Shown here piece after piece: positions 1 to 64,000 of a stretch of 64,000 bases of DNA; the first letter of the stretch is position 1; the number at the start of each line of letters is the position of its first letter. The stretch covers positions 1-64,000 of the forward strand of contig NZ_JABBXD010000003.1 in assembly GCF_014750655.1 (NCBI RefSeq), written 5' to 3'. The notes under the pieces were generated by a model. It ran no database searches. It saw nothing but the letters and a program-made list of their open reading frames with translations, and had not been told where the DNA came from. The position numbers and the translations under genes are program-made. This DNA comes from Salinimonas profundi. Its GTDB lineage: Bacteria > Pseudomonadota > Gammaproteobacteria > Enterobacterales > Alteromonadaceae.

Positions 1-7
1 AAGACAT

Positions 8-70
8 GATGGTTCGCCTCTTTGTTTGCCTAACTCTAAGCGTAGAAGCTCAGAGGTGAGGCGGACCATC
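8..70. promoter_or_regulatory. Long imperfect hairpin between rpsQ and the expected spc operon
   Basis: A 13-base arm at 8-20 (GATGGTTCGCCTC) is the inverted complement of 58-70 with one mismatch that would be a G-U pair. Inner segments (CTCTAAGC against GCTCAGAG) can extend the stem. It lies just beyond the last S10-operon gene, where rplN and the spc operon normally follow on the minus strand. It may be a processing or regulatory structure in the read-through transcript; its function is inferred only from position. Confidence 0.4.
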
Positions 71-75
71 TAATT

Positions 76-101
76 AAGCCGCTCCAGGAGCGGCTTTTTT
101 A
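76..101 (+). terminator. Intrinsic terminator-like hairpin after rpsQ
   Basis: AAGCCGCT (76-83) pairs with AGCGGCTT (89-96) around a 5-base loop, followed by a T run on the plus strand. The T run favours plus-strand termination; read on the minus strand the stem is followed only by TTAATTAG, so S10 to spc read-through is probably allowed. Confidence 0.55.
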
Positions 102-121
102 AAGTGTGAAAAGCGGAGTAA

Positions 122-379
122 TTAAACGCCTGCTTTTTCTACAACGGCTACCAAAGTCCAAGTTTTGTTCTTAGACAGAGGACGGCATTCGCGAATAGTC
201 ACGATATCGCCCTGATTGGCAGTGTTGCTTTCGTCGTGAGCGTGCAACTTAGTTGAACGTCTGATGAACTTCCCATAGATAGGATGCTTAACAAAACGTT
301 CTACCATAACAGTGATAGTTTTATCCATCTTGTTGCTAACCACACGACCTTGAACTGTACGAGTATTTTGCTCAGTCAT
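122..379 (-). CDS. rpsQ: 30S ribosomal protein S17
   Basis: This 85-residue protein matches the usual S17 length and has the S17 N-terminal pattern, a [17 protein letters not shown] strand followed by [16 protein letters not shown]17 is a primary 16S rRNA-binding protein of the 30S body, with an OB fold. It is the last gene of the S10 operon here, and its start overlaps the rpmC stop by one base, so the two are translationally coupled. Confidence 0.98.
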
Positions 380-570
380 TACGCATCAGCCTTTTGAGTC
401 AGAATGGTTTTAACACGCGCGATGTTACGACGCACTTTTTTCAACTGGTCAGATTTTTCAAGCTGACCCGTTGTGTGTTGCATGCGCAGGTTGAACTGTT
501 CGCGTAGCAGGTTCAATAACTCTGCATTCAGCTCTTCTACGCTTTTGTCTTTCAGTTCAGTCGCTTTCAT
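379..570 (-). CDS. rpmC: 50S ribosomal protein L29
   Basis: This 63-residue, all-helical protein begins [14 protein letters not shown] and contains [17 protein letters not shown], the conserved L29 helix pair. L29 sits near the peptide exit tunnel and helps form the docking site for trigger factor and SRP. Its stop overlaps the rpsQ start, and its own start touches the rplP stop at base 570, which is typical of this tightly packed operon. Confidence 0.98.
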
Positions 571-983
571 TACATCACCGTCCGAGTTACAAAGGTTGTT
601 TTAAATGGCAGTTTTGCCGCTGCCAGTTCAAACGCCTCACGTGCCAGAGCTTCAGGAACCCCTTCCATCTCATACAGAACACGGCCAGGTTGAATTTGGC
701 ATACCCAGTACTCAACGTTACCTTTACCTTTACCTTGACGAACCTCAAGAGGCTTCTCAGTAATTGGCTTGTCAGGGAAAACCCGAATCCAGATTTTACC
801 TTGACGCTTAACGTGACGAGTCATAGCACGACGCGCTGCTTCGATTTGACGCGCAGTCATACGACCACGGCCAGTTGCTTTCAGGCCATATGTACCGAAG
901 CTTACTTTGCTACCTGCAACAGCAAGACCACGGTTACGACCTTTATGCTGTTTACGAAATTTCGTACGCTTAGGTTGTAACAT
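570..983 (-). CDS. rplP: 50S ribosomal protein L16
   Basis: This 137-residue protein starts [19 protein letters not shown] and contains [17 protein letters not shown] and the [11 protein letters not shown] strand, all hallmarks of L16. L16 organises the aminoacyl-tRNA site of the large subunit. The length is normal for the family. It lies two bases from the rpsC stop in the S10 operon, and nothing about it is unusual. Confidence 0.98.
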
Positions 984-985
984 GA

Positions 986-1687
986 TTAGCCCTCTCGCTT
1001 AGCGCTGCGGCCTTTCTTCTTAGGCTGAGCAGGTGGCTGCTCCTGGTTTGTAGGCAGTCCGCCCAGAACCTCACCTTTGAAGATCCATACTTTAACGCCG
1101 ATGATACCGTAAGTAGTAGACGCTTCAGATGTCGCGTAATCGATATCCGCACGGAAAGTGTGCAGAGGAACGCGACCTTCGCGGTACCATTCTGTACGTG
1201 CAATCTCTGCACCGCCCAGACGGCCACTCACTTCTACTTTGATACCTTTAGCACCAAGACGCATTGCGTTTTGTACCGCGCGCTTCATCGCACGACGGAA
1301 CATAACACGGCGCTCAAGCTGGCTAGAGATGCTATCAGCAACTAACTGACCATCCAGCTCCGGCTTGCGTACTTCAGCAATGTTAATCTGAGCAGGCACA
1401 CCGGCCAGCTTAGATACATGGTTACGCAGCTTTTCTACGTCTTCACCTTTCTTACCGATAACAACACCTGGACGAGCAGTGTGAATAGTCACACGGATGC
1501 TCTTAGCAGGACGCTCGATAACAATTTTAGAAAGAGAAGCGTTTTTCAATTTTTTAGTCAGATACTGACGTACCTGATGATCGTTGTACAGATTATCCGC
1601 ATAGTCTGATGTATTAGCGTACCAGGTAGAAGTCCATGGTTTGCTGATACCCAGGCGTATACCTGTAGGATGTACCTTCTGTCCCAT
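986..1687 (-). CDS. rpsC: 30S ribosomal protein S3
   Basis: This 233-residue protein starts [17 protein letters not shown] type 2 domain (GxxG-like segment [14 protein letters not shown]) lies around residues 75-90, and a C-terminal domain carries [12 protein letters not shown] and [11 protein letters not shown]3 shapes the mRNA entry tunnel of the 30S head and contributes to helicase activity. The C-terminus ends in a Pro/Lys-rich tail. It sits between rplV and rplP in the S10 operon. Confidence 0.98.
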
Positions 1688-1696
1688 TATCTACTC

Positions 1697-2029
1697 CTAG
1701 TTATCCGCTACAACCACAGTGATGTGACTGCTACGCTTAAAGATACGGTCTGCACGTCCTTTCGCACGTGGCTTGATACGCTTCATTGTTGGACCTTCGT
1801 CAACGAAGATCTTAGCGATACGCAGCTCGTCAATATCAGCACCTTCATTGTGCTCTGCATTGGCAATAGCAGATTCAAGTACTTTCTTAACCAGTCCTGC
1901 GCTCTTCTTAGAGCTGTACGTTAAAAGCTCAAGTGCTTTTTCTACGTGCATTCCGCGAACCTGATCCGCAACCAAGCGTGCTTTTTGAGCCGACGTGCGG
2001 GCAAAACGGTGTTTAGCTAATGCTTCCAT
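1697..2029 (-). CDS. rplV: 50S ribosomal protein L22
   Basis: This 110-residue protein begins [22 protein letters not shown] and has the L22 core [27 protein letters not shown]. The extended hairpin near its C-terminus ([17 protein letters not shown]) lines the exit tunnel and contains the macrolide-associated tip region. The family length is normal. It lies in the S10 operon between rpsS and rpsC, nine bases upstream of rpsC. Confidence 0.98.
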
Positions 2030-2040
2030 CTTCCTACCCC

Positions 2041-2316
2041 TTAACGTTTGCTTTTCTTATCCGCGATATGACCGCGGTAAGTACGCGTTGGCGCGAATTC
2101 GCCCAACTTGTGGCCGACCATTTCGTCACTAATAATGACAGGTACATGTTGGCGACCGTTATGGACCGCAATGGTCAACCCAATCATATCTGGGATGATC
2201 ATGGAACGACGAGACCAAGTCTTAATTGGTTTACGTTCGTTCTTTTCCACTGCAGCCTCTACCTTCTTCAGCAAGTGAAGGTCAATAAAAGGACCTTTCT
2301 TGAGAGAACGTGGCAT
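2041..2316 (-). CDS. rpsS: 30S ribosomal protein S19
   Basis: This 91-residue protein starts [20 protein letters not shown] and contains [22 protein letters not shown] and [12 protein letters not shown], which are diagnostic of S19. S19 sits in the 30S head with S13 and contacts tRNA and inter-subunit bridges. Its length and position between rplB and rplV are those of a standard S10 operon. Confidence 0.98.
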
Positions 2317-2331
2317 GGTGAATCCTCGCTT

Positions 2332-3156
2332 TTACTTGTTACGACGACGTACGATAAGCTTATCAGTACGCTTGTTGCTTCGGGTCTTCTTACCTTTAGT
2401 AGGAGTACCCCAAGGTGATACTGGGTGACGGCCACCGGAAGTACGTCCTTCACCACCACCGTGTGGGTGGTCTACCGGGTTCATGGCAACACCACGAACT
2501 GTAGGACGAATACCGCGCCAGCGGGTTGCACCTGCTTTACCCAGTGAACGTAGCATATGCTCTGCATTACCAACTTCACCGATAGTGGCGCGGCAATCAG
2601 ACAATACTTTACGCATTTCGCCAGAACGCAGACGTAAAGTAACGTAGTTACCTTCACGTGCCAGGATCTGAGCGTAAGCGCCAGCAGAACGTGCAATCTG
2701 TGCACCTTTGCCAGGCTTCATTTCGATAGCGTGTACAACGGAACCTACCGGGATGTTACGCATAGGCATAGCATTACCCGCTTTGATAGGCGACTGCGTA
2801 CCAGATTGAACCTGGTCGCCAGCTTTCAAACCTTTAGGTGCCAGCATGTAACGACGCTCACCGTCTGCATACAGTACAAGTGCAATGTTAGCAGAACGGT
2901 TAGGATCGTATTCTAAACGCTCAATCGTGGCAGGAATACCATCTTTGTTACGTTTAAAATCAATTACGCGATAGTGATGCTTATGACCACCACCAACGTG
3001 ACGTACAGTGATACGACCGTTGTTATTACGACCGCCATTTTTGCTGTTTTTTTCCAGCAAAGGCGCATAAGGTGCACCCTTGTGCAGGTCGTGGTTAACT
3101 ACTTTAACAACGTGACGACGACCGGCAGAAGTTGGCTTAGCTTTCATTAATGGCAT
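2332..3156 (-). CDS. rplB: 50S ribosomal protein L2
   Basis: This 274-residue protein shows TSAGRRHVV at the start, the [17 protein letters not shown]-fold segment, and the C-terminal loop [19 protein letters not shown], which includes the conserved histidine near the peptidyl transferase centre. L2 is essential for subunit association and peptide bond formation. The length is typical, and the gene follows rplW as expected. Confidence 0.98.
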
Positions 3157-3170
3157 TTCTAATCCCCTTC

Positions 3171-3470
3171 TTACTCAGCGCCACCGACAAAGTCGATGTC
3201 CTGACCTTCTTTAAGCGATACGTACGCTTTTTTCCAGTCGCTGCGTTTGCCGAAAGACATACCGTGACGCTTAGTCTTACCTTTAACGTTCACAGTGCGA
3301 ACACCTTCAACTTCAACTTCAAACAGCTTTTCAACGGCTGCTTTAACTTCAGCTTTAGTTGCGTCTTTCGCTACTTTAAATACAACAGTGTTGCCCGTTT
3401 CAGCAGCCAGCGTTGACTTCTCTGAAACGTGAGGTGCTTTAAGCACCTTCAGTAGACGTTCTTCATTCAT
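3171..3470 (-). CDS. rplW: 50S ribosomal protein L23
   Basis: This 99-residue protein begins [20 protein letters not shown] and contains [23 protein letters not shown], the conserved L23 fold. L23 sits at the exit tunnel and is the main ribosomal contact of trigger factor and SRP. Its start overlaps the rplD stop by four bases, which suggests translational coupling. Confidence 0.98.
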
Positions 3471-4072
3471 GCTAACGCCTCCTCAAGCTGTTTAACTGCG
3501 TCGGCAGTGATTAGCACTTTTTCAAATGCAATCAGGCTTACAGGGTCGATACCAGCTACGTCACGAACGTCAACCTTGTACAGGTTACGTGCTGCAAGAA
3601 ACAGATTCTCTTCTACTTCTGAAGTCACGATAAGAACGTCGTTCAATTCCAGATCGTTAAGTTTACCAACAAGATCTTTAGTCTTAGGTGCGTCAACACC
3701 GAATTTTTCAACCACAACCAAACGGTCTTGGCGAATCAGTTCAGACAGGATGCTTTTGATCGCACCACGGTACATCTTCTTGTTAACTTTTTGCTCGTGA
3801 TCGCGAGGCTTAGCTGCGAATGCACGACCACCGCCAACCCAGATTGGGCTGCGGATTGTACCAGCACGTGCACGGCCAGTACCTTTTTGACGCCATGGCT
3901 TCTTACCGCCACCACGTACTTCTGCGCGAGTCTTTTGCGCTTTTGTACCCTGACGAGCACCTGCACCGTAAGCTACAACGACCTGGTGTACCAGAGCTTC
4001 GTTGAATTCACGTCCAAAGGTCGCTTCGGATACTTCAAGAGCGCTATTCGCGTCTTTCAATGTTAATTCCAT
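3467..4072 (-). CDS. rplD: 50S ribosomal protein L4, likely operon autoregulator
   Basis: This 201-residue protein starts [16 protein letters not shown]. Its central extended loop, rich in Arg/Gly/Trp ([20 protein letters not shown]), reaches into the exit tunnel wall. In E. coli, L4 also represses its own operon by promoting attenuation in the S10 leader. The terminator-like hairpin in this operon's leader (5096-5129) suggests the same control here; that is inference from family knowledge plus the structure seen. Confidence 0.98.
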
Positions 4073-4090
4073 CAGTTCACTCCCCAGACG

Positions 4091-4729
4091 TTACGCTTTA
4101 ATCGCAGGCTTAACGATTACATCGCCGCCTGTCGCGCCAGGTACGGCACCTTTAACCAGGATAAGGTTGTTTTCCAGGTCAACACGTACAACTTCCAAAG
4201 ACTGCGTAGTAACTTGTTTATTACCAAGTTGACCCGCCATTTTCTTGCCTTTGAATACTTTACCTGGTGATTGGTTTTGACCAATTGAACCAGGTGCACG
4301 GTGTGACAAAGAGTTACCGTGGGTCATACGCTGAGAACTGAAGTTCCAACGCTTAATTGCACCCGCGAAACCTTTACCTTTTGAAGTGCCAGTCACATCA
4401 ATTTTTTTAGTGTCGTTAAAGATTTCAACAGTGATTTCACTGCCTACTTCAATATCGTCACCTTCGTTGTCTTCAAGGCGGAATTCCCACAGACCACGAC
4501 CAGCGTCAACACCTGCTTTAGCAAACTGACCTGCTTCAGCTTTGTTGATGCGGTTCGCTTTCTTGGTTCCAGCAGTAACCTGAAGAGCGCGATAACCGTC
4601 AGTATCTTCAGTGCGTAACTGAGTAACACGGTTCGGGGTCGCTTCGATAACAGTCACAGGGATAGATGTGCCATCTTCAGTGAAGATGCGAGTCATACCC
4701 ACTTTACGACCGACTAGACCAATCGCCAT
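4091..4729 (-). CDS. rplC: 50S ribosomal protein L3
   Basis: This 212-residue protein begins [20 protein letters not shown] and carries the loop [13 protein letters not shown] and [17 protein letters not shown] around residues 125-155, which approaches the peptidyl transferase centre. The glutamine in GSIGQ is the position methylated by PrmB in relatives. L3 starts large-subunit assembly. It lies between rpsJ and rplD. Confidence 0.98.
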
Positions 4730-4747
4730 TGTTATAACCCTCTCTTG

Positions 4748-5062
<315 letters not shown>

Positions 5063-5082
5063 TTAAGCTCCAATCGAAAGAA

Positions 5083-5129
5083 CAAAAAAATTCACCCTTT
5101 CTCTTCCCTATTTTGAATGGAAAGAAAGG
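5083..5129 (-). terminator. S10-operon leader attenuator hairpin
   Basis: Read on the minus strand, CCTTTCT-TTCC pairs with GGAA-G-AGAAAGG (an 11-pair stem with one bulged G), and seven U residues follow after GTGAA. This is an intrinsic-terminator layout inside the rpsJ leader, about 25 bases before the rpsJ start. In E. coli, L4 acts at a comparable leader hairpin to attenuate the S10 operon; by analogy this is the likely site of autoregulation. Confidence 0.65.
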
Positions 5130-5145
5130 ATGTGCGTAAACCGGT

Positions 5146-5163
5146 GGTTCCAAATCGGAACCC
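5146..5163 (-). promoter_or_regulatory. Second hairpin in the S10 leader
   Basis: GGTTCC and GGAACC flank the loop GATTT in the rpsJ leader, upstream of the attenuator. Its position resembles the hairpin before the terminator in the E. coli S10 leader, where L4 contacts the RNA. The assignment rests on position only. Confidence 0.4.
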
Positions 5164-5292
5164 TGTTCTTTTTCTAGCACGCCGGCAACAGGTTCAAATC
5201 CAATATGGACCGTATCCGTTACGTTGGCATCCACCCTAAAAGCAGTGTGGTTGCGGCTAAAACTTTTTGCCCTAACTTGGGCAGAGGCGCGC

Positions 5293-5320
5293 ATTATATA
5301 GAGGTTGCGCTAATTTGCAA
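5293..5320 (-). promoter_or_regulatory. S10 operon sigma-70 promoter
   Basis: On the minus strand TTGCAA (5315-5320) is followed after 16 bases by a perfect TATAAT (5293-5298). The discriminator is GC-rich (GCGCGCC), typical of stringently controlled ribosomal promoters. Transcription would start near 5286, giving a leader of about 225 bases before rpsJ. Confidence 0.8.
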
Positions 5321-5652
5321 GGCTTATTCGCAGAAAAAGTGAACAGAATGCCTGTTGTCTGGCCTGGCTGACAGTTTGCTGCGCGCGGCAAGTATTTTAT
5401 AGTAACGATTTACCATGGATTTTAAAAACGCTCGGTCGATGCTCGTTAAGATTGTGACGCTATACCTGTTCAGGCATATTGCATAACTTAACCGGCTTAA
5501 TTGAATCGACATTATGATTGCTGATGGTACTGGATAAGTATAAGGTGAAGATTACACTTAGAAATCTTTGAATTTTAGTGACCGGTGTCCCGTCATGATA
5601 ACGTGTAATACGATACATTTAGCATAGGTTTCGGCGCAGTAGCAGATTTACG
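5321..5652. other. Intergenic region between the S10 promoter and the GAF-GspE gene
   Basis: This stretch separates divergent transcripts. I see no convincing coding frame, tRNA or repeat in it. It should hold the promoter of the downstream plus-strand ATPase gene, but no clear -35/-10 pair stands out. Confidence 0.5.
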
Positions 5653-7872
5653 ATGATGATGAACAGTGACCAGCACAGGCTGGATGAAATACGAACGACC
5701 CTTAGCAAGCATTCAACGCTGATGGGTGCCTACTCAGAACTGGAGAAAATCCTTCTGTCTTTGTTCGATGCATCCCGCATGAGTATCTTTCAGCGTCGTC
5801 GTCAGCATCAGGACCTGGTCGCACGGTTTAAAACGGGAAAAGAAACAACCGAAATTAAAGTACCTATCAGCCCGCTGTCTATTGCTGGCTATGTCGCACT
5901 TTCTCAGCTTCCCGTGCTCATTAGTGACCCCTATGACAAGGATGAACTTTCACGCGTCCACCCGCGCCTTCGGTTTGCTGATAAGTTCGATAAATCCAGT
6001 GCATTTAAAACCCAGAACATCTTATGCGTGCCCATTCTGAATGCTGGTGTATTGCTTGGTGTGATGCAAATCATTAATAAGAAAACCGGCTCGTTCAATG
6101 ACACAGATTTAGATATGGCACGTCAGGTGACCGATATTCTGGGTCAGAAGTTTCGCTTTGAACTGGGCGGCACAGCCAATGCGTTTGACTCAATATTGCA
6201 CCAGGGTCTGATTGAGGAAAAAGTACTTAAAGAACTTATAAGTTCATCAAAAGATCATCGCCAGGTTGTACAACGACTCATGACAGAGCACCGTGTACAG
6301 GAAGCGCAAATTGGCAACTCGTTATCCGTGCATTATCAGGTGCCATATCTGGCCTATCTGCCGGACAAATACCACCTTTATCAAAATGACAGCAAACTAA
6401 ACCTTTCTTATCTGAAGCGTAACTTTGTCGCGGTCATCGCTGATGTTCACGATAACCCGATTGTACTGATGGCCGAACCCAATAACGCAGCGCTTTTAAT
6501 GGAAATTGAGAGCGCTATGGGTATCGATGTTTACGATATCGCCGTTGGTTTGCCAAACCAGATTCTTCAGTATCTGGGTGAGGGCAGCGGTGGTGCCACG
6601 CCAGGTGAGATGAGTGAAATACTTGATGAAATTGGTGGCTCTTCGGAAGAAGTTGATGAACATACCGATGAGCTTTCTGATGACGCACCTGCGGTAGTTC
6701 GTCTGGTCAGTCGTATTCTGCAGGATGCCAAACGACTGAACGCGTCTGATATCCACATTGATCCGGAAAAATCGGGCCCGACACGGGTACGTATGCGGAT
6801 AGACGGTGTCTGCCGAGACATGAACCAGATCCCCAAGGGTCACCATAGTGCGGTTATCGCCCGGATAAAAATTATGGCCAACCTGAATATCGCCGAAAAA
6901 CGGGTTCCTCAGGATGGTAAGTTAACCTTCGGTATGAGCGGTCAGCCAGTCGAAGTCCGTGTTGCGACGATTCCTACGGTCGCAGGCGAAGGTGTGGTGA
7001 TGCGTATTCTCGCTTCTGGCGGCGCAATGCCTATCGATAAGATGAATCTGGCGCCGTCGAATATGACGCGTCTGCAAACGATGATTAAAAAGCCCCATGG
7101 TATTTTGTTGGTGGTGGGCCCGACCGGTTCAGGTAAAACTACAACGCTTCACGCTGTACTTGGTTACCTGAATACACCGGACAAAAAGATATGGACCGCT
7201 GAGGACCCCGTGGAGATCACACAGTCAGGTCTGCAGCAAGTTCAGGTTAGTCCTAAAATTGGCTTTACGTTTGCCAACGCCCTGCGTGCATTTTTACGGG
7301 CGGACCCTGATATCATTCTTATTGGTGAAATGCGTGATAAAGAAACCGCTCATGCGGGTATTGAAGCATCCCTGACAGGTCACCTTGTCTTATCTACCCT
7401 GCATACCAACTCGGCACCTGAAACTATCACCCGATTGCTGGACCTGGGTCTGGATCCGGTTAACTTTTCTGACGCCTGTGTGGGTATTCTGGCCCAGCGT
7501 CTGATACGGACCTTATGCGGTAATTGTAAAGAAAGCTATCAAGCATCTGAGGATGATATAGCTTTTATCCGTCGTCAGTATGGCGATGACTATATTGATG
7601 AGTTGAAGATGGATGATGCGGTCACACTATATAAAGGTACTGGATGTGATGAATGTGGTGGTACCGGATATCGTGGACGGACAGGCGTCCATGAGCTTCT
7701 GGGCATGACCCCTGAACTACGCTCGTTAATTTATAAAGAAGGTAGCGTGGCTGAAATGAAATCGCAGGCTATGGATGATGGTATGCGAACACTGGTTCAG
7801 GATGCACTTTTAAAAGCACTGAAGGGCGACACAGACATTGCACAGGTGCAAATTATCAGCGGCGCCGAGTAA
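5653..7872 (+). CDS. GAF-domain GspE/PilB-family secretion ATPase
   Basis: This 739-residue protein has three parts: an N-terminal GAF-like sensor (about 20-175, ending in ILCVPILNAGVLLGVMQIINKKTG), a GspE N-terminal (MshEN-like) domain (about 180-310), and a hexameric ATPase of the PulE/PilB family. Walker A is GPTGSGKTTT at 489-498 (Lys495), Walker B is DIILIGEMRD near 553, and a tetracysteine zinc site uses CGNC and CDEC (about 622-668). Such ATPases drive type II secretion or type IV pilus assembly. No secretion or pilus genes adjoin it, so its partner machine is unknown; the GAF domain suggests ligand control. The start is ambiguous among three consecutive ATG codons. Confidence 0.88.
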   Translation: MMMNSDQHRLDEIRTTLSKHSTLMGAYSELEKILLSLFDASRMSIFQRRRQHQDLVARFKTGKETTEIKVPISPLSIAGYVALSQLPVLISDPYDKDELSRVHPRLRFADKFDKSSAFKTQNILCVPILNAGVLLGVMQIINKKTGSFNDTDLDMARQVTDILGQKFRFELGGTANAFDSILHQGLIEEKVLKELISSSKDHRQVVQRLMTEHRVQEAQIGNSLSVHYQVPYLAYLPDKYHLYQNDSKLNLSYLKRNFVAVIADVHDNPIVLMAEPNNAALLMEIESAMGIDVYDIAVGLPNQILQYLGEGSGGATPGEMSEILDEIGGSSEEVDEHTDELSDDAPAVVRLVSRILQDAKRLNASDIHIDPEKSGPTRVRMRIDGVCRDMNQIPKGHHSAVIARIKIMANLNIAEKRVPQDGKLTFGMSGQPVEVRVATIPTVAGEGVVMRILASGGAMPIDKMNLAPSNMTRLQTMIKKPHGILLVVGPTGSGKTTTLHAVLGYLNTPDKKIWTAEDPVEITQSGLQQVQVSPKIGFTFANALRAFLRADPDIILIGEMRDKETAHAGIEASLTGHLVLSTLHTNSAPETITRLLDLGLDPVNFSDACVGILAQRLIRTLCGNCKESYQASEDDIAFIRRQYGDDYIDELKMDDAVTLYKGTGCDECGGTGYRGRTGVHELLGMTPELRSLIYKEGSVAEMKSQAMDDGMRTLVQDALLKALKGDTDIAQVQIISGAE

Positions 7873-7877
7873 AATTT

Positions 7878-7902
7878 ACTGACACGATCGTCAGTTTTTT
7901 TA
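7878..7902 (+). terminator. Intrinsic terminator of the GAF-GspE gene
   Basis: ACTGAC (7878-7883) pairs with GTCAGT (7890-7895) across a six-base loop and is followed by eight T residues. It starts five bases after the stop codon. Confidence 0.8.
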
Positions 7903-8049
7903 ACACTTTCGCCTCAAGCGTGCAGGCTCGCCGTTTACATCCTGATGATTTCATTGATTTGTTTCAATTGGGAGCAATAATTGCTTCTCGTTTATTCCTT
8001 TAAAATCATTCCAGCTATGTTGTAGGAATAAACCTGGAACATTCTTTAT

Positions 8050-8808
8050 ATGAAATCTCGTTCTTTACTAGCATTATCGTTAGGTTTCGCTGCGACCGTC
8101 TCATTCTCTTCTTCAGCAGCAATGATTGACTTAAGCGGGTGGTCTTCCGAAGGTGAAGGCACATGGACAACGCAGGGCGACAACAGCACGGTATTACAAT
8201 CGGCGAATAGTGATCCCACTGTATTTTTCAATGGAATGGATAGTCAGGGAATGCAACTGTCAGGCACTATTAGTGTAGAACAGGATGCTGATGACGACTT
8301 TATCGGTTTTGTGCTTGGCTACAATGCCGGCGACCTGACTGATTCTGAAGCGAGTTATTTGCTTATCGACTGGAAACAGGCGGACCAGAGCTTTTATAAC
8401 CGTCCGGAACTGAGTTTCTCAGGCGATGCAAATGCCGGCCTTTCAATCTCACAGGTTAATGGTGCATTAAGTGTCGAAAATGCCTGGCGTCACGATGGGG
8501 CGGTAACTGAGCTTCAGCGCGGTGCTAATCTTGGCTCAACTGGCTGGGAAGACAACACGGCATACAGCTTCGACTTAATCTTCAATGCTGATCAGGTGCA
8601 GGTTTATGTCAATGACGTACTTGAGCTTGATATAAGTGGCACGTTCTCCAACGGCTCATTTGGCTTTTATAACTTTAGCCAGCCTTATGTGCTGTATGCA
8701 GGTATTACTGAAAATGTAGTCGCACCACCGGCAAATGTTTCAGCCCCGCTGACAGCCGGTCTGATGGGACTTGGATTGGCAGGTGTTTTTCTGCGTCGCA
8801 GAAAATGA
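8050..8808 (+). CDS. Exported thrombospondin C-terminal-like protein with PEP-CTERM-like tail
   Basis: This 252-residue protein has a signal peptide (MKSRSLLALSLGFAATVSFSSS). A jelly-roll-like domain follows, whose segments DADDDFIGFVLGYN and YLLIDWKQADQSF resemble the thrombospondin type C-terminal domain. The last 23 residues (VSAP, then GLMGLGLAGVFL, then RRRK) form a short motif, one membrane span and a basic end, the layout of PEP-CTERM sorting signals. I infer a secreted or surface-anchored protein processed by an exosortase-like enzyme encoded elsewhere. An intrinsic terminator follows at 8848. Confidence 0.75.
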   Translation: MKSRSLLALSLGFAATVSFSSSAAMIDLSGWSSEGEGTWTTQGDNSTVLQSANSDPTVFFNGMDSQGMQLSGTISVEQDADDDFIGFVLGYNAGDLTDSEASYLLIDWKQADQSFYNRPELSFSGDANAGLSISQVNGALSVENAWRHDGAVTELQRGANLGSTGWEDNTAYSFDLIFNADQVQVYVNDVLELDISGTFSNGSFGFYNFSQPYVLYAGITENVVAPPANVSAPLTAGLMGLGLAGVFLRRRK

Positions 8809-8847
8809 TACAGAAGGCAGTTTTACTGTTTTCCACGTATATTGATG

Positions 8848-8875
8848 AAGTCGCCATATCGGCGACTTTTTTATT
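8848..8875 (+). terminator. Intrinsic terminator after the PEP-CTERM-like gene
   Basis: AAGTCGCC (8848-8855) pairs with GGCGACTT (8861-8868) and is followed by a T run. Confidence 0.85.
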
Positions 8876-9000
8876 GGTTTAGCGCACTCGACACCAATTT
8901 TTATTACCGCACATCTCTCCTTATCGGCTGTATAACGACAAAACTGCGCCTGTTTGCTGTTTTTACGTATCATAAAATCGGACTAAGTCAGAGTAGCCTC

Positions 9001-10701
9001 ATGTTCGCTGTAGATTTTGAAATTCTCATTGCCGCTTTACTTCTGTTCGCCGGCATTCTCTCAAGCAAACTTTCTCCGCGTCTGGGCCTGCCTATGCTGG
9101 TTATCTTCCTGCTGGTTGGCATGCTGGCTGGTGAGGCAGGCATTGGGGGTATTCAGTTTGATGATGCGCAAACCGCGCACGCACTGGGCACATTAGCCCT
9201 CGCAGTAATCTTGTTTGACGGCGGACTACAGACATCGTTATCCGCCATTAAACTGGCCTGGAAGCCGGCTTCTTTGTTATCGACCGTCGGTGTCGCTGTT
9301 ACAGCCGGGATCACCGGGATAGCTGCCTCCTACATTTTGGGTATACCACCACTGGTCGGTTTACTGCTTGGTGCCATTGTCGGTTCTACTGATGCGGCTG
9401 CTGTATTTTCTATCTTACGCAGCGCGGGCATTCATATTAAGCCCCGCTTAAAATCGACGCTCGAAATAGAAAGCGCCTCAAACGATCCAATGGCCATCTT
9501 TCTGGTCGTTGGCTTATTACAATTAATTACCAATCAGATGAAGCTTGGCGCCGACCTGGCGCTACTTTTTGCCAAACAAATGGGTATCGGCGCTGTTACC
9601 GGCCTTTTCATTGGTTGGGTGGCGATTAAAATGATCAACCGCATTCAGCTGATTGCTGCCGGACTTTACCCTGTTCTGGTCGCAGTATGCGGAGCGCTTG
9701 CATTCGGTATCTCAGCGTCACTGGGCGGCAGTGGTTTCCTTTCTACCTTTATCGCCGGAGTCATCATAGGCAACAGCCGCTTTGTGTTTCAGCAAGCCAC
9801 TTTTCTGTTTATGGACGGGTTAGCATGGCTCAGTCAGATAGCTATGTTCGTTATGCTTGGACTCTTGGTTAATCCACCATTACTGCTCGAGGTCTGGGCA
9901 GAAGGGCTGGTCATAGCCATCATTCTGGTCTTCGTGGCCCGTCCACTGGCGGTTGCGCCTTTACTGGCACTGACCGGTTTTAACCGGCGGGAAATCTCAC
10001 TGGTTTCCTGGGTCGGTCTGCGTGGATCGGTGCCCATCATACTGGCCATTTTTCCGCTGTTATTTGGAATTGAAGAAGCGGGCCTGGTGTTCAATGTGGT
10101 TTTTTTCGTAGTCCTGTTATCCGCAACGGTGCAAGGCTCAACCCTGCCATGGGCGGCAAAAAAACTAAAACTTACGCAGGCACCACCAGCCAGTCCGGTT
10201 AAAAAGTTAGAGGTGCCGTCATTGGGTGGCGTCAATGCTGATATCGTGGAAATCGTACTTAGCGAGCGCTCCCGCGTTTGCGACTTTACCCTTGCGGCTT
10301 TGCCGCTTCCCATAGGCGTGAATATCGCAATGATAGTACGAAATAGTGAAGTTTTACCGCCTGAGAAAAATACAGTAATGCAGGCAGGAGATCATCTTTT
10401 TATCACTTTGGAGCCACAGTTGCGGAGTTATCTTGATGCGCTTTTTGCGGCTAAAGATGAGATGGTAAAAGATCGAATACAGGGTTCTGCGTGCTTTAAA
10501 GGTGAGACCTCGCTGAGCGCTCTGGCGCGATTTTTTGATGCCCCTTTTTCAACAGATAAAGCTGAAACCGCCGCCGATTACCTGACGCGTAAACTAAAAG
10601 TGATAGCATCCGGCGCGCTCGTCGAACAGGCCGGCACGTCATTGTCCGTTAGCGCTCATGAGGGCAGTACAGTAACCGTTGTACGGTATGCCCCCGATTG
10701 A
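9001..10701 (+). CDS. nhaP2: NhaP2/CvrA-type K+/H+ antiporter
   Basis: The protein has 566 residues from the ATG at 9001. The open frame extends upstream to 8842, but that part has no family character and crosses the preceding terminator, so I place the start at MFAVDFEILIAALLLF. About twelve membrane spans form a CPA1 exchanger core, with LALAVILFDGGLQT, AIVGSTDAAAVF and ESASNDPMAIF, the last containing the Asn-Asp pair expected for ion exchange. A cytoplasmic TrkA-C-like regulatory domain (about 400-480) follows. Relatives exchange K+ or Na+ for protons in pH and volume control. The symbol reflects strong family resemblance. Confidence 0.88.
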   Translation: MFAVDFEILIAALLLFAGILSSKLSPRLGLPMLVIFLLVGMLAGEAGIGGIQFDDAQTAHALGTLALAVILFDGGLQTSLSAIKLAWKPASLLSTVGVAVTAGITGIAASYILGIPPLVGLLLGAIVGSTDAAAVFSILRSAGIHIKPRLKSTLEIESASNDPMAIFLVVGLLQLITNQMKLGADLALLFAKQMGIGAVTGLFIGWVAIKMINRIQLIAAGLYPVLVAVCGALAFGISASLGGSGFLSTFIAGVIIGNSRFVFQQATFLFMDGLAWLSQIAMFVMLGLLVNPPLLLEVWAEGLVIAIILVFVARPLAVAPLLALTGFNRREISLVSWVGLRGSVPIILAIFPLLFGIEEAGLVFNVVFFVVLLSATVQGSTLPWAAKKLKLTQAPPASPVKKLEVPSLGGVNADIVEIVLSERSRVCDFTLAALPLPIGVNIAMIVRNSEVLPPEKNTVMQAGDHLFITLEPQLRSYLDALFAAKDEMVKDRIQGSACFKGETSLSALARFFDAPFSTDKAETAADYLTRKLKVIASGALVEQAGTSLSVSAHEGSTVTVVRYAPD

Positions 10702-10712
10702 GAAAGTAACGC

Positions 10713-11462
10713 CTATCTATTTTTTAAAACGAGTTTGCCAAATACTGATGCATCAATATAGCCCCGGTTTTTATCACCATTAACCGGCTCGATGTCATGT
10801 GAACCGATGAAGTGTTCACGTTCCTCGCTACCATCGTTGTCACAATAAGCCAGCATAAAGCCAATGACTTTTTCTGCATCAAGGCTTACTGGTTCACCTG
10901 GTGAGGCCGTATTAAACGTGTCGGGATACAGACGAACAGCGACTTCCCACGTTATTTTGTAGGGTGCCTCCGTTTGACGCGTCCAGCGACTGTTAATATG
11001 TTCATTGAGCAGAATCACGCCATTGTCGTTGTTTTCATTACCGAAATCAGCCACATTGCCATCCAGTGCGATATGGTAAGCAAAGGCGTTGAAGCTGTGC
11101 AGGTGGTTACCGCCCGATGCATCCTCATCGATAAAGATTTCCAGACAGTCATCATCCCAATAAGCGACTTTTGGATCCGGATGCGAGTCGATTAGAACAT
11201 CGTCTGTTATTTCAGCAAGCAGATAAAGAAAGTCCTCATCCCACAATAATTTATACCGTCCTGAGAAATCCTTTTCAGTCGGTTTTTCACCCAAAATATG
11301 CTTATCAAGGGCATACCACTGAGCAGAGTTCCATTCAGACTCATCTGCCTTGCCATCAATGGTAAGCGGCGATGTCGCCCGAAAAACCGGTTGCGGCGCA
11401 GTATCAGCATTTACTGTTTGCGCAACCAAAGACAGAAAAATAAGTGAAATCAGACGTTTCAT
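10713..11462 (-). CDS. Exported CBM9-like (DOMON-type) domain protein
   Basis: I choose the ATG at 11462 because it begins a clean signal peptide (MKRLISLIFLSLVAQTVNA); an in-frame ATG eight codons upstream spoils it. The mature part (about 230 residues) has the family 9 carbohydrate-binding layout: LTIDGKADESEWNSAQW, then FLYLLAEITDDVL, then YWDDDCLEIFIDEDASGG and ITWEVAVRLYP. Such domains bind sugars or haem-like ligands in the periplasm or outside the cell. No enzyme domain is fused. It converges on the antiporter gene with an 11-base gap. Confidence 0.75.
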   Translation of the reverse strand: MKRLISLIFLSLVAQTVNADTAPQPVFRATSPLTIDGKADESEWNSAQWYALDKHILGEKPTEKDFSGRYKLLWDEDFLYLLAEITDDVLIDSHPDPKVAYWDDDCLEIFIDEDASGGNHLHSFNAFAYHIALDGNVADFGNENNDNGVILLNEHINSRWTRQTEAPYKITWEVAVRLYPDTFNTASPGEPVSLDAEKVIGFMLAYCDNDGSEEREHFIGSHDIEPVNGDKNRGYIDASVFGKLVLKNR

Positions 11463-11739
11463 AGCTGCTCCTTCGAGGCAGTTCATCAGGCAAATTTTTC
11501 ACCTGGTGTTGTCATTAAGTGTCAGTATTTTACACAGTCTTGGCATCTAAGTGATCAGACGATCCCATGAAAAATAATATTTATCATAAAAATCATAAGG
11601 ATAACCATCTAAAATCACGCGTCAATATTTTGGCACTTTCAATGCATTAGGGATTAGGCGGGTAAGAATGATGTTCCGCATACGCCGAGATTGTTCAGAC
11701 TTAAACAGGCCGCGCTGTTCATTCAGCCAGATAATGCTA

Positions 11740-12303
11740 ATGACGTTAAATCAACTACCAACTTATGCCACATCCCTGATTCAGGCGCAGCGCGACACCT
11801 ATTTCTCGACGAATAGCATTCCCCGGCCCCAACGATGTGATACATCTACAGCGTTTGGTAGTGATGCTGAGAGCCAGAGAGAGCACAGTCATCAAAATGC
11901 CCGCGCTTATCATGATGCATTGCTGAGCTCTCGTCGTCGACGCAAATATGATTCGCCACAGGTTCTTCATACGTCTGAAGCTTGCACCATTCCCCAAAAG
12001 CAATATAGACAGGCAGCCACAGAAGCAAAACGTTCACCCGCTAAAGGCTTGTATGCCGGAGCGTCAACCGGTCATCAGGTTCACGGCGTTATTGACCAGC
12101 TTCGCCAGAAAGCATTACTGCTGCAGTTACTTATTATGAATAACCCTGATGGATTTGTGAGTGCAACATCCCGCGTCCTTTTTGAACGTCTGACATATGT
12201 TCAAAAGGTGCTTCAAAATGAAGTCGAACATGAAGCTGAGCGCTTACGCCATTTTCAGCCCGAAACGGAAAGGTGCGGTAACCTCATTGATGAGATTAGC
12301 TAA
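11740..12303 (+). CDS. Protein of unknown function
   Basis: The open frame runs from 11668, but the ATG at 11740 (MTLNQLPTYATSLIQ) looks the more natural start, giving 187 residues. The middle is polar and rich in Arg, Ser, Gln and His (about 25-110). The C-terminal third is strongly helical, with VIDQLRQKALLLQLLIMN and VLQNEVEHEAERLRHF. I recognise no family and see no signal peptide or membrane span. Its 3' end overlaps the convergent hybrid regulator gene by eight bases. Confidence 0.5.
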   Translation: MTLNQLPTYATSLIQAQRDTYFSTNSIPRPQRCDTSTAFGSDAESQREHSHQNARAYHDALLSSRRRRKYDSPQVLHTSEACTIPQKQYRQAATEAKRSPAKGLYAGASTGHQVHGVIDQLRQKALLLQLLIMNNPDGFVSATSRVLFERLTYVQKVLQNEVEHEAERLRHFQPETERCGNLIDEIS

Positions 12304-15300
12304 GGGCTGAGCTTGCTGCTCTTTCCTGATATTGGCTAGGTGTCTCATTGCACTGAATCTTAAAGCTTCGGCTAAAGTAAGAAAGGGTGCTAAAACCGAC
12401 CTCGTAAGCAACGTGCGTTACCTGCATTCCCTCATCGAGTAGCTTTTTAGCTCTGTATATCCGATACAGTTTCAGAATCTCACTAAAATTCATTGCAAAT
12501 AAGGCCTGTAGCTTTCGCGATAACTGTCGCTCACTCACAGCCATCAAATTTGCGGCTTCAGTTTTACCGAAAGCTTCGTCATGAAAGTGTCTGGATAATA
12601 CATGCATGAACCCGGTATAAAATGCCTGCTCTTTAGCATTCGCAAATTCCGGCACTTCAAAAGGCGAAGGCTCGGTAGTTCCGATTACCTCTTTTTTACT
12701 GCGCGACAGTAGTGATAGCAATTGATAGGCGGTATAGCGTAGCGTCGCGGCCTCTACCGGTTTCTCCAGCATACTATCTATATTCAGTGCTACGCACTGC
12801 TCCATCACCTCACTATCCTGTACATCGTTGATGAGAATAAAAGGAATATCTTTTAGCGTCGTCTCTTGGTTCATCGCCTGACGTAAGGCAAAACCATCGC
12901 ATTGGGACATGTAGCGATCACTGATCACCAAATCCGGCACAATCACCCGCATCGTTTTTAACGCCTGATTTCCATCTGCCGCTTCTATGCAATTATATAA
13001 TTCGCGCAATGTATCTTTGAGGTACTGCCTCATGTCCGGATTATCCTCAACAATCAGTACAATGGGGCGTTCGTCATCGATGCGGGGGATCCTCGGGACA
13101 ATATTTACCACCATGGGTGGTGTTTCAGGCATATCTTCAGATAAATTTATGAGGGGAAGATAAACCGACAGGCAATTGCCTCGGCCCGGTTTGCTATCCA
13201 CGCCTATCCACCCTGAATTAGCCAAACTGGCTTCTTTCACAATAGCCAGGCCCGGTAACCACCGGTTGTCAGTCTCTGCGTCACTTTGGGCAAAACGTTC
13301 AAAGATATCAGCCGCGTCAGACTCACTTAACGCCTCGCCCGAATCTTTAACGTGAATAATAAGCTGCAATGCTTCACATCGTGTTTCAATAGAAACTTCT
13401 CCACCATGCGGGCTTGCCGCGACGGCGTTTCTGACAAGGTTATAAACTATTTTTTCCAGTGACCCGGGGATCAACGAAATAAACCCGGTGGCACGCAAAC
13501 GTGTGTTCATTTTCACATCTTTGCGTTGAAACTCAGATTCAAGATTGGCCAAAAGTGCGGGAAGGTGCTCTTTAATTGAATAAGACTGCCTAGGCAATGA
13601 GCTGGCTGACTCCAATCGCTCAATCTCCGCGATTTGATTAATCAGCAAATGAAGGCGCCTTGCGTTGCGGGCAATAACGCTGATTCGGCGAGGATTGTCG
13701 GCATCGTCAGGATTATCCTGTACAAGTTGTAAGGGACCGAGTATCAGCGTTAGCGGGGTCTGAATTTCTTTAGCAACATTAAGCAGAGCACGGTGCTTTC
13801 TTTTTAAAATAGTGCGAATGTAGCTTTGGTTTTGCTCGAGTGCCTGCTTTTGCTCATTTACTTTGCCAGCAAGAGCTTCTTTGTAGGCTGCCACCCGGGC
13901 TCTTATGGTCACTATTGCATAAACAATTATCAGCAGACTCAGCAGCGAGTAAACGGCATATGCGTAAGGCGTGAGCCACCAAGGCGGCGCGACAATGATG
14001 GTTATTGAGCGTTCAACTGTTTCTTTTTCACTAGCTTCAGGCTCGCCGCGAATTTGCAATATATATGAGCCTGGCTGGATATTTTCTAGAAATATCCCTT
14101 TCTGCTGATTTACCAGGCTCCAGCTTTCGTTTAATCCTTTAACCCGGTAGCTAATTATCTTTTCTTCATAGTCTAAATAATCAGTTATTGCTAACTTCAG
14201 TGCTAAGTTATTATATTCGGCATCTAAGACAATTAAGTCTTTCTCTGGCTTATTTAGGTTGAGGTCAGCGAGATGTTCACGTCGGCTGAGCTTTTCATTG
14301 CTATACGAGACTGCTTCATAAACATGAATAGAGCTTTCTCTCTCGAGATAGTTGTTGATATTTAACTTCAGTGACGCGTGATTAATTACGTAGGCAAAGC
14401 GGTCGCCTTGAACAACTGACAATGATTTTGAAGAGCGGATAGCATCATACTCAAAGTCACTATCAGTGATTCCGAAACTCCTGTCCAGTGCGATGTTTTG
14501 ATTACTGTCCGTGTTGACATAATACAAACCTGTATTCGTTGCGACCAGAATTTCATTATCCGAAATGCTCCCTATTCCTCTGATGACCTTTCCATCAAGA
14601 ACACGTCGCACGTTTTCCCCATGTTCTTCCGGGTGCAGAACAGCGCCTTCACCCGTTGAGCATGCCCAAAGCTTTTCATCGTTTTGGATATGTAAGCAGT
14701 CCGTTCCCCACCCAAGTTTTTCGAAAACTTTTTTTATCCGAATATCATCATTATTAGCTGATAGTTGAAAGCCACCTTCGCCAACCACCCCTGCATAAAT
14801 TGCTCCATCAGGATTATGATGTGAAAGCAGACCTACGGCATTAGACAAAGGAACGGGAATAAGTTTACTTTCAACCAGTCTATATAAATTTACCCCACGC
14901 TTGGAGTTTATCGTTAGAAAACTTCCTGCAGAACTAATTGCCGTATCTACAATTGTTCCTGAAATACTGTTCGCTTCCAAAATATTCCCTTTAGAAGAAA
15001 AGCTTTCCAGGTCTTTTTCTATCCTAAAGGTTTCGCCTTTCTTATTTACAATAGTGACACTTTCACCCTGTATAGATAAAAACCAACTTTCTGCATTTGT
15101 TGGTAGAGAAATTCGAGAGGACTCGCCGCTTGATTCGCTATATCGGCTAAGATGACCTGGCGTTATATACCAGAATGCCGATTTACTATTGAAAATCAGA
15201 TCACTTATAGAAGATGTTTCTATAACCCCCATATGATTCAGCACCTGCAGCTTTTCCGTGCTTTTTGGCACGACAAAAAGCCCTCGCTGGGTGTCTGCAC

Positions 15301-16264
15301 CGTAAAAGTTGCCGTATTTATCAAAATCGAAGCGCCAAACAATGTTAATTACAGATTTATGCAATGATGGATAGAGGTTCAGAGGTGTTTCAAGCGTATA
15401 TTCTTGCTCATCAACAATGTATATTTTTTCAGCTGAGGCCCAGAGCTTTCCGTCAGGTGAACGCTTAATTTCAAAAAAGGGTTCTTTTTTAATGAAACGT
15501 GATGACGCCGGCCTTTCAACTATATGAACAACTTCGTTGTTAGATAAATTAATACGATGAAGTCCTATATCTGAACCAATATAGAGGCTATCTTTCTCAA
15601 CGAGCAAAGCTGTGACTGTGGTTGCCTCTGGAAGAAACTCCTCAATTGAATAAGAGGTGATCCCATTATCTGTATTGTTAAAAGCAAAGACGCCGTTGCG
15701 CTCTTCAATCCACCAGAGTGAAGCGTCCGGAATAACATCGAATGAGATGATATTCCGGTTGGTACCTTTCAGCACATTTGAAAGAGTCATCGTTTGCTTA
15801 CTAAGAGTGAGATTAAAAACAGCAATATCAACGCCGCTGTTAACGTAGAGTTCATCCTGTGCGACTTTTAGCCTCCAGGCATTCTCGTGCACGCCCTCAT
15901 CTATGTAACTAATTTTTTTGGGTTCTGAATTGCCAGGTATGAGCGTGTAAACTCCATCACCGTATGCCACGAAAATCAGTCTACCGTCGGCTAATTCTTT
16001 AACATCTGTTATGTAATTACTCTGAAGCAGACCTGCACTGCTCGTTTTTGAAATTTGAATTACCTTCTGGCCCATCAAACCAAAAAGACCATTTTCGGTT
16101 CCCAGCCAGACACCTGAAACTGAGACATGAACAGAAAGTATCAGGCCGGTTTTATTACCGGCGAAAGACTTTGAGATATCTAAGGGAGAAAGCTCTGAAG
16201 CTGATGTTTTCAGACAGAGCAAAAGCCCTATAAAAATCGGGACAAACGAAGATAAATAGCGCAT
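12296..16264 (-). CDS. Hybrid two-component regulator (propeller, kinase-like, receiver, AraC HTH) with degenerate kinase
   Basis: This 1322-residue protein has, in order: a signal peptide, a periplasmic two-component-regulator propeller (about 25-680), a Y_Y_Y domain (about 680-755), one membrane span (about 760-786), a HisKA/HATPase module (about 820-1050), a receiver (about 1065-1185) and an AraC-type helix-turn-helix (about 1225-1315). The normal SHE.RTPLTL kinase box reads AKEIQTPLTL, so the phosphoacceptor His is Lys832. The N box is kept (NLVRNAV), but the G2 glycine motif is weak (WLPGLAIV). The receiver keeps Asp1116 (VISDRYMS), though its switch Thr is Asn (ILIND). The family usually senses extracellular glycans and activates nearby genes. 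Here it diverges from a double-glycine peptide gene, its probable target. Confidence 0.88.
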   Translation of the reverse strand: MRYLSSFVPIFIGLLLCLKTSASELSPLDISKSFAGNKTGLILSVHVSVSGVWLGTENGLFGLMGQKVIQISKTSSAGLLQSNYITDVKELADGRLIFVAYGDGVYTLIPGNSEPKKISYIDEGVHENAWRLKVAQDELYVNSGVDIAVFNLTLSKQTMTLSNVLKGTNRNIISFDVIPDASLWWIEERNGVFAFNNTDNGITSYSIEEFLPEATTVTALLVEKDSLYIGSDIGLHRINLSNNEVVHIVERPASSRFIKKEPFFEIKRSPDGKLWASAEKIYIVDEQEYTLETPLNLYPSLHKSVINIVWRFDFDKYGNFYGADTQRGLFVVPKSTEKLQVLNHMGVIETSSISDLIFNSKSAFWYITPGHLSRYSESSGESSRISLPTNAESWFLSIQGESVTIVNKKGETFRIEKDLESFSSKGNILEANSISGTIVDTAISSAGSFLTINSKRGVNLYRLVESKLIPVPLSNAVGLLSHHNPDGAIYAGVVGEGGFQLSANNDDIRIKKVFEKLGWGTDCLHIQNDEKLWACSTGEGAVLHPEEHGENVRRVLDGKVIRGIGSISDNEILVATNTGLYYVNTDSNQNIALDRSFGITDSDFEYDAIRSSKSLSVVQGDRFAYVINHASLKLNINNYLERESSIHVYEAVSYSNEKLSRREHLADLNLNKPEKDLIVLDAEYNNLALKLAITDYLDYEEKIISYRVKGLNESWSLVNQQKGIFLENIQPGSYILQIRGEPEASEKETVERSITIIVAPPWWLTPYAYAVYSLLSLLIIVYAIVTIRARVAAYKEALAGKVNEQKQALEQNQSYIRTILKRKHRALLNVAKEIQTPLTLILGPLQLVQDNPDDADNPRRISVIARNARRLHLLINQIAEIERLESASSLPRQSYSIKEHLPALLANLESEFQRKDVKMNTRLRATGFISLIPGSLEKIVYNLVRNAVAASPHGGEVSIETRCEALQLIIHVKDSGEALSESDAADIFERFAQSDAETDNRWLPGLAIVKEASLANSGWIGVDSKPGRGNCLSVYLPLINLSEDMPETPPMVVNIVPRIPRIDDERPIVLIVEDNPDMRQYLKDTLRELYNCIEAADGNQALKTMRVIVPDLVISDRYMSQCDGFALRQAMNQETTLKDIPFILINDVQDSEVMEQCVALNIDSMLEKPVEAATLRYTAYQLLSLLSRSKKEVIGTTEPSPFEVPEFANAKEQAFYTGFMHVLSRHFHDEAFGKTEAANLMAVSERQLSRKLQALFAMNFSEILKLYRIYRAKKLLDEGMQVTHVAYEVGFSTLSYFSRSFKIQCNETPSQYQERAASSALS

Positions 16265-16377
16265 TGATTACGTCCATGTCCTTAAAGTGCAAGCGAAGAT
16301 TTCAAATTCTTCTACACTACTCCAGCTTCCAATCCGGAGGTTATTACAGATAATTAGGTTAAATATAGGGAATAAAG
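16265..16377. promoter_or_regulatory. Divergent promoter region between hybrid regulator and double-glycine peptide
   Basis: These 113 bases lie between two divergent starts. A ribosome-binding candidate (AGGG at 16367-16370) precedes the peptide ATG by seven bases. AT-rich tracts around 16350-16366 may hold the -10 of the peptide gene, but no strong -35/-10 pair is evident, which fits a promoter needing an AraC-type activator. Confidence 0.45.
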
Positions 16378-16545
16378 ATGAATAAGGACATTAGTCAAAA
16401 GTTGAAAGCTTTAACTGATAAAGAGCTAAAAGTAGTGAGTGGTGGCAAGCCATTCGATACGCTTTACAGTGTGACTCATTTCACTGGGGGATCTGTAATC
16501 CCCAGAATTCCACCAATAGGCAATCCCAAAGGACCTTCAAACTAA
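16378..16545 (+). CDS. Double-glycine leader peptide (bacteriocin or pheromone-like precursor)
   Basis: This 55-codon gene begins MNKDISQKLKALTDKEL. Its leader ends LTDKELKVVSGG (residues 12-23), the classic double-glycine cleavage signal (Leu and Glu spaced before Val-Ser-Gly-Gly) recognised by C39-peptidase ABC transporters. The predicted core of 32 residues starts KPFDTLYS, contains no cysteine, one His, and a Pro/Gly-rich tail (IPRIPPIGNPKGPSN). AGGG lies at good distance from the ATG. The leader type is known from class II bacteriocins, microcins and quorum peptides; the actual activity is unknown. No C39 transporter, immunity or modification gene adjoins it. It diverges from the hybrid regulator and overlaps the convergent HAD gene by nine bases. 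Confidence 0.78.
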   Translation: MNKDISQKLKALTDKELKVVSGGKPFDTLYSVTHFTGGSVIPRIPPIGNPKGPSN

Positions 16546-17043
16546 CAAAAACTGCATCCCGGCGCGCTCTGCCGCGATGCGGTCATAATCAAAGTCTCCC
16601 ACATATAAGCAGCGGCTGGGATGTAGCCCCCAGTTTGCTGCAATTTTGAGTAACGCGGTGGGATCAGGTTTGGCCGGTGCATCTTCACGGGTAATCACTG
16701 TTGTTATGGGTATCTGGTTGGTCTCAATCTTTATTGCTGTTGCACTTCGGCTGTTGCGGGTAACAATCGCCATGGGTACACCCTGCGCCTGAGAGTCTTC
16801 CACCAATGCCTTACCTTTCGTCAGCCAACGTGCGCCATGGGCATCGGCTAGTTCCTGTTCCACAATAAACGCCGCAGCGGCTTCCTTTTGCGTATCATCC
16901 TGAATATCTTCTACAAATGTCAGAATATCCACCTCTTTCGGACACCCAAGTTTCTCTCTGATGTTATGAAAATTCAGATCCGACTCAACCAGCGTACCGT
17001 CCAAATCAAAAATAACACCGTCAATATCAGAAAAATCGATCAT
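16537..17043 (-). CDS. HAD-superfamily hydrolase (phosphatase-like)
   Basis: This 168-residue protein contains all HAD motifs: VIFDLDGTLVES at residues 10-21 (nucleophile Asp and acid/base Asp), TRNSRSA for the motif II Thr, the Lys of APAKPDP, and GDFDYDRIAAERAG for the last acidic pair. The cap is small. These enzymes dephosphorylate small phosphometabolites; the substrate cannot be told. It starts 13 bases after umuC and could be co-transcribed with umuDC under LexA. Its last codons overlap the convergent peptide gene. Confidence 0.85.
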   Translation of the reverse strand: MIDFSDIDGVIFDLDGTLVESDLNFHNIREKLGCPKEVDILTFVEDIQDDTQKEAAAAFIVEQELADAHGARWLTKGKALVEDSQAQGVPMAIVTRNSRSATAIKIETNQIPITTVITREDAPAKPDPTALLKIAANWGLHPSRCLYVGDFDYDRIAAERAGMQFLLV

Positions 17044-17056
17044 TAACCTTACCTGC

Positions 17057-18313
17057 TCAACACGTAATTTTAGGGATGTCCTGCCAGTTTGTCGTAAACT
17101 GAGGCGACAGGAAGTTGCGCTTCATGGACCACTGCACGTTTACACCTTTTGCTGCTATGCCTAATGTATTCTTACCATATCTTTGATTGATCAGGTCCAT
17201 GCACTGCATTAATTCTGGTTTAGATTTGGACTCATCAAAAAGGTCAGGTTGGGTTTGTCTGGCCGGGCAAAGTGCGAGCGCACCAACGCCGCTTTTGTGA
17301 AATTTCACCCCTGGCTTGTAAATCTCCGTCGCGGCTTTGGACACCACTCTAACCAGGCTGCTTACATCGTTTACCGGAAATGCGAATGTATGTTGAACGG
17401 ACCGGTGATAATGCCCGCTGCTGGCAAATGGATTGGCATGCGCAAATACCGTAAGTACCTGAATTGCACTTTGTTGTCGCCTCACTTTTTCAGCAACACG
17501 CTCTGCGTGCCAGGCGAGCGACTGTCGCAAAGACGTGAAGTCCGTAACCGGTGAGCCAAATGCGCGGGTAGAAAACGTCTGCTTTTTCTCTGTTGGCAGC
17601 GTTTCCCAGTCAAAACAAAATGTGCCGTTAAGCTCACGTACAGTACGTTCAATCTCCACAGAAAACTGCTTGCGCATAGCTTTGGGGCACGCGTCTGCCA
17701 GCGCCAATGCAGAGTCGACATTCATAGCCGTTAGTCGTGACGCAATACGTTTACCCACTCCCCAAATATCACCGACCTGCATTTGCGCTAATAAACGTCG
17801 CCGGATCTCATCACTAATCAGTACGGCCGTTCCTTTCTTAACCTTGCGCTTTTTCGCCACAAAACTCGCCACCTTTGCCAGAGTCGGCGTAAGGCTGATA
17901 CCCACACTCACTGGCAATCGGAGTTCGCGGGCTACGGTTTCTCTGATCATCAACGCATAATCGGCCCAGCCCTCTTTGGGTACCCATTGTCCGAAATCCA
18001 AAAAGCATTCATCAATACTGTATACATGCTGGCGAGGCGCAAATCGTCCGAGCACCTCCATCATTTTGTTCGAAAGGTCGTCGTACAGCTCGTAGTTCGA
18101 TGAGCGAATTACCGCACCCTGGTCGCGCAACATATCCTGCACTTTGTAATACGGCCCGAACTTCTTAACACCCAGCAGCTTCGCCTGATCGCATAACGCA
18201 CAGATACATCCATCATTATTGGTCAGCACAACCACTGGTCGCTGGCGAATAGAGGGGTCGAAAATCTTTTCTGCGGACGCGTAAAAGCTATTTACATCAA
18301 CTAGCGCAAACAT
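17057..18313 (-). CDS. umuC: UmuC, catalytic subunit of DNA polymerase V
   Basis: This 418-residue Y-family polymerase starts MFALVDVNSFYASAEKIFDP, with the first catalytic Asp in LVDVNSFYAS and the acidic pair in YSIDECFLD. A helix-hairpin-helix segment (QMQVGDIWGVGKRIASRL) and a little-finger domain follow. With cleaved UmuD it forms Pol V, which replicates past lesions at the cost of mutations. It overlaps the umuD stop by 13 bases and lies under the LexA site at 18743-18762. Confidence 0.95.
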   Translation of the reverse strand: MFALVDVNSFYASAEKIFDPSIRQRPVVVLTNNDGCICALCDQAKLLGVKKFGPYYKVQDMLRDQGAVIRSSNYELYDDLSNKMMEVLGRFAPRQHVYSIDECFLDFGQWVPKEGWADYALMIRETVARELRLPVSVGISLTPTLAKVASFVAKKRKVKKGTAVLISDEIRRRLLAQMQVGDIWGVGKRIASRLTAMNVDSALALADACPKAMRKQFSVEIERTVRELNGTFCFDWETLPTEKKQTFSTRAFGSPVTDFTSLRQSLAWHAERVAEKVRRQQSAIQVLTVFAHANPFASSGHYHRSVQHTFAFPVNDVSSLVRVVSKAATEIYKPGVKFHKSGVGALALCPARQTQPDLFDESKSKPELMQCMDLINQRYGKNTLGIAAKGVNVQWSMKRNFLSPQFTTNWQDIPKITC

Positions 18314-18717
18314 TGTGCTAATTGTCTGGCATAGCGATGCAGTCTGACCGAGCGAATCACGATCCCCTCTTCTTCGAAAATATCCCCTTCGCGTAGCTGA
18401 TGGCCCTGCTGATTGCTACCGGGCGATAGCAACAGGCTTGCTTTGCGATCAAATAGCTTGCACACAAAGCTGCCATTTAAATTTGCCACCACGACATCCA
18501 ATGAAGAGGCCGTGGCCGCGCGATCGACAATAAGGAGATCCCCGTCAAAGATACCCACCCCGGTCATTGAATCGCCTTTTGCCTGACCAATAAATGTCGC
18601 GGTGGGGTGCTCCATCAACAGCTCATCTAAATCCAGCGTTAGCTGCCGGTATTCTGCAGCAGGAGACTGAAAGCCGCTGATACCCGCCTGCGCGAAAACA
18701 GGAATTACTTTTAACAT
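18301..18717 (-). CDS. umuD: UmuD, self-cleaving subunit of DNA polymerase V
   Basis: The open frame reaches a TTG at 18738, but that codon abuts the LexA site. The ATG at 18717, preceded by AGAG, is the better start and gives 138 residues. The peptidase S24 fold shows GFQSPAAEYRQ after the cleavage region, the catalytic Ser in AKGDSMTG, and the catalytic Lys in SFVCKLF. By alignment with E. coli UmuD (Cys-Gly), cleavage would fall at the Ser-Gly of AGISGFQ, leaving a short N-terminal arm of about 14 residues. RecA-stimulated cleavage activates Pol V. Confidence 0.92.
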   Translation of the reverse strand: MLKVIPVFAQAGISGFQSPAAEYRQLTLDLDELLMEHPTATFIGQAKGDSMTGVGIFDGDLLIVDRAATASSLDVVVANLNGSFVCKLFDRKASLLLSPGSNQQGHQLREGDIFEEEGIVIRSVRLHRYARQLAQCLR

Positions 18718-18742
18718 ACTGCATATCTCTGGTTGCAATTTA

Positions 18743-18762
18743 TACTGTTTATATATACAGTA
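18743..18762. promoter_or_regulatory. LexA (SOS) box shared by umuDC and yebG
   Basis: The 20-base site TACTGTTTATATATACAGTA differs at one position from the enterobacterial LexA consensus and has an exact CTGT-N8-ACAG core (18745-18760). It is the only such site between the divergent umuD and yebG starts, so one LexA dimer probably controls both operons. Confidence 0.92.
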
Positions 18763-18807
18763 TTTGCAGTTGTCTCGTTAAAGTCAAATTACAAATCGGA
18801 GTGAATC

Positions 18808-19101
18808 ATGGCGATTACCGTACAATATGTCGTAACACACAAAGAGGTTGAGAAGCTTGTGACCACGGACAAAAAAGCCGCAGATCAATACGATAAAATG
18901 CTGGATACTGCAGATAACCTTGCTGGCTTCATGGCTGCCATGGGTGTGAAAATGGAAGATACACAGATGGAAGAGCTCTCCATTTTGCTGGCGAAAAACA
19001 AAGACAAGGTGAATAAGCTGCTTAAAGGCACTTCTTTAGATAGCGTACTGGAAGACAGCAGCGCAGAAGTGGTAAAGCTTAAAGCGGGCAATGAGAATTA
19101 A
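18808..19101 (+). CDS. yebG: YebG-family SOS-induced protein
   Basis: This 97-residue protein matches the YebG pattern: MAITVQYVVTHK, then KKAADQYDKMLDTADNLAGF and MEDTQMEELSILLAKNKD. In E. coli yebG is LexA-controlled and its molecular role is unclear. Here it lies 45 bases from the LexA box shared with umuDC, which supports SOS control. The protein is soluble and lysine-rich, with no signal peptide. Confidence 0.9.
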   Translation: MAITVQYVVTHKEVEKLVTTDKKAADQYDKMLDTADNLAGFMAAMGVKMEDTQMEELSILLAKNKDKVNKLLKGTSLDSVLEDSSAEVVKLKAGNEN

Positions 19102-19139
19102 CAGACAATAACAGCGGCGACTTTTTTTATCGGGTCAGA

Positions 19140-19153
19140 GTTGTTATAACAAC
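19140..19153. promoter_or_regulatory. Perfect 14-base palindrome upstream of the ABC transporter pair
   Basis: GTTGTTATAACAAC reads the same on both strands and lies 27 bases before the ATPase start. It may be an operator for a dimeric repressor. It resembles metal-regulator half-sites but does not have the spacing of the E. coli Zur consensus, so the regulator is unknown. Confidence 0.4.
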
Positions 19154-19180
19154 GCCATCCGGAGCATGACCTAGAAACCA

Positions 19181-19894
19181 ATGTCGCATCAATCCAATTT
19201 ACACGCATCATCAGTGGCGGAACTGGCTGTAGACATCAAGAACCTGGTGTACTCATACAGCAAGTCCGCGCCCCCCGTTATTTCTGTCAAAAAATGGCAG
19301 CTACCTAAGTGTGAGCATGTATTTGTTTCTGGTGCGTCAGGTTCTGGCAAAAGTACGTTACTCAACTTACTGACCGGTACACTACAGCCAGACTCAGGAT
19401 CAATTACGCTGTTCAACACGGATTTTGGTGCGCTTTCGGCACGACAAAAAGATGCGTTTCGGGCGCAGCATATTGGCGTTGTGTTCCAACAATTCAATCT
19501 TATTGATTACCTGACTGTGTTGGAAAATCTCACCGCTGCAGCCTATTTTGCAAAAAACACATCTCTGGATATTGAGGCGCGGGCCAGACAATTACTGGAA
19601 AAATTACAATTACCTTCATCGGTACTTCAACAGCGAGCAGATACGCTCAGCGTCGGACAGCAGCAACGGGTGGCAATCGCCCGGGCGCTAATCAATGCGC
19701 CCCATCTGGTGATAGTTGATGAGCCGACGTCGGCGCTTGATGCCGACGCCCGCGATAAATTTATGCAATTGCTGATTGAAGCAACCTCAGACAGTGCGGT
19801 CATTTTTGTCAGTCACGATAAGAGTCTGGCCCAATATTTCGATACCCAAATCGATATGGCGTCGCTTAACCAGGCAAACGAGGGGCAGGTATGA
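19181..19894 (+). CDS. ABC transporter ATP-binding protein (LolD/MacB type)
   Basis: This 237-residue ATPase has Walker A GASGSGKST near residue 50, the Q loop VFQQFNLIDYLTVLEN, the signature LSVGQQQRVAIARAL near 152, and Walker B LVIVDEPTSALD. The type pairs with FtsX-like permeases in lipoprotein release, macrolide or peptide export systems. It overlaps the downstream permease start by four bases, so the two form one transporter. The substrate is not evident. Confidence 0.9.
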   Translation: MSHQSNLHASSVAELAVDIKNLVYSYSKSAPPVISVKKWQLPKCEHVFVSGASGSGKSTLLNLLTGTLQPDSGSITLFNTDFGALSARQKDAFRAQHIGVVFQQFNLIDYLTVLENLTAAAYFAKNTSLDIEARARQLLEKLQLPSSVLQQRADTLSVGQQQRVAIARALINAPHLVIVDEPTSALDADARDKFMQLLIEATSDSAVIFVSHDKSLAQYFDTQIDMASLNQANEGQV

Positions 19895-21189
19895 TTGCAA
19901 AGATAGCGCTGGCCAGTCTCAAAAACCGACGCACCTCCGTACTATTAACGCTTATATCCATCATTATCAGCGTAAGCCTTTTGCTGGGCGTTGAATTTAT
20001 TCGCGGTCAGATAAAGCAAAGTTTCACCCGTACCGTTTCCGGCGTTGATTTAATCGTTGGTGCGCCCACCGGTAATCTCAACCTGCTGCTTTACTCAGTA
20101 TTTCGTATTGGCAACGCAACCAACGGCATCAGTTGGGAGCAGGTAGAAAAACTTGATGATCACGCGCTGGTAGACTGGGTCATTCCTGTTTCGTTAGGCG
20201 ATAGCCACAAAGGGTTCCGGGTAGTGGGGACAGACAACCGGTACTTCACCCATTATCAGTACGGCAATCAGCAGTCACTTGAGCTCTCATCAGGGTCAAC
20301 ATTTACTGGCGACATGTCGGCGGTAATTGGTAGTGAAGTGGCAAAGTCTCTGGGTTACACGGTTGGCGACGAACTGGTGATTTCCCATGGTCTGGGAAAC
20401 GTCAGCTTCAAACAGCATGAACAGCACCCGTTCACTATAACGGGGATACTCGCAGCAACCGGTACACCTATCGATAAAGCCGTGCACGTTACATTGCATG
20501 GTGTAGAAGCCATGCATGAAAAAGCATCCTCGGGCTCATCTGTTCGCTCAATGCGGATCCGTAAGCCGGCAGATCAGGATGGCCCGCCTTCCTCTCGCGC
20601 TGGTGCCGACACGAATCAGGGTGCCCACCAGCACGAGCCTGAGCAGGTTACAGCCATCTTTGTGGGCCTGACCAGCCGGGCAGCTGCACTTCAACTGCAG
20701 TATCAGCTCAACCAGAAAAATGACGAGCCGGTACTGGCAATTTTGCCCGGGATGGCATTGTCGCAATTGTGGCAATTAATGGGCGGTGTAGAAAAGCTGC
20801 TTCTTGGCATCTCAGTGCTGATTCTGGCGGCCTCGCTTATCGGTTTAATCACCATGTTGCTGGCTACCATGCGGGAACGGCGTCATGAAATAGCAGTGTT
20901 GCGCGCAATGGGCGCGGGGCCCCTGGCAATTCTATGGCTAATACAGACGGAAGCATTACTTGTGGCGCTGGTGGGGTGTATCGCCGCCCTTGGTATCGAC
21001 TCAGTGTTATTTGTGTCGCTGGCCTCTGTACTTAGCGAGAAGTTCGGCTTATTTATCAGCGGTACCCTGCTCACGGGAAATAGTGCCGTGATCATAGGCA
21101 GCGTCTTAATTGCTACGTGGCTATGTAGCTTTGTGCCTGCGCTGGCTGCCTACAGGCAGGCACTGCATGCCGGGCTCAGTCAGCGTTAA
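19891..21189 (+). CDS. ABC transporter permease with FtsX/MacB-PCD domains
   Basis: This 432-residue permease has an N-terminal membrane span ([22 protein letters not shown]), a large periplasmic domain (about 45-280), and three C-terminal spans including [23 protein letters not shown] with the FtsX-type [16 protein letters not shown] loop. A hydrophilic insert around residues 225-255 contains GAHQHEPEQ. Together with the preceding ATPase it forms a MacB/LolCDE-like transporter of unknown cargo. Its stop overlaps the convergent chemoreceptor stop in a shared TTAA. Confidence 0.88.
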
Positions 21190-22769
21190 TCGCCGACTCT
21201 GCCGGTTGTAGAAAAGCGAGTGATAACAGAGTTTACCTGCGTAACCATGTTGCGCAGCTCCTGGCTCGAATGAAGGGATGACTCCGATGCCTTTTCGGTC
21301 TCTTTAGCACCATCTGCAATCTCAACAATTTGCTGATTAATATGCTCCGCGACACTACTCTGCTCTTCAACCGCCGAAGACATCTCAATTGTCTGATCGG
21401 CAATTACACTCACGGCCTGATTGATTTCAGATAATGTCGCGCGTGTTTCTTCCACTGTATCAGTACCGCGGGTGGCTGCTTCAAGCCCTGCATCAGACAC
21501 TTTCACAGCACGCTCTGAGCGCTCTGCCAGAATCTGAATAATATTGTGAATTTTGTCCGTTGACTCACGGGTTTTCGATGCCAGCGAACGTACCTCATCT
21601 GCCACCACGGCAAATCCGCGACCTTGCTCACCCGCCCGGGCAGCCTCAATAGCGGCGTTCAATGCCAGCAGATTGGTTTGCTCAGCAATCGTTGAGATAA
21701 TACTAGCCGCCTCGCCGATATCAGACGTAGACTGCGCCAGTTCCTGCACGGTTGTGGATATAGATTGCACCGCCTCTTTCAGTTCGCGGATAGACTCCAA
21801 TGCCATATCAGCTTTGCGATTACCGTCTTCGACATTTTTTGACGCGGTACGGGCACTACTGGCGTTCATCTCAACCCGTTCAGCAACTTCATTGATTGCC
21901 TGTGACATCTGCGTGACAGCCGACGCGATTTGCTGTGTGGCCTGATTTTGCTGACTAACCACACTACTGGCACTCACCGCCTGTCCATGGGTAAGCTCAG
22001 CAATTTTCCCAAGGCCGTTGGCAGCATCTTCGATACGAGTCAGGGCTGTTCGGGAACGAGCCAGTTCGCAACCCAACACAAGCTTGGCGCGGGCCTTTAT
22101 GCCGGTATCGTTAAAATAGGTTTGTGCTACCACTTCATCACTAAAGCTTTCAGGGCTAAGTGCTATCAAACCTTCCCAGTCACGGCGCTGACTGATGCGA
22201 CTCCATATGCCGGCCACTGCAAATCCGGCGGCGGCTGCCACTGCAGGCACAACACCGCCAGTGGCGGCGCAAACAGCTGTCGTTGCAAGGCCGGGAATGA
22301 CAACCGGCAAACTAGCAGATATCCAGTCACGCCCACTTCGCATCGCACTTACCGCAGACTTACCCTGGCGCAGCCGCAGATAAGTATTTTCAGCACGCTG
22401 AATCTCTTCAGGCAGAGCCGGCACACGCACAGACTCATACCCGACAATATTGCCCTTTTCGTAAACCGGGGTAACGAACGCAGATACCCAGTAGTGATCG
22501 CCGGACTTACGTCTGTTTTTGACCAGCCCCAGCCAGATGTTGCCTGATTCGAGCGTTTCCCACATTTGTTTGAAAACCGCCGGCGGCATATCAGGATGCC
22601 GAACCAGGTTATGGTTTTTACCAATCAGCTCCTTTTCGTCAAAACCGCTCACTTCAATAAATTGCTGATTGCAGTGTGTTATTACACCGCGTCTGTCGGT
22701 AGACGAAATCAGGCGATAATCCGACGGAAATTTATATTCTCTATTGGTAACAGGCTGATTGTTGCGCAT
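21186..22769 (-). CDS. Aer-like chemoreceptor (PAS plus methyl-accepting domain)
   Basis: This 527-residue protein has an N-terminal PAS domain (about 15-125: [15 protein letters not shown] and [17 protein letters not shown], as in aerotaxis receptors), a hydrophobic membrane hairpin (about 150-195, Ala/Gly/Val-rich), a linker, and a signalling domain. The hairpin tip contains [21 protein letters not shown] near 375. It probably senses redox state or oxygen through a PAS-bound flavin and controls CheA. A sigma-28-type promoter lies at 22883-22909, placing it in the flagellar regulon. Confidence 0.92.
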
Positions 22770-22882
22770 AAAAAGGTGAACTCCGGCATTCCCTTGAATC
22801 GTGTTTTATTTCACTGATAGGCGGAAACGATAATCTAAGGAAAATTGTACCTGACCATGTGAGTCAGGTGTCCTGTAGATAA

Positions 22883-22909
22883 TTATCGGCTTCTGAGGTA
22901 ACAGCTAAA
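22883..22909 (-). promoter_or_regulatory. Sigma-28 (FliA) type promoter of the Aer-like receptor
   Basis: On the minus strand TTTAGCTG (4 of 8 to TAAAGTTT) is followed after 11 bases by GCCGATAA, a perfect -10 for the flagellar sigma factor. It lies about 114 bases upstream of the receptor start. Confidence 0.7.
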
Positions 22910-23040
22910 GTATTTTTTAAAATACGTTATGCGCCCCGCCTATACGTATAGTCCAAAAGTCTAATCACGCAAGTATAGGTAATAATTGATATTTTTAAAG
23001 TATTCGAGAAAAGTAAATGGCACAGGCAGAAGTGAAGGAA

Positions 23041-23063
23041 GCGGGCGTACTGGTAACGCCCGC
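23041..23063 (-). terminator. Hairpin after the CZB chemoreceptor gene
   Basis: GCGGGCGT and ACGCCCGC form an 8-base stem with a 7-base loop, 15 bases past the stop codon. The T-rich stretch that follows on the minus strand (TTCCTTCACTTCT) is weak, so termination may be partial. Confidence 0.5.
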
Positions 23064-23078
23064 GACACCTGATGTAAA

Positions 23079-24173
23079 TTAACGCGTGGCTTCGTTGGCA
23101 AGACGGTCCAGAAGCATCATGGTTTCCTGGCTGGCTTTTTCCATTTCCTGTAACAGGCGGTATGCCTGATCTTTATGGTTATTATGGAACGCCGAAACCG
23201 CTTCTGTACCAGCGCGATGCACTTTGGCGTGAGGCGCTTCTAATCGAGCAAAAACATCGGTCTGCGCCAGGGCGCTTCCGGCCTGCTGCTGATACCATTG
23301 CCCCAAGCGGCATGAACGGTGGTCAACGAGCTCCTCAATACGCTTGTGACTGCCACCATTCATCATAGCGTACACTTCACTCTTCCAGGCCACGTGGTCC
23401 AGCTTTACGGTCTGTATAAACGTCTGGTGCGAAGCCAGCGTGATAGTTTCCTTCATGCTTGAGCAATGCGAAACCATCTGATCATAATCCTGACTCAGGT
23501 CATTAACGCCGGACGTCAGATGCGTGTTATTTTCCTGCAGTTCCGACACCGCACCCACCGCCGCTTTGGTTGACTGGATAATTCCTTTTACCAGCTCTGC
23601 CACTTCACTGGCCGACTTATTCGTTTCGTTCGCCAGCGCACGCACTTCATCAGCAACTACGCTAAAGCCACGACCTGCATCACCAGCTCTGGCCGCTTCA
23701 ATCGCTGCGTTAAGTGCCAGCAGGTTGGTCTGATCAGAAATACTGGTGATTGTGCTAACAAATTTATTGATGTTGTCGGCGGTATCTGACAAACCGGCAA
23801 TACGCTCACTCATCTGCCCCATACGCGCGTTTAATGCTTCCATTGCCTGGCCAATACTCTGTAGCGATGCCGAGCTGGAGGTAAACAGGTTATCAATATT
23901 ACTCAGATTACTGCTTTCGTTGCTTATTAACTCATAAGAATGGGCCACCGTTTCACGAATACTGGCCACCTGATTCAAGGACTCAACCAGCGACTGCGTC
24001 AGTACATCTGCCGTTCCCGCTTCAACCTGATTCTGCAATACACTGTTTCGACTACGCTCCTCATCAAGCGCCGTTTCAAGCTGATAAATTTTGTCCTGCA
24101 GCGCTGTTTTTTCTTTATCCAGGCGCGCAATTTCCTGTTGTTTTTCGTCAAGGGAAGATCGGAAGACGAGCAT
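23079..24173 (-). CDS. Soluble chemoreceptor with C-terminal CZB zinc-binding domain
   Basis: This 364-residue protein has no membrane span. It starts with a coiled coil ([20 protein letters not shown]), followed by a short methyl-accepting signalling domain with [21 protein letters not shown] near 155, and a C-terminal CZB domain (about 255-345) carrying its His/Cys ligands in [15 protein letters not shown] and APHAKVH. CZB domains bind zinc and sense hypochlorous acid or zinc in other receptors. AGAGGCGG precedes the ATG. A sigma-28-type promoter lies at 24288-24315. Confidence 0.9.
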
Positions 24174-24287
24174 AACCGCCTCTTAAGTAAAAAAATGCCA
24201 GCCAATACTGACACACTTATTAAAAAAACCTATTGGCCATTAGTCCAAATTGGGGGCTGGGAAAAACAGGCCATAGTGTACGACCTG

Positions 24288-24315
24288 TTATCGGCCCTGA
24301 CCGCCAAAAACTTTA
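24288..24315 (-). promoter_or_regulatory. Sigma-28 (FliA) type promoter of the CZB chemoreceptor
   Basis: A perfect TAAAGTTT (24308-24315) is followed after 12 bases by a perfect GCCGATAA (24288-24295), one base more than the usual spacer. It lies about 115 bases upstream of the receptor start, within the gap after cydC. Confidence 0.75.
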
Positions 24316-24322
24316 CATCTTT

Positions 24323-25840
24323 TCAGGCGTGCTCATAGTTTTTATCCGGCAAGTCGGCCTGATGAAGCGCAATGGAAGTATCGATCCGCAACTGTGGTAT
24401 ATAACAATGTGTTGCAATAACAAGCAGTTTTGACCTGGCTGCATCATTAAACAAGTGGGCGAGCGTCTTGCAGGTAAAGATATCCAACCCTTCGAAAGGC
24501 TCATCAATTAGCAACACGTCTTTTTCAGCCAGTAACGCTCTGCCAATGGCGATGCGCTTCTGCTCACCACCTGATAATGCACGGCCACCGGCCCCCAGCC
24601 ATTCACCCAGGTTTGTCATGTAGCTCAATCCAAGTTTCGACAATACCTGGCGGATTTCCTGATCGGCCACCGCGCCAGCCGGTGCCAGGTTTTCGCGGAG
24701 TGTGGCCTGCAGTACAACCGGGGTTTGTTCCAGGTACATCCAGTTTCTGATAAGCCCCGGCTGTAGTGCTTTCGCACCACAGTATTTATTGCCCCGAAAA
24801 GGAATGTCGCCGGCAATCGCCTGTAGCAACGAGGACTTCCCCACACCTGATGCCCCCCTGAGCGTTACAATACCATGGGCGGGAAAGACGGCCGTAACCG
24901 GCTGAACATTTCTGCCAACAGCGCTGAAATGCTTAAGACGAATACACCCTGACGCCTCAGGCTGTATGCTTACCTTGCGCATGGTCAGTGAGGTCACAGC
25001 CTCCTGCGCATTGTGGTACCGCGCGGCAAACGTTAGTGCTGATGATGCGCGCCCCAGCCACTCAGGTGCTGCAAACAATACCAGCGGCACAATCATCGCC
25101 ATCGGGTTGGCGTAAACCTCAGCGCCTGCCTTCCAGATATAAACGCCAATCATCACAAAACACAGTCCTTGCAAGCACCATACGGCTTGCTGCGCCAGTG
25201 TATGCAGACCCGCTTCAAGCGACCATACCGGCCTTGCCGATGGGCGTTGATGTTGTGCTTGTTCAAACAAATGCCACAATGCGCTGCAGCGCAAATACGC
25301 CTCGCTTTGTTCGCTAAGTGCGGTCTGTGCCACGACCTGCTCAGCAGCAATAGCCAGACTTTTAATCACCACCCACCCGCTGATAATCAGCCAGCCTATG
25401 CCCAGAACTGCAAACCATGTGGTGCCGGGCAACGCTATGAAAACCCCTGCAATAAGCAGTACCGGTAGCAGTAACAACGCGGTAGCAAGTTGCGATATGC
25501 AGGCTATCCAGACAGCGGCAAGCGTTTCAGTGTGTGCACTAAGTGCATCCGCAAGTTGCGCTTTGCGCTGGATTCGATGGTTAGCCAACCGGCGAAACAG
25601 TTGATGTCTTAACCAAGCCGTACGCATCAACAAATCGCGATGGCCAGCCCACATGTGTCCATATCCTGATGCAATGCGCAATAATGCCAACGCCCTTATA
25701 ATCACCGCCGGCAACATATAATTAAACCCGACCGGTGCTATCGCACAGGCAGCGATGAACCAGGCCGAAATAATCAGGATCAACAGTCCCGTTACGCCGT
25801 GCGCAATGGCCAGTAATAAGGTTATCCAGGGCGTTTTCAT
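24323..25840 (-). CDS. cydC: CydC, subunit of the glutathione/cysteine exporter for cytochrome bd assembly
   Basis: This 505-residue protein fuses an N-terminal six-span ABC exporter domain (about 1-300) with an ATPase: Walker A GASGVGKSS near 334, signature LSGGEQKRIAIGRALL, and Walker B VLLIDEPFEGLD. CydDC exports reduced thiols to the periplasm and is needed for haem insertion into cytochrome bd. The ATG overlaps the cydD stop. It is a little shorter than E. coli CydC (573). The gene order cydABXDC supports the call. Confidence 0.9.
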   Translation of the reverse strand: MKTPWITLLLAIAHGVTGLLILIISAWFIAACAIAPVGFNYMLPAVIIRALALLRIASGYGHMWAGHRDLLMRTAWLRHQLFRRLANHRIQRKAQLADALSAHTETLAAVWIACISQLATALLLLPVLLIAGVFIALPGTTWFAVLGIGWLIISGWVVIKSLAIAAEQVVAQTALSEQSEAYLRCSALWHLFEQAQHQRPSARPVWSLEAGLHTLAQQAVWCLQGLCFVMIGVYIWKAGAEVYANPMAMIVPLVLFAAPEWLGRASSALTFAARYHNAQEAVTSLTMRKVSIQPEASGCIRLKHFSAVGRNVQPVTAVFPAHGIVTLRGASGVGKSSLLQAIAGDIPFRGNKYCGAKALQPGLIRNWMYLEQTPVVLQATLRENLAPAGAVADQEIRQVLSKLGLSYMTNLGEWLGAGGRALSGGEQKRIAIGRALLAEKDVLLIDEPFEGLDIFTCKTLAHLFNDAARSKLLVIATHCYIPQLRIDTSIALHQADLPDKNYEHA

Positions 25841-27447
25841 GCACTATCCCCACGATGTTGTTTTACCTGATGATCTGCAACTTCCCAGTGTGTGCTAAAC
25901 CAGGTTTGCTCCAGAGGCTTATGAGAGACCCAAATGACGGTCTTATGACTACAGCAGCGATGAATCAATTCACACAGCGCCTTGTGCTGAGATACCGGCA
26001 AATGTGCTGTGGGCTCATCTAACAACCAGACATCCGCCTCTCTTAACAGCAGCCTTGCCAGTGCCAGGCGTTGTAGCTGACCGCCCGACAACCCGGGTTG
26101 ATCGCCCATTTTAGTATCAAGCCCGTCCGGCAGCGCATAGATGTCACACAGCATTTCAACGTCTTGCAGAACACTGTTTAGCTGCTCTTGAGTATACCGT
26201 GCGCCCAGGCACAGGTTTTCCCGTAACGTGCCCGGCAAAAACACCGGCTGTTGACTGAGCGTAACGCAGTAACATCCCAGGGTATGGCTGGCCTGCCGAA
26301 AGCCTGCCAATGATTCAAGCAATGCCGTTTTACCTGCGCCGGATGCGCCGGACACCTGGATCCAGTCCCCCGGCGCTACACTCAGTTCGAAGGCACGCAA
26401 CGACGGTGCATCAAGGGTAAAGTTACGGGCATAAAACCCGGTAAATGTTCTGATTGTCCCAGGTGCGGCCGGCGGCTCATTCAACAGCCCTGTCAGGGCT
26501 TCAGAAGCAGTCGCGGCCTGGGCTTTTTGATGATAAAACTGCCCGAGCTTTTTAAGCTGACTGAGTAGTAGCGGCGCCGATAAGAGGATCCAAAGTCCTG
26601 AGAAAAACGATATCTCCGGCCCAACCTGTAGCTCTCCCAACAAACTAAAACCAATAAAAACAGCAATCAGCGCTACGGTCAGGGTAGAGAAAAAATCCAG
26701 CACCGTGGTAGACAAAAATGCCACTGACACAACCTTCATGGTGCGTGTATTTAGCGCCTGACTGGCTTGTTCCATGTGCTGCTGTTGCCGCTGATGCGCC
26801 CCTAGAGTACTGAGCAGCGGCAGGGCCATCAGACGGTCAGTAAAAATGTTTCCCAGCCTTGTCAGCGCTGTAAACTCCCGTTTTTGCAAGCTGGCTGCGC
26901 CTTTTCCCACAATCACCATAAAAAGCGGCACAACGGGCAGTGTTATAAGCAGCATCAGGCCAATAAAATAATTCAGGTAAGTGATCACCGTCAGCACAAT
27001 CAGCGGCACAATTATCGCGATGTATTGCTGTACACAATAATCTGTTCGCCAGTTGACCAGCGCAGGCAGATGTTTCTGCCACACTACCTGCCAGTGGTAC
27101 ACCGGCCGGGTGCGTACAAGAGCATGCTGGCGTGCTGCAAACTGCGCACTCAACCGTGCTTCCAGTGCAGTCAACTGCCGAAAACGGGATGCATTGCTTA
27201 GCCGCATATCAACACCCTGACATAGCCAGCTGACAGACAGCGCAGCGCACAGGGCCATCAGTAAGGAAAGTGAGGCAGGCTGACTGTCAATGACCCACTG
27301 CTGTGCAATAGCGGCGAACGCGCCAAAAGCAGCAATAAGCGCCAACTCTCTGCACACACCGATTACTATCAATGGCGTTAATTTAGGCAGCGTTTCGCTG
27401 CCAACCTCTTGATGTAGCCATTGTTTTAACGGGTCCTGCCTCATCAT
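25837..27447 (-). CDS. cydD: CydD, subunit of the glutathione/cysteine exporter for cytochrome bd assembly
   Basis: The open frame reaches 27528 but overlaps cydX. The ATG at 27447, preceded by AGGAAAAGC and eight bases after the cydX stop, is the proper start, giving 536 residues. It has an exporter membrane domain followed by an ATPase with GASGAGKTALL, LSGGQLQRLALARLLL and VWLLDEPTAH. It pairs with CydC. The operon layout suggests co-expression of the oxidase and its maturation factor. Confidence 0.92.
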   Translation of the reverse strand: MMRQDPLKQWLHQEVGSETLPKLTPLIVIGVCRELALIAAFGAFAAIAQQWVIDSQPASLSLLMALCAALSVSWLCQGVDMRLSNASRFRQLTALEARLSAQFAARQHALVRTRPVYHWQVVWQKHLPALVNWRTDYCVQQYIAIIVPLIVLTVITYLNYFIGLMLLITLPVVPLFMVIVGKGAASLQKREFTALTRLGNIFTDRLMALPLLSTLGAHQRQQQHMEQASQALNTRTMKVVSVAFLSTTVLDFFSTLTVALIAVFIGFSLLGELQVGPEISFFSGLWILLSAPLLLSQLKKLGQFYHQKAQAATASEALTGLLNEPPAAPGTIRTFTGFYARNFTLDAPSLRAFELSVAPGDWIQVSGASGAGKTALLESLAGFRQASHTLGCYCVTLSQQPVFLPGTLRENLCLGARYTQEQLNSVLQDVEMLCDIYALPDGLDTKMGDQPGLSGGQLQRLALARLLLREADVWLLDEPTAHLPVSQHKALCELIHRCCSHKTVIWVSHKPLEQTWFSTHWEVADHQVKQHRGDSA

Positions 27448-27454
27448 GCTTTTC

Positions 27455-27568
27455 CTACGGCTGACTGTCAGAGCGATCCATATCTTCGGTGGACTCAAGC
27501 CACATAGCATTGATAATGCCAAACGCACAAGCCAGAAGAACCCCGAGAATCCAAGTGAAATACCACAT
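27455..27568 (-). CDS. cydX: CydX, small subunit of cytochrome bd oxidase
   Basis: This 37-residue gene was below normal gene-calling length. The protein starts MWYFTWILGVLLACAF, continues through GIINAMWLE, and ends in an acidic tail, the standard CydX shape with one membrane span. AGGAGG precedes the ATG by five bases. CydX stabilises the CydAB complex and its haems. It sits exactly where expected, between cydB and cydD. Confidence 0.92.
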   Translation of the reverse strand: MWYFTWILGVLLACAFGIINAMWLESTEDMDRSDSQP

Positions 27569-27576
27569 AATGCCTC

Positions 27577-28713
27577 CTAGTAAATGGCGTGAGATTTATC
27601 CAAATCATCTGATTTTAGGCGCCCACGCATAACGTAAAAACCATATGCGGTGTAACTGAGCACAATCGGTACAAAGATACAGGCGACGGCAAACATGATT
27701 TTCAGTGTCATTAGGCTGGACGTCGCGTCCCACATTGTCAGACTGGCATCAGGCATTGTGGTACTGGGCATGAGAAACGGAAACATGGAGCAACCCGCGG
27801 TCAGAATGATACCGGCCATCATCACGCTGCTGCCAACAAAGGCCCAGCCAGGACGATGAAGTTTGGAGAATATCGCGCACAGAACGCCACCACCAATGCC
27901 TGCTACAGGTGCAGCAATCATCCAGGGATACAGAATATAGTTTCTCATCCAGCCACCGGGCTCAGTAACAACGCTTTTAAGCAGCGGGTTGGAGGTGCCC
28001 AGAGTATTAATCTGTGAGGTAACGACAAAGCCGTCGATACCCAGCGCTACCCAGACGCCGGCAATAATAAACAAAGTAATGGTTACCACGGATAAAATGA
28101 TGGAGGTGGCGCGCGCGCGTACCTCCACAAATCCGTCGGTTTTCATCTGCAGCCATGCTGCCCCGTGATTTAACAGCATAGCGACTGAAATCAACCCGGT
28201 TAACAGGGCGAAGGGTGACAACAACCCTAAAAAGCTGCCGGTATAGGTTGCTTTTAGCGTGTCATCCAGTTCAAACGGAACGCCGAGTAATAAGTTACCG
28301 AACGCAACACCGAAGATTAGCGCCGGAATGAAGCCACCAGCAAACAACGCCCAGTCCCACGCCTTGCGCCAATTTTCGTCAGGAAGTTTACTGCGATAGT
28401 CAAAGCCAATCGGACGCATCCATAGGGCAATCAGCGTTAACGCCAGCGCCAGGTAAAAGCCGGAAAATGCTGTGGCATAGATCATCGGCCATGCGGCGAA
28501 AATTGCGCCGCCAGCAGTGATAAACCAGACCTGATTTCCATCCCAGTGCGGTCCAATCGTATTTATCATCACGCGACGTTCTTTATCGTTATGACCAATG
28601 ATGGTAAGCAGCGCGCCCACCCCTAAATCAAAACCGTCAGTTACAGCGAAGCCAATCAGCAATATGCCAATCAGGCACCACCAGATTACACGCAATACCT
28701 CATAATCAATCAT
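27577..28713 (-). CDS. cydB: Cytochrome bd ubiquinol oxidase subunit II
   Basis: This 378-residue membrane protein starts [31 protein letters not shown] split over its first span and contains [17 protein letters not shown] and [12 protein letters not shown], all typical of CydB. It has eight to nine membrane spans. With CydA it forms the high-affinity oxygen-reducing quinol oxidase of the inner membrane. Its start overlaps the cydA stop by four bases. Confidence 0.96.
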
Positions 28714-30287
28714 GCTCTTACTCCTTCGTCCGTAGTCAGACCAATTGTTTCATTGACCTCATTATCATCAGCCGGAGGTACCGGGCCTTTTCGGGCAAAT
28801 TTTTTCATCAGGTAAAAGGCAACAATGAACATGACGGTATAAAACGCGCTGTATAACACCAGTGTTGTGACGACATCAGACACACTCAGATTTGAGACAG
28901 AGGTATGCACAGGCAACACTTCAGCGATGGACCAGGGCTGTCTGCCATATTCAGCCACGAACCAGCCTGCCTCACAGGCAATCCAGGGTAAGGGCAGACC
29001 GTACAGCGCCGCTTTTAGCAACCAGCGCGGCTGGGTGATCCGATGCCTGGTGCTGTAGTAAAATGCCGCAATGAATAACGCCAGCATTAAAAAGCCGCAC
29101 AGCACCATCAGGCGGAATGACCAGAACAGTGGCGCAACAGCCGGAATACTGTAGTCCACGGCCTGCGCAATCGCGGCATCGGTCGGCTGAGTAATATCCT
29201 GCGTATAAGGTTCAAGCAGCATGGCATAGCCCAGGTTAGCTTTATGCTGATTGAACAAAGCCTGCTCCTGTTCGCTCGCCTCACCACGACGTACGCTGTC
29301 CAGATGTTCGTAAGCGATGATGCCTGACAGAATTTTTTCACGATGTCTGGCTTTCAGATCTTTGAGACCTGTGACCTCTTCATCCAGTGAGCGGGTTGCA
29401 ATTAATCCCATCAGCCATGGCACCTGCAACGCATAATCTGTCTGCTCTTTTTCATCATTTGGCAGCCCGAACAGCGTAAACGCTGCTGGTGCAGGATGTG
29501 TCTCATATTCTGCTTCAACCGCGGCCAGCTTTACTTTTTGAACATCGCCCAACTCATAGCCGCTTTCATCTCCCAGCACAATGACGGATAACACGGATGC
29601 CAGCCCAAAACTTGCGGCTATGGCAAATGAACGGCGGGCAAATGCAATATGTTTGTGATTAAGCAGATAGTAACTGGAGATAGCCAGTACGAAGATAGCG
29701 CCGGTGACATAGCCGGCTGACACGGTATGAACAAATTTCACCTGCGCAACGGGATTAAAAATCACCTCGGCAAAGCTGGTCATCTCCATACGCATAGATT
29801 CAAAGTTGAATTCTGCGCCGACCGGATATTGCATCCAGCCATTAGCAATGAGGATCCAAAGGGCAGAAAAATTCGAGCCAAGAGCAACCAGCCAGGTGGT
29901 CATCAGATGCTTTACTTTCGACATCTTGTCCCAGCCGAAAAAGAACAGCCCGACGAATGTAGACTCAAGGAAAAAGGCCATCAGACCTTCAATAGCCAGC
30001 GGTGCACCGAAAATGTCACCCACATAATGAGAGTAATACGACCAGTTCATCCCGAACTGGAACTCCATCGTCAATCCGGTGGCGACACCGATGGCAAAGT
30101 TTATACCAAACAGCTTACCCCAGAATTTAGTCATTTCCCGGTAGATCTCTTTACCGGTCATTACATACACCGATTCCATAATAGCCAGCAGAAAGCTAAG
30201 CCCCAGTGTCAGTGGCACAAAAATAAAATGGAACATAGCAGTCAGTGCAAACTGCCAGCGCGATAGTTCAACCAACGTATCGCTCAT
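28710..30287 (-). CDS. cydA: Cytochrome bd ubiquinol oxidase subunit I
   Basis: This 525-residue protein starts [20 protein letters not shown], where the early His is a haem b595 ligand, and has [19 protein letters not shown] and the long E. coli-type Q loop (about 250-380). It oxidises ubiquinol and reduces oxygen to water while contributing to the proton gradient. About 90 bases upstream, TTGAT-CTAT-CGCAA (30377-30390) is a weak FNR-like site, suggestive of oxygen control but below a firm call. Confidence 0.97.
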
Positions 30288-30406
30288 GATGTGTCTCCTT
30301 AGTACTTATCTTCGAGTTATCAAACGGGCATGAAAACTCTGTGTGCTAAGTGAATCACATCGACAACAAGCAGGATTTGATCTATCGCAAGGGAATCGCG
30401 AAAGCG

Positions 30407-31174
30407 CTAGTCGAGCAGCGTACTAAAAGCATCGTAAAGCAGACGAATAGCAAGCAGCGTGACAATCCATTTAAACGCGGTTTTAAAGTGATGTGTGGGA
30501 AGGCGCACCAGCATTTTAAGACCCAGCCATGTGCCCGCCGCCCCGCTGGCAATCATTAGTGTAATCAGCGGTAACCATTGGTATACCGCAAACCCGATAG
30601 TACTGAACACAATGGCTTTAAGCGCATGCTGCATTGTCATACAGGCAGCAAATGTGGCGGTCAGGGTAAGTTTGTCGTCGTATTTTCTGTGAATGAAGGC
30701 CGCCACTAAGGGTCCTGCTGCGCCGACAAACATGGCGATGAGGGTGGTTACCGCACCGGTAACGATATTCCCACGATGAGAGGTGTTTCTGGGTCTGGGT
30801 TTGGGGTTGGGTCCCCAAAGTAACAACAGGATAAACGCAGCGACAGCGAACTGAATAACAAGAAGTGGCAATCGTACAACAATAAATGAAGCCAGTATGG
30901 CACCGAAAACCGCTCCGGCAAGAAAATAGAAAAATACCGGTTTATCCAGATGCCTTATCGTCATCAGTGCGCGATTACCGTTTGCACCAAACTGCACCAG
31001 CCCGTGCAGCGGAATTAACACCTGAACCGGTACCACCGACGCCATGACGGCAAGGAGTAAGACCCCTCCGCCTACCCCAAGTGTTGCAGTGAACAGTGCG
31101 GTGATAAATGAGGTCGCAACCAGCAGTAAAACCGACACAGCAGATATACCGCCTGCAGTAAGCAAATCTATCAT
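30407..31174 (-). CDS. TauE/SafE (TSUP) family membrane exporter
   Basis: This 255-residue protein has about eight membrane spans. The repeated family motif appears as FTATLGVGGGVLLLAVMASVV and later as MFVGAAGPLVAAF. TSUP members move sulfite, sulfoacetate or related anions across the inner membrane; the substrate here is unknown. It lies behind the cyd promoter region but reads the same way as cydA; the 119-base gap suggests its own transcript end. Confidence 0.85.
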   Translation of the reverse strand: MIDLLTAGGISAVSVLLLVATSFITALFTATLGVGGGVLLLAVMASVVPVQVLIPLHGLVQFGANGNRALMTIRHLDKPVFFYFLAGAVFGAILASFIVVRLPLLVIQFAVAAFILLLLWGPNPKPRPRNTSHRGNIVTGAVTTLIAMFVGAAGPLVAAFIHRKYDDKLTLTATFAACMTMQHALKAIVFSTIGFAVYQWLPLITLMIASGAAGTWLGLKMLVRLPTHHFKTAFKWIVTLLAIRLLYDAFSTLLD

Positions 31175-31323
31175 GGTTGGGTATTCCGGTATGGTCCTTT
31201 GTGGTTTCAGGCAATTAGCTGCTCAGGCGTCACGCAAGATACCTGTGTGTAAAAAAATGTACCTGCTCCAGCAGGGCATGGCAACTACACTGTCGCGTAA
31301 CCACCCGTTATTCCAGGTTTGCT

Positions 31324-31773
31324 ATGACTGAAAACTTTACCCTCTCCTCTTTTGTACTGCTGGTTGATGACGAAAATGAAGCCAGTGAATTTTACAGAAC
31401 CAAACTTGGGTTCTCGCTTGTCGCTGACACGATGAGACCTGATGGATCCAGATGGTTAACACTCGCGCCCAGCGATTCCAGCCCGGTGCGGTTGGTGCTT
31501 AAACGCGCGGTGAGTCGCGACCAGCAGGCGTTAGTCGGTCAGCAAGCCGGAGATGGCACGGTAGGATCGTTGTCGACCAGCGATATGTCTCAAATGCGAA
31601 CGACTCTGGAAGAAAGAGGCTTATCCATTCTGCCATCGCCGTATCAGCCTGATTGTCGGCGTGCATTTATGGTAGCGGACTTATATGGCAATCAGTGGGA
31701 AATTGTACAATCATCCCATGTGGTAGCATTTGATGTGGCAAAACCCTGCGCATCTTCACGGGTGAGCGCATAA
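31324..31773 (+). CDS. VOC (glyoxalase/bleomycin-resistance) superfamily protein
   Basis: This 149-residue protein has two beta-alpha-beta-beta-beta modules: SSFVLLVDDENEASEFYRTKLGFSLV, then WLTLAPSDSSPVRLVL, and FMVADLYGNQWEIVQ at the end. The closing Glu of GNQWEIVQ fits a metal ligand. Members include lyases, isomerases, dioxygenases and drug-binding proteins; the role here is unknown. AGG at good spacing supports the start. It is divergent from the TSUP gene. Confidence 0.8.
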   Translation: MTENFTLSSFVLLVDDENEASEFYRTKLGFSLVADTMRPDGSRWLTLAPSDSSPVRLVLKRAVSRDQQALVGQQAGDGTVGSLSTSDMSQMRTTLEERGLSILPSPYQPDCRRAFMVADLYGNQWEIVQSSHVVAFDVAKPCASSRVSA

Positions 31774-31909
31774 CAGAACATCATTTACATTTCATACTTT
31801 GGTCTAATTGCCCGGTCTGCATATTCTGAATAAATTTCACTATTCAGATTTCGCCATACAATTTTAATAATACCGGGCGGATTTTTTCGGGCATCTTTGT
31901 GCTAAGGAT

Positions 31910-32866
31910 ATGAAAGTGAATGCAAAACGTTCAGCTAAGCTTTACCGGTGCCCGGATTGCCGCTATGTGTTTTCCGTCGACACATCCCACTTCTTTTCTA
32001 TCTTTGACAACTGCCCGCAATGCCATTCCAATACGCCCAAGCGGTGTTTAGAGCCTGAAGCCATTGCCCTGACTCACCGGGCGCGGGAGTCTCACCCGAT
32101 TATTAAAACCAGAGTGATTGCTTTTACCGGAAACCAGGCGTTTAATAAGGCCACCTTTTCGGCATCACACTCTTTTATAACTACTCTGCCTGCCAGTGAT
32201 CACCTGAGACAGAAAAATCCAGTAGTGAGCGGCGAGGTTTGGCTTGAAACCAGTACGCTGCATTCACGCTCCTGAGATGTGGCCTATGACAGCCCGACCA
32301 ATCCCGGAGCTCATTTGTTCAATAGTTTTCGGGTACTGGGGGATTCTGCGAAAAACGAAACGCTCTATGGTTATTATCTGGTAGAGACCGAACAAATGCG
32401 TCGCCTTCGTGAAATAACCTTTCAGTGCGGAGCTTGTTTTCGCACGACACAGGATAATACTATTTTCTGTCAAAGCTGCCTGCAAACGACCAACCTGTCG
32501 ACACGTCAGCTTTCTAACACTGTATTACTGCCCTTAACACAAAGCCAGTCGCGTAAGCAGGCCGGTCCTGAATTACTTAGCAAGGCGATAAAGCGCTATA
32601 CAGAACAGCAGTTAAATCTGAGCAAAGGTGAACAGCGCTCTCAGCTTGAATCTCTGATTTTTTATCCGCAGCATCGTTCACCTGAAGATTATCACGGTAA
32701 ACGATGGTTAGTGGAAAACGGCGTCAATATCAAATACTGTCGATACGATGCTGATAATGATATCTTTGAGATTACGCCACCCTTGCCGGGCATACCGGAA
32801 TTTAATTCGGCGTTAAAAGAACGACTACAGCACTTTCCCTACGAGTATAGAGTTATCAACGATTAG
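31910..32866 (+). pseudogene. Zinc-ribbon protein gene split by one in-frame TGA
   Basis: Two open frames, 31910-32275 and 32279-32866, share one reading frame and are separated by a single TGA at 32273-32275. The 5' half has CPDCRYVF and CPQCHSN (first zinc ribbon). The 3' half has CGACFRTT and CQSCLQT (second ribbon) plus a C-terminal alpha/beta region. The protein sequence looks continuous across the stop (LHSRS, stop, DVAYDSP), and the second half has only a GTG with no good ribosome site. This is most simply a nonsense mutation in a gene of about 318 codons. The start may be ATG 31910 or GTG 31916. The family is not recognised. Confidence 0.6.
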
Positions 32867-34176
32867 TTCAGACTTTGGCTGAACTGTCCGACTGCATCAA
32901 CCACCTCTTTAGCACCACGTTGAATCTCAACAATTACCTTACCGGCGTCGTCGGCCAGCGCTGCCCCGCGCTCCGCCTGTTCTTTTCCTGCATTGACGCG
33001 TGCCACCGCATCAGAGGTAAGCGATTGATTGCGCTGAACCACACTGACAATTTCTTCCGTTGCCGCCGTTGTACGTGACGCAAGTTGTCTTACCTCGTCA
33101 GCCACCACGGCAAAGCCGCGCCCCTGATCGCCGGCTCGTGCAGCCTCGATCGCAGCGTTTAAGGCCAGTAAGTTTGTTTGCTCGGCGATACCGCTGATAC
33201 TGTTGATAATGGTCGCAATCTGTTGAGATTGTTCATCCAATTCGGTAATCCCTTCACTGGCCTCCACCATTCTTTCAGCCAGTGAGTTCATTACTGAGAC
33301 AAGCTCTCTGATAACGTCGCTACCCTGGGTAGCACTATTATCCGTTTGTTGTGATGTGCTAAACGCAATTTCCGCGGCACCGGAGATAGCTTGCTCACGC
33401 TCGACCTGTTCGGTCACCACGGATGCAAATTTAACCACCTTATATAGGCGTCCGTAAGGGTCCAACACCGGATTGTAGGATGCCTCTAACCACAGTACGT
33501 TACCGCTTGAGTCAATCCGTTTGAAGCGTCCGGAGTGAAATTGTCCCTGATTAAGATATTGCCAGAACTGGCGATATTCATCGCTATCGGCAAGAGAGGA
33601 TTCGCAAAAAATCTTATGATGCTTACCGCGAATCTCTTCCAGCCGGTAACCGGTTGCCCGAAGGAAAGGCGTATTGGCGGTGATAATGGTACCGTCAGGT
33701 TCAAACTCAATCACAGCGGTAGACCGTTGCAGCGCATCAACCAGATTCTCATGTTCTTTTGACTGACTAATGGTGCGGGTAAGATCGCTGCTATGCAGTG
33801 TGAAATGTAGCAATTCGCCCGAAAAATTTTTAACCGGCTGCATGATAGTTCTCAACCAGCCTTCTGTGCCGTCCGCTTTCGTAAAATTCACGACCCCGAC
33901 GTAATGCGATTGTTGTCTGAATGCTGTTTTAAACTTTTCATAATGAGGTGTGTGCTTCGCAACCTCAGGAATGAACGAGAAAATATCTTTGTCTAATACA
34001 TCATTCTGTCTGTACCCCAACTCTTCGCAAAATACGCTGTTCACGTATTCAAGGTTGCCGGATTGACTTAAGCGACAATACAGCATTTCATCATCTAAGC
34101 GATTACGGGTTTGACGCAAATGATGCAGCTCTTCCTGCATGCGCGATATTTCCGATTTCAGACGATTGTTGAACAT
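32863..34176 (-). CDS. Soluble chemoreceptor with two PAS domains
   Basis: This 437-residue protein starts with a short coiled coil, followed by PAS 1 (about 30-130: [17 protein letters not shown]), PAS 2 (about 150-255: [17 protein letters not shown]) and a methyl-accepting signalling domain whose tip reads [21 protein letters not shown] near 335. No membrane span is present. The PAS pair resembles cytoplasmic haem or flavin receptors. Its stop overlaps the preceding convergent gene by four bases. A sigma-28-type promoter lies at 34315-34341. Confidence 0.92.
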
Positions 34177-34314
34177 AAAAGCTCCGAAGTGTTAACTGCA
34201 CGATTACAGTCAGAGAATATTAAAAATAATATAAGATAAAAAAGTGACCAGTAGACTTTTGGATAAAAATGTCTGTAAGAATCGACACAGTGTTGGTAAT
34301 TTGTTCACCCTATA

Positions 34315-34341
34315 TTATCGGCAGGTTGTTTAACAACCTAA
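34315..34341 (-). promoter_or_regulatory. Sigma-28 (FliA) type promoter of the two-PAS chemoreceptor
   Basis: On the minus strand TTAGGTTG (5 of 8 to TAAAGTTT) is followed after exactly 11 bases by a perfect GCCGATAA at 34315-34322. It lies about 140 bases upstream of the receptor start. Confidence 0.7.
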
Positions 34342-34458
34342 ACAAAGATATATAATAATTTATTTATCAAACACTTAGCTTAAAATAAGCAGCTGGCATA
34401 TATTTGGCTTTAAAAAAAATAAGACTGATTTTCAACCAGCCATATAGTGAGTAAATGT

Positions 34459-35022
34459 GTGAAACGGACAACTCTCATTTGTTTAGTTACGATGATAACG
34501 ACCATCACATCGTTTTCAACGCAGGCTGATGAACGTTCGAATGACTGGAAAGCAACGGCTAATGACGCCTGGATTGATGGCAAAGTAGAAGCTACCTTGT
34601 TGTTCAACGGTCAACTTAACACATTTGACATTAATACTGATGTGAATAATGGCAAAGTCATTCTGACGGGAAAAGTCGGTAGCGAAGTCGATAAGCGCCT
34701 TGCCACAGAATTGGCCGAGTCTATTGATGGCGTTAGTGAAGTCGATAACCGTTTGTCGGTGGTAACGCCGCAGGATTATGAAGGTAAGTGGGATACATTT
34801 ACTAATGATATGAAGGACGCCAAGATAGCGACCGTAATAAAGACCCGGTTGTTATTAGAATCGGAACTCTCTGGAACAGATATCGACGTTGATGTCAGCC
34901 AGGGTGTAGTAAGGTTAAGTGGTAAAGTGAGAAACCCAAGCGAACGGGATCTGGCTATTGCCATTGCTAAGAACACTGCTGACGTAAGCGACGTCAAAAG
35001 TGAACTGTCAACTGACAGTTAA
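34459..35022 (+). CDS. Periplasmic protein with two BON domains
   Basis: The GTG at 34459 gives a signal peptide (MKRTTLICLVTMITTITSFSTQA); an in-frame GTG four codons upstream is the alternative. The mature protein has two BON domains, about residues 40-110 and 120-185, each with the pattern V.NG.V.LTGKV / V.QGVVRLSGKV and a closing VSEVDNRL or VSDVKSEL strand. BON proteins such as OsmY bind membranes or other surfaces and often respond to osmotic or envelope stress. An intrinsic terminator follows. Confidence 0.85.
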   Translation: MKRTTLICLVTMITTITSFSTQADERSNDWKATANDAWIDGKVEATLLFNGQLNTFDINTDVNNGKVILTGKVGSEVDKRLATELAESIDGVSEVDNRLSVVTPQDYEGKWDTFTNDMKDAKIATVIKTRLLLESELSGTDIDVDVSQGVVRLSGKVRNPSERDLAIAIAKNTADVSDVKSELSTDS

Positions 35023-35065
35023 TCTCCCCTCCGGGCCGACCCCGGCCCAATTATACCTCTGATTT

Positions 35066-35093
35066 CTCCCGCCAAATGGCGGGAGCTTTTTTT
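35066..35093 (+). terminator. Intrinsic terminator of the BON-domain gene
   Basis: CTCCCGCC (35066-35073) pairs with GGCGGGAG (35078-35085) around AAAT and is followed by C and seven T residues. Confidence 0.88.
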
Positions 35094-35167
35094 AACAGCC
35101 CGATGATTACACTGAGCATGATACAATACTGTGTTCTCACAGAATGCCCCCTTTTTGTAGTAGTTGA

Positions 35168-36346
35168 ATGACCTATCTGATTTTATTTTGTGCTTTGCTT
35201 GCCACAGCGGTAGGCCAGAGCGTTTTTCTGACTGTATTGCCATCTTTAGGACGTGAAGCGGGACTGACAGAATGGCAGGTAGCCGTAATGATGTCATCTT
35301 CAGCCTTCGTGTTCGCCATAGGTGCGAACTGCTGGAGCCGGGTGACGGGAAAATATGGTCATAAGCGATTACTCATGGTCGGCCTGTCAGGCTATACCAT
35401 TGGCACATTCATTTTTGCCTCTTTGTGGTGGGCGGGTCTGACAGGCATATTGGGCGGCACCCTGTTATTTGTCATCCTGTTACTGGCCCGTAGCATGCAA
35501 TCGACTGTGATGTCGGCGACGCCACCCTCGGCAGTAGGATATGTGGTTACCATGAGCGAGCAACGTCACCGCGCATCCGCCATCAGTAAAGTTACCTCAG
35601 CAAATAATCTTGGGCAGGTATTAGGCCCGCCTTTAGCAGGTGTTTTGGTGACATTTGGTTTACTCACGCCGCTTTACGGTATTCTCGTGCTCACGATTAT
35701 CGCACTGATTCTGGTGTGGCGAAAACTGCCTGCCTTTGACTCGCAAGTCAAACCACAAACCGGTACCTCATCACCCGATGCAGGGCCCGTCTCGACTTCT
35801 GTGAGGCTATTTATTATTGGTTGCGTCTGTTTGTTTTTGTGCATGGCTATGATGCAGCAAAGCCTTGCTTTTTTTCTGATGGACGAAAACGGCGCAGATA
35901 CGGTTTACGCTGCACAATTAACCGGCTCTGCGATGATGGTAAGCGCAATATTTTCTCTGGTCATTCAATTTGGCATTGTTCAGCGTCACCTGATGCGACC
36001 GGAAACCCTCATATGCCTGGCTGTACCGCTGTTAGCAATCGCCTACCTAATCATTGCCGCGCATCATCATACAGCGTTACTTTATCTGGCTATGGGATTA
36101 TTGGGGCTGGGCATGGGAGCGGCTTATCCATCACTTGCGGCGCTTGCCACGATGCGTTGTCTGCCTGAACGTCAAAGCCGTGTTACCGGCATGATCACGG
36201 CAACGCCAGCCATGGGCTATATTGTCGGGCCTCCGTTATCAGCCCTGGCATATCATGTTGATCACCGCTACCCGTTTGCTCTGGCTGGCATCATTATGCT
36301 TATCATTGCGGTATTATTGATAATCAAAATAAAGTCTGAAGGCTGA
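35168..36346 (+). CDS. Major facilitator superfamily efflux transporter
   Basis: This 392-residue protein has about twelve membrane spans. The loop 2-3 motif appears as GRVTGKYGHKRLL-like sequence (SRVTGKYGHKRLLMVG), and ANNLGQVLGPPLAGVLV is the drug-antiporter motif C. The C-terminal half has the matching MTATPAMGYIVGPPL-like segment. It is likely a proton-driven efflux pump; the substrate is unknown. The start lacks a strong ribosome site but is the only Met before the first span. Confidence 0.85.
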   Translation: MTYLILFCALLATAVGQSVFLTVLPSLGREAGLTEWQVAVMMSSSAFVFAIGANCWSRVTGKYGHKRLLMVGLSGYTIGTFIFASLWWAGLTGILGGTLLFVILLLARSMQSTVMSATPPSAVGYVVTMSEQRHRASAISKVTSANNLGQVLGPPLAGVLVTFGLLTPLYGILVLTIIALILVWRKLPAFDSQVKPQTGTSSPDAGPVSTSVRLFIIGCVCLFLCMAMMQQSLAFFLMDENGADTVYAAQLTGSAMMVSAIFSLVIQFGIVQRHLMRPETLICLAVPLLAIAYLIIAAHHHTALLYLAMGLLGLGMGAAYPSLAALATMRCLPERQSRVTGMITATPAMGYIVGPPLSALAYHVDHRYPFALAGIIMLIIAVLLIIKIKSEG

Positions 36347-36403
36347 TGTCTGTAATGCAAGAGTTCGCGCAACGCCCAACCCCGCCATCTCTTCTTTCAC
36401 ACT

Positions 36404-36889
36404 TTAGCTAACATCTTTATAGAAAAAAGAGAAGAACCAGCGCCGGGCGAGCTTCATGTCAAAAGCAACCTGACTTTTCGCACCGTTGCGAACAGCGTTT
36501 TTCGCCTGCTCGTAGACATGCGTTTTCTTCGAATACTCACGGGGAGAGCTTATATTGTAGCGATAAGCAAACTGCTGATGGAGACCGTCATCCTCATACT
36601 CATAAACAGGCATAGATAACGTACATTTATTATTCTTTTCGAGGTAGGTGATACTATCGACATCCAAAGTGCCAGCAAGGTCGAGCAATGCTTCGCTTTT
36701 AGGTGAATCGGGCGCAATAACCAATCTGTTGGCGTTACTTTCTTCGCCAATTTCGCACGCCACTGCGGCAATCATAGAAAACGTTGCCTGATTTTCTTCA
36801 AAGTGAGTTTGCATATCTTCATAGCTGGGCCGCTGCGAGCAACCGGTAATGAGCAAAGATAAGCAAATACAGAATAAAAACCTAACCAT
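36404..36889 (-). CDS. Predicted lipoprotein of unknown function
   Basis: The open frame reaches 36973, but the ATG at 36889 begins a typical lipoprotein signal (MVRFLFCICLSLLITGCSQ), giving 161 residues with Cys at about position 17. The mature part is soluble, with two further Cys (AAVACEIG and NKCTLSM) that could form a disulfide. I recognise no family. It is convergent with the MFS gene. Confidence 0.65.
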   Translation of the reverse strand: MVRFLFCICLSLLITGCSQRPSYEDMQTHFEENQATFSMIAAVACEIGEESNANRLVIAPDSPKSEALLDLAGTLDVDSITYLEKNNKCTLSMPVYEYEDDGLHQQFAYRYNISSPREYSKKTHVYEQAKNAVRNGAKSQVAFDMKLARRWFFSFFYKDVS

Positions 36890-37005
36890 AAATTGAACGC
36901 TTGCCTGGACACTGTTGACCTGTCTATAACTGTCTACAATACCAATACCGGTTATATTTGTAAAAACCGACACATCGATGCGCCGGCTTTTTTAAATAGC
37001 GGAAT

Positions 37006-38235
37006 TCAGGATAGCTGGTCGAATCCAACAGGCCTTGAGAAATACCAGCCTTGAAAAAACCTGACGCCCAGCTTTTCCAGTGCGCGATACTCTTCAATGG
37101 TTTCAATACCTTCGGCCACAACTTCGCAATTAAAACTATTAGCAAAAGCCAGTAACCCTGTCACCAGTGCCTGTCGCTTTTTATCCTGATGAATATTGCT
37201 GGCAAGACTCAGATCCAGCTTTATGACATCCGGCTCGATCTCCAAAATATGTTTTAAGCTGGCAAACCCTGCCCCCACATCATCAATACAGATTTTAAAG
37301 CCTTTATCACTGAGCGGTTTAAGAAAAGTACGGAATTCTTCGTAATTTGTGATGCGAACGTGTTCTGTTAATTCTATACGAAGCTGCTCACTATCCACCT
37401 CACTTAATAAGTTTGGCAACAGTCCGCTTTCCATCATCCGCGGACTGACGTTTATCGCCACCTTCAGGCCCAGCCCGCTGGCATTAGCTTGTTTAAGGCG
37501 CTGTGCCACCTTATTAACAATTGCGCTTTCTACTTCCAGTCCTAACTCAACCAGGTCAGCATCGTGTAACCATTCGTTAGGTGGTCGGTAAGGTTCTGTA
37601 TTGAAGCGGGCCAACACTTCATAATACTCATAATGCTGGCTTTGCTGGCCGTATATTGGCTGAAAAACCACATCAATCTGACCATTATCAATCACTGACC
37701 GGACTTGTCTGCGAATGGCGTCCTGCTTCTTCTTACTATTGAAGCTTCTCCCCAGCACCTGGCCGATATAAGCAGCGATAATATGCAGCAGTTCCACGTC
37801 ACGCTCATCCAAAGAGTCATTCGATGACTTGTCATAGCAGCAAAGTGTGCCGTATATCTCGCCGTCACCAACAGGGATTGGCACCCCGATGTAAGATCCA
37901 ATGTTGAGCTGCGTCGTTACCGGCATCTTGTTAGTAATCGGATCGATACTGGTATCACTGATGATATTGTTAAGCTGCCCCTCCACAATTTTGAAGCAAA
38001 AAGATTCTTCGAGCGGATCGGAGGCGCCCGATTCTAATTCACACCATTGGGCGGCATTTTCGCCTTTCCTCACCAATTCAACGAGTCGATCGGTTTCTGT
38101 AAAGCGTGAGGTGAACGCCACATCCATATTCAGATATCGACGAATCGCTTCAAGAAGCATTGATAAGTCAGCGACACTTCCCACTCTGGCAGGATCGCCA
38201 CCTGCCAGAAACGCTTCAAAACTTTGCTGCGGCAT
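37006..38235 (-). CDS. GAF-EAL cyclic-di-GMP phosphodiesterase
   Basis: This 409-residue protein has an N-terminal GAF domain (about 20-170: SYIGVPIPVGDGEIYGTLCCYD) and a C-terminal EAL domain (about 180-405). Catalytic signatures are kept: EVLAR in place of EALAR, INVSP, ELTE, IDDVGAGFASL with both Asp, IKLDLSL with the Lys, AEGIET and FFQGWYFSRP. It should hydrolyse cyclic-di-GMP under control of the GAF ligand. It is cytosolic, with no membrane span. No diguanylate cyclase lies nearby. Confidence 0.92.
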   Translation of the reverse strand: MPQQSFEAFLAGGDPARVGSVADLSMLLEAIRRYLNMDVAFTSRFTETDRLVELVRKGENAAQWCELESGASDPLEESFCFKIVEGQLNNIISDTSIDPITNKMPVTTQLNIGSYIGVPIPVGDGEIYGTLCCYDKSSNDSLDERDVELLHIIAAYIGQVLGRSFNSKKKQDAIRRQVRSVIDNGQIDVVFQPIYGQQSQHYEYYEVLARFNTEPYRPPNEWLHDADLVELGLEVESAIVNKVAQRLKQANASGLGLKVAINVSPRMMESGLLPNLLSEVDSEQLRIELTEHVRITNYEEFRTFLKPLSDKGFKICIDDVGAGFASLKHILEIEPDVIKLDLSLASNIHQDKKRQALVTGLLAFANSFNCEVVAEGIETIEEYRALEKLGVRFFQGWYFSRPVGFDQLS

Positions 38236-38448
38236 AGAACATTCTCTACTATCCTGGTACTACTATTCAGCCCGAAAGGGGCAATCCTTATAAACCTGCT
38301 GCGAACTTTACAAGCTTCCAACTCGTCCAATATCTGAGGGTCAGAAAAAGCGCCGGGCTATTTCACCTGTTGGCCTGACAACTTTCTGTTACCGCACGGT
38401 TTCTTGAATTAACTTTAACTTATTGTAGCGGTATGCTGTTGATTTCGC

Positions 38449-38658
38449 ATGAACGTCACATCATATCAGGTGTACTATTTACACCTCAAAGCTAATCATC
38501 CTGAATGGAAAACAACATGGCGTAAAGCAGGATTGATTAATACCAGATTTGCTATTCAGGTAAGGTATAAGGGTAAATACTTATATATGAATATTCAGAG
38601 CGAACCAGCATATTTGTATTGCTATAGTTTTTTCATCGCTTCGGTATCCCATCTCTAG
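38449..38658 (+). CDS. Possible small protein or small-RNA region
   Basis: A 69-codon frame begins MNVTSYQVYYLHLKANH and is rich in Tyr and Lys. No clear ribosome site precedes it and no family is recognised. It ends 35 bases before an intrinsic terminator that has no other plus-strand gene to serve, so something here is probably transcribed, either this frame or a small RNA. Confidence 0.25.
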   Translation: MNVTSYQVYYLHLKANHPEWKTTWRKAGLINTRFAIQVRYKGKYLYMNIQSEPAYLYCYSFFIASVSHL

Positions 38659-38692
38659 CCGTGGCGATAACCATGTGTATTCCAATTTATTG

Positions 38693-38721
38693 ACCGAGGT
38701 CCTCCAAGCCTCGGTTTTTTT
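38693..38721 (+). terminator. Intrinsic terminator without an assigned gene
   Basis: ACCGAGG (38693-38699) pairs with CCTCGGT (38709-38715) and is followed by a run of seven T. Read on the minus strand there is no T run, so it acts on plus-strand transcripts. Confidence 0.8.
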
Positions 38722-39004
38722 ATGCCTGTCATTCAGGTACCCGCCTCACATTGGATGTGCTCAATAAGCGACACTTGTATCTGGTGTGGTGCGTTGAAAA
38801 AACCTTAATTTCCGCCTCGCTGTGTTACAGGCCACTTACCTCCATGATTTAAAAGGTTTTATCACAAGCAGAGGATGTGGTGCGTTTTTGGCATGACTGA
38901 ATTATCAGCATATGGTGGAAGGCGGGCCTCACTAAGAATGTAAAGGTGCCTTTCGCGATGATGCTATCTATTCGTATTTAACGTTAAGGAAGCGTTGGCC
39001 CGTT

Positions 39005-39520
39005 ATGATACTAACGATTCGACCAGAGCAGCCTGCAGACATTTCGCCTATACGCGAGATAGTCAAACAGGCATTTCACCACGCGGAGTACACCAATCAG
39101 CGCGAACACGCCATTGTGGATGCACTGCGTGAAACTAATGAGTTATATCTGTCCCGGGTAGCAGAAAGAGACGGCCAGATGATTGGTCATATTGCTGTTT
39201 GTCGTGTTCAAATTTCCCACGGACACAAAGGCTGGTTCGGGATTGGACCTGTTTCTGTGATACCAGAATATCAGGGTAAGGGCGGTGGCTCCCGGTTAAT
39301 TCAAAGCACGCTTGATCAACTTGAAGAAAGTGGCGCTAAAGGATGCGTTTTGGTTGGCGATCCTGCCTATTACACGCGTTTCGGGTTTGAGCAGGTTAAC
39401 TCTTTGACGTTTTCAGGTATTCCTCAGGGATATTTTCTGGCACGATCTTTCAGCAAAAGTTTTCCAAAAGGTGAGGTGTCGTACCCCGCTGCTTTTGGCA
39501 GTTCTGATAAAGCGGTTTGA
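39005..39520 (+). CDS. GNAT-family N-acetyltransferase (YhbS-like)
   Basis: This 171-residue protein starts MILTIRPEQPADISPIREIV and has the acetyl-CoA site in GPVSVIPEYQGKGGGSRLI (the R/Q-X-X-G-X-G/A pattern seen as QGKGGGS). The segment GCVLVGDPAYYTRFGFE is typical of the YhbS branch. Substrates in this branch are poorly known. A hairpin follows the stop. Confidence 0.88.
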   Translation: MILTIRPEQPADISPIREIVKQAFHHAEYTNQREHAIVDALRETNELYLSRVAERDGQMIGHIAVCRVQISHGHKGWFGIGPVSVIPEYQGKGGGSRLIQSTLDQLEESGAKGCVLVGDPAYYTRFGFEQVNSLTFSGIPQGYFLARSFSKSFPKGEVSYPAAFGSSDKAV

Positions 39521-39525
39521 ACTAT

Positions 39526-39556
39526 AAAAGATGCGTTCCCTGGCATCTTTTATTTA
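39526..39556. terminator. Bidirectional terminator between GNAT and MbcA/ParS-like genes
   Basis: AAAAGATGC and GCATCTTTT form a stem with T and A runs on either side, placed between two convergent genes, so it can serve both. Confidence 0.7.
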
Positions 39557-39559
39557 ATA

Positions 39560-39988
39560 CTAGCGACGTAGAGCAACTTTGCGGATAGGTTTCTTGGGTT
39601 GACCAGGTATCATGAAAGAGGGAGGAGCGACGGGTTTCTCTTTTTGTTCTGACTCCAGATAATCACTGACGTAATTTACCCCAGCCAGATTGTGGCAGGC
39701 ATCTTTTGGTATCGCACCAAGATGGGGGTTGTGTCGGTTAAACCAGCCAATCATTTGTTCGGTATCACCATCTGACATAGCATAAAGTAAATGGTACATA
39801 CGGATAAATGCGATCTGAATTTCACTTTCATCAGAGGTGCTCTCAAAGCCTACCAGTGATGTTTCTTTTAACGCATTTTCGCTTACGCCCAACAACTGCG
39901 CAGCTTCCAGGGTGGTTAAACGTAATTCTTCATATGCCCAGGTAAACGCCTTCATTACTACAGCGGGTGGATTATTTGCCATTCTCAT
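39560..39988 (-). CDS. Orphan MbcA/ParS/Xre-like antitoxin family protein
   Basis: This 142-residue protein has an N-terminal helix-turn-helix (LTTLEAAQLLGVSENALKE, about 23-45) and the C-terminal DUF2384-like toxin-binding region (MYHLLYAMSDGDTEQMIGWFNRHNPHLGAIPKD split across 70-105). AAGGAG precedes the ATG. Family members usually sit beside a RES-domain toxin. No toxin gene adjoins it, so it may be a solitary regulator. A basic tail (KKPIRKVALRR) ends the protein. Confidence 0.72.
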   Translation of the reverse strand: MRMANNPPAVVMKAFTWAYEELRLTTLEAAQLLGVSENALKETSLVGFESTSDESEIQIAFIRMYHLLYAMSDGDTEQMIGWFNRHNPHLGAIPKDACHNLAGVNYVSDYLESEQKEKPVAPPSFMIPGQPKKPIRKVALRR

Positions 39989-40141
39989 GACCGTACTCCT
40001 TCTGTTGCTGGTAACTCACTATGCCCGAATAACATTGTGCTGTTTCACTGTGCAATTTCTAATCCACAATGAACAGCCAATGGCACTTTACCATGCCGTT
40101 ACCTGTGTAACGGCACGCGTGCACTTCAGCCTCTGTTTATA

Positions 40142-40702
40142 TCAGGCAGCAAGAATGCGAGATAATTCAGCAAATGTTGCAGGTTTTGCAATATCCACTT
40201 TCAGGTTCAGCAATTCAGCGATATCCCGTGCGCAGATAAGCCCGCGTATTTCATGGTTTTTCTGGTCGGTAACCAGACAATGCTGTTGTCCGGATGCCCG
40301 CAATGTTTCCAGAACATCTTTTACCTTTGCCCGCTGAATTTCCTCAAAGGCGACACTGTGTAGCGTATTTCTTGGTTGCATACAGTCAGCCGCGACAATG
40401 TCTTCGCGTCGTGTGCCTTCTGCCACTATTTGCAACAACCTTGCTTCGCTGACGTCATCGCGGGTAATCAGGCCGCAAAACCGCTCATTGCTGTCTGTAA
40501 CCAGTGCCGCATTGACATGAGACTGCTTTAACAAGGGCAGTAGACTAACTGCAGGTGTTGCTGCGCTCAGTCGGTAAGGCGCATGCTCGGCAAAGTCGGC
40601 CATAACATCGCGAGCGGGTGAATTAGGCGATATCTGATCATTTGCATGTGGCCATGCCAGTGTGTCTGAAGGTTCAGTTTTAAACAGGGATAAAGTATGC
40701 AT
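40142..40702 (-). CDS. Protein with paired CBS domains
   Basis: The ATG at 40702 has a good GAGGA ribosome site; an upstream in-frame ATG at 40750 does not. The 186-residue protein has two CBS motifs: ALVTDSNERFCGLITRDDVSEARLL (about 85-110) and HCLVTDQKNHEIRGLICARDIAELL (about 145-170), each split over its strand-helix unit. CBS pairs bind adenosine nucleotides and report energy state. No catalytic domain is fused, so it may bind a partner. Confidence 0.82.
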   Translation of the reverse strand: MHTLSLFKTEPSDTLAWPHANDQISPNSPARDVMADFAEHAPYRLSAATPAVSLLPLLKQSHVNAALVTDSNERFCGLITRDDVSEARLLQIVAEGTRREDIVAADCMQPRNTLHSVAFEEIQRAKVKDVLETLRASGQQHCLVTDQKNHEIRGLICARDIAELLNLKVDIAKPATFAELSRILAA

Positions 40703-40764
40703 AGGAAAATCCTCATATATTTCATTTAATAGCTTTTTTTTCGTTGGCATGTCGCCAGGTGCAA

Positions 40765-41064
40765 TTAAATGAAATGAGGCGGAGCGCGTATGGGCGGCGT
40801 TATGCGTAGGGTTTGCGCCGCAGCAACCACACTGCTGTCTGAAACAGCAAAAGACTGTTGCGATAAAGCCAGTGAAAACGATGATAGTAAGCCATCACTA
40901 TCAGACTCTTCCTCCTGATGGCTCTTTTCTTTCAGAAGTTCATCAAAACAACTGTCAGCAGAAGCAACGCGCTGAAGATCCAGACGACTGTCAGACAGAC
41001 CCTGACCACTGCCCTCAATGGGCAATAGTAGTAGTAAGCTAACAACCAGTATCCAGTGTTTCAT
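40765..41064 (-). CDS. Small exported protein of unknown function
   Basis: This 99-residue protein has a signal peptide (MKHWILVVSLLLLLPIEGSGQ), an acidic Glu/Ser-rich middle (SHQEEESDSDGL) and a C-terminal ITPPIRAPPHFI motif. I know no family with certainty. It lies 15 bases upstream of the CBS gene's open frame and may be co-transcribed with it. Confidence 0.5.
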   Translation of the reverse strand: MKHWILVVSLLLLLPIEGSGQGLSDSRLDLQRVASADSCFDELLKEKSHQEEESDSDGLLSSFSLALSQQSFAVSDSSVVAAAQTLRITPPIRAPPHFI

Positions 41065-41184
41065 TCTACGCTATCGATGCAGGATTTGTGTTCATAATTA
41101 TGAGTATAAGGTCGATGATGCATTTTTCAGCAGCCGCTGGTCTGAATAAATGTTCTGTTAATCGCGTCGATCCCTGTTTACTAA

Positions 41185-41211
41185 AAAGACAGGGGCACAG
41201 TTACTGCCCCT
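41185..41211 (-). terminator. Intrinsic terminator of ndh
   Basis: On the minus strand AGGGGCA and TGCCCCT form a stem around GTAACTG, followed by TGTCTTTTT, 17 bases after the ndh stop. Confidence 0.7.
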
Positions 41212-41227
41212 TACAGCGGTAACACCA

Positions 41228-42520
41228 TTAGTGCAGTTTAAATTTGGGTCTTACGATATTGCTGACTTTGCGGCTAAGCAACGTCATCAGGCCTTTTAGC
41301 CGTCCATGTACTGTAAACTGATGATTGTTATACAGCGACACGTACACCAGTTTCGCCAGTCTTCCCTCAATAAACATACTACTGTTGGAAAGCGCGCCCA
41401 TCAGGCTGCCTACGGTGCTGTAACGACTTAAATGCACCAGCGACCCGTAATCTTTATACGTAAAAGTTTCCAGCGACTTATTTTTGAACATATTAATAAT
41501 GTTTTTACCTGCTGTGCTGGCCATTTGGTGGGCAGACTGCGCGCGAGGCGGCACCCAGGAGCCATCCTCCTGTTCAAAACCAGCACAATCTCCGATGACA
41601 AGAATGTACTCATCAACGGTGCTCTGCAGGTATTTGTTTACCAGAATCTGATTGGCTTTATTGGTTTCGAAAACATCCATCTCGACCAGAAAATCAGGCG
41701 CCTTTACCCCTGCCGACCACACCATCAGATCCGCTTTTATGAGCTCATTGTCGCTGGTGATAAAGCCTTCTTCCGTTGCTTCAGATACCATGGTGCCTTC
41801 ACGCAGGGTAATACCCAGTTTTGTCAGCGCCTGTTTAGCAGAGCCGGCGATTTTTTCTGGCAATGCCGGAAGAATACGTTGACCAGCCTCAATAATAGTG
41901 ACATTCAGACGCTCTGATGACATTTCCGGCATACCGTAAGCTTTCGCGAGGTTAGCAATATGGTGAAGCTGGGCAGCAAGCTCAGTGCCTGTTGCACCCG
42001 CTCCGACGATCCCCACCTGAAGTGTGGTCTTATCCACTTCTGACTGGTTGATACGTAATAGCTGATTCAATAGTGCCCTGTGAAATTGCTCTGCCTGATC
42101 CAATGAGTCCAGCGTGAAACAGAAATCTTTCACGCCCGGCGTTCCAAAGTCATTGCAAACACTGCCCATCGCCAGTACAAGATAATCATAACTAATATGA
42201 CGCTCTGGCAATATTTCGTGTCCTTTTTCATCTTTGAGAGTGTTTAACACAATCTGCTTATCATTGCGGTTTATATGGGTAAGTTCACCCAGCTCAAAGC
42301 GGTAGTGATGCTTTACCGCGTGCATGCGATAATCGACACCATCTGAGCTTTTATCAATCACGCCTGCAGCGACTTCATGCAGTAACGGCTTCCACACGTG
42401 GGTCCGTGAGCGGTCGACCAGAATTATTTCCGCTTTTTCTGATTTACCTAATGATTTGCTAAGCCGGGTAACCAGCTCCAGTCCGCCGGCGCCGCCGCCA
42501 ACAACAACTATCCGTTTCAT
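41228..42520 (-). CDS. ndh: Type II NADH:quinone oxidoreductase
   Basis: I choose the ATG at 42520, which begins MKRIVVVGGGAGGLELVTRL directly at the FAD-binding Rossmann motif, giving 430 residues. The second dinucleotide motif is VGIVGAGATGTELAAQL (about 165-182), and IGDCAGFEQEDG carries the FAD Asp. A C-terminal amphipathic region (about 380-430) anchors it to the membrane. It passes electrons from NADH to quinone without pumping protons and could feed the cytochrome bd oxidase encoded in this window. Confidence 0.92.
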   Translation of the reverse strand: MKRIVVVGGGAGGLELVTRLSKSLGKSEKAEIILVDRSRTHVWKPLLHEVAAGVIDKSSDGVDYRMHAVKHHYRFELGELTHINRNDKQIVLNTLKDEKGHEILPERHISYDYLVLAMGSVCNDFGTPGVKDFCFTLDSLDQAEQFHRALLNQLLRINQSEVDKTTLQVGIVGAGATGTELAAQLHHIANLAKAYGMPEMSSERLNVTIIEAGQRILPALPEKIAGSAKQALTKLGITLREGTMVSEATEEGFITSDNELIKADLMVWSAGVKAPDFLVEMDVFETNKANQILVNKYLQSTVDEYILVIGDCAGFEQEDGSWVPPRAQSAHQMASTAGKNIINMFKNKSLETFTYKDYGSLVHLSRYSTVGSLMGALSNSSMFIEGRLAKLVYVSLYNNHQFTVHGRLKGLMTLLSRKVSNIVRPKFKLH

Positions 42521-42866
42521 AATCAAACCTGTTTGTAATCGTTCCAGCCATATACACTCAATGAATATGTATGGCTGGGGCGACACTCAGGTTAACCGTC
42601 GCTGTCAGTCCTTGTTGTATGTACGGCAAGATACATTGATCAGTCTCTTTGATTCTTCTTTATATTGACCTAAAACGCAGTCCGGCGCGAATAAACCCTT
42701 ATCAAATTGAAAATACAGATAATTTAAAGAATTTCACTGGTCGGGATCATTGCTTAGCGCACCAACGATCCTCTCAGATTTATTCCGTTCAGGCCCTTCG
42801 TTTCAAAAAAGGCCAGACACTTGCATCGGGCGGCAGCAAAGCTTGTAAACCAAAGGACATCGAATT

Positions 42867-43343
42867 GTGGATACGTTAATTCCCAGTCTGTCACAACTGA
42901 TTGAGTTCTCCGTCGCGCCTGTTTTTTTGTTAACGGGTATCGCCGGATTTTTAAGTGTTATGTCCGGACGGTTAGGAAGAATCTCTGATCGTGTCAGAAT
43001 TGCAGAACGGCAAATTCAAACACTGGCAGATCCACAGCTTGTGGAACGCTCAAAACAGGAAATTATCGTGTTGTGGAGCAGAGTGAGAGCCGCTAACTGG
43101 GCCATCGGGTTTTGCGTGGCATCCGGGCTGATGATTTGTCTGGTAATTGGTCTGTTATTCGCCGGCTCCCTGCTGATAATCGACTTAAAAATGCCGATTA
43201 TTGTGTTGTTTGTGCTGGCTATGCTGTTGCTGATATGCGCGTTGGTTCTGTTTCTTGTGGAAGTGAGACTGGCTACACATTCTATCAATATTGTCAGAAC
43301 CATTCATAAACCTGACCGCAAACGGCCAGGCACCTCATTCTGA
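42867..43343 (+). CDS. DUF2721 family membrane protein
   Basis: This 158-residue protein starts at a GTG with AAAGGA ahead. It has three membrane spans: SVAPVFLLTGIAGFLSVMS, WAIGFCVASGLMICLVIGLL and IIVLFVLAMLLLICALVLFL. The conserved RLGRISDRVR segment lies after the first. The family is widespread in proteobacteria and cyanobacteria and has no known function. Confidence 0.82.
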   Translation: MDTLIPSLSQLIEFSVAPVFLLTGIAGFLSVMSGRLGRISDRVRIAERQIQTLADPQLVERSKQEIIVLWSRVRAANWAIGFCVASGLMICLVIGLLFAGSLLIIDLKMPIIVLFVLAMLLLICALVLFLVEVRLATHSINIVRTIHKPDRKRPGTSF

Positions 43344-43353
43344 CACTGGCAAG

Positions 43354-43375
43354 GCGCCTGACTTGTAGTCAGGTG
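43354..43375. terminator. Hairpin between convergent DUF2721 and flavin-reductase genes
   Basis: GCGCCTGAC (43354-43362) pairs with GTCAGGTGC (43367-43375) with one G-T pair. There is no T run, so efficiency is uncertain. Confidence 0.5.
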
Positions 43376-43398
43376 CTCTGCCTGCATTGTCAGTCTGC

Positions 43399-44019
43399 TT
43401 AATCAGGACGCGGCATAATACGTTTGCCCGATTCATCAATGGTAAAGTAGTCTCCCGTACCACCACCGCGTAATACCGGCTGCCCGGCAACGGTTTGATA
43501 AACGCCGTCTTTTATCATCGTTTTATTAATATGCACCGCGACGACTTCTCCGAACACCATCCAGGTATCAACATCATGCTGCGCTTTGTCTTTTAACCGG
43601 ACAATTTGCGTTTTTTTACATTCCATTATTACCGGGCTATCGGCAACATGCGGCACGGCCACGCATCGGGACGACGCTTTTTTGAGGTTACCTACATCAA
43701 ATTCATCCACATTTTGGTCTACCGAAGCACTGGTCTGATTCATCTTTTCCATTAATGGTTCACTTACCAGATTCCAGCAAAACTCTCCGGTTTGTTCGAT
43801 ATTTCTGACAGAGTCCTTATACCCGACACTGGCAAACCCGATAATCGGCGGTACATAGTTAAAAGCATTGAAAAAGCTGTATGGTGCCAGATTCACCTGA
43901 CCCGCATCATCCTGACTGGCGATCCAGCCTATTGGACGAGGGGCGATAATGGCATTGAAAGGGTCATGGGCCAAACCATGACCCTTGATGGGCTCATAAT
44001 AATGATAGTTATCGGACAT
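43399..44019 (-). CDS. Flavin reductase family protein (FMN-binding split barrel)
   Basis: This 206-residue protein carries IIAPRPIGWIASQDDAGQVNLAPYSFFNAF at residues about 24-53 (in two parts, RPIGWIAS and NLAPYSFFN), the core FMN-binding motif, and GFASVGYKDSVRNIEQTGEFCWN following. Relatives reduce flavin with NAD(P)H or act as flavin-dependent reductases. It is cytosolic. It diverges from the alpha/beta hydrolase gene with 182 bases between. Confidence 0.85.
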   Translation of the reverse strand: MSDNYHYYEPIKGHGLAHDPFNAIIAPRPIGWIASQDDAGQVNLAPYSFFNAFNYVPPIIGFASVGYKDSVRNIEQTGEFCWNLVSEPLMEKMNQTSASVDQNVDEFDVGNLKKASSRCVAVPHVADSPVIMECKKTQIVRLKDKAQHDVDTWMVFGEVVAVHINKTMIKDGVYQTVAGQPVLRGGGTGDYFTIDESGKRIMPRPD

Positions 44020-44201
44020 TGGATCCTCATTAAAGTTAACGTCATTATGCTTAGGTACGCGCTAATGTCTCCGTACGGATTGCTAAGAGGCCGTTTTCAC
44101 TATTCTTTTCGCTATATTTCGCGTATTTATTTGGCTGGCAAAATGAACCTCGGTTACTGATTTTGGTATAAATGGATTATTAGATCGCCCAGGGAAAGAA
44201 A

Positions 44202-45257
44202 ATGAAAGCATGGTATATCGGGCTGTTGAGCCTTTTATTGATAATGCCGGCACAGGCACAAAAAGAAAATGAAGCAAATGCTTACGAGCAGCTTAAATAT
44301 GATGCTCAGCTAACGGGCATGCCCTATCCTTTTGAAGTCAGCGAGTTTGCGCTGAGCTCACAGGGAAGCGATCTGACCATGGCCTATATGTATCTTCCGC
44401 CTAAAGATGATTTTCCGGTGGTAACGCTATTTCATGGCAAAAATTTTAACGGTGCTTATTGGCAGAAAACGGCCAGCTGGCTGCACGATCAGGGTTACGG
44501 CGTGTTGATGCCAGATCAGATCGGTTTCGGCAAGTCATCCAAGCCGACCGATTATCAATATAGCTTTGCAGCGCTGGCCAATAACACCAAAGCGCTGATG
44601 GAAAAATTAAACATTAACAAGACCGTGGTAGTCGGTCATTCTATGGGAGGCATGCTGGCTACCCGTTTTTCTCTGATGTTTGGTAAAACCGCCCAGCGTC
44701 TCGTACTGGTTAACCCTATCGGATTAGAAAATTATCTGGTGTACGAAGAGTATCGCGATGTAAACAACTTTTATCGTAGTGAACTTAAGAAAATGCCGGA
44801 AGACATTATCAGCTATCAGAAAAAGAACTATTACGATGGGCGCTGGAATGACCGCTTTGCCGAACACGCAGAGTTTCTGATTGGCTGGGTTCAGGGCCCG
44901 GACTGGCCAATACTGGCAAAAGTCAGTGCCCTGACCTACGACATGCTGTTGACCCAGCCAGTGATTGAGGACCTTAAATATCTTGATATGCCGGTCACTC
45001 TGATTCTTGGTACACGTGACCGAACAGCGCCGGGCAGAGATCTTAAAAAACCGGGCGTGAGCCGGGAATTAGGTCGTTATGACAAACTGGGCGCAGAAGT
45101 AAAAGAAAGGAATCCGGAGATTACTGTTGTTGAACTAAAAGATCTGGGACATTTGCCGCACATTGAAGATTTCGACAGATTCAAATCGCCATTCTTAGAG
45201 GCGGTTGTGAGGAAGTCGCAAGGTAGCGACCCGGCTGATTCCTCATCCGAGAAATAA
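44202..45257 (+). CDS. Exported alpha/beta hydrolase
   Basis: This 351-residue protein has a signal peptide (MKAWYIGLLSLLLIMPAQAQ). The fold shows the oxyanion loop LFHGKNFNGAYW, the nucleophile elbow GHSMGG near residue 148, the acid in GTRDRTAPG and the His in LGHLPHIEDF. It is probably a periplasmic esterase or related hydrolase. Ala/Leu-rich leader and family length are normal. The substrate is unknown. Confidence 0.88.
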   Translation: MKAWYIGLLSLLLIMPAQAQKENEANAYEQLKYDAQLTGMPYPFEVSEFALSSQGSDLTMAYMYLPPKDDFPVVTLFHGKNFNGAYWQKTASWLHDQGYGVLMPDQIGFGKSSKPTDYQYSFAALANNTKALMEKLNINKTVVVGHSMGGMLATRFSLMFGKTAQRLVLVNPIGLENYLVYEEYRDVNNFYRSELKKMPEDIISYQKKNYYDGRWNDRFAEHAEFLIGWVQGPDWPILAKVSALTYDMLLTQPVIEDLKYLDMPVTLILGTRDRTAPGRDLKKPGVSRELGRYDKLGAEVKERNPEITVVELKDLGHLPHIEDFDRFKSPFLEAVVRKSQGSDPADSSSEK

Positions 45258-45298
45258 TCGCATCAGGTGTTTATTTGTGCCCCAGCCTGCACTCGTGT

Positions 45299-45469
45299 TT
45301 AGTGTGGGCGTTTAACCTGTTTTTTAACCGGTTTTCTCACCACTGGAGACGTTCGGGTGCCCCTGGGACGATAATGGTAGCGTTTTGCCGCCTTTAATAC
45401 CTGAGCTTCATCGCCTGACTCTACTGGCTCGCGTACCTGGGATTTGCTTAACGTATATCGAAAACACAT
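45299..45469 (-). CDS. Small basic protein of unknown function
   Basis: This 56-residue frame begins MCFRYTLSKSQVREPVE, with AGAGGTAG four bases ahead of the ATG at 45469. The C-terminal half is strongly basic (RYHYRPRGTRTSPVVRKPVKK). The ribosome site and codon pattern suggest it is real; no family is recognised. It converges on the hydrolase gene. Confidence 0.5.
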   Translation of the reverse strand: MCFRYTLSKSQVREPVESGDEAQVLKAAKRYHYRPRGTRTSPVVRKPVKKQVKRPH

Positions 45470-45788
45470 AACTACCTCTGCCCATGGCATCAGCTTTCGC
45501 TGCTGTGGTGCGTAAGCTGATAAATCTACCGGTCCTGATTACACTTTGCGCATCGAGCAGACCGGTTAAACGCTCGATGTCGTCGGAGAGAACCTAGCTG
45601 ACGTAAACTATTTTATTATCTAACGCTATTGACTATGCAGTACTTGTGCCACGGTAACTCGCATGGTGCTGGCTGGATTTTTCAGCCACTATAGTAGATG
45701 ATAGTCTGATTTAAAGAATCAGACTGGAAATTTACATGCATTCCGGGCAAATTTTTTCTTCAAACTAAGCCTCAAAGGGTCATTTTAT
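45470..45788. other. Upstream region of gpmA with hairpins
   Basis: No gene is apparent. A near-perfect hairpin (AGTCTGATT 45703-45711 with AATCAGACT 45717-45725) and a smaller one (GGCTG...CAGCC at 45671-45686) lie 60-115 bases before gpmA. A promoter must be here, but no clear consensus stands out. Confidence 0.4.
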
Positions 45789-46535
45789 ATGTATAAACTG
45801 GTACTTATCCGCCACGGCGAAAGCCAATGGAACCTTGAAAACCGATTCACTGGCTGGCATGACGTGAATCTGACAGACACCGGTATCGCACAGGCAACTA
45901 ACGCTGGTAAGTTGTTAAAAGAGGCAGGATTTGAATTTGATCTGGCTTATACATCCGTGCTGCTTCGTGCTATCAAAACGTTGAACCTGGCCCTGGAAGA
46001 AATGGGTCAGCACTACTTGCCTGTTGAGCGCCACTGGCGTCTGAACGAGCGTCACTACGGGGCGCTGACGGGTTTGAACAAAGCAGAAACGGCTGAAAAA
46101 CACGGTGATGAGCAGGTTAAAATGTGGCGTCGTAGTTTCGATGTGCCACCGCCGTCAGTGGACACCGACAGCGAACACTTCCCAGCCCACGATCGTCGCT
46201 ACAGCAATGTCGACCCTGAGATTTTGCCGCGGGCGGAAAGTCTGAAACTAACCATTGAACGCGTTCTGCCGTATTGGCATGATGTCATTCGCCCAAGCAT
46301 TCAGGATGGCAAGCGTATAATCATTGCTGCTCATGGGAACAGTTTACGTGCACTTGTGAAATATCTGGATGGCATGAGTGAAGAGGAAGTACTGGAGCTG
46401 AACATCCCTACTGGTGTACCACTGGTATATGAACTGGACAACGATATGAAGCCTATTTCCAAAGAGTATCTGGGCGATCCGGAAGAAATTAAGAAGATGG
46501 TAAACTCTGTCGCTAATCAGGGTAAATCAAACTAA
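45789..46535 (+). CDS. gpmA: 2,3-bisphosphoglycerate-dependent phosphoglycerate mutase
   Basis: This 248-residue protein has [20 protein letters not shown] at the start, with the phospho-accepting His in [21 protein letters not shown] near residue 90, and [16 protein letters not shown] with the second catalytic His near 185. It interconverts 3- and 2-phosphoglycerate in glycolysis and gluconeogenesis. The length is typical for the cofactor-dependent enzyme. A strong terminator follows. Confidence 0.96.
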
Positions 46536-46555
46536 TAGTTTGATGAAGGATAATT

Positions 46556-46586
46556 AAAAAGCCGCGCATTAGCGCGGCTTTTTTTG
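46556..46586 (+). terminator. Intrinsic terminator of gpmA
   Basis: GCCGCGC (46561-46567) pairs with GCGCGGC (46572-46578) around ATTA, flanked by an A run and a T run. Confidence 0.9.
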
Positions 46587-46709
46587 TTTTGATAGTAAAA
46601 TCTGCTTGCATCAAGGATAGTCCGTTTCCTTCCACATTTATGTCGAAATAAGCACCATTTTCTCATCTGATTCGTAATGGCTTAACAATGTTAATTGGAG
46701 GGTTACGAT

Positions 46710-47282
46710 ATGAAGATAGCAGTGGTGTTTCACAGTGGTTATGGCCACACAAAACGTTTGGCCAATGCATTTTTCGAAGAGCTGGAGCAGCACGACGCTG
46801 CCCAAAATACGTTAATTGAAATCGACGAGAATGGGGATATCACCGACGGCCAATGGTCTGTGCTGGATGATGCTGATGCCATCATTTTCGGCTCACCCAC
46901 TTATATGGGCATGGCATCCTGGCAATTTAAGAAATTTGCTGACCAATCCAGCAAAAGATGGTTTGAAGATAAATGGCGCAACAAGGTGGCAGGCGGCTTC
47001 ACCAACTCAGGCTCGATGAATGGCGATAAGCATTCAACCCTACACTATTTTGTCACGCTGGCGGGTCAGCATGGCATGATGTGGGCAAATATGGGCATGA
47101 AGCCTGCCAATACCAAAGATGCTGATCGTAACGACATCAACTACGTCGGTGCATTTATCGGGTTAATGGCCCAATCGCCGGCAGATGCCGATGCAGACGA
47201 AGCTCCTTGTCAGGGCGATTTGGATACCGCCAAAGCTTATGCCAAGCGCGTGCTTGAAGTGACGGAAAAATGGGTTAACTAA
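46710..47282 (+). CDS. Flavodoxin-fold NAD(P)H-dependent oxidoreductase (WrbA-like)
   Basis: GGAGGG at the right distance selects the ATG at 46710 over an upstream one at 46695, giving 190 residues. The FMN phosphate loop is HSGYGHTKRLA at residues about 8-18, followed by IIFGSPTYMGMASWQFKKF and GGFTNSGSMNGDKHSTL. These are typical of the NAD(P)H:quinone oxidoreductase branch that protects against quinones. The protein is cytosolic and has no fused domain. Confidence 0.85.
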   Translation: MKIAVVFHSGYGHTKRLANAFFEELEQHDAAQNTLIEIDENGDITDGQWSVLDDADAIIFGSPTYMGMASWQFKKFADQSSKRWFEDKWRNKVAGGFTNSGSMNGDKHSTLHYFVTLAGQHGMMWANMGMKPANTKDADRNDINYVGAFIGLMAQSPADADADEAPCQGDLDTAKAYAKRVLEVTEKWVN

Positions 47283-47377
47283 GTATTATGCCCGGTATGC
47301 TTTGTGCCGGGCATTCTCGTTCCAACCATCAGCTTTTGTTATACTCTCTCGCTCACCAGCACAGGAGTCAGCGCGGT

Positions 47378-47824
47378 ATGGCCAAACAAAAACCCACTGT
47401 TGAAATAGTTAGTTATGGTATTTATAAACACTGGGATGCCAACTCTAAAGCCTTACCTAAAATTGACCGGTTTACTACCCAAATCCCCTGCGAACTGGAT
47501 ATAGAGTTTGGCTATATTGTTAATATCAAGCGGGCAAAAAACGCGAAACTCAGATACTGCATTTACCACCCGGATATCCCTGATGAAGACGGTACCCCCA
47601 TGCCACCATTCGACGGCACAGAGTTCGTAGGTAATAACGACTGGGATTTTTATCTGGGCGATACGTTGTGGGAGCCTGTTGCCAATAAAACGGGTCCCTG
47701 GAGGATGACGCTGGAACTGGACGGTCGAATCGTCGCTGACAAGACATTTGAAGTAGAGGATGAAGCGCCCTATGAAGGCGCCTCATTCTGGAAACGGGGA
47801 AAACTCCGTCCCCGCGGCTATTAA
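47378..47824 (+). CDS. DUF3859 domain protein
   Basis: The open frame reaches back to 47288, but [20 protein letters not shown] at 47378 is the family-like start, preceded by CAGGAGTCAGCGC. The 148-residue protein is a predicted beta sandwich with [20 protein letters not shown] near its end. The family has no known function. Its stop overlaps the convergent acr3 stop in TTAA. Confidence 0.75.
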
Positions 47825-48834
47825 GCAAACCAGTGGCGGGTACGGTTTGCAAACCAGACCAGCGATAACATCACCGGCACCTCCACCAGCACACCCACCA
47901 CGGTTGCCAGCGCGGCGCCTGAATGCAGCCCAAACAGTGAAATGGCCACAGCAACGGCCAGTTCAAAGAAGTTTGATGTGCCTATCATGCAAGCGGGAGC
48001 TGCCACATTGTGCGGTAACTTCAGGCGTTTCGCCAGATAGTATGCAATAGCAAAGATTCCGTACGTCTGTATCAATAGCGGTATCGCAATAAGTACTATG
48101 CTCTGCGGCTTTTCAATTATCGTATTCGCCTGAAAACTGAAAAGCAGTATTAATGTCGCCAGTAATCCTACAATGGAAAGCGGCTTTAACTTATCAACCA
48201 GCGAAATAACTGTCTGCTCTCCGCGTTTTAGCAGAAGAGTACGGGTAATAAATCCTGCCACTAGCGGTAATATCACGTAAAGCAGCACAGATAAGAGCAA
48301 CGTATCCCATGGCACTGTGATATCTGATACGCCCAATAAAAGACCGGCCAGAGGCGCAAACGCAAAAATCATAATGACATCGTTTACCGACACCTGAACC
48401 AGGGTGTAGTTAGCATCCCCCCGGGTCAGATGGCTCCATACGAACACCATCGCCGTACAAGGCGCCACACCCAGTAAAATCATACCGGCGATATACTCAC
48501 TGGCGGTTTGCGGGTCGACCCACTGGGCAAACAACCCTTTAAAAAACAGCCACCCCAGCAATGCCATGGTAAACGGCTTGACCAACCAGTTTATTATCAG
48601 AGTCAGCATCAGCCCTTTTGGCTTTTTGCCCACATCCTTAAGCGCGGCAAAATCGACCTGAATCATGATGGGGTAAATCATTAGCCAGATAAGCACTGCC
48701 ACCACCAGATTGACATGGGCAACCTCAAACTGTGAGACTGCGGCGAAAAAATCGGGAGCCACAGTGCCTGCCACCACGCCAATTACAATACAAAGAGCTA
48801 CCCACAACGACAAATAGCGCTCGAAAAAACCCAT
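47821..48834 (-). CDS. ACR3-family arsenite efflux permease
   Basis: This 337-residue membrane protein has about ten spans and starts [16 protein letters not shown]. The conserved Cys lies in [19 protein letters not shown] near residue 125, and [14 protein letters not shown] near 285 holds the conserved Glu. It exports arsenite using the proton gradient. It is the last gene of arsR-arsC-acr3, 12 bases after arsC. Confidence 0.93.
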
Positions 48835-48846
48835 TTACAGCTCCTT

Positions 48847-49317
48847 TTACTGCGCGCCTAATTTATTCAGGGCCACACGTAATGCATCCCCTTCCAAATC
48901 CGCCCGGGCAATCGCTATTAAATCGCGGGCGCGCGTTTCAATTTCACTGATCACATCTTCAAACGCACGTTTTTTCTGTTCATCAGAACCGGTGACCTTT
49001 GATGGATCGGGCAGCCCCCAGTGCACTTTGAGTGCGCGGGAAAAGTACATCGGGCATGTCTCGCCCGCTGCAGCGTCACACACGGTAATAACAACACGGG
49101 GCTGAAACTGCTCAAAGTCATCCCACGACTGACTTTTCAAACCCTTTGTCGGGTAACCGGCTTCATCCAGGAACTTTAATGTTAACGGGTGCACCTCTCC
49201 GGCAGGCTCACTGCCCGCGCTTTTAGCGACGATCTCACCATCGGCGATTTTGTTTACAATGGCTTCGCTTAGCACACTTCGACAGCGGTTGTGTGTGCAG
49301 ATAAATAGAATCTTCAT
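48847..49317 (-). CDS. arsC: Arsenate reductase, low-molecular-weight phosphatase type
   Basis: This 156-residue protein starts MKILFICTHNRCRSVL; the P loop CTHNRCRS has the catalytic Cys8. VVITVCDAAAGETCP supplies the two relay cysteines spaced as in thioredoxin-coupled ArsC, and GLPDPSKV holds the general acid Asp. It reduces arsenate to arsenite for export by the adjacent ACR3. It overlaps the arsR stop by four bases. Confidence 0.93.
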   Translation of the reverse strand: MKILFICTHNRCRSVLSEAIVNKIADGEIVAKSAGSEPAGEVHPLTLKFLDEAGYPTKGLKSQSWDDFEQFQPRVVITVCDAAAGETCPMYFSRALKVHWGLPDPSKVTGSDEQKKRAFEDVISEIETRARDLIAIARADLEGDALRVALNKLGAQ

Positions 49318-49655
49318 GATGATGAATCCTGACAGTTAGTAGACATGGCATTTTTTAATCGACTATTCGCTTCTTTCACGTATTCCTGATTCGCGAATTC
49401 CGTTGTTTTTAAAACTGAAAAGGCCCACTCGGGCAAGGCATTGTTGAGCGCATAATACATCCATTTACCTCGCCGCTCGGCCTGAACAATATTGCATTTT
49501 CTAAGATATGCCAGATGGCGCGAGATTTTCGGCTGGCTGAGCGAGAGTGCGTCAATCAGATCGCACACGCATAGAGAAGTATGCGAGACCAGCAATAGCA
49601 AAATTTTCAGACGGGTGTCATCCGCCAGACATTTATAGAACAATAAGGGTGACAT
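49314..49655 (-). CDS. arsR: ArsR-family arsenic-sensing repressor
   Basis: This 113-residue winged-helix protein has the arsenite-binding motif SLCVCDLID near residue 30 and the recognition helix ALSLQPKISRHLAYLRK (read as LSLSQPKISRHLAYLRK) near 45-60. It represses the operon until arsenite binds the cysteines. Inverted repeats just upstream (49658-49699) are its likely operator. Confidence 0.93.
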   Translation of the reverse strand: MSPLLFYKCLADDTRLKILLLLVSHTSLCVCDLIDALSLSQPKISRHLAYLRKCNIVQAERRGKWMYYALNNALPEWAFSVLKTTEFANQEYVKEANSRLKNAMSTNCQDSSS

Positions 49656-49657
49656 AG

Positions 49658-49699
49658 AACAAATACGAAAAACCAGATATATGGAATATCATATTTGTT
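49658..49699. promoter_or_regulatory. Probable ArsR operator
   Basis: AACAAATA (49658-49665) and TATTTGTT (49692-49699) are perfect inverted repeats immediately before arsR, enclosing a smaller repeat GATAT...ATATC (49676-49690). The position and AT-rich dyad fit an autorepressed ars promoter. Confidence 0.55.
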
Positions 49700-49717
49700 A
49701 TGCGCAGCACTGTCTAC

Positions 49718-49922
49718 CTACAGTGTTAACCTTGGCTGTATGAAGTCTAAAAATGCACTGATGCGCGACGATACAGCGCTGTTTTTATAAAATACCGCAT
49801 TGACCGATTCGCGGCGGTTAGGGCTGGCTATTTGCGCGGGCAGCACTTCTGTTAGACGGTGCTGGTTAATATCATCACGACACATAAAGTTGGACAGCAG
49901 CGCAATGCCCTGACCGTTTAAA
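49718..49922 (-). pseudogene. 3' remnant of a LysR-family regulator gene
   Basis: The minus strand from about 49922 down to the TAG at 49718 encodes about 67 residues that begin GQGIALLSNFMCRDDINQHRL in two overlapping parts (GQGIALLSNFM, then INQHRLTEVLP). This is the C-terminal effector-domain pattern of LysR regulators, ending FLDFIQPRL. There is no 5' part; the upstream flank is MFS-like debris, so the gene was truncated. Confidence 0.7.
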
Positions 49923-49924
49923 CA

Positions 49925-50399
49925 CAGCCATCTACGCTAACTGAACAGTTACAGCTATTCCTATAAAAACGGCTGTTACTGGTTTTGCCTACTTCCGCGC
50001 TGTGCTATGGCGTCACATTCACAGCGTTCACCTATCTGACGCCTATTTTAAAGCGAGGAGACCGGCTTAGCCGCATCGGCGACCGCAATCATAGCGCTGA
50101 TTTACGGTGTATCGGTTGCCAGCGGAAATATCCGAGCGGACAGCTGACTGATAAGCACGGTCCGATAACAGCGCTTTACGCCCAATGCAGTGGATGTGGC
50201 ATCAGGGCTTAATATCGCTGCGTTTAATGTCGGCATTGCCATCGGCTCTGTCACTGGCGGCGCAATAGTTGAACAGCTGTCGTTATCAGATACCACCTGG
50301 ATTGGTGCAATCATTACGTTCAGCGCGCTGCTGTTAACACGGATTTCCGGGTATCTTGATCAACGCGAAGCTGGCAGTTTCGTGCCAGCCAAAGCCTGA
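49925..50399 (+). pseudogene. Decayed MFS transporter gene fragment
   Basis: Two blocks are recognisable: LPTSALCYGVTFTAFTYLTPIL from 49990, then after frame disruption DVASGLNIAAFNVGIAIGSV from about 50191, ending RISGYLDQREAG. The second block is the motif of AraJ-type MFS efflux proteins. The 5' half is missing and the middle is out of frame. Together with the adjacent LysR remnant it looks like a former divergent regulator-pump pair. Confidence 0.65.
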
Positions 50400-50527
50400 A
50401 TCTAAAAAAGTATTTACGTTCAGGATAAATCGACCGGGCAATGTCGTCCGTTTAAGTAACAGATATCGTTAACACCAACACACAGCGGTACTGCGCTATG
50501 CACCGTGCCGCTGTCAGGAATTCTAAT

Positions 50528-51478
50528 ATGACTGTTACAACGAATAAGGCCTGGCATTTTGACCGGGCAGGACGCGCGCTTTATCAGGAAGACACGACAC
50601 TGCCCGACCTTGCGTCGGACGAGATCCTTATTAAAAACAAAGCCAGTGGTATAAATCCGGTAGACTGGAAATTCATTGAAGATGACCCGCTAAACTGGCC
50701 CAAAGGACGCATTCCCGGTGTGGACGGTGCCGGCGAAGTGGTGGCAACAGGCGCCGGTATTGATGAAGCGATGATTGGTCAGCAGATCACCTACCACCAA
50801 TCCTTGCAACATGATGGCAGTTTTGCAGCGTTCACCGTTGTTAAGGCCAACAGGGTGATGCAGTTGCCGAACAATATGTCGTTTGAGTTTGCGGCGGCTC
50901 TTCCCTGCCCCATGCTGACCGCATGGCAGGCAGTGAGCAAGCTGCCGCCAAGCCCGGGTGCAAAAGTCCTGGTAGCTGGTATGGGCGCGGTGAACAAGCT
51001 TACGGTTCAGTTTTTAAAGCGTGCCGATTACGAGGTGCACGCCTTATCAGGAAGTCTGGAAGAGAGTGAGGCGAATGCGCTGGGTATTACATCGGTCTTT
51101 CGCGATGCCGAAGATTTACCACAGCAATATTTTGCCGTGATTGATGCGGTAAGCGCCGACAACGCAACAAAGCTCGTATCGCGGCTTCAGGCGAACGGTC
51201 ATATTGTGTGTATCCAGGGAAGAATTGAAAAACCTGTCGACCCGGCATTCACACGTACGATTTCTTACCATGAGGTAGCGCTTGGTGCGCTTCACCAGTA
51301 TGGCGACGAAGCTGCCTGGACAGCGCTGATGAAAGATGGTGAGTCATTGCTTGAAGATATTCAGACAGGCCTTATAGTCGTGGATGACCCGGTCCTTTTC
51401 CCCTTCAGCGAAATGAATCATGCCCTCTCGCACAGCAAACAAACCAAGGAAAAAACGGTGCTGGACACTGACGGATAA
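50528..51478 (+). CDS. Zinc-independent alcohol dehydrogenase-like / quinone oxidoreductase
   Basis: The ATG at 50528 with AGGA ahead is preferred to 50498, giving 316 residues. MTVTTNKAWHFDRAGRAL opens a GroES-like domain with NKASGINPVDWKFIED, and GVDGAGEVVATGAG follows. The nucleotide-binding domain has VLVAGMGAVNKLTVQFLK in place of the usual G.GGVG motif. It probably reduces quinones or enals with NADPH, lacks the zinc-ligand pattern, and is cytosolic. Confidence 0.82.
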   Translation: MTVTTNKAWHFDRAGRALYQEDTTLPDLASDEILIKNKASGINPVDWKFIEDDPLNWPKGRIPGVDGAGEVVATGAGIDEAMIGQQITYHQSLQHDGSFAAFTVVKANRVMQLPNNMSFEFAAALPCPMLTAWQAVSKLPPSPGAKVLVAGMGAVNKLTVQFLKRADYEVHALSGSLEESEANALGITSVFRDAEDLPQQYFAVIDAVSADNATKLVSRLQANGHIVCIQGRIEKPVDPAFTRTISYHEVALGALHQYGDEAAWTALMKDGESLLEDIQTGLIVVDDPVLFPFSEMNHALSHSKQTKEKTVLDTDG

Positions 51479-51673
51479 GGGCGAATTTTTACACAGTATC
51501 TTCGGTAAATTATTCTGTTTACTGTGCCGTTATTGCAGTATGACTAACGGCACACCTCCGCGCTGAGCACGCCGTAGCCTGAAACTAAAGCAATTTCCCC
51601 TCACTTCATCAGTGGCACCACAATTGCTGAGCAAATCCACGCCGACCTGTGGCGTATTATTTGGAGAACAATC

Positions 51674-53398
51674 ATGTCTGCGTTTGATGGACAACTCGGC
51701 GTTATCCCTGTTGAAAATGGTTATCAGTTTTCAGTATGGGCCCCCAATGCAAACGCTGTCGCTCTGACAGGCACATTTAATGACTGGGAAGACCAGCCGA
51801 TGGAACCTGCTGAAGGCGGGATTTGGTGGTGCGTCAGCGACGCCGCCCGCAATGGTCATGAATATAAGTTTGTTATTGAAGACAGCGCAGGCAATAAGAG
51901 TCAGAAAAACGATCCCAGGGCCCGGCATCTGACCAACAGCGTCGGCAACAGTCTTATTTATGATGATGATTACCAGTGGCAGACCCGGGAATTTCAGCCA
52001 CCTGCCCTTCATCAGCATGTTATTTACGAAATGCACATCGGCACCTTTGGTAAAAACGGTGATACCTTCGGCACATTCGACTCGGTTATCAGCCGTCTGG
52101 ATGCATTGAAAAAGCTTGGTATTACAATGATTGAACTAATGCCAGTCAATGAATTTGCCGGCGACCAAAGCTGGGGATACAACCCGGCCTATCCCTTCGC
52201 GGTAGAAGAAGCCTATGGAGGACCGGACGGACTCAAACGCTTCATTGATGCTGCCCACCAGCGTGGTATCGGCGTGATTCTAGATGTGGTGTATAACCAC
52301 CTTGGCCCCAGCGATCTGGATCTTTGGCAGTTTGATGGCTGGAGTGAAAATGATAAAGGCGGCATTTACTTCTACAATGACGAGCGCAGCAGTACACCGT
52401 GGGGTGACACCCGGCCGGATTACGGACGCGAGGAAGTACGTCGCTACTTTATCGATAATGCGCGCATGTGGTTAAGTGAATTCAGAGCTGATGGCCTGCG
52501 TATGGATATGGTGCCCTATATGCGCAGCGTATCAGGCATTGATGATGGCAGTGACGACATTCCTGAAGCCTACACCATGATTAAGCAAATCAACCAGATG
52601 GTCGCTGATGAGTTTGATAACAAAGTGACTATCGCCGAAGACCTGCACAGTCATCACTTTATTACCGACCCGCCGCCGGATGGCTGCGGCTACACCGCGC
52701 AATGGGATGCTGGCTTTGTGCACCCGATAAGGGAGGCACTTATCGCCACCGATGACAGCGCAATTGATGTTAATGCGGTAGTGACGGCTATCTCACATAC
52801 TTACAGCCAACGCCCGTTTTCCAGAGTGGTCTACACGGAATCGCACGATGAAGTAGCCAACGGTCGCGCAAGGGTTGTAGAGGAAGTCGCACCCGGCAAT
52901 GTCGATGATGATTTTTTTGCGCACAACAAAGCGGTGGTCGCAGCTGCCTTAGTGCTGACCTCATGCGGCATTCCGATGGTGTTTCAGGGGCAGGAGTTTA
53001 AGCAGCACGGCTGGTTTAGTGATGATCATGATATCGACTGGGAACGACGCGAACAGTTTGATGACATCGTTGCCGCATTTACCGCACTGATAAACCTGCG
53101 TACCAACGAAAATGGAAACAGCGCCGGATTAACCGGTGCATTTACCGAAATCGTACATCAGGATGATGAAAACAAAGTTGTGGGCTTTATGCGTACTGAT
53201 GAGCATAACGCTCAACCGGTATGGGTATATATTTCTTTGGCTAACCGCGAACTGGACAATTATTCATTATCCGGTTTACCCGAGAAACCACAATGTCTGT
53301 TCGCCTGGCAACATCAGGATGTGACCGACACACTGGCTGTCGAAGAAGGTAGTACCACCTTGCTGCCCTATAGCATTTTGGTCTTCGGCCAGCAGTAA
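51674..53398 (+). CDS. GH13 alpha-glucan enzyme, branching-enzyme or trehalohydrolase type
   Basis: This 574-residue protein has an N-terminal CBM48-like domain (about 10-95: FSVWAPNANAVALTGTFNDWE) and a GH13 barrel. Regions include DVVYNHLGP, the nucleophile in DGLRMDMV, the acid in IAEDL and ESHDE for the third catalytic Asp. WGYNPAYPFAVEEAYGG is typical of branching enzyme and maltooligosyl-trehalose trehalohydrolase relatives. It is shorter than GlgB (about 730) and stands alone without other glycogen genes, so the reaction is uncertain. Confidence 0.82.
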   Translation: MSAFDGQLGVIPVENGYQFSVWAPNANAVALTGTFNDWEDQPMEPAEGGIWWCVSDAARNGHEYKFVIEDSAGNKSQKNDPRARHLTNSVGNSLIYDDDYQWQTREFQPPALHQHVIYEMHIGTFGKNGDTFGTFDSVISRLDALKKLGITMIELMPVNEFAGDQSWGYNPAYPFAVEEAYGGPDGLKRFIDAAHQRGIGVILDVVYNHLGPSDLDLWQFDGWSENDKGGIYFYNDERSSTPWGDTRPDYGREEVRRYFIDNARMWLSEFRADGLRMDMVPYMRSVSGIDDGSDDIPEAYTMIKQINQMVADEFDNKVTIAEDLHSHHFITDPPPDGCGYTAQWDAGFVHPIREALIATDDSAIDVNAVVTAISHTYSQRPFSRVVYTESHDEVANGRARVVEEVAPGNVDDDFFAHNKAVVAAALVLTSCGIPMVFQGQEFKQHGWFSDDHDIDWERREQFDDIVAAFTALINLRTNENGNSAGLTGAFTEIVHQDDENKVVGFMRTDEHNAQPVWVYISLANRELDNYSLSGLPEKPQCLFAWQHQDVTDTLAVEEGSTTLLPYSILVFGQQ

Positions 53399-53422
53399 AA
53401 ATCACTAATTTAATAATTTTTG

Positions 53423-53454
53423 TTGACCCTGGAGTTTACTCCAGGGTTTATACT
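53423..53454 (+). promoter_or_regulatory. MerR-type promoter and operator
   Basis: TTGACC (53423-53428) and TATACT (53449-53454) are separated by 20 bases, longer than normal, as in promoters remodelled by MerR proteins. The spacer carries the perfect dyad CCCTGGAGT-TT-ACTCCAGGG (53427-53446). The start point would fall at or one base before the regulator's ATG at 53462, so the message may be leaderless. Confidence 0.85.
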
Positions 53455-53461
53455 TGCCACC

Positions 53462-53887
53462 ATGAATACTGTGGCTACGTTAAAAATTGGCGAATTGGCC
53501 CGGCAGGCAAACGTCTCGGTGGATACTATTCGCTTTTATGAAAGCAAAGGGCTGATTAACGCAACCATGCGATCAGCCAGCGGATATCGCCTGTTTAGTG
53601 ACGAGGATAAAGCGCGCCTGTTATTTATCCAGCGTGCCAAACAGCTCGGATTTACCTTAGATGAAATTGGCGAATTACTCGCTTTAAAACTTCACCCTTA
53701 TGATCATACCTGTGAAGAAGTTAAGCAGCGTACTGCGCAGAAACTTCAGACAGTCAGTGAAAAAATCGCTGAGCTTGAACGCATTCAGCGCTCACTAAAA
53801 ACGCTCTATGCCGCCTGTGGCGGAGGCGCGCAAAGCGCTCAACATTGCTCAATTCTGCAGTTACTGGAGTCGGATAACCCGTTATGA
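53462..53887 (+). CDS. MerR-family metal-responsive regulator (ZntR/CadR type)
   Basis: The ATG at 53462 starts MNTVATLKIGELARQANVSVDTIRFYESKGL; the helix-turn-helix lies at about 7-30. The frame extends upstream into the promoter, so that extension is rejected. The 141-residue protein has a dimerisation helix and metal loop CGGGAQSAQHC near 117-127, with further Cys in DHTCEEV, the ZntR-like cysteine layout. It should activate its own operon with the downstream permease when zinc or a related metal is high. Confidence 0.9.
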   Translation: MNTVATLKIGELARQANVSVDTIRFYESKGLINATMRSASGYRLFSDEDKARLLFIQRAKQLGFTLDEIGELLALKLHPYDHTCEEVKQRTAQKLQTVSEKIAELERIQRSLKTLYAACGGGAQSAQHCSILQLLESDNPL

Positions 53888-55047
53888 ATGATCTGTATTT
53901 GTTAGCTGAAAATTTTATTGCGCTATTTATGGAATCAGCCCCCTGGCTGCTGCTGGGCTTACTGGTTGCCGCTATCATGCATGAACTGGTTCCGGTGTCG
54001 CTCTTGCAACGTCATATGGGAAGTAACAGTATGAGCGCGGTTGCCAAAGCTGCGGTTATCGGCGCGCCGCTGCCGCTGTGCTCCTGTGGTGTCATCCCTG
54101 CTGCGGTGGGGCTGCGTCGAAGTGGTGCATCAAAACCGGCCACCGTGTCGTTTCTCGTCTCTACGCCGGAAACAGGTGTTGATTCTGTATCAGTTTCTTA
54201 TGCCCTGCTTGGCCCGCTATACGCTATCGTGCGCCCGTTTGCCGCCATTTTCAGTGCGATTTATGCCGGCTTATTAGTTAAATTTTTTGCGCCTGCCGAT
54301 AAGCCAGCGACACCCGTGGCAGCATCTGCAAACACATCTTCATGCTGTAGTAGTGCGGCGTCTGAGCCAGCGGTCACAACAGCCAGCTGCTGTGACACCG
54401 AAGAAGCATCATCCACTTCGTGCAGCAGCGGTCATCCAACGCTAAGGCAAACACCGGCAAAGGATAAAGCCAAAGCGATGTGGGAATTTGGTACAGGTCA
54501 ATTGCTATCGGACATTACTGTCTGGCTGCTATTCGGTCTGGCACTGGCTGCCGCGATCCAAACCTGGGTTCCGACCGACTTTCTCACTCAATGGGGTGAT
54601 GGCGTGCTAGCTATGATAATCATGGCAGTTATCGGTATTCCCATGTATATCTGCGCCACCGCCTCAACGCCATTGGCAGTTGGGTTTCTGGCGGCAGGCC
54701 TGTCGCCCGGCGCGGTGCTGGTATTTTTACTGGCGGGCCCGGCGACTAACGTATCGACCATGGGAATGATAGTAAAAGAGCTGGGCCGGCGCTCACTGAT
54801 GTTGTACCTCTTCGCCGTCTTTACCGCCAGTATCGGGCTGGGCTACGCCCTGAACTGGGCAGTATCCGCCTTTTCCTGGCAATCGCTGATTGTAACTGCC
54901 GGCAGCGTGCACGAACATGGCGACAATACGCAGTTTCTTTATGCCGCGAGTGCTATCGCACTGGCATTACTAATGGCAAAAACAGTGGTCTCTCAGGCAA
55001 GAGAACACTTTCGTTCATCACCTTCTCAGTCTGATTGTTGTCATTGA
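53884..55047 (+). CDS. SO_0444-type Cu/Zn efflux permease
   Basis: This 387-residue protein has two four-span halves. The metal motif PLPLCSCGVIPAAVGLRR lies near residue 60, and the second half has GIPMYICATASTPLAVGFLA near 255. The cytoplasmic linker (about 150-190) is rich in Cys and Ser (TSSCCSS, SCCDTE, STSCSSG), and the C-terminus ends DCCH. It exports copper or zinc. It overlaps the MerR gene by four bases and is under the same metal-controlled promoter. Confidence 0.9.
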   Translation: MNDLYLLAENFIALFMESAPWLLLGLLVAAIMHELVPVSLLQRHMGSNSMSAVAKAAVIGAPLPLCSCGVIPAAVGLRRSGASKPATVSFLVSTPETGVDSVSVSYALLGPLYAIVRPFAAIFSAIYAGLLVKFFAPADKPATPVAASANTSSCCSSAASEPAVTTASCCDTEEASSTSCSSGHPTLRQTPAKDKAKAMWEFGTGQLLSDITVWLLFGLALAAAIQTWVPTDFLTQWGDGVLAMIIMAVIGIPMYICATASTPLAVGFLAAGLSPGAVLVFLLAGPATNVSTMGMIVKELGRRSLMLYLFAVFTASIGLGYALNWAVSAFSWQSLIVTAGSVHEHGDNTQFLYAASAIALALLMAKTVVSQAREHFRSSPSQSDCCH

Positions 55048-55179
55048 TGAAAACTGCCATGGAAGGCCGTTTTCCACATAGCTGTCACTGAACGCATTTC
55101 TATTGCTTTTTGATTGATTTTCACACAAGCTAGTAGCCAGTTTGCATCAGGAAGATGCGTTGTACCACGGAACGGCACT

Positions 55180-56085
55180 ATGTTTTACTATCCCGCCTCT
55201 CGCACGAGAATCTTTTCCCGGTTATTTAACTGGGCACGTCGCACCACACGACGTTTTCATCTGTCAGAAACCATCCGAATTGCTCGTCAGCTTATCCACT
55301 TCGGACCATGGCGATACAGCATCATTGCCCTGATTCAGTTTTTTCGCGGTCCGGCCCGCTGGCGTCCTACCAACGTGTCGCTGATGCACGGACTCAATGC
55401 CAAGACAATCGCATCTGCACTTCACACCAACGGCGTGTACAAAGCGGGTACGTTGCCGCGGTCGTTTACACAAAGTATGACAAAAATCACAGACCAGCTT
55501 CCAGCCGCTGAATATCACCAGTCCCACGAGGTCAGCCAGCATGTGGCGAAAATTGCCAGCGACCCTGCAATCCTCAATGTGGTCAGTGAATATTTACAAT
55601 GTGAACCGGTGCTGATTGAATCGTCTCTATTTGTCACCAACCCTGAGGCCGGTAAAAAACCGCTTTCTCAAAATCACTTTCATTTCGATTACGCAGGCTG
55701 GCAGTCGCTCAACGTCTTTGTCTATCTGACCGATGTCAGCATAACAAGCTCCCATCATGTGGCTATCGCTGGCTCACATAAACGTATAACACTTCGTACA
55801 CTCCTTGATGGAGGCATGAGCGACAAAGACGCCTACACATCGCTACAACATGACATTACGCCAATAACGGGACGGGCCGGGACCGTGTTTTTCGAAAATG
55901 TTGAAACACTCCATAAGCGAACGCAAGGCCATGAGCGACGGGTATTATTAAACCTGACCTTCACTTCACATCGTAACCTGATGAGCTATGGACGCGCGCA
56001 TCCCAACCAGCTTGCCCGCCGCGATAAGATCTTTGCCGACATAACCGGTCAGAGCAGCCTGAAAAATCCTACCGCCGACTTGTAG
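55180..56085 (+). CDS. Phytanoyl-CoA dioxygenase-like Fe(II)/2-oxoglutarate enzyme
   Basis: I favour the ATG at 55180 (MFYYPASRTRIFSRLFNWAR) over 55114, giving 301 residues. The jelly-roll core has HFHFDYAGWQSLNVFVYL near residue 185, giving the His-X-Asp iron ligands, and ENVETLHKRTQGHERRVLL near 265, giving the distal His and the Arg that binds 2-oxoglutarate. The substrate is unknown. The N-terminus is basic and amphipathic. It is not linked to a clear pathway here. Confidence 0.7.
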   Translation: MFYYPASRTRIFSRLFNWARRTTRRFHLSETIRIARQLIHFGPWRYSIIALIQFFRGPARWRPTNVSLMHGLNAKTIASALHTNGVYKAGTLPRSFTQSMTKITDQLPAAEYHQSHEVSQHVAKIASDPAILNVVSEYLQCEPVLIESSLFVTNPEAGKKPLSQNHFHFDYAGWQSLNVFVYLTDVSITSSHHVAIAGSHKRITLRTLLDGGMSDKDAYTSLQHDITPITGRAGTVFFENVETLHKRTQGHERRVLLNLTFTSHRNLMSYGRAHPNQLARRDKIFADITGQSSLKNPTADL

Positions 56086-56145
56086 GGTTTAAGGCTCAGT
56101 CACGATACACTTAGCCAATAAGATATTCCTTCAGGCTGGTAAAAC

Positions 56146-57021
56146 GTGACAAACGCAAAATGGATAGTGGGTATTGATGGCGGCGGTACGCGTTGCCGGG
56201 CGCGCCTTGAGTCTGTTGACGGGCGCCTGATCACCGAAACCGAAGCAGGCCCTGCCAATGTTGCGCAAAATGCAGAGCAGGCTTATCGCTCGGTCCTGCA
56301 AGTGTGTGAACAGGTAATGCAGTGCATCCCTCAAGAAGATAGAACTGCGGTATATGTGGTCGCTGGTCTGGCCGGGCTTAATATTGATAAATACGCAGCC
56401 ATCGCCCAGCAGTGGACACTGCCCTTTGATCAGGTCCGCTATACCACTGACATGCACATAGCCTGCGCTGGTGCGCACCTGCAGCAAAACGGCGCATTAA
56501 TTATCACTGGCACTGGCAGCTCCGCCTATGTCAGAACCGACAGCATAGAAACAACGTTGGGTGGTCATGGTTTTCCACTTGGCGATGAGGCATCGGGTGC
56601 CTGGCTTGGCTGGCAGGCGTTGCAGTCTACGCTGCATACTCTTGATGGCCTTAAGGAACACAACGACCTGGCAGAGCAGGTTTGTGCAACGTTAAGCCTG
56701 CATACCGCCCAGGAGTTGGTTGCCCACGCCCTGCACTTTCGCTCTGTCGATTACGCCGCCCTGGCGCCGCTGGTGACCCATCAGGCTGCACGGGACGAAC
56801 CCGTCAGTCGTGAAATTATGCAAAAAGGCTGTGACTATCTGACCCGACTTTTTACCCGTATACAAGCCTGTAACCCGGGCAGAATTGCTATGACCGGCGG
56901 GCTGGCACCGGTATGGCGTCCCTGGCTGAGTCAGCACGTGCAGGCGGGTTTGTCAGAACCACTGGCAACGCCCACACAGGGCGCGATATGGTTAGCCCAA
57001 TCCACTTTAACTCCAATGTAA
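56146..57021 (+). CDS. nagK: N-acetylglucosamine kinase-like BadF/BadG ATPase family protein
   Basis: This 291-residue protein starts at a GTG and reads WIVGIDGGGTRCRARLES, the phosphate-1 motif of the actin-like ATPase fold. LIITGTGSSAYV (about 117-128) is phosphate 2, and LGDEASGAWLGWQAL with MTGGLAPVW are family motifs. Gene order with nagA supports phosphorylation of N-acetylglucosamine entering from chitin or peptidoglycan. The symbol follows the Shewanella-type kinase usage and rests on context. Confidence 0.82.
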   Translation: MTNAKWIVGIDGGGTRCRARLESVDGRLITETEAGPANVAQNAEQAYRSVLQVCEQVMQCIPQEDRTAVYVVAGLAGLNIDKYAAIAQQWTLPFDQVRYTTDMHIACAGAHLQQNGALIITGTGSSAYVRTDSIETTLGGHGFPLGDEASGAWLGWQALQSTLHTLDGLKEHNDLAEQVCATLSLHTAQELVAHALHFRSVDYAALAPLVTHQAARDEPVSREIMQKGCDYLTRLFTRIQACNPGRIAMTGGLAPVWRPWLSQHVQAGLSEPLATPTQGAIWLAQSTLTPM

Positions 57022-57033
57022 ATAACGCCGATT

Positions 57034-58167
57034 ATGACTGATTATTTTGCCGATACCCTGTTCGATGGCCATACCCTGCTAAACAATGTGTTGTTCAGCG
57101 AAGATAAAGGCGTGATTACAACATTTACTCCTGATACCTCACCAGCCACCGCGCAACATGCCACACATTTGGCCGGGCTTGTCGCGCCCGGCTTTGTGGA
57201 TATTCAGGTAAACGGGGGCGGTGGCGTGCAGTTTAATGACAAACCCAGTGCGGAAGCGCTGCACACTATGGTCCGTGCTCATCGTCAGTTCGGTACCACC
57301 AGCATGCTCCCCACGATTATCACGGATGACATCGATATTATGCGCCGGGGCGCCGATGCGGTTGCCAATGTGCACGCAGCAGATCCCTCAGGCATAGTAG
57401 GTATACACTTTGAGGGGCCACATCTGAGCCAGGCAAAAAAAGGCATGCACAGTGATGCGCATCTGCGCCCGCTTACAGATGCTGAAATGACGTTATTCTG
57501 CCGTAAGGACATTGGTCAGGTCATGGTCACCGTGGCACCAGAGGCGGTGTCTTGCGAACAAATCAACGCACTGGTCTCAGCCGGTGTGATTGTCAGTGTC
57601 GGGCATACCAATGCTACATTTGAGCAGTGCATGGCAGCCTTTGAAGCTGGCGCTACCGGCGCAACACATTTGTTCAACGCTATGTCCCCGCTGACCAGTC
57701 GCGCGCCCGGTGTGGTAGGGGCAGCGCTTTATCACGATAACGTTTACTGTGGCCTGATTAACGATACTCACCATGTGCACCCGGCAAGTGCGGCGCTGGC
57801 AATTCGTGCTAAGGGAGCGCAAAAAATCATGCTGATAACCGATGCAATGGCACCGGCGGGCAGTGATATTGATTACTTTGTCTATCAGGGTGTGAATGTC
57901 TATCAGCGTGGTGAAACGCTGAATCTGGAGGACGGTACGCTGGCAGGCTCTAACCTGACAATGTCAGAAGCAGTACGCAACACGCGTGATGTCGTTGGCG
58001 TAGACGCCTGGGCCACTTTGCAAATGGCGACCTCAACACCCTCTGCATTTTTAAATAATCCTCAGATTGGACATCTGAACGTTGGGGCGTGGGCAAACTT
58101 TGTGGTGCTGGATGATAATTTCCGCTTGACGTCTGTCGCTGCGGCTTGCCCCCATATTGCATCGTGA
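57034..58167 (+). CDS. nagA: N-acetylglucosamine-6-phosphate deacetylase
   Basis: This 377-residue amidohydrolase has GFVDIQVNGGGGVQFND near residue 50, GIHFEGPHLSQAKKGMH with the metal-binding Glu, SVGHTNATFEQ and GATGATHLFNAMSPL with metal His residues, and LITDAMAPAGSD with the catalytic Asp. It removes acetate from GlcNAc-6-phosphate to give glucosamine-6-phosphate. It follows the kinase by 12 bases; no nagB is visible in the window. Confidence 0.94.
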   Translation: MTDYFADTLFDGHTLLNNVLFSEDKGVITTFTPDTSPATAQHATHLAGLVAPGFVDIQVNGGGGVQFNDKPSAEALHTMVRAHRQFGTTSMLPTIITDDIDIMRRGADAVANVHAADPSGIVGIHFEGPHLSQAKKGMHSDAHLRPLTDAEMTLFCRKDIGQVMVTVAPEAVSCEQINALVSAGVIVSVGHTNATFEQCMAAFEAGATGATHLFNAMSPLTSRAPGVVGAALYHDNVYCGLINDTHHVHPASAALAIRAKGAQKIMLITDAMAPAGSDIDYFVYQGVNVYQRGETLNLEDGTLAGSNLTMSEAVRNTRDVVGVDAWATLQMATSTPSAFLNNPQIGHLNVGAWANFVVLDDNFRLTSVAAACPHIAS

Positions 58168-58219
58168 AAATTGTTGTATAAAAGACGTTGGGAATGCGGC
58201 TTCGAGCATCCCCCTGTAA

Positions 58220-58804
58220 TTAAAAGAAATTATAACGAAGATTAACACCGTACGTATTGACGTCATCGCCAATGGAGGCTTCCGCCCCTACGGCCAGTTG
58301 ATCAGTAAAAAAGTAGTCGGCGGCCACTGACACGCCCGTGTCACTGCCTTCATCAACATCAATAAACTTAACCGCGCCACGTAACTCAAAGCTTCTGGTT
58401 AACATCGTGCGCACGCCAGCGGTCAGGCCATATCCGTTGTCGTCGATAGATTCTGAGCGACTACCAACTTTGGCAGTCAGCTTTACGTACTCATAGCTCA
58501 GTGTGCCGTACACGTCTGCTGAGCGCGTTAATCCGTAACGATAACCAAAACCCAGGGACGCTTCATCAAAATCCAGGTCAAACGCTTCAACCTCATCACT
58601 AAGCCGGCTGAAGGTACCGTTTAAAAAAATACTGTCTGTAAGCGCTTTTGAAGCAAAGATTTTAAAGCCCGCGGGCTGAAAGCCATCGCTGTTATCCACA
58701 TCCGCCTGGCTATAGCCAACAGAAGCATAATCATAAACAGGTTCTACGGCAGCAGCGCCTACACTCCACACGCCCAGTAACGCGGCGATAAGTACACCTT
58801 TCAT
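58220..58804 (-). CDS. Outer-membrane beta-barrel protein
   Basis: This 194-residue protein has a signal peptide (MKGVLIAALLGVWSVGAAA) and alternating hydrophobic strands, such as LGFGYRYGLTRSADVYGTLSY in two strands and NTYGVNLRYNFF at the end. The terminal aromatic residue is the usual signal for BAM-mediated insertion. It is likely an eight-strand barrel of the OmpW/YfaZ-like porin class. The ligand is unknown. Confidence 0.78.
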   Translation of the reverse strand: MKGVLIAALLGVWSVGAAAVEPVYDYASVGYSQADVDNSDGFQPAGFKIFASKALTDSIFLNGTFSRLSDEVEAFDLDFDEASLGFGYRYGLTRSADVYGTLSYEYVKLTAKVGSRSESIDDNGYGLTAGVRTMLTRSFELRGAVKFIDVDEGSDTGVSVAADYFFTDQLAVGAEASIGDDVNTYGVNLRYNFF

Positions 58805-58953
58805 GGTTTATTCCTTTAATAAATTCCGGTCCGCCCTATGCGTACAAAACAGATAGTAACCAGATTTTTTAAAGAAATTAAAGATCTTATATCGTCTTTA
58901 ACTGAGCATACCGGTGGCAACTTTCCTGTCCGATTGCTGTTAATCGGGCAGCG

Positions 58954-59454
58954 TTATTGTCTGACAACTTTGAAGCTCACAATCCAGGGTTTACGCTTAT
59001 CATAGCCCTGTCCCAATGTAAGTAGGATGCGCGCCGGCTCCTGAGGGTTCTCCATGGTGGTCGTGCGGCTTCTCGGCGCTTCGTTCGTACTGGCTTGCCA
59101 CTTATCGCCCAGGCAACGCTGCGTCAGCATTTGCGCCTCATCATGCACACTTTGTGCTTCCTGTTCGGTAGCGTACTGTGCGCTGCACATGTATTGCATA
59201 GTACCGTCACTGGTTTCGACAACTTTACAGTTATCACCCACCAGTTGCGCTTTTGCATTCCAGGATGTCATGAATTTTGAGCTGACTTCGGCTCCTTTGA
59301 GCGGCATAAATCCGTTATCCGCTGAGCGCACCAGCGCCGTGACCTTTTCACAGTCAGACATAGCGTCAACTTTACTTTGTTGCTCTGATGACATGCCCGA
59401 GCAGCCAGCAAGAGCAAAGGAAAGCAGTAACGTTGTGGGTAAATAGTTATTCAT
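58954..59454 (-). CDS. Predicted lipoprotein of unknown function
   Basis: This 166-residue protein begins MNNYLPTTLLLSFALAGCSG, with the lipobox LAGC. The mature part has paired Cys residues (SDCEKV, DNCKVV, YMCSAQ, QRCLGD) that may form disulfides in the periplasm. I recognise no family. It diverges from the truncated PLD-family gene with 273 bases between. Confidence 0.7.
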   Translation of the reverse strand: MNNYLPTTLLLSFALAGCSGMSSEQQSKVDAMSDCEKVTALVRSADNGFMPLKGAEVSSKFMTSWNAKAQLVGDNCKVVETSDGTMQYMCSAQYATEQEAQSVHDEAQMLTQRCLGDKWQASTNEAPRSRTTTMENPQEPARILLTLGQGYDKRKPWIVSFKVVRQ

Positions 59455-59727
59455 AAAGGTCTCCGTATCTTTTCACCAGAAAGCGTTAAAAAAAGAGACC
59501 GCAAACAGACAGTTTCACCGGTTCTGACTGTTAATCTTTTTTGCAGGTTAAGGGATTTACATAGCAATTATAAGCCAATACGAGAAAAGCGTGTATTTTC
59601 GGTTAGTTTATTTTGATTCATGCACACGCTGCGTACTGCTGAAAGTTTTATCACCGCGCAGTAATAAAAATGGACTTTTCCGAGTGCATCAACTATTTCA
59701 TTAAAGACACCTTGCGCTGCCAATCTG
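59455..59727. other. Divergent intergenic region upstream of the PLD-family remnant
   Basis: This 273-base, AT-rich gap lies between two divergent lipoprotein genes. It should hold both promoters, but I see no clear consensus, repeat or RNA gene. Confidence 0.4.
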
Positions 59728-60091
59728 GTGATAACGGTGAACGATAAATACAGACCACCTGTTTGTCTGACCCTGCTCTTGCTTGTACCCGCTTTACTGC
59801 TGACGGGCTGCGCGCGCCTGCCCCCCAGAGAATTACCGGACGAGCCACCGCTGGTGTCAATTATCGACTCGCCGTTATATCAGGATATCGAAAAGCTGGG
59901 CCTGAAATATGAGGGAGACTCCGGGTTTGAACTTCTGTCTGATGGTATGGAGGCACTTGCTGTCAGGCTGCGACTGATACAGGCCGCGCAGACCAGCCTG
60001 GATGTACAGTATTATATCTGGCATGACGATTTGGTCGGCCAGGTCATGGCGAACCGCTTGCTGAAGGCAGCCGATCGCGGTGTTAACATAC
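59728..60091 (+). pseudogene. PLD/cardiolipin-synthase-family lipoprotein gene, truncated by an IS
   Basis: About 121 native codons remain from a GTG start. They contain a lipoprotein signal (LLLLVPALLLTGCARL), then QAAQTSLDVQYYIWHDDLVGQ, the first phospholipase D family block, and LLKAADRGVNI just before the IS30-family end at 60092. The frame then ends at a TGA inside the element. Neither HKD catalytic motif is present. The sequence on the far side of the IS does not continue the gene, so the 3' part is gone, not only interrupted. Confidence 0.85.
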
Positions 60092-60092
60092 C

Positions 60093-60118
60093 TTGAGTTC
60101 AATTGATGGATGCAACAC
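60093..60118 (+). repeat. Left inverted repeat of the IS30-family element
   Basis: It reads TTGAGTTCAATTGATGGATG and continues CAACAC. It pairs with the right end at 61287-61312. Confidence 0.85.
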
Positions 60119-61259
60119 ACTGGTTAAATCTCTGAGCTGGTGTTTCATAGTCTAACGTCTTTCTAGGTCTTTCGTTAAGTTGTCTTGCGACGCTACTAAG
60201 TTTTTGTTGACTGTGTACTGATAAGTCAGTGCTTTTGGGGAAATACTGTCTCAAAAGTCTATTGGTATTTTCATTTGAACCGCGTTGCCAAGGAGAATGA
60301 GGATCACACAGGTATACTTTGATGTCAGTTGCCAGTGTGAACTGCTTGTGGTCTTTGATTTCCCTGCCTCTATCCCATGTGAGGGATTTATACAATTCGC
60401 TTGGTAGCTTTTGAGCTTGTTTAATCAGTGCAGCGATAACAGTAGATGACTTACTATCTTCCACTTTGGCAAGCATCACATAACGGGAATGGCGTTCAAC
60501 AAGCGTTGCGATGTAGCTATTCTTTGAGCCGCATATCAGGTCGCCTTCCCAATGTCCCGGCACAGCTCTATCCTCAACGGAAGCTGGGCGCTCACTGATT
60601 GATAAAGCATCTGAAATTTGGCCTAAGCCTTGGCCTTTTAGGGTTGTTGTACGAGACTTTCGGACGGTTCTTTTCGTTCTCAAGCACCGTTGCAGCTCTT
60701 TCTTCAGCGCTCCTCGCGTCTGAATGAAGAGTGTTTTATAGATGGTTTCGTGGGACACGTACACTTCCTGATTAGCGGGATATTGTCGCTTCAACCAACC
60801 CGCAATTTGTTGGGGTGACCATGCTCTTTTAAGCTTAACAGCTATCAGTTTACATAACTCTGGCGAGCCGATTAATTTACATGGCTTAGGTCTTAATGCT
60901 TCGTCCCATGCTCGCTGTTCTGCTTTAACGGCACGGTAGCGCTCCAGTCCACCATTTCGCTTTATCTCTCGACTGATTGTAGATGGCGCTCTGGACAAAC
61001 GCCTGGCAATTTCTCGAATGGATTGTTTACTGACTAAGCACCGTGATATCTCTTCTCTTTCATCAAGCGAAAGAGATTGTGGATGTCTTTTTCTTTCTGG
61101 TGGCCGATATCCTCCAGTTTGATAGATGGTGGGCATAATCGAAGAATGATTGCGGTCAAACATTCTGGCAATGTCATGAAGCGAATCGCCTTGCTTATAT
61201 CTGTCCCAAATAAGTGCTTTTTGTTCAGGTGAATAATAGATGCGCTTTCTTTGTTTCAT
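60099..61259 (-). CDS. IS30-family transposase
   Basis: The ATG at 61259 begins MKQRKRIYYSPEQKALIWDR, giving 386 residues. An N-terminal helix-turn-helix region (about 15-45 and 75-110, SIREIARRLSRAPSTISREIKRN) binds the ends. The DDE catalytic core shows GHWEGDLICG (first Asp), LTWDRGREIKDH (second Asp) and SPWQRGSNENTNRLLRQYFP (Glu). The gene is intact, so the element may be active. Confidence 0.93.
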   Translation of the reverse strand: MKQRKRIYYSPEQKALIWDRYKQGDSLHDIARMFDRNHSSIMPTIYQTGGYRPPERKRHPQSLSLDEREEISRCLVSKQSIREIARRLSRAPSTISREIKRNGGLERYRAVKAEQRAWDEALRPKPCKLIGSPELCKLIAVKLKRAWSPQQIAGWLKRQYPANQEVYVSHETIYKTLFIQTRGALKKELQRCLRTKRTVRKSRTTTLKGQGLGQISDALSISERPASVEDRAVPGHWEGDLICGSKNSYIATLVERHSRYVMLAKVEDSKSSTVIAALIKQAQKLPSELYKSLTWDRGREIKDHKQFTLATDIKVYLCDPHSPWQRGSNENTNRLLRQYFPKSTDLSVHSQQKLSSVARQLNERPRKTLDYETPAQRFNQCVASIN

Positions 61260-61286
61260 GGCAACATTCCTCCTCAAGTAAGGATA

Positions 61287-61312
61287 GCGTTGCATTCACC
61301 AGTTGAACTCAA
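61287..61312 (-). repeat. Right inverted repeat of the IS30-family element
   Basis: It ends CAGTTGAACTCAA and is the inverted partner of 60093-60118, with four mismatches in 26 bases. Confidence 0.85.
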
Positions 61313-61362
61313 GACGTAAAGCGGACGTTCGCTATTCTGCTGTTGGATTGTGTACGTTCCAT

Positions 61363-62133
61363 TCATCGCATTTCGGTAGGACGGAGGGTCAACACCTCAT
61401 AACCATTTTGTGTGACTAGTATAGTGTGCTCCCATTGAGCAGATAACTTTTTATCCCGAGTAACCACAGTCCAGCCGTCTTTTTTCAATTTGGTTTTATG
61501 GCTACCTTGATTGATCATAGGTTCAATAGTAAATGTCATACCTGCTTGTAATCGCATACCCGAATTCGCAGATCCAAAGTGCAACACTTGTGGCTCTTCA
61601 TGCATTTCCTTACCAATTCCATGCCCACAATATTCACGCACAACACTATATCCGCGCCTTTCTGCATGGTTCTGGATAGCAAAACCAATATCACCAAGCG
61701 TAGTACCATGTTTTACCGCTTTTATTCCTGCCCACATTGCTTCATATGTCACATCAACAAGCTCACGAGCAGCGGGTGAAACACTACCCATTAAATACAT
61801 CTTGCTGCTATCGGCAATATAGCCGTTTTTCTCAAGTGTGATATCAATATTGACAATATCGCCATTTTTAAGTCTTTTGGATGGCGACGGTACGCCGTGA
61901 CATATCACCTCGTTAACCGAACTGTTCAATACGTATTTGTAGCCGTATTGCCCCTTACTCGCGGGCCTGGCATTAAGTGTTTCAACAATAAAACGCTCAA
62001 CAAAGTCATTCACTTCTAACGTGGACATGCCCAAGTCAATTATCTTGTCTAACTCAGTAAAAACACGCGCCAGTAGTTGCCCCGATTCGCGCATCAATTG
62101 AATTTCGTGCGCCGATTTCACCAAGCTATTCAC
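61363..62133 (-). CDS. map: Type I methionine aminopeptidase (accessory copy)
   Basis: This 256-residue enzyme has all metal ligands: Asp in VNIDITLEKNGYIADSSKM (two), His in EYCGHGIGKEMHEEP, Glu in FTIEPM and AQWEHT, plus the substrate His in VICHGVP. It removes the first Met from proteins. It overlaps a ParD-like antitoxin-family gene by eight bases, a pairing seen in accessory regions of marine bacteria and unlike the usual housekeeping locus beside rpsB. It is probably a second, mobile copy. Confidence 0.9.
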   Translation of the reverse strand: MNSLVKSAHEIQLMRESGQLLARVFTELDKIIDLGMSTLEVNDFVERFIVETLNARPASKGQYGYKYVLNSSVNEVICHGVPSPSKRLKNGDIVNIDITLEKNGYIADSSKMYLMGSVSPAARELVDVTYEAMWAGIKAVKHGTTLGDIGFAIQNHAERRGYSVVREYCGHGIGKEMHEEPQVLHFGSANSGMRLQAGMTFTIEPMINQGSHKTKLKKDGWTVVTRDKKLSAQWEHTILVTQNGYEVLTLRPTEMR

Positions 62134-62332
62134 TGATCAACCTAACCGACTTCACGTTTTGAGAACGCATTTCACGTTCAATAATTTGCTCATAGGTTAA
62201 CGTTGGATTCTGCTCGGCAATCCGACCTACTTTCATCCAAAATTCTGCTTGAGAATTTATTGAACGCTCCATTACCGCACTGGTTTTGCGAACCTCTTCA
62301 TGAAGAGTATCTGAAATTTTTACTATACCCAT
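62126..62332 (-). CDS. ParD-like antitoxin family protein
   Basis: This 68-residue protein starts MGIVKISDTLHEEVRKTSAVMER, a ribbon-helix-helix N-terminus, then SINSQAEFWMKVGRIAEQNP, typical of the ParD-like family. Ribbon-helix-helix proteins bind DNA as dimers and often autorepress. No ParE toxin adjoins it. The downstream partner is the methionine aminopeptidase gene, overlapping by eight bases, so the two are co-expressed. Confidence 0.75.
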   Translation of the reverse strand: MGIVKISDTLHEEVRKTSAVMERSINSQAEFWMKVGRIAEQNPTLTYEQIIEREMRSQNVKSVRLISE

Positions 62333-62691
62333 AACGATTACACTTTAACTATGAATTGTAGCATTATGTATCACAATGGATGCTTATTGCAAATTAGAAA
62401 AGCGTGCCAGGAGTAGAACAAATAAAGCCGATATCACCCCAGCTAAAAAATGATCCGCTAACCTTTCATTCATCAAACGAAGGCGGCAGTCTGCTCTTGT
62501 TTTTTTCTGCCACTACGTTAATTATCCGAGGCAACATAGTAAGTAAACCGCACCATGATGTAATTACTATCAGCGTCCGATTGCAGTATGCTAGATTCCT
62601 TCTTAACCCGAAATCAATTCAGTTTAAAAGCTATTCATAAGTTCAGTATAAAGTCTCACGAGATTTAAATAGTCTGGATTGCTCTTGCTAA
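62333..62691. other. AT-rich gap without a convincing gene
   Basis: A 78-codon frame at 62404-62640 has no family character or ribosome site, and I do not call it. No attC-like or IS end is evident. The region may contain the promoter of the ParD-like gene. Confidence 0.4.
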
Positions 62692-62862
62692 AGTGGACAC
62701 AGCCCTGAGGCTGTTGGTGGCGGTATTGCTAGTGGAGTTATTGGTGGTGTCGCAGATTTTGCGGGCGGTTTTGGTTTCGGCGTTGGTGCTGGCATCACGG
62801 GCAGTAGCGGTTTAGGCACAGCGATTGGCACAATTAGTGGCGCTTGTTTTTGTTACTTATAA
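62692..62862 (+). pseudogene. Remnant of a glycine-rich bacteriocin-like peptide gene
   Basis: From an in-frame stop at 62689 the frame is open to the TAA at 62860 but has no usual start codon. It encodes EAVGGGIASGVIGGVADFA, then GGFGFGVGAGITG and ends ISGACFCYL. The Gly-zipper-like spacing (GxxxG) and hydrophobic content resemble class II bacteriocin cores or glycine-zipper membrane peptides. The missing start and possible frameshift upstream suggest a decayed gene. Confidence 0.4.
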
Positions 62863-62899
62863 TCAAAAGAAGCATCGGTCACTCTTTCTGGTAAGAAAA

Positions 62900-63274
62900 A
62901 TGACTGTACTCTTTTTATTAAATTACACCACGACATTATTTCTTGTATTTATATTTGCGGGAGCGCTTGCACCTGAGAACCAATCTGTACGCATTGCTTT
63001 TTATACAACGGTTGTTTTAATGGTGACACTTGTTTGCTGGATATGGGGCAGACATTCGATAATCAGGCGTGGCAAATATGTTTATATCCAAACATTCCCA
63101 ACCGTCACCAAAATTCACGAAGAAGAAATTGAGAATCTTACAATTATTGAAAAGCACGTATTGGTTAATAAAAAAGATAGAAGTCAGAAGAAACATCATT
63201 TTATGTTTGGCCCGACCGAGGGTATTCATGACTCTGTAACCCCTTTAATCAATAATCAGATTAAACGGTTATAA
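62900..63274 (+). CDS. Small two-span membrane protein, possible immunity protein
   Basis: The ATG at 62900 gives 124 residues; an earlier in-frame ATG at 62825 would overlap the glycine-rich remnant. Two membrane spans (about 3-24, VLFLLNYTTTLFLVFIFAGA, and 34-54) are followed by a basic cytoplasmic domain (KKDRSQKKHH near the end). No family is recognised. Its position just behind a bacteriocin-like remnant makes an immunity role possible but unproven. Confidence 0.5.
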   Translation: MTVLFLLNYTTTLFLVFIFAGALAPENQSVRIAFYTTVVLMVTLVCWIWGRHSIIRRGKYVYIQTFPTVTKIHEEEIENLTIIEKHVLVNKKDRSQKKHHFMFGPTEGIHDSVTPLINNQIKRL

Positions 63275-63544
63275 TCAATGCATCCACAACATCACTACGA
63301 AGTTAAAAACGGCTAAATCCTAAATGCAGGTTATTGAATGGTAGAGGCCGGGGCTCGGTGTCAGTTAAAAAGCGTAACCTTAGTCTCAGAACGAGTAGAC
63401 AACAGTTTCATGACCAACCTATCTTAAACACTTATCTCAAAAGCGCTAAATACCACTCAAAGACACCTTTCACAGCGAGTAATATATAACGTTACTACTT
63501 TATACTCCGGCAATAAGCCCCAGTTGTTAACCGGGGCATCAGGA
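63275..63544. other. Intergenic region after the two-span protein
   Basis: About 270 bases without a convincing gene. It ends in a hairpin (GCCCCAGTTGTTAACCGGGGC, 63517-63537, written here in part as GCCCCAG...CGGGGC) that may terminate the minus-strand metallophosphatase gene weakly. Confidence 0.4.
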
Positions 63545-64000
63545 CTACTTCTTGCTCTTATCCAAATCATAATGATAGAGCGCTTTACCCTTGTCATCGA
63601 TGAATTCAAGAGTAAACGTGTGATGATTGACTTTTACGACAGCAAAACCGGCTGATGATTTGGCAAAAGCGGTAAATTCCCGCTGTGCCACCGGGCGGAT
63701 CTCTGAGCCACCACCAGAAACAAAGTGTTCGACACTACTACCGGCAGGCTTGTTGTGTTGCAAATCATGTTCATGACCGGCGATGTAGGCATCTACCTCA
63801 TACTTTTCCAACAACGGTTCTATTACACCGCGTACTGCGCCGGTTTCGCCGTAGCGTTTACCGCTGGAATAAAGCGGATGATGACCAATCACAATGGTCC
63901 AGTCGGCATTTTCATTGTCTTTCAGCGTTTGTTCAAACCAAGCCAGTTGCGCTTTGCCGTCCTGCCGCTGGGTCTCTTGATACTTGGGTTCGTGCTGATA
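63545..64000 (-). CDS. Metallophosphatase, partial at the window edge
   Basis: The last 151 codons are inside the window; the frame continues past 64000, so the 5' end is missing. Motifs include IVIGHHPLYSSGK and YIAGHEHDLQH, the GHHP and GHEH metal ligands of calcineurin-like and purple acid phosphatases, and HFVSGGGSEIRPV. Relatives are exported acid phosphatases. The signal peptide and first metal motifs would lie to the right. Confidence 0.82.
   Translation of the reverse strand, partial: YQHEPKYQETQRQDGKAQLAWFEQTLKDNENADWTIVIGHHPLYSSGKRYGETGAVRGVIEPLLEKYEVDAYIAGHEHDLQHNKPAGSSVEHFVSGGGSEIRPVAQREFTAFAKSSAGFAVVKVNHHTFTLEFIDDKGKALYHYDLDKSKK

Follow-up and report, generated by a model that had tools for sequence, protein, structure and literature searches.

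Peptide pheromones that are recognized by matched, strain-specific receptors are textbook features of Gram-positive bacteria. In the ComX-ComP pair of Bacillus and the AgrD-AgrC pair of Staphylococcus, the peptide and the sensor domain form one variable cassette, and the kinase is conserved. We know of no Gram-negative case that combines such allelic types with a propeller sensor. Systems of the Bacteroides BT4663 type lie in polysaccharide loci and sense glycans. For the ComC-ComD pair of Streptococcus, polymorphism in the peptide agrees with polymorphism in the receptor, as stated in PMC5629823. C39 peptidases grip their substrates at leader positions -4, -7, and -12 and cut after GG, GA, or GS, according to PMC6363468.

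The locus described here lies in a window of 64,000 nucleotides, by which we mean the whole stretch of Salinimonas profundi DNA that was analyzed, and its features are collected in Table 1. The preliminary description had presented its short peptide gene as an orphan. Instead, it is paired with a divergent gene for a hybrid sensor kinase, and this arrangement is conserved. The pair resembles ComC-ComD (as outlined in PMC5629823) in its C39-type double-glycine (GG) leader precursor, its neighboring receptor kinase, and polymorphism that runs in step. It differs in that the host is Gram-negative, the kinase is a hybrid with a periplasmic propeller ectodomain and an AraC-type output, the genes are divergent, and no exporter is linked. 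With ComX-ComP and AgrD-AgrC the pair shares joint variation of peptide and sensor domain on a conserved kinase; those systems differ in export and modification, have no C39 leader, and use membrane sensor domains rather than propellers. The domain order (with a marginal Y_Y_Y domain) and the predicted ectodomain fold are like those of BT4663-type hybrid systems, but the ectodomain in this case is hypervariable and has a peptide gene linked to it.

Table 1. Coordinates of the peptide-sensor pair and adjoining features in the window
Feature	Position	Strand	Basis or remark
Precursor peptide gene, 55 codons	16378..16545	+	Sequence, relative, substitution pattern
Leader, residues 1-23; L-12, E-8, L-7, V-4, Gly-Gly at -2/-1	16378..16446	+	Sequence; consensus from PMC6363468
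Core, residues 24-55	16447..16542	+	Tail PRIPPIGNPKGPSN near-identical in S. chungwhensis
Ribosome-binding site AGGGAA	16367..16372	+	Read from sequence
Divergent intergenic region, 113 bp	16265..16377	.	Both promoters presumed inside
Hybrid two-component sensor, 1322 aa	12296..16264	-	Domain matches; ectodomain fold by model and profile
Periplasmic ectodomain, ~residues 25-765, two propellers and Y_Y_Y	13970..16192	-	Model pLDDT 86.8; PDB match BT4663
HAD-family hydrolase gene	16537..17043	-	Conserved flank just behind peptide; outside pair
Exchangeable cassette versus G004	14014..16545	.	Sensor from ~residue 751 outward, intergenic region, and peptide to stop

The peptide gene reads as first claimed, with 55 codons, a ribosome-binding site (5 nt upstream of the ATG), and a Cys-free product of 55 amino acids, MNKDISQKLKALTDKELKVVSGG / KPFDTLYSVTHFTGGSVIPRIPPIGNPKGPSN. 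It is short, and a search with its own sequence gave a match in only 2 of 60 genomes, its own included, as might be expected of a chance reading frame. In the GTDB contig collection, the single-peptide search gave one locus (1 of 191 candidate stretches), in Salinimonas chungwhensis DSM 16280, of the order Alteromonadales. The search yielded just one relative because the family is too variable, and the position beside the sensor proved to be the key. The S. chungwhensis peptide is 55% identical across all 55 codons, has the same start and GG position, and occupies the equivalent genomic place. Both peptides end in PR[IL]PPIGNPKGPSN, and over the final 14 codons pN is 0.03 and pS is 0.45. Within the peptide family, dN/dS was 0.23 to 0.26 in three identity bands (76 pairs) and 0.30 across 13 disjoint pairs, and pN/pS was 0.32 in frame versus 0.88 (+1) and 1.14 (+2) for the same DNA. 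This substitution pattern rules out noncoding conservation and refutes a chance frame as far as sequence can; given also the family profile and fixed place described below, we regard a chance frame as extremely improbable. An antisense artefact of the convergent HAD gene was likewise ruled out, since the two frames overlap by only 9 bp and the conservation of the peptide gene is therefore not that of the antisense gene. No Rfam family or tRNA gene was found in the window at the thresholds of the tools. The test of frame conservation, leader conservation, and substitution pattern that had been set beforehand came out in favor of the gene, through the frame-specific low pN/pS and the S. chungwhensis relative, and by these measures the gene is real.

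The claim of a bacteriocin-type GG leader held up as well: the leader scored 16.1 bits against NCBIfam TIGR01847 bacteriocin_sig (E 0.013), just over the cut-off of 15.7. All four C39 helix contacts are present, and by its sequence the leader fits the C39 exporter-peptidase consensus. Leaders of the 53 family peptides are 22 to 27 residues long, with V or I at -4 in 51, L or I at -12 in 52, and D or E at -8 in 50. Gly occupies position -2 in 41 leaders and Ala in the other 12, and -1 is G in 50; the Ala-Gly end of those 12 leaders is outside the GG, GA, and GS sites listed in PMC6363468. The cores comprise 24 to 42 residues, have a median of 14% Pro, and are hardly alignable between types. Among four genus peptides tested, that of locus L038 matched NCBIfam ComC (E 2e-4, under the ComC cut-off), and the other three matched no NCBIfam family.

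The sensor gene is separated from the divergent peptide gene by 113 bp and encodes, in order, an ectodomain, Y_Y_Y, a membrane helix, HisKA, HATPase, a receiver, and an AraC-type HTH domain, the Y_Y_Y match being marginal (25.8 bits; cut-off, 26.6). An AlphaFold2 model of residues 1 to 789, built from an alignment of 40 ectodomains, had a mean pLDDT of 86.8 and a long helix at 766 to 788, which is also the most hydrophobic stretch. The best PDB match of the modeled ectodomain was the periplasmic domain of BT4663, from a heparin-sensing hybrid system (Foldseek E 5e-34; TM 0.67), which was also matched by sequence profile (E 3e-44). A CBM9-type protein gene (10713-11486) is located behind the sensor gene, and a similar-looking 249-aa ORF (L197:410-1159) follows the peptide-less sensor of genome G006.

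The C-terminal part of the sensor was matched at E <=1e-30 in 55 of 59 genus genomes, and an ortholog was counted in 54 of these, G009 being left out because its only match was a shorter paralog. When ORFs were read by eye, a short divergent GG-type ORF was found beside the sensor at 53 loci in 52 genomes (two loci in G033), 46 to 174 bp from the sensor start. The peptide was present in 52 of 54 genomes with a sensor ortholog versus 0 of 5 without (Fisher p 4e-6, with relatedness of the genomes ignored). The two exceptions were G006, which has a LysR-type gene upstream of the sensor instead, and G011, where no divergent GG-type ORF was seen. In the genomes without an ortholog (G005, G009, G023, G032, and G073) the family profile gave only weak matches (E >=0.08). 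Around other sensor-like genes, seven stretches (L086, L088, L089, and L092 to L095) yielded nothing stronger than E 5 for the family. A 24-row family profile matched 50 of 59 genomes at E <=1e-3, the best match by coordinates always being at the sensor locus; because its rows were drawn from these very genomes, the profile is a test of place and copy number rather than of existence. The G021 sensor gene is divided between two contigs (L195). A fixed leader pattern applied to every genus sensor slot was found in 49 of 55 slots versus 46 of 2750 shuffled slots. This count supersedes a flawed control that was restricted to sensors with a peptide already found, in which the pattern was seen in 47 of 51 sensor slots, 1 of 114 slots elsewhere, and 13 of 1020 shuffled ones. 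A receptor-type kinase adjoins the peptide gene, as in pairs of the ComC-ComD type.

Moving outward from the peptide start, we compared DNA identity between genomes in steps of 200 bp and placed edges at 30-bp resolution. Three independent contrasts, in which flanks were mostly 70 to 100% identical, each contained a cassette of 35 to 69% identity. Between the window and G004, its closest relative by kinase, identity was 70 to 78% in the kinase, 38 to 53% from -2400 to the peptide end, and 75 to 95% beyond. Type A (G022, G071, G061, and G081) against type B (G078, G033, and G068) gave 57 to 100% in the flanks, above 80% in most profile windows, and 35 to 69% in the cassette. The third contrast, G074 against G008, ran from 80 to 83% through 41 to 68% to 61 to 91%. 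Two within-type controls stayed at 83 to 96% across the cassette; in comparisons with G061, similarity was also lost 1.2 kb past the peptide, even between members of one type. The G033 genome has a completeness of 87% and a contamination of 4%, and the A/B contrast holds without it.

The edges of the cassette coincide with functional boundaries, and this is the main argument against hitchhiking. At the peptide stop codon, identity jumped from 0.57 to 0.90 for the window and G004, from 0.53-0.73 to 0.97-1.00 for types A and B, and from 0.47 to 1.00 for G074 and G008. The type B frame extends about 4 codons beyond the stop of type A into the common flank, as expected of a junction at that point. 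Part of the window/G004 edge is HAD conservation, as the peptide stop is also where the HAD gene ends, and this edge is the weakest of the three. On the sensor side, the edge fell near residues 751 (window), 676 (A/B), and 776 (G074/G008), corresponding to Y_Y_Y or the membrane helix. A sharp cassette edge was absent in the contrasts L043/L044 and L042/L044 and only modest in L045/L047. The window pair itself is a mosaic, in that its ectodomain and peptide type are those of S. chungwhensis (ectodomain identity, 0.53/0.40; core, 0.67) and its kinase is that of G004 (kinase, 0.89; ectodomain, 0.29/0.18; core, 0.50). When the window was compared with S. chungwhensis, identity was low along the whole profile, with no cassette visible. 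In the three contrasts, the aligned DNA shows exchange of a single cassette made up of the ectodomain, the intergenic region, and the peptide, a signature known from allele pairs of pheromone and receptor such as ComC-ComD.

Kinase identity was taken over residues 820 to 890, for which 41 of 53 sensors were long enough, and 44 sensor pairs, which are not independent, had kinase identity of at least 0.8. Core identity was 0.44 to 0.98 (median, 0.78) in the 22 pairs whose ectodomains agreed (>=0.65) and 0.29 to 0.50 (median, 0.35) in the 20 pairs whose ectodomains differed (<0.45), with two pairs between. Over these 44 nonindependent pairs with similar kinases, the Spearman correlation of core identity was 0.89 with ectodomain identity and 0.20 with kinase identity. 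Partial Mantel correlations of core and ectodomain, given the kinase, were 0.25 and 0.37 for the two ectodomain halves (p 0.001), and that of core and kinase, given the ectodomain, was 0.15 (p 0.006). The variable part of the sensor is the periplasmic one, not the kinase; peptide and sensor domain covary on a conserved kinase, as in ComC-ComD.

The simplest account of the pairing, the leader, the periplasmic variable domain, and the joint replacement is that the peptide is an exported signal and the divergent hybrid two-component protein its receptor, a reading that we put at roughly 60%. An ABC exporter from another locus would receive the leader helix of the precursor at its C39 peptidase, and cleavage after Gly23 would release the 32-residue Pro/Gly-rich core into the periplasm or the medium. 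The core would then bind the sensor of the same allele at its double-propeller ectodomain and drive a kinase-receiver relay, through which the AraC domain would switch promoters. Its targets would most simply include the shared 113-bp region, giving autoregulation, along with further promoters. Relatives would carry many peptide/ectodomain types, or pherotypes, swapped by recombination on a common kinase and presumably incompatible with one another. Counting against this reading are the nearest solved ectodomains, which belong to glycan sensors, the sensors without a peptide in G006 and G011, the pair without a close C39 exporter in G019, the Ala-Gly leader ends, the core-kinase Mantel correlation above zero, and the three further contrasts without a sharp edge.

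Peptide and ectodomain are neighbors, so one recombination event would carry both genes even without a shared function. The sensor might accordingly read a glycan and regulate an exported peptide of some other function, which hitchhikes when ectodomains are exchanged. The fold of the heparin-sensing BT4663 ectodomain, the CBM9-type gene, and the two sensors without a peptide are all in keeping with this, but hitchhiking would scatter the edge, yet the stop codon is the edge in three contrasts, if least clearly in the window, where the HAD gene ends. We consider it rather improbable. Replacement of the peptide and the sensing part as a unit suggests that a Gram-negative bacterium here has a private chemical signal with a receptor of its own. 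If the signal-receptor reading is right, the pair is the equivalent of ComC-ComD and ComX-ComP in Gram-negative bacteria, sensors of a class known for glycan recognition also read self-made peptides, and hybrid sensors outside polysaccharide loci gain a function. The pairing supplies about 50 sensors with one candidate ligand each, open to synthesis and testing. In the open-access literature, covered mainly as titles and abstract openings with few subscription journals, no description of the peptide-sensor pair was found among the matches listed.

The preliminary description had leaned toward a bacteriocin. The peptide could also be a class II microcin or bacteriocin beside a sensor that regulates it or detects attack, with both diversifying in an arms race, and toxin-immunity pairs would also suit the allelic diversity. 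The peptide shares with class II microcins and other GG bacteriocins the leader type and presumed C39 export, and locus L191, from a related genus, has genuine-looking microcin-like GG peptides between a C39 transporter and HlyD. Unlike class II microcins, the window locus has no adjacent exporter and no immunity-type ORF between the sensor and HAD genes. Its core is Pro-rich and polar, whereas those microcin-like ORFs are hydrophobic and Gly-rich. Exactly one such peptide lies beside the sensor in nearly every genome; this fixed partner, with whose ectodomain the peptide varies, is why an orphan bacteriocin is not our first choice, and we judge the bacteriocin explanation unlikely. In L191, several microcin-like GG ORFs lie at 2662-4606, between the C39 transporter and HlyD. 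Bacteriocin-like GG ORFs were also seen in G019, which has no close C39 exporter (L194:6141-6455), and in G009 (L196:4076-4276).

As first described, the window has no C39 gene. The genome search found one C39 ABC transporter, on contig C10, whereas the window and its peptide are on C3; dependence on a distant exporter, which had been proposed, is therefore probable. No exporter is in the peptide's own gene cluster, and none is linked to the sensor in the window's genus. The C10 transporter adjoins an HlyD-type protein, an ATP-grasp protein that resembles RiPP maturases but scores under their cut-offs, and a GG precursor containing YYTQAIGEDGGDLPDLL, and it could serve both GG precursors. These genes form a graspetide-like cluster (L126:5975-10859, outside the window), and a similar core, [YF]xTxA[IL]GExGGxLP, was seen in 12 of 20 C39 loci fetched in the genus. 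A graspetide precursor was rejected as an identity for the window peptide: the ATP-grasp cluster has its own precursor, the neighbors here are a sensor and a HAD hydrolase with no ATP-grasp maturase beside the peptide, and the core has no graspetide motif.

Strong C39 matches were obtained in 57 of 59 genus genomes. G006 has neither a close C39 homolog nor the peptide, and G019 has the peptide without a close C39 homolog; with C39 near-universal and G019 as a counterexample, co-occurrence with an exporter is weak as proof. The G019 case and the AG sites in 12 of 53 leaders would fit an unexported, cytoplasmic small regulatory protein in which the GG motif is incidental. The C39 contact positions are, however, kept in the leader while the core varies, and the covarying part of the sensor is periplasmic, making a cytoplasmic product very unlikely.

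Outside the genus, a search of 196 family genomes listed 40 sensor matches, and 20 upstream regions from 18 genomes were inspected. A divergent GG-type ORF was recognized by eye in 11 of the 20 regions; that of L206 is weak, and those of L214 and L217 are near-identical. Ten of the 11 have a net charge of at least +2 in the last 16 residues. The fixed leader pattern was found in 6 of 20 regions versus 6 of 1000 shuffles, below the count made by eye. A C39 transporter was present in each of the 18 genomes; in genus g34 its distance from the sensor is about 15 to 21 kb in five genomes and 47 kb in the remaining one of the six. The sensor homologs of G128 and G121 are 4 to 5 kb from a C39 transporter, with no peptide seen there; in G128 (L207:1-5001) HlyD and C39 exporter genes are both near. 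Judged by gene order and leader pattern, similar candidate pairs occur in other Alteromonadaceae genera. We see somewhat better than an even chance that the Alteromonadaceae possess a genus-wide hypervariable pheromone system, in which a C39-exported peptide would be read by a propeller hybrid sensor and types would spread by cassette recombination.

Two minor features were noted near the window pair. The intergenic region contains a short inverted repeat, CTCC...GGAG, at 16320-16339, a possible operator; a similar one is present in S. chungwhensis, and GCTC...GAGC was seen by eye at a similar place in other members. A 97-aa ORF at 18808-19101 (MAITVQYVVTHKEVEKLVTT...) is kept near the pair in several relatives.
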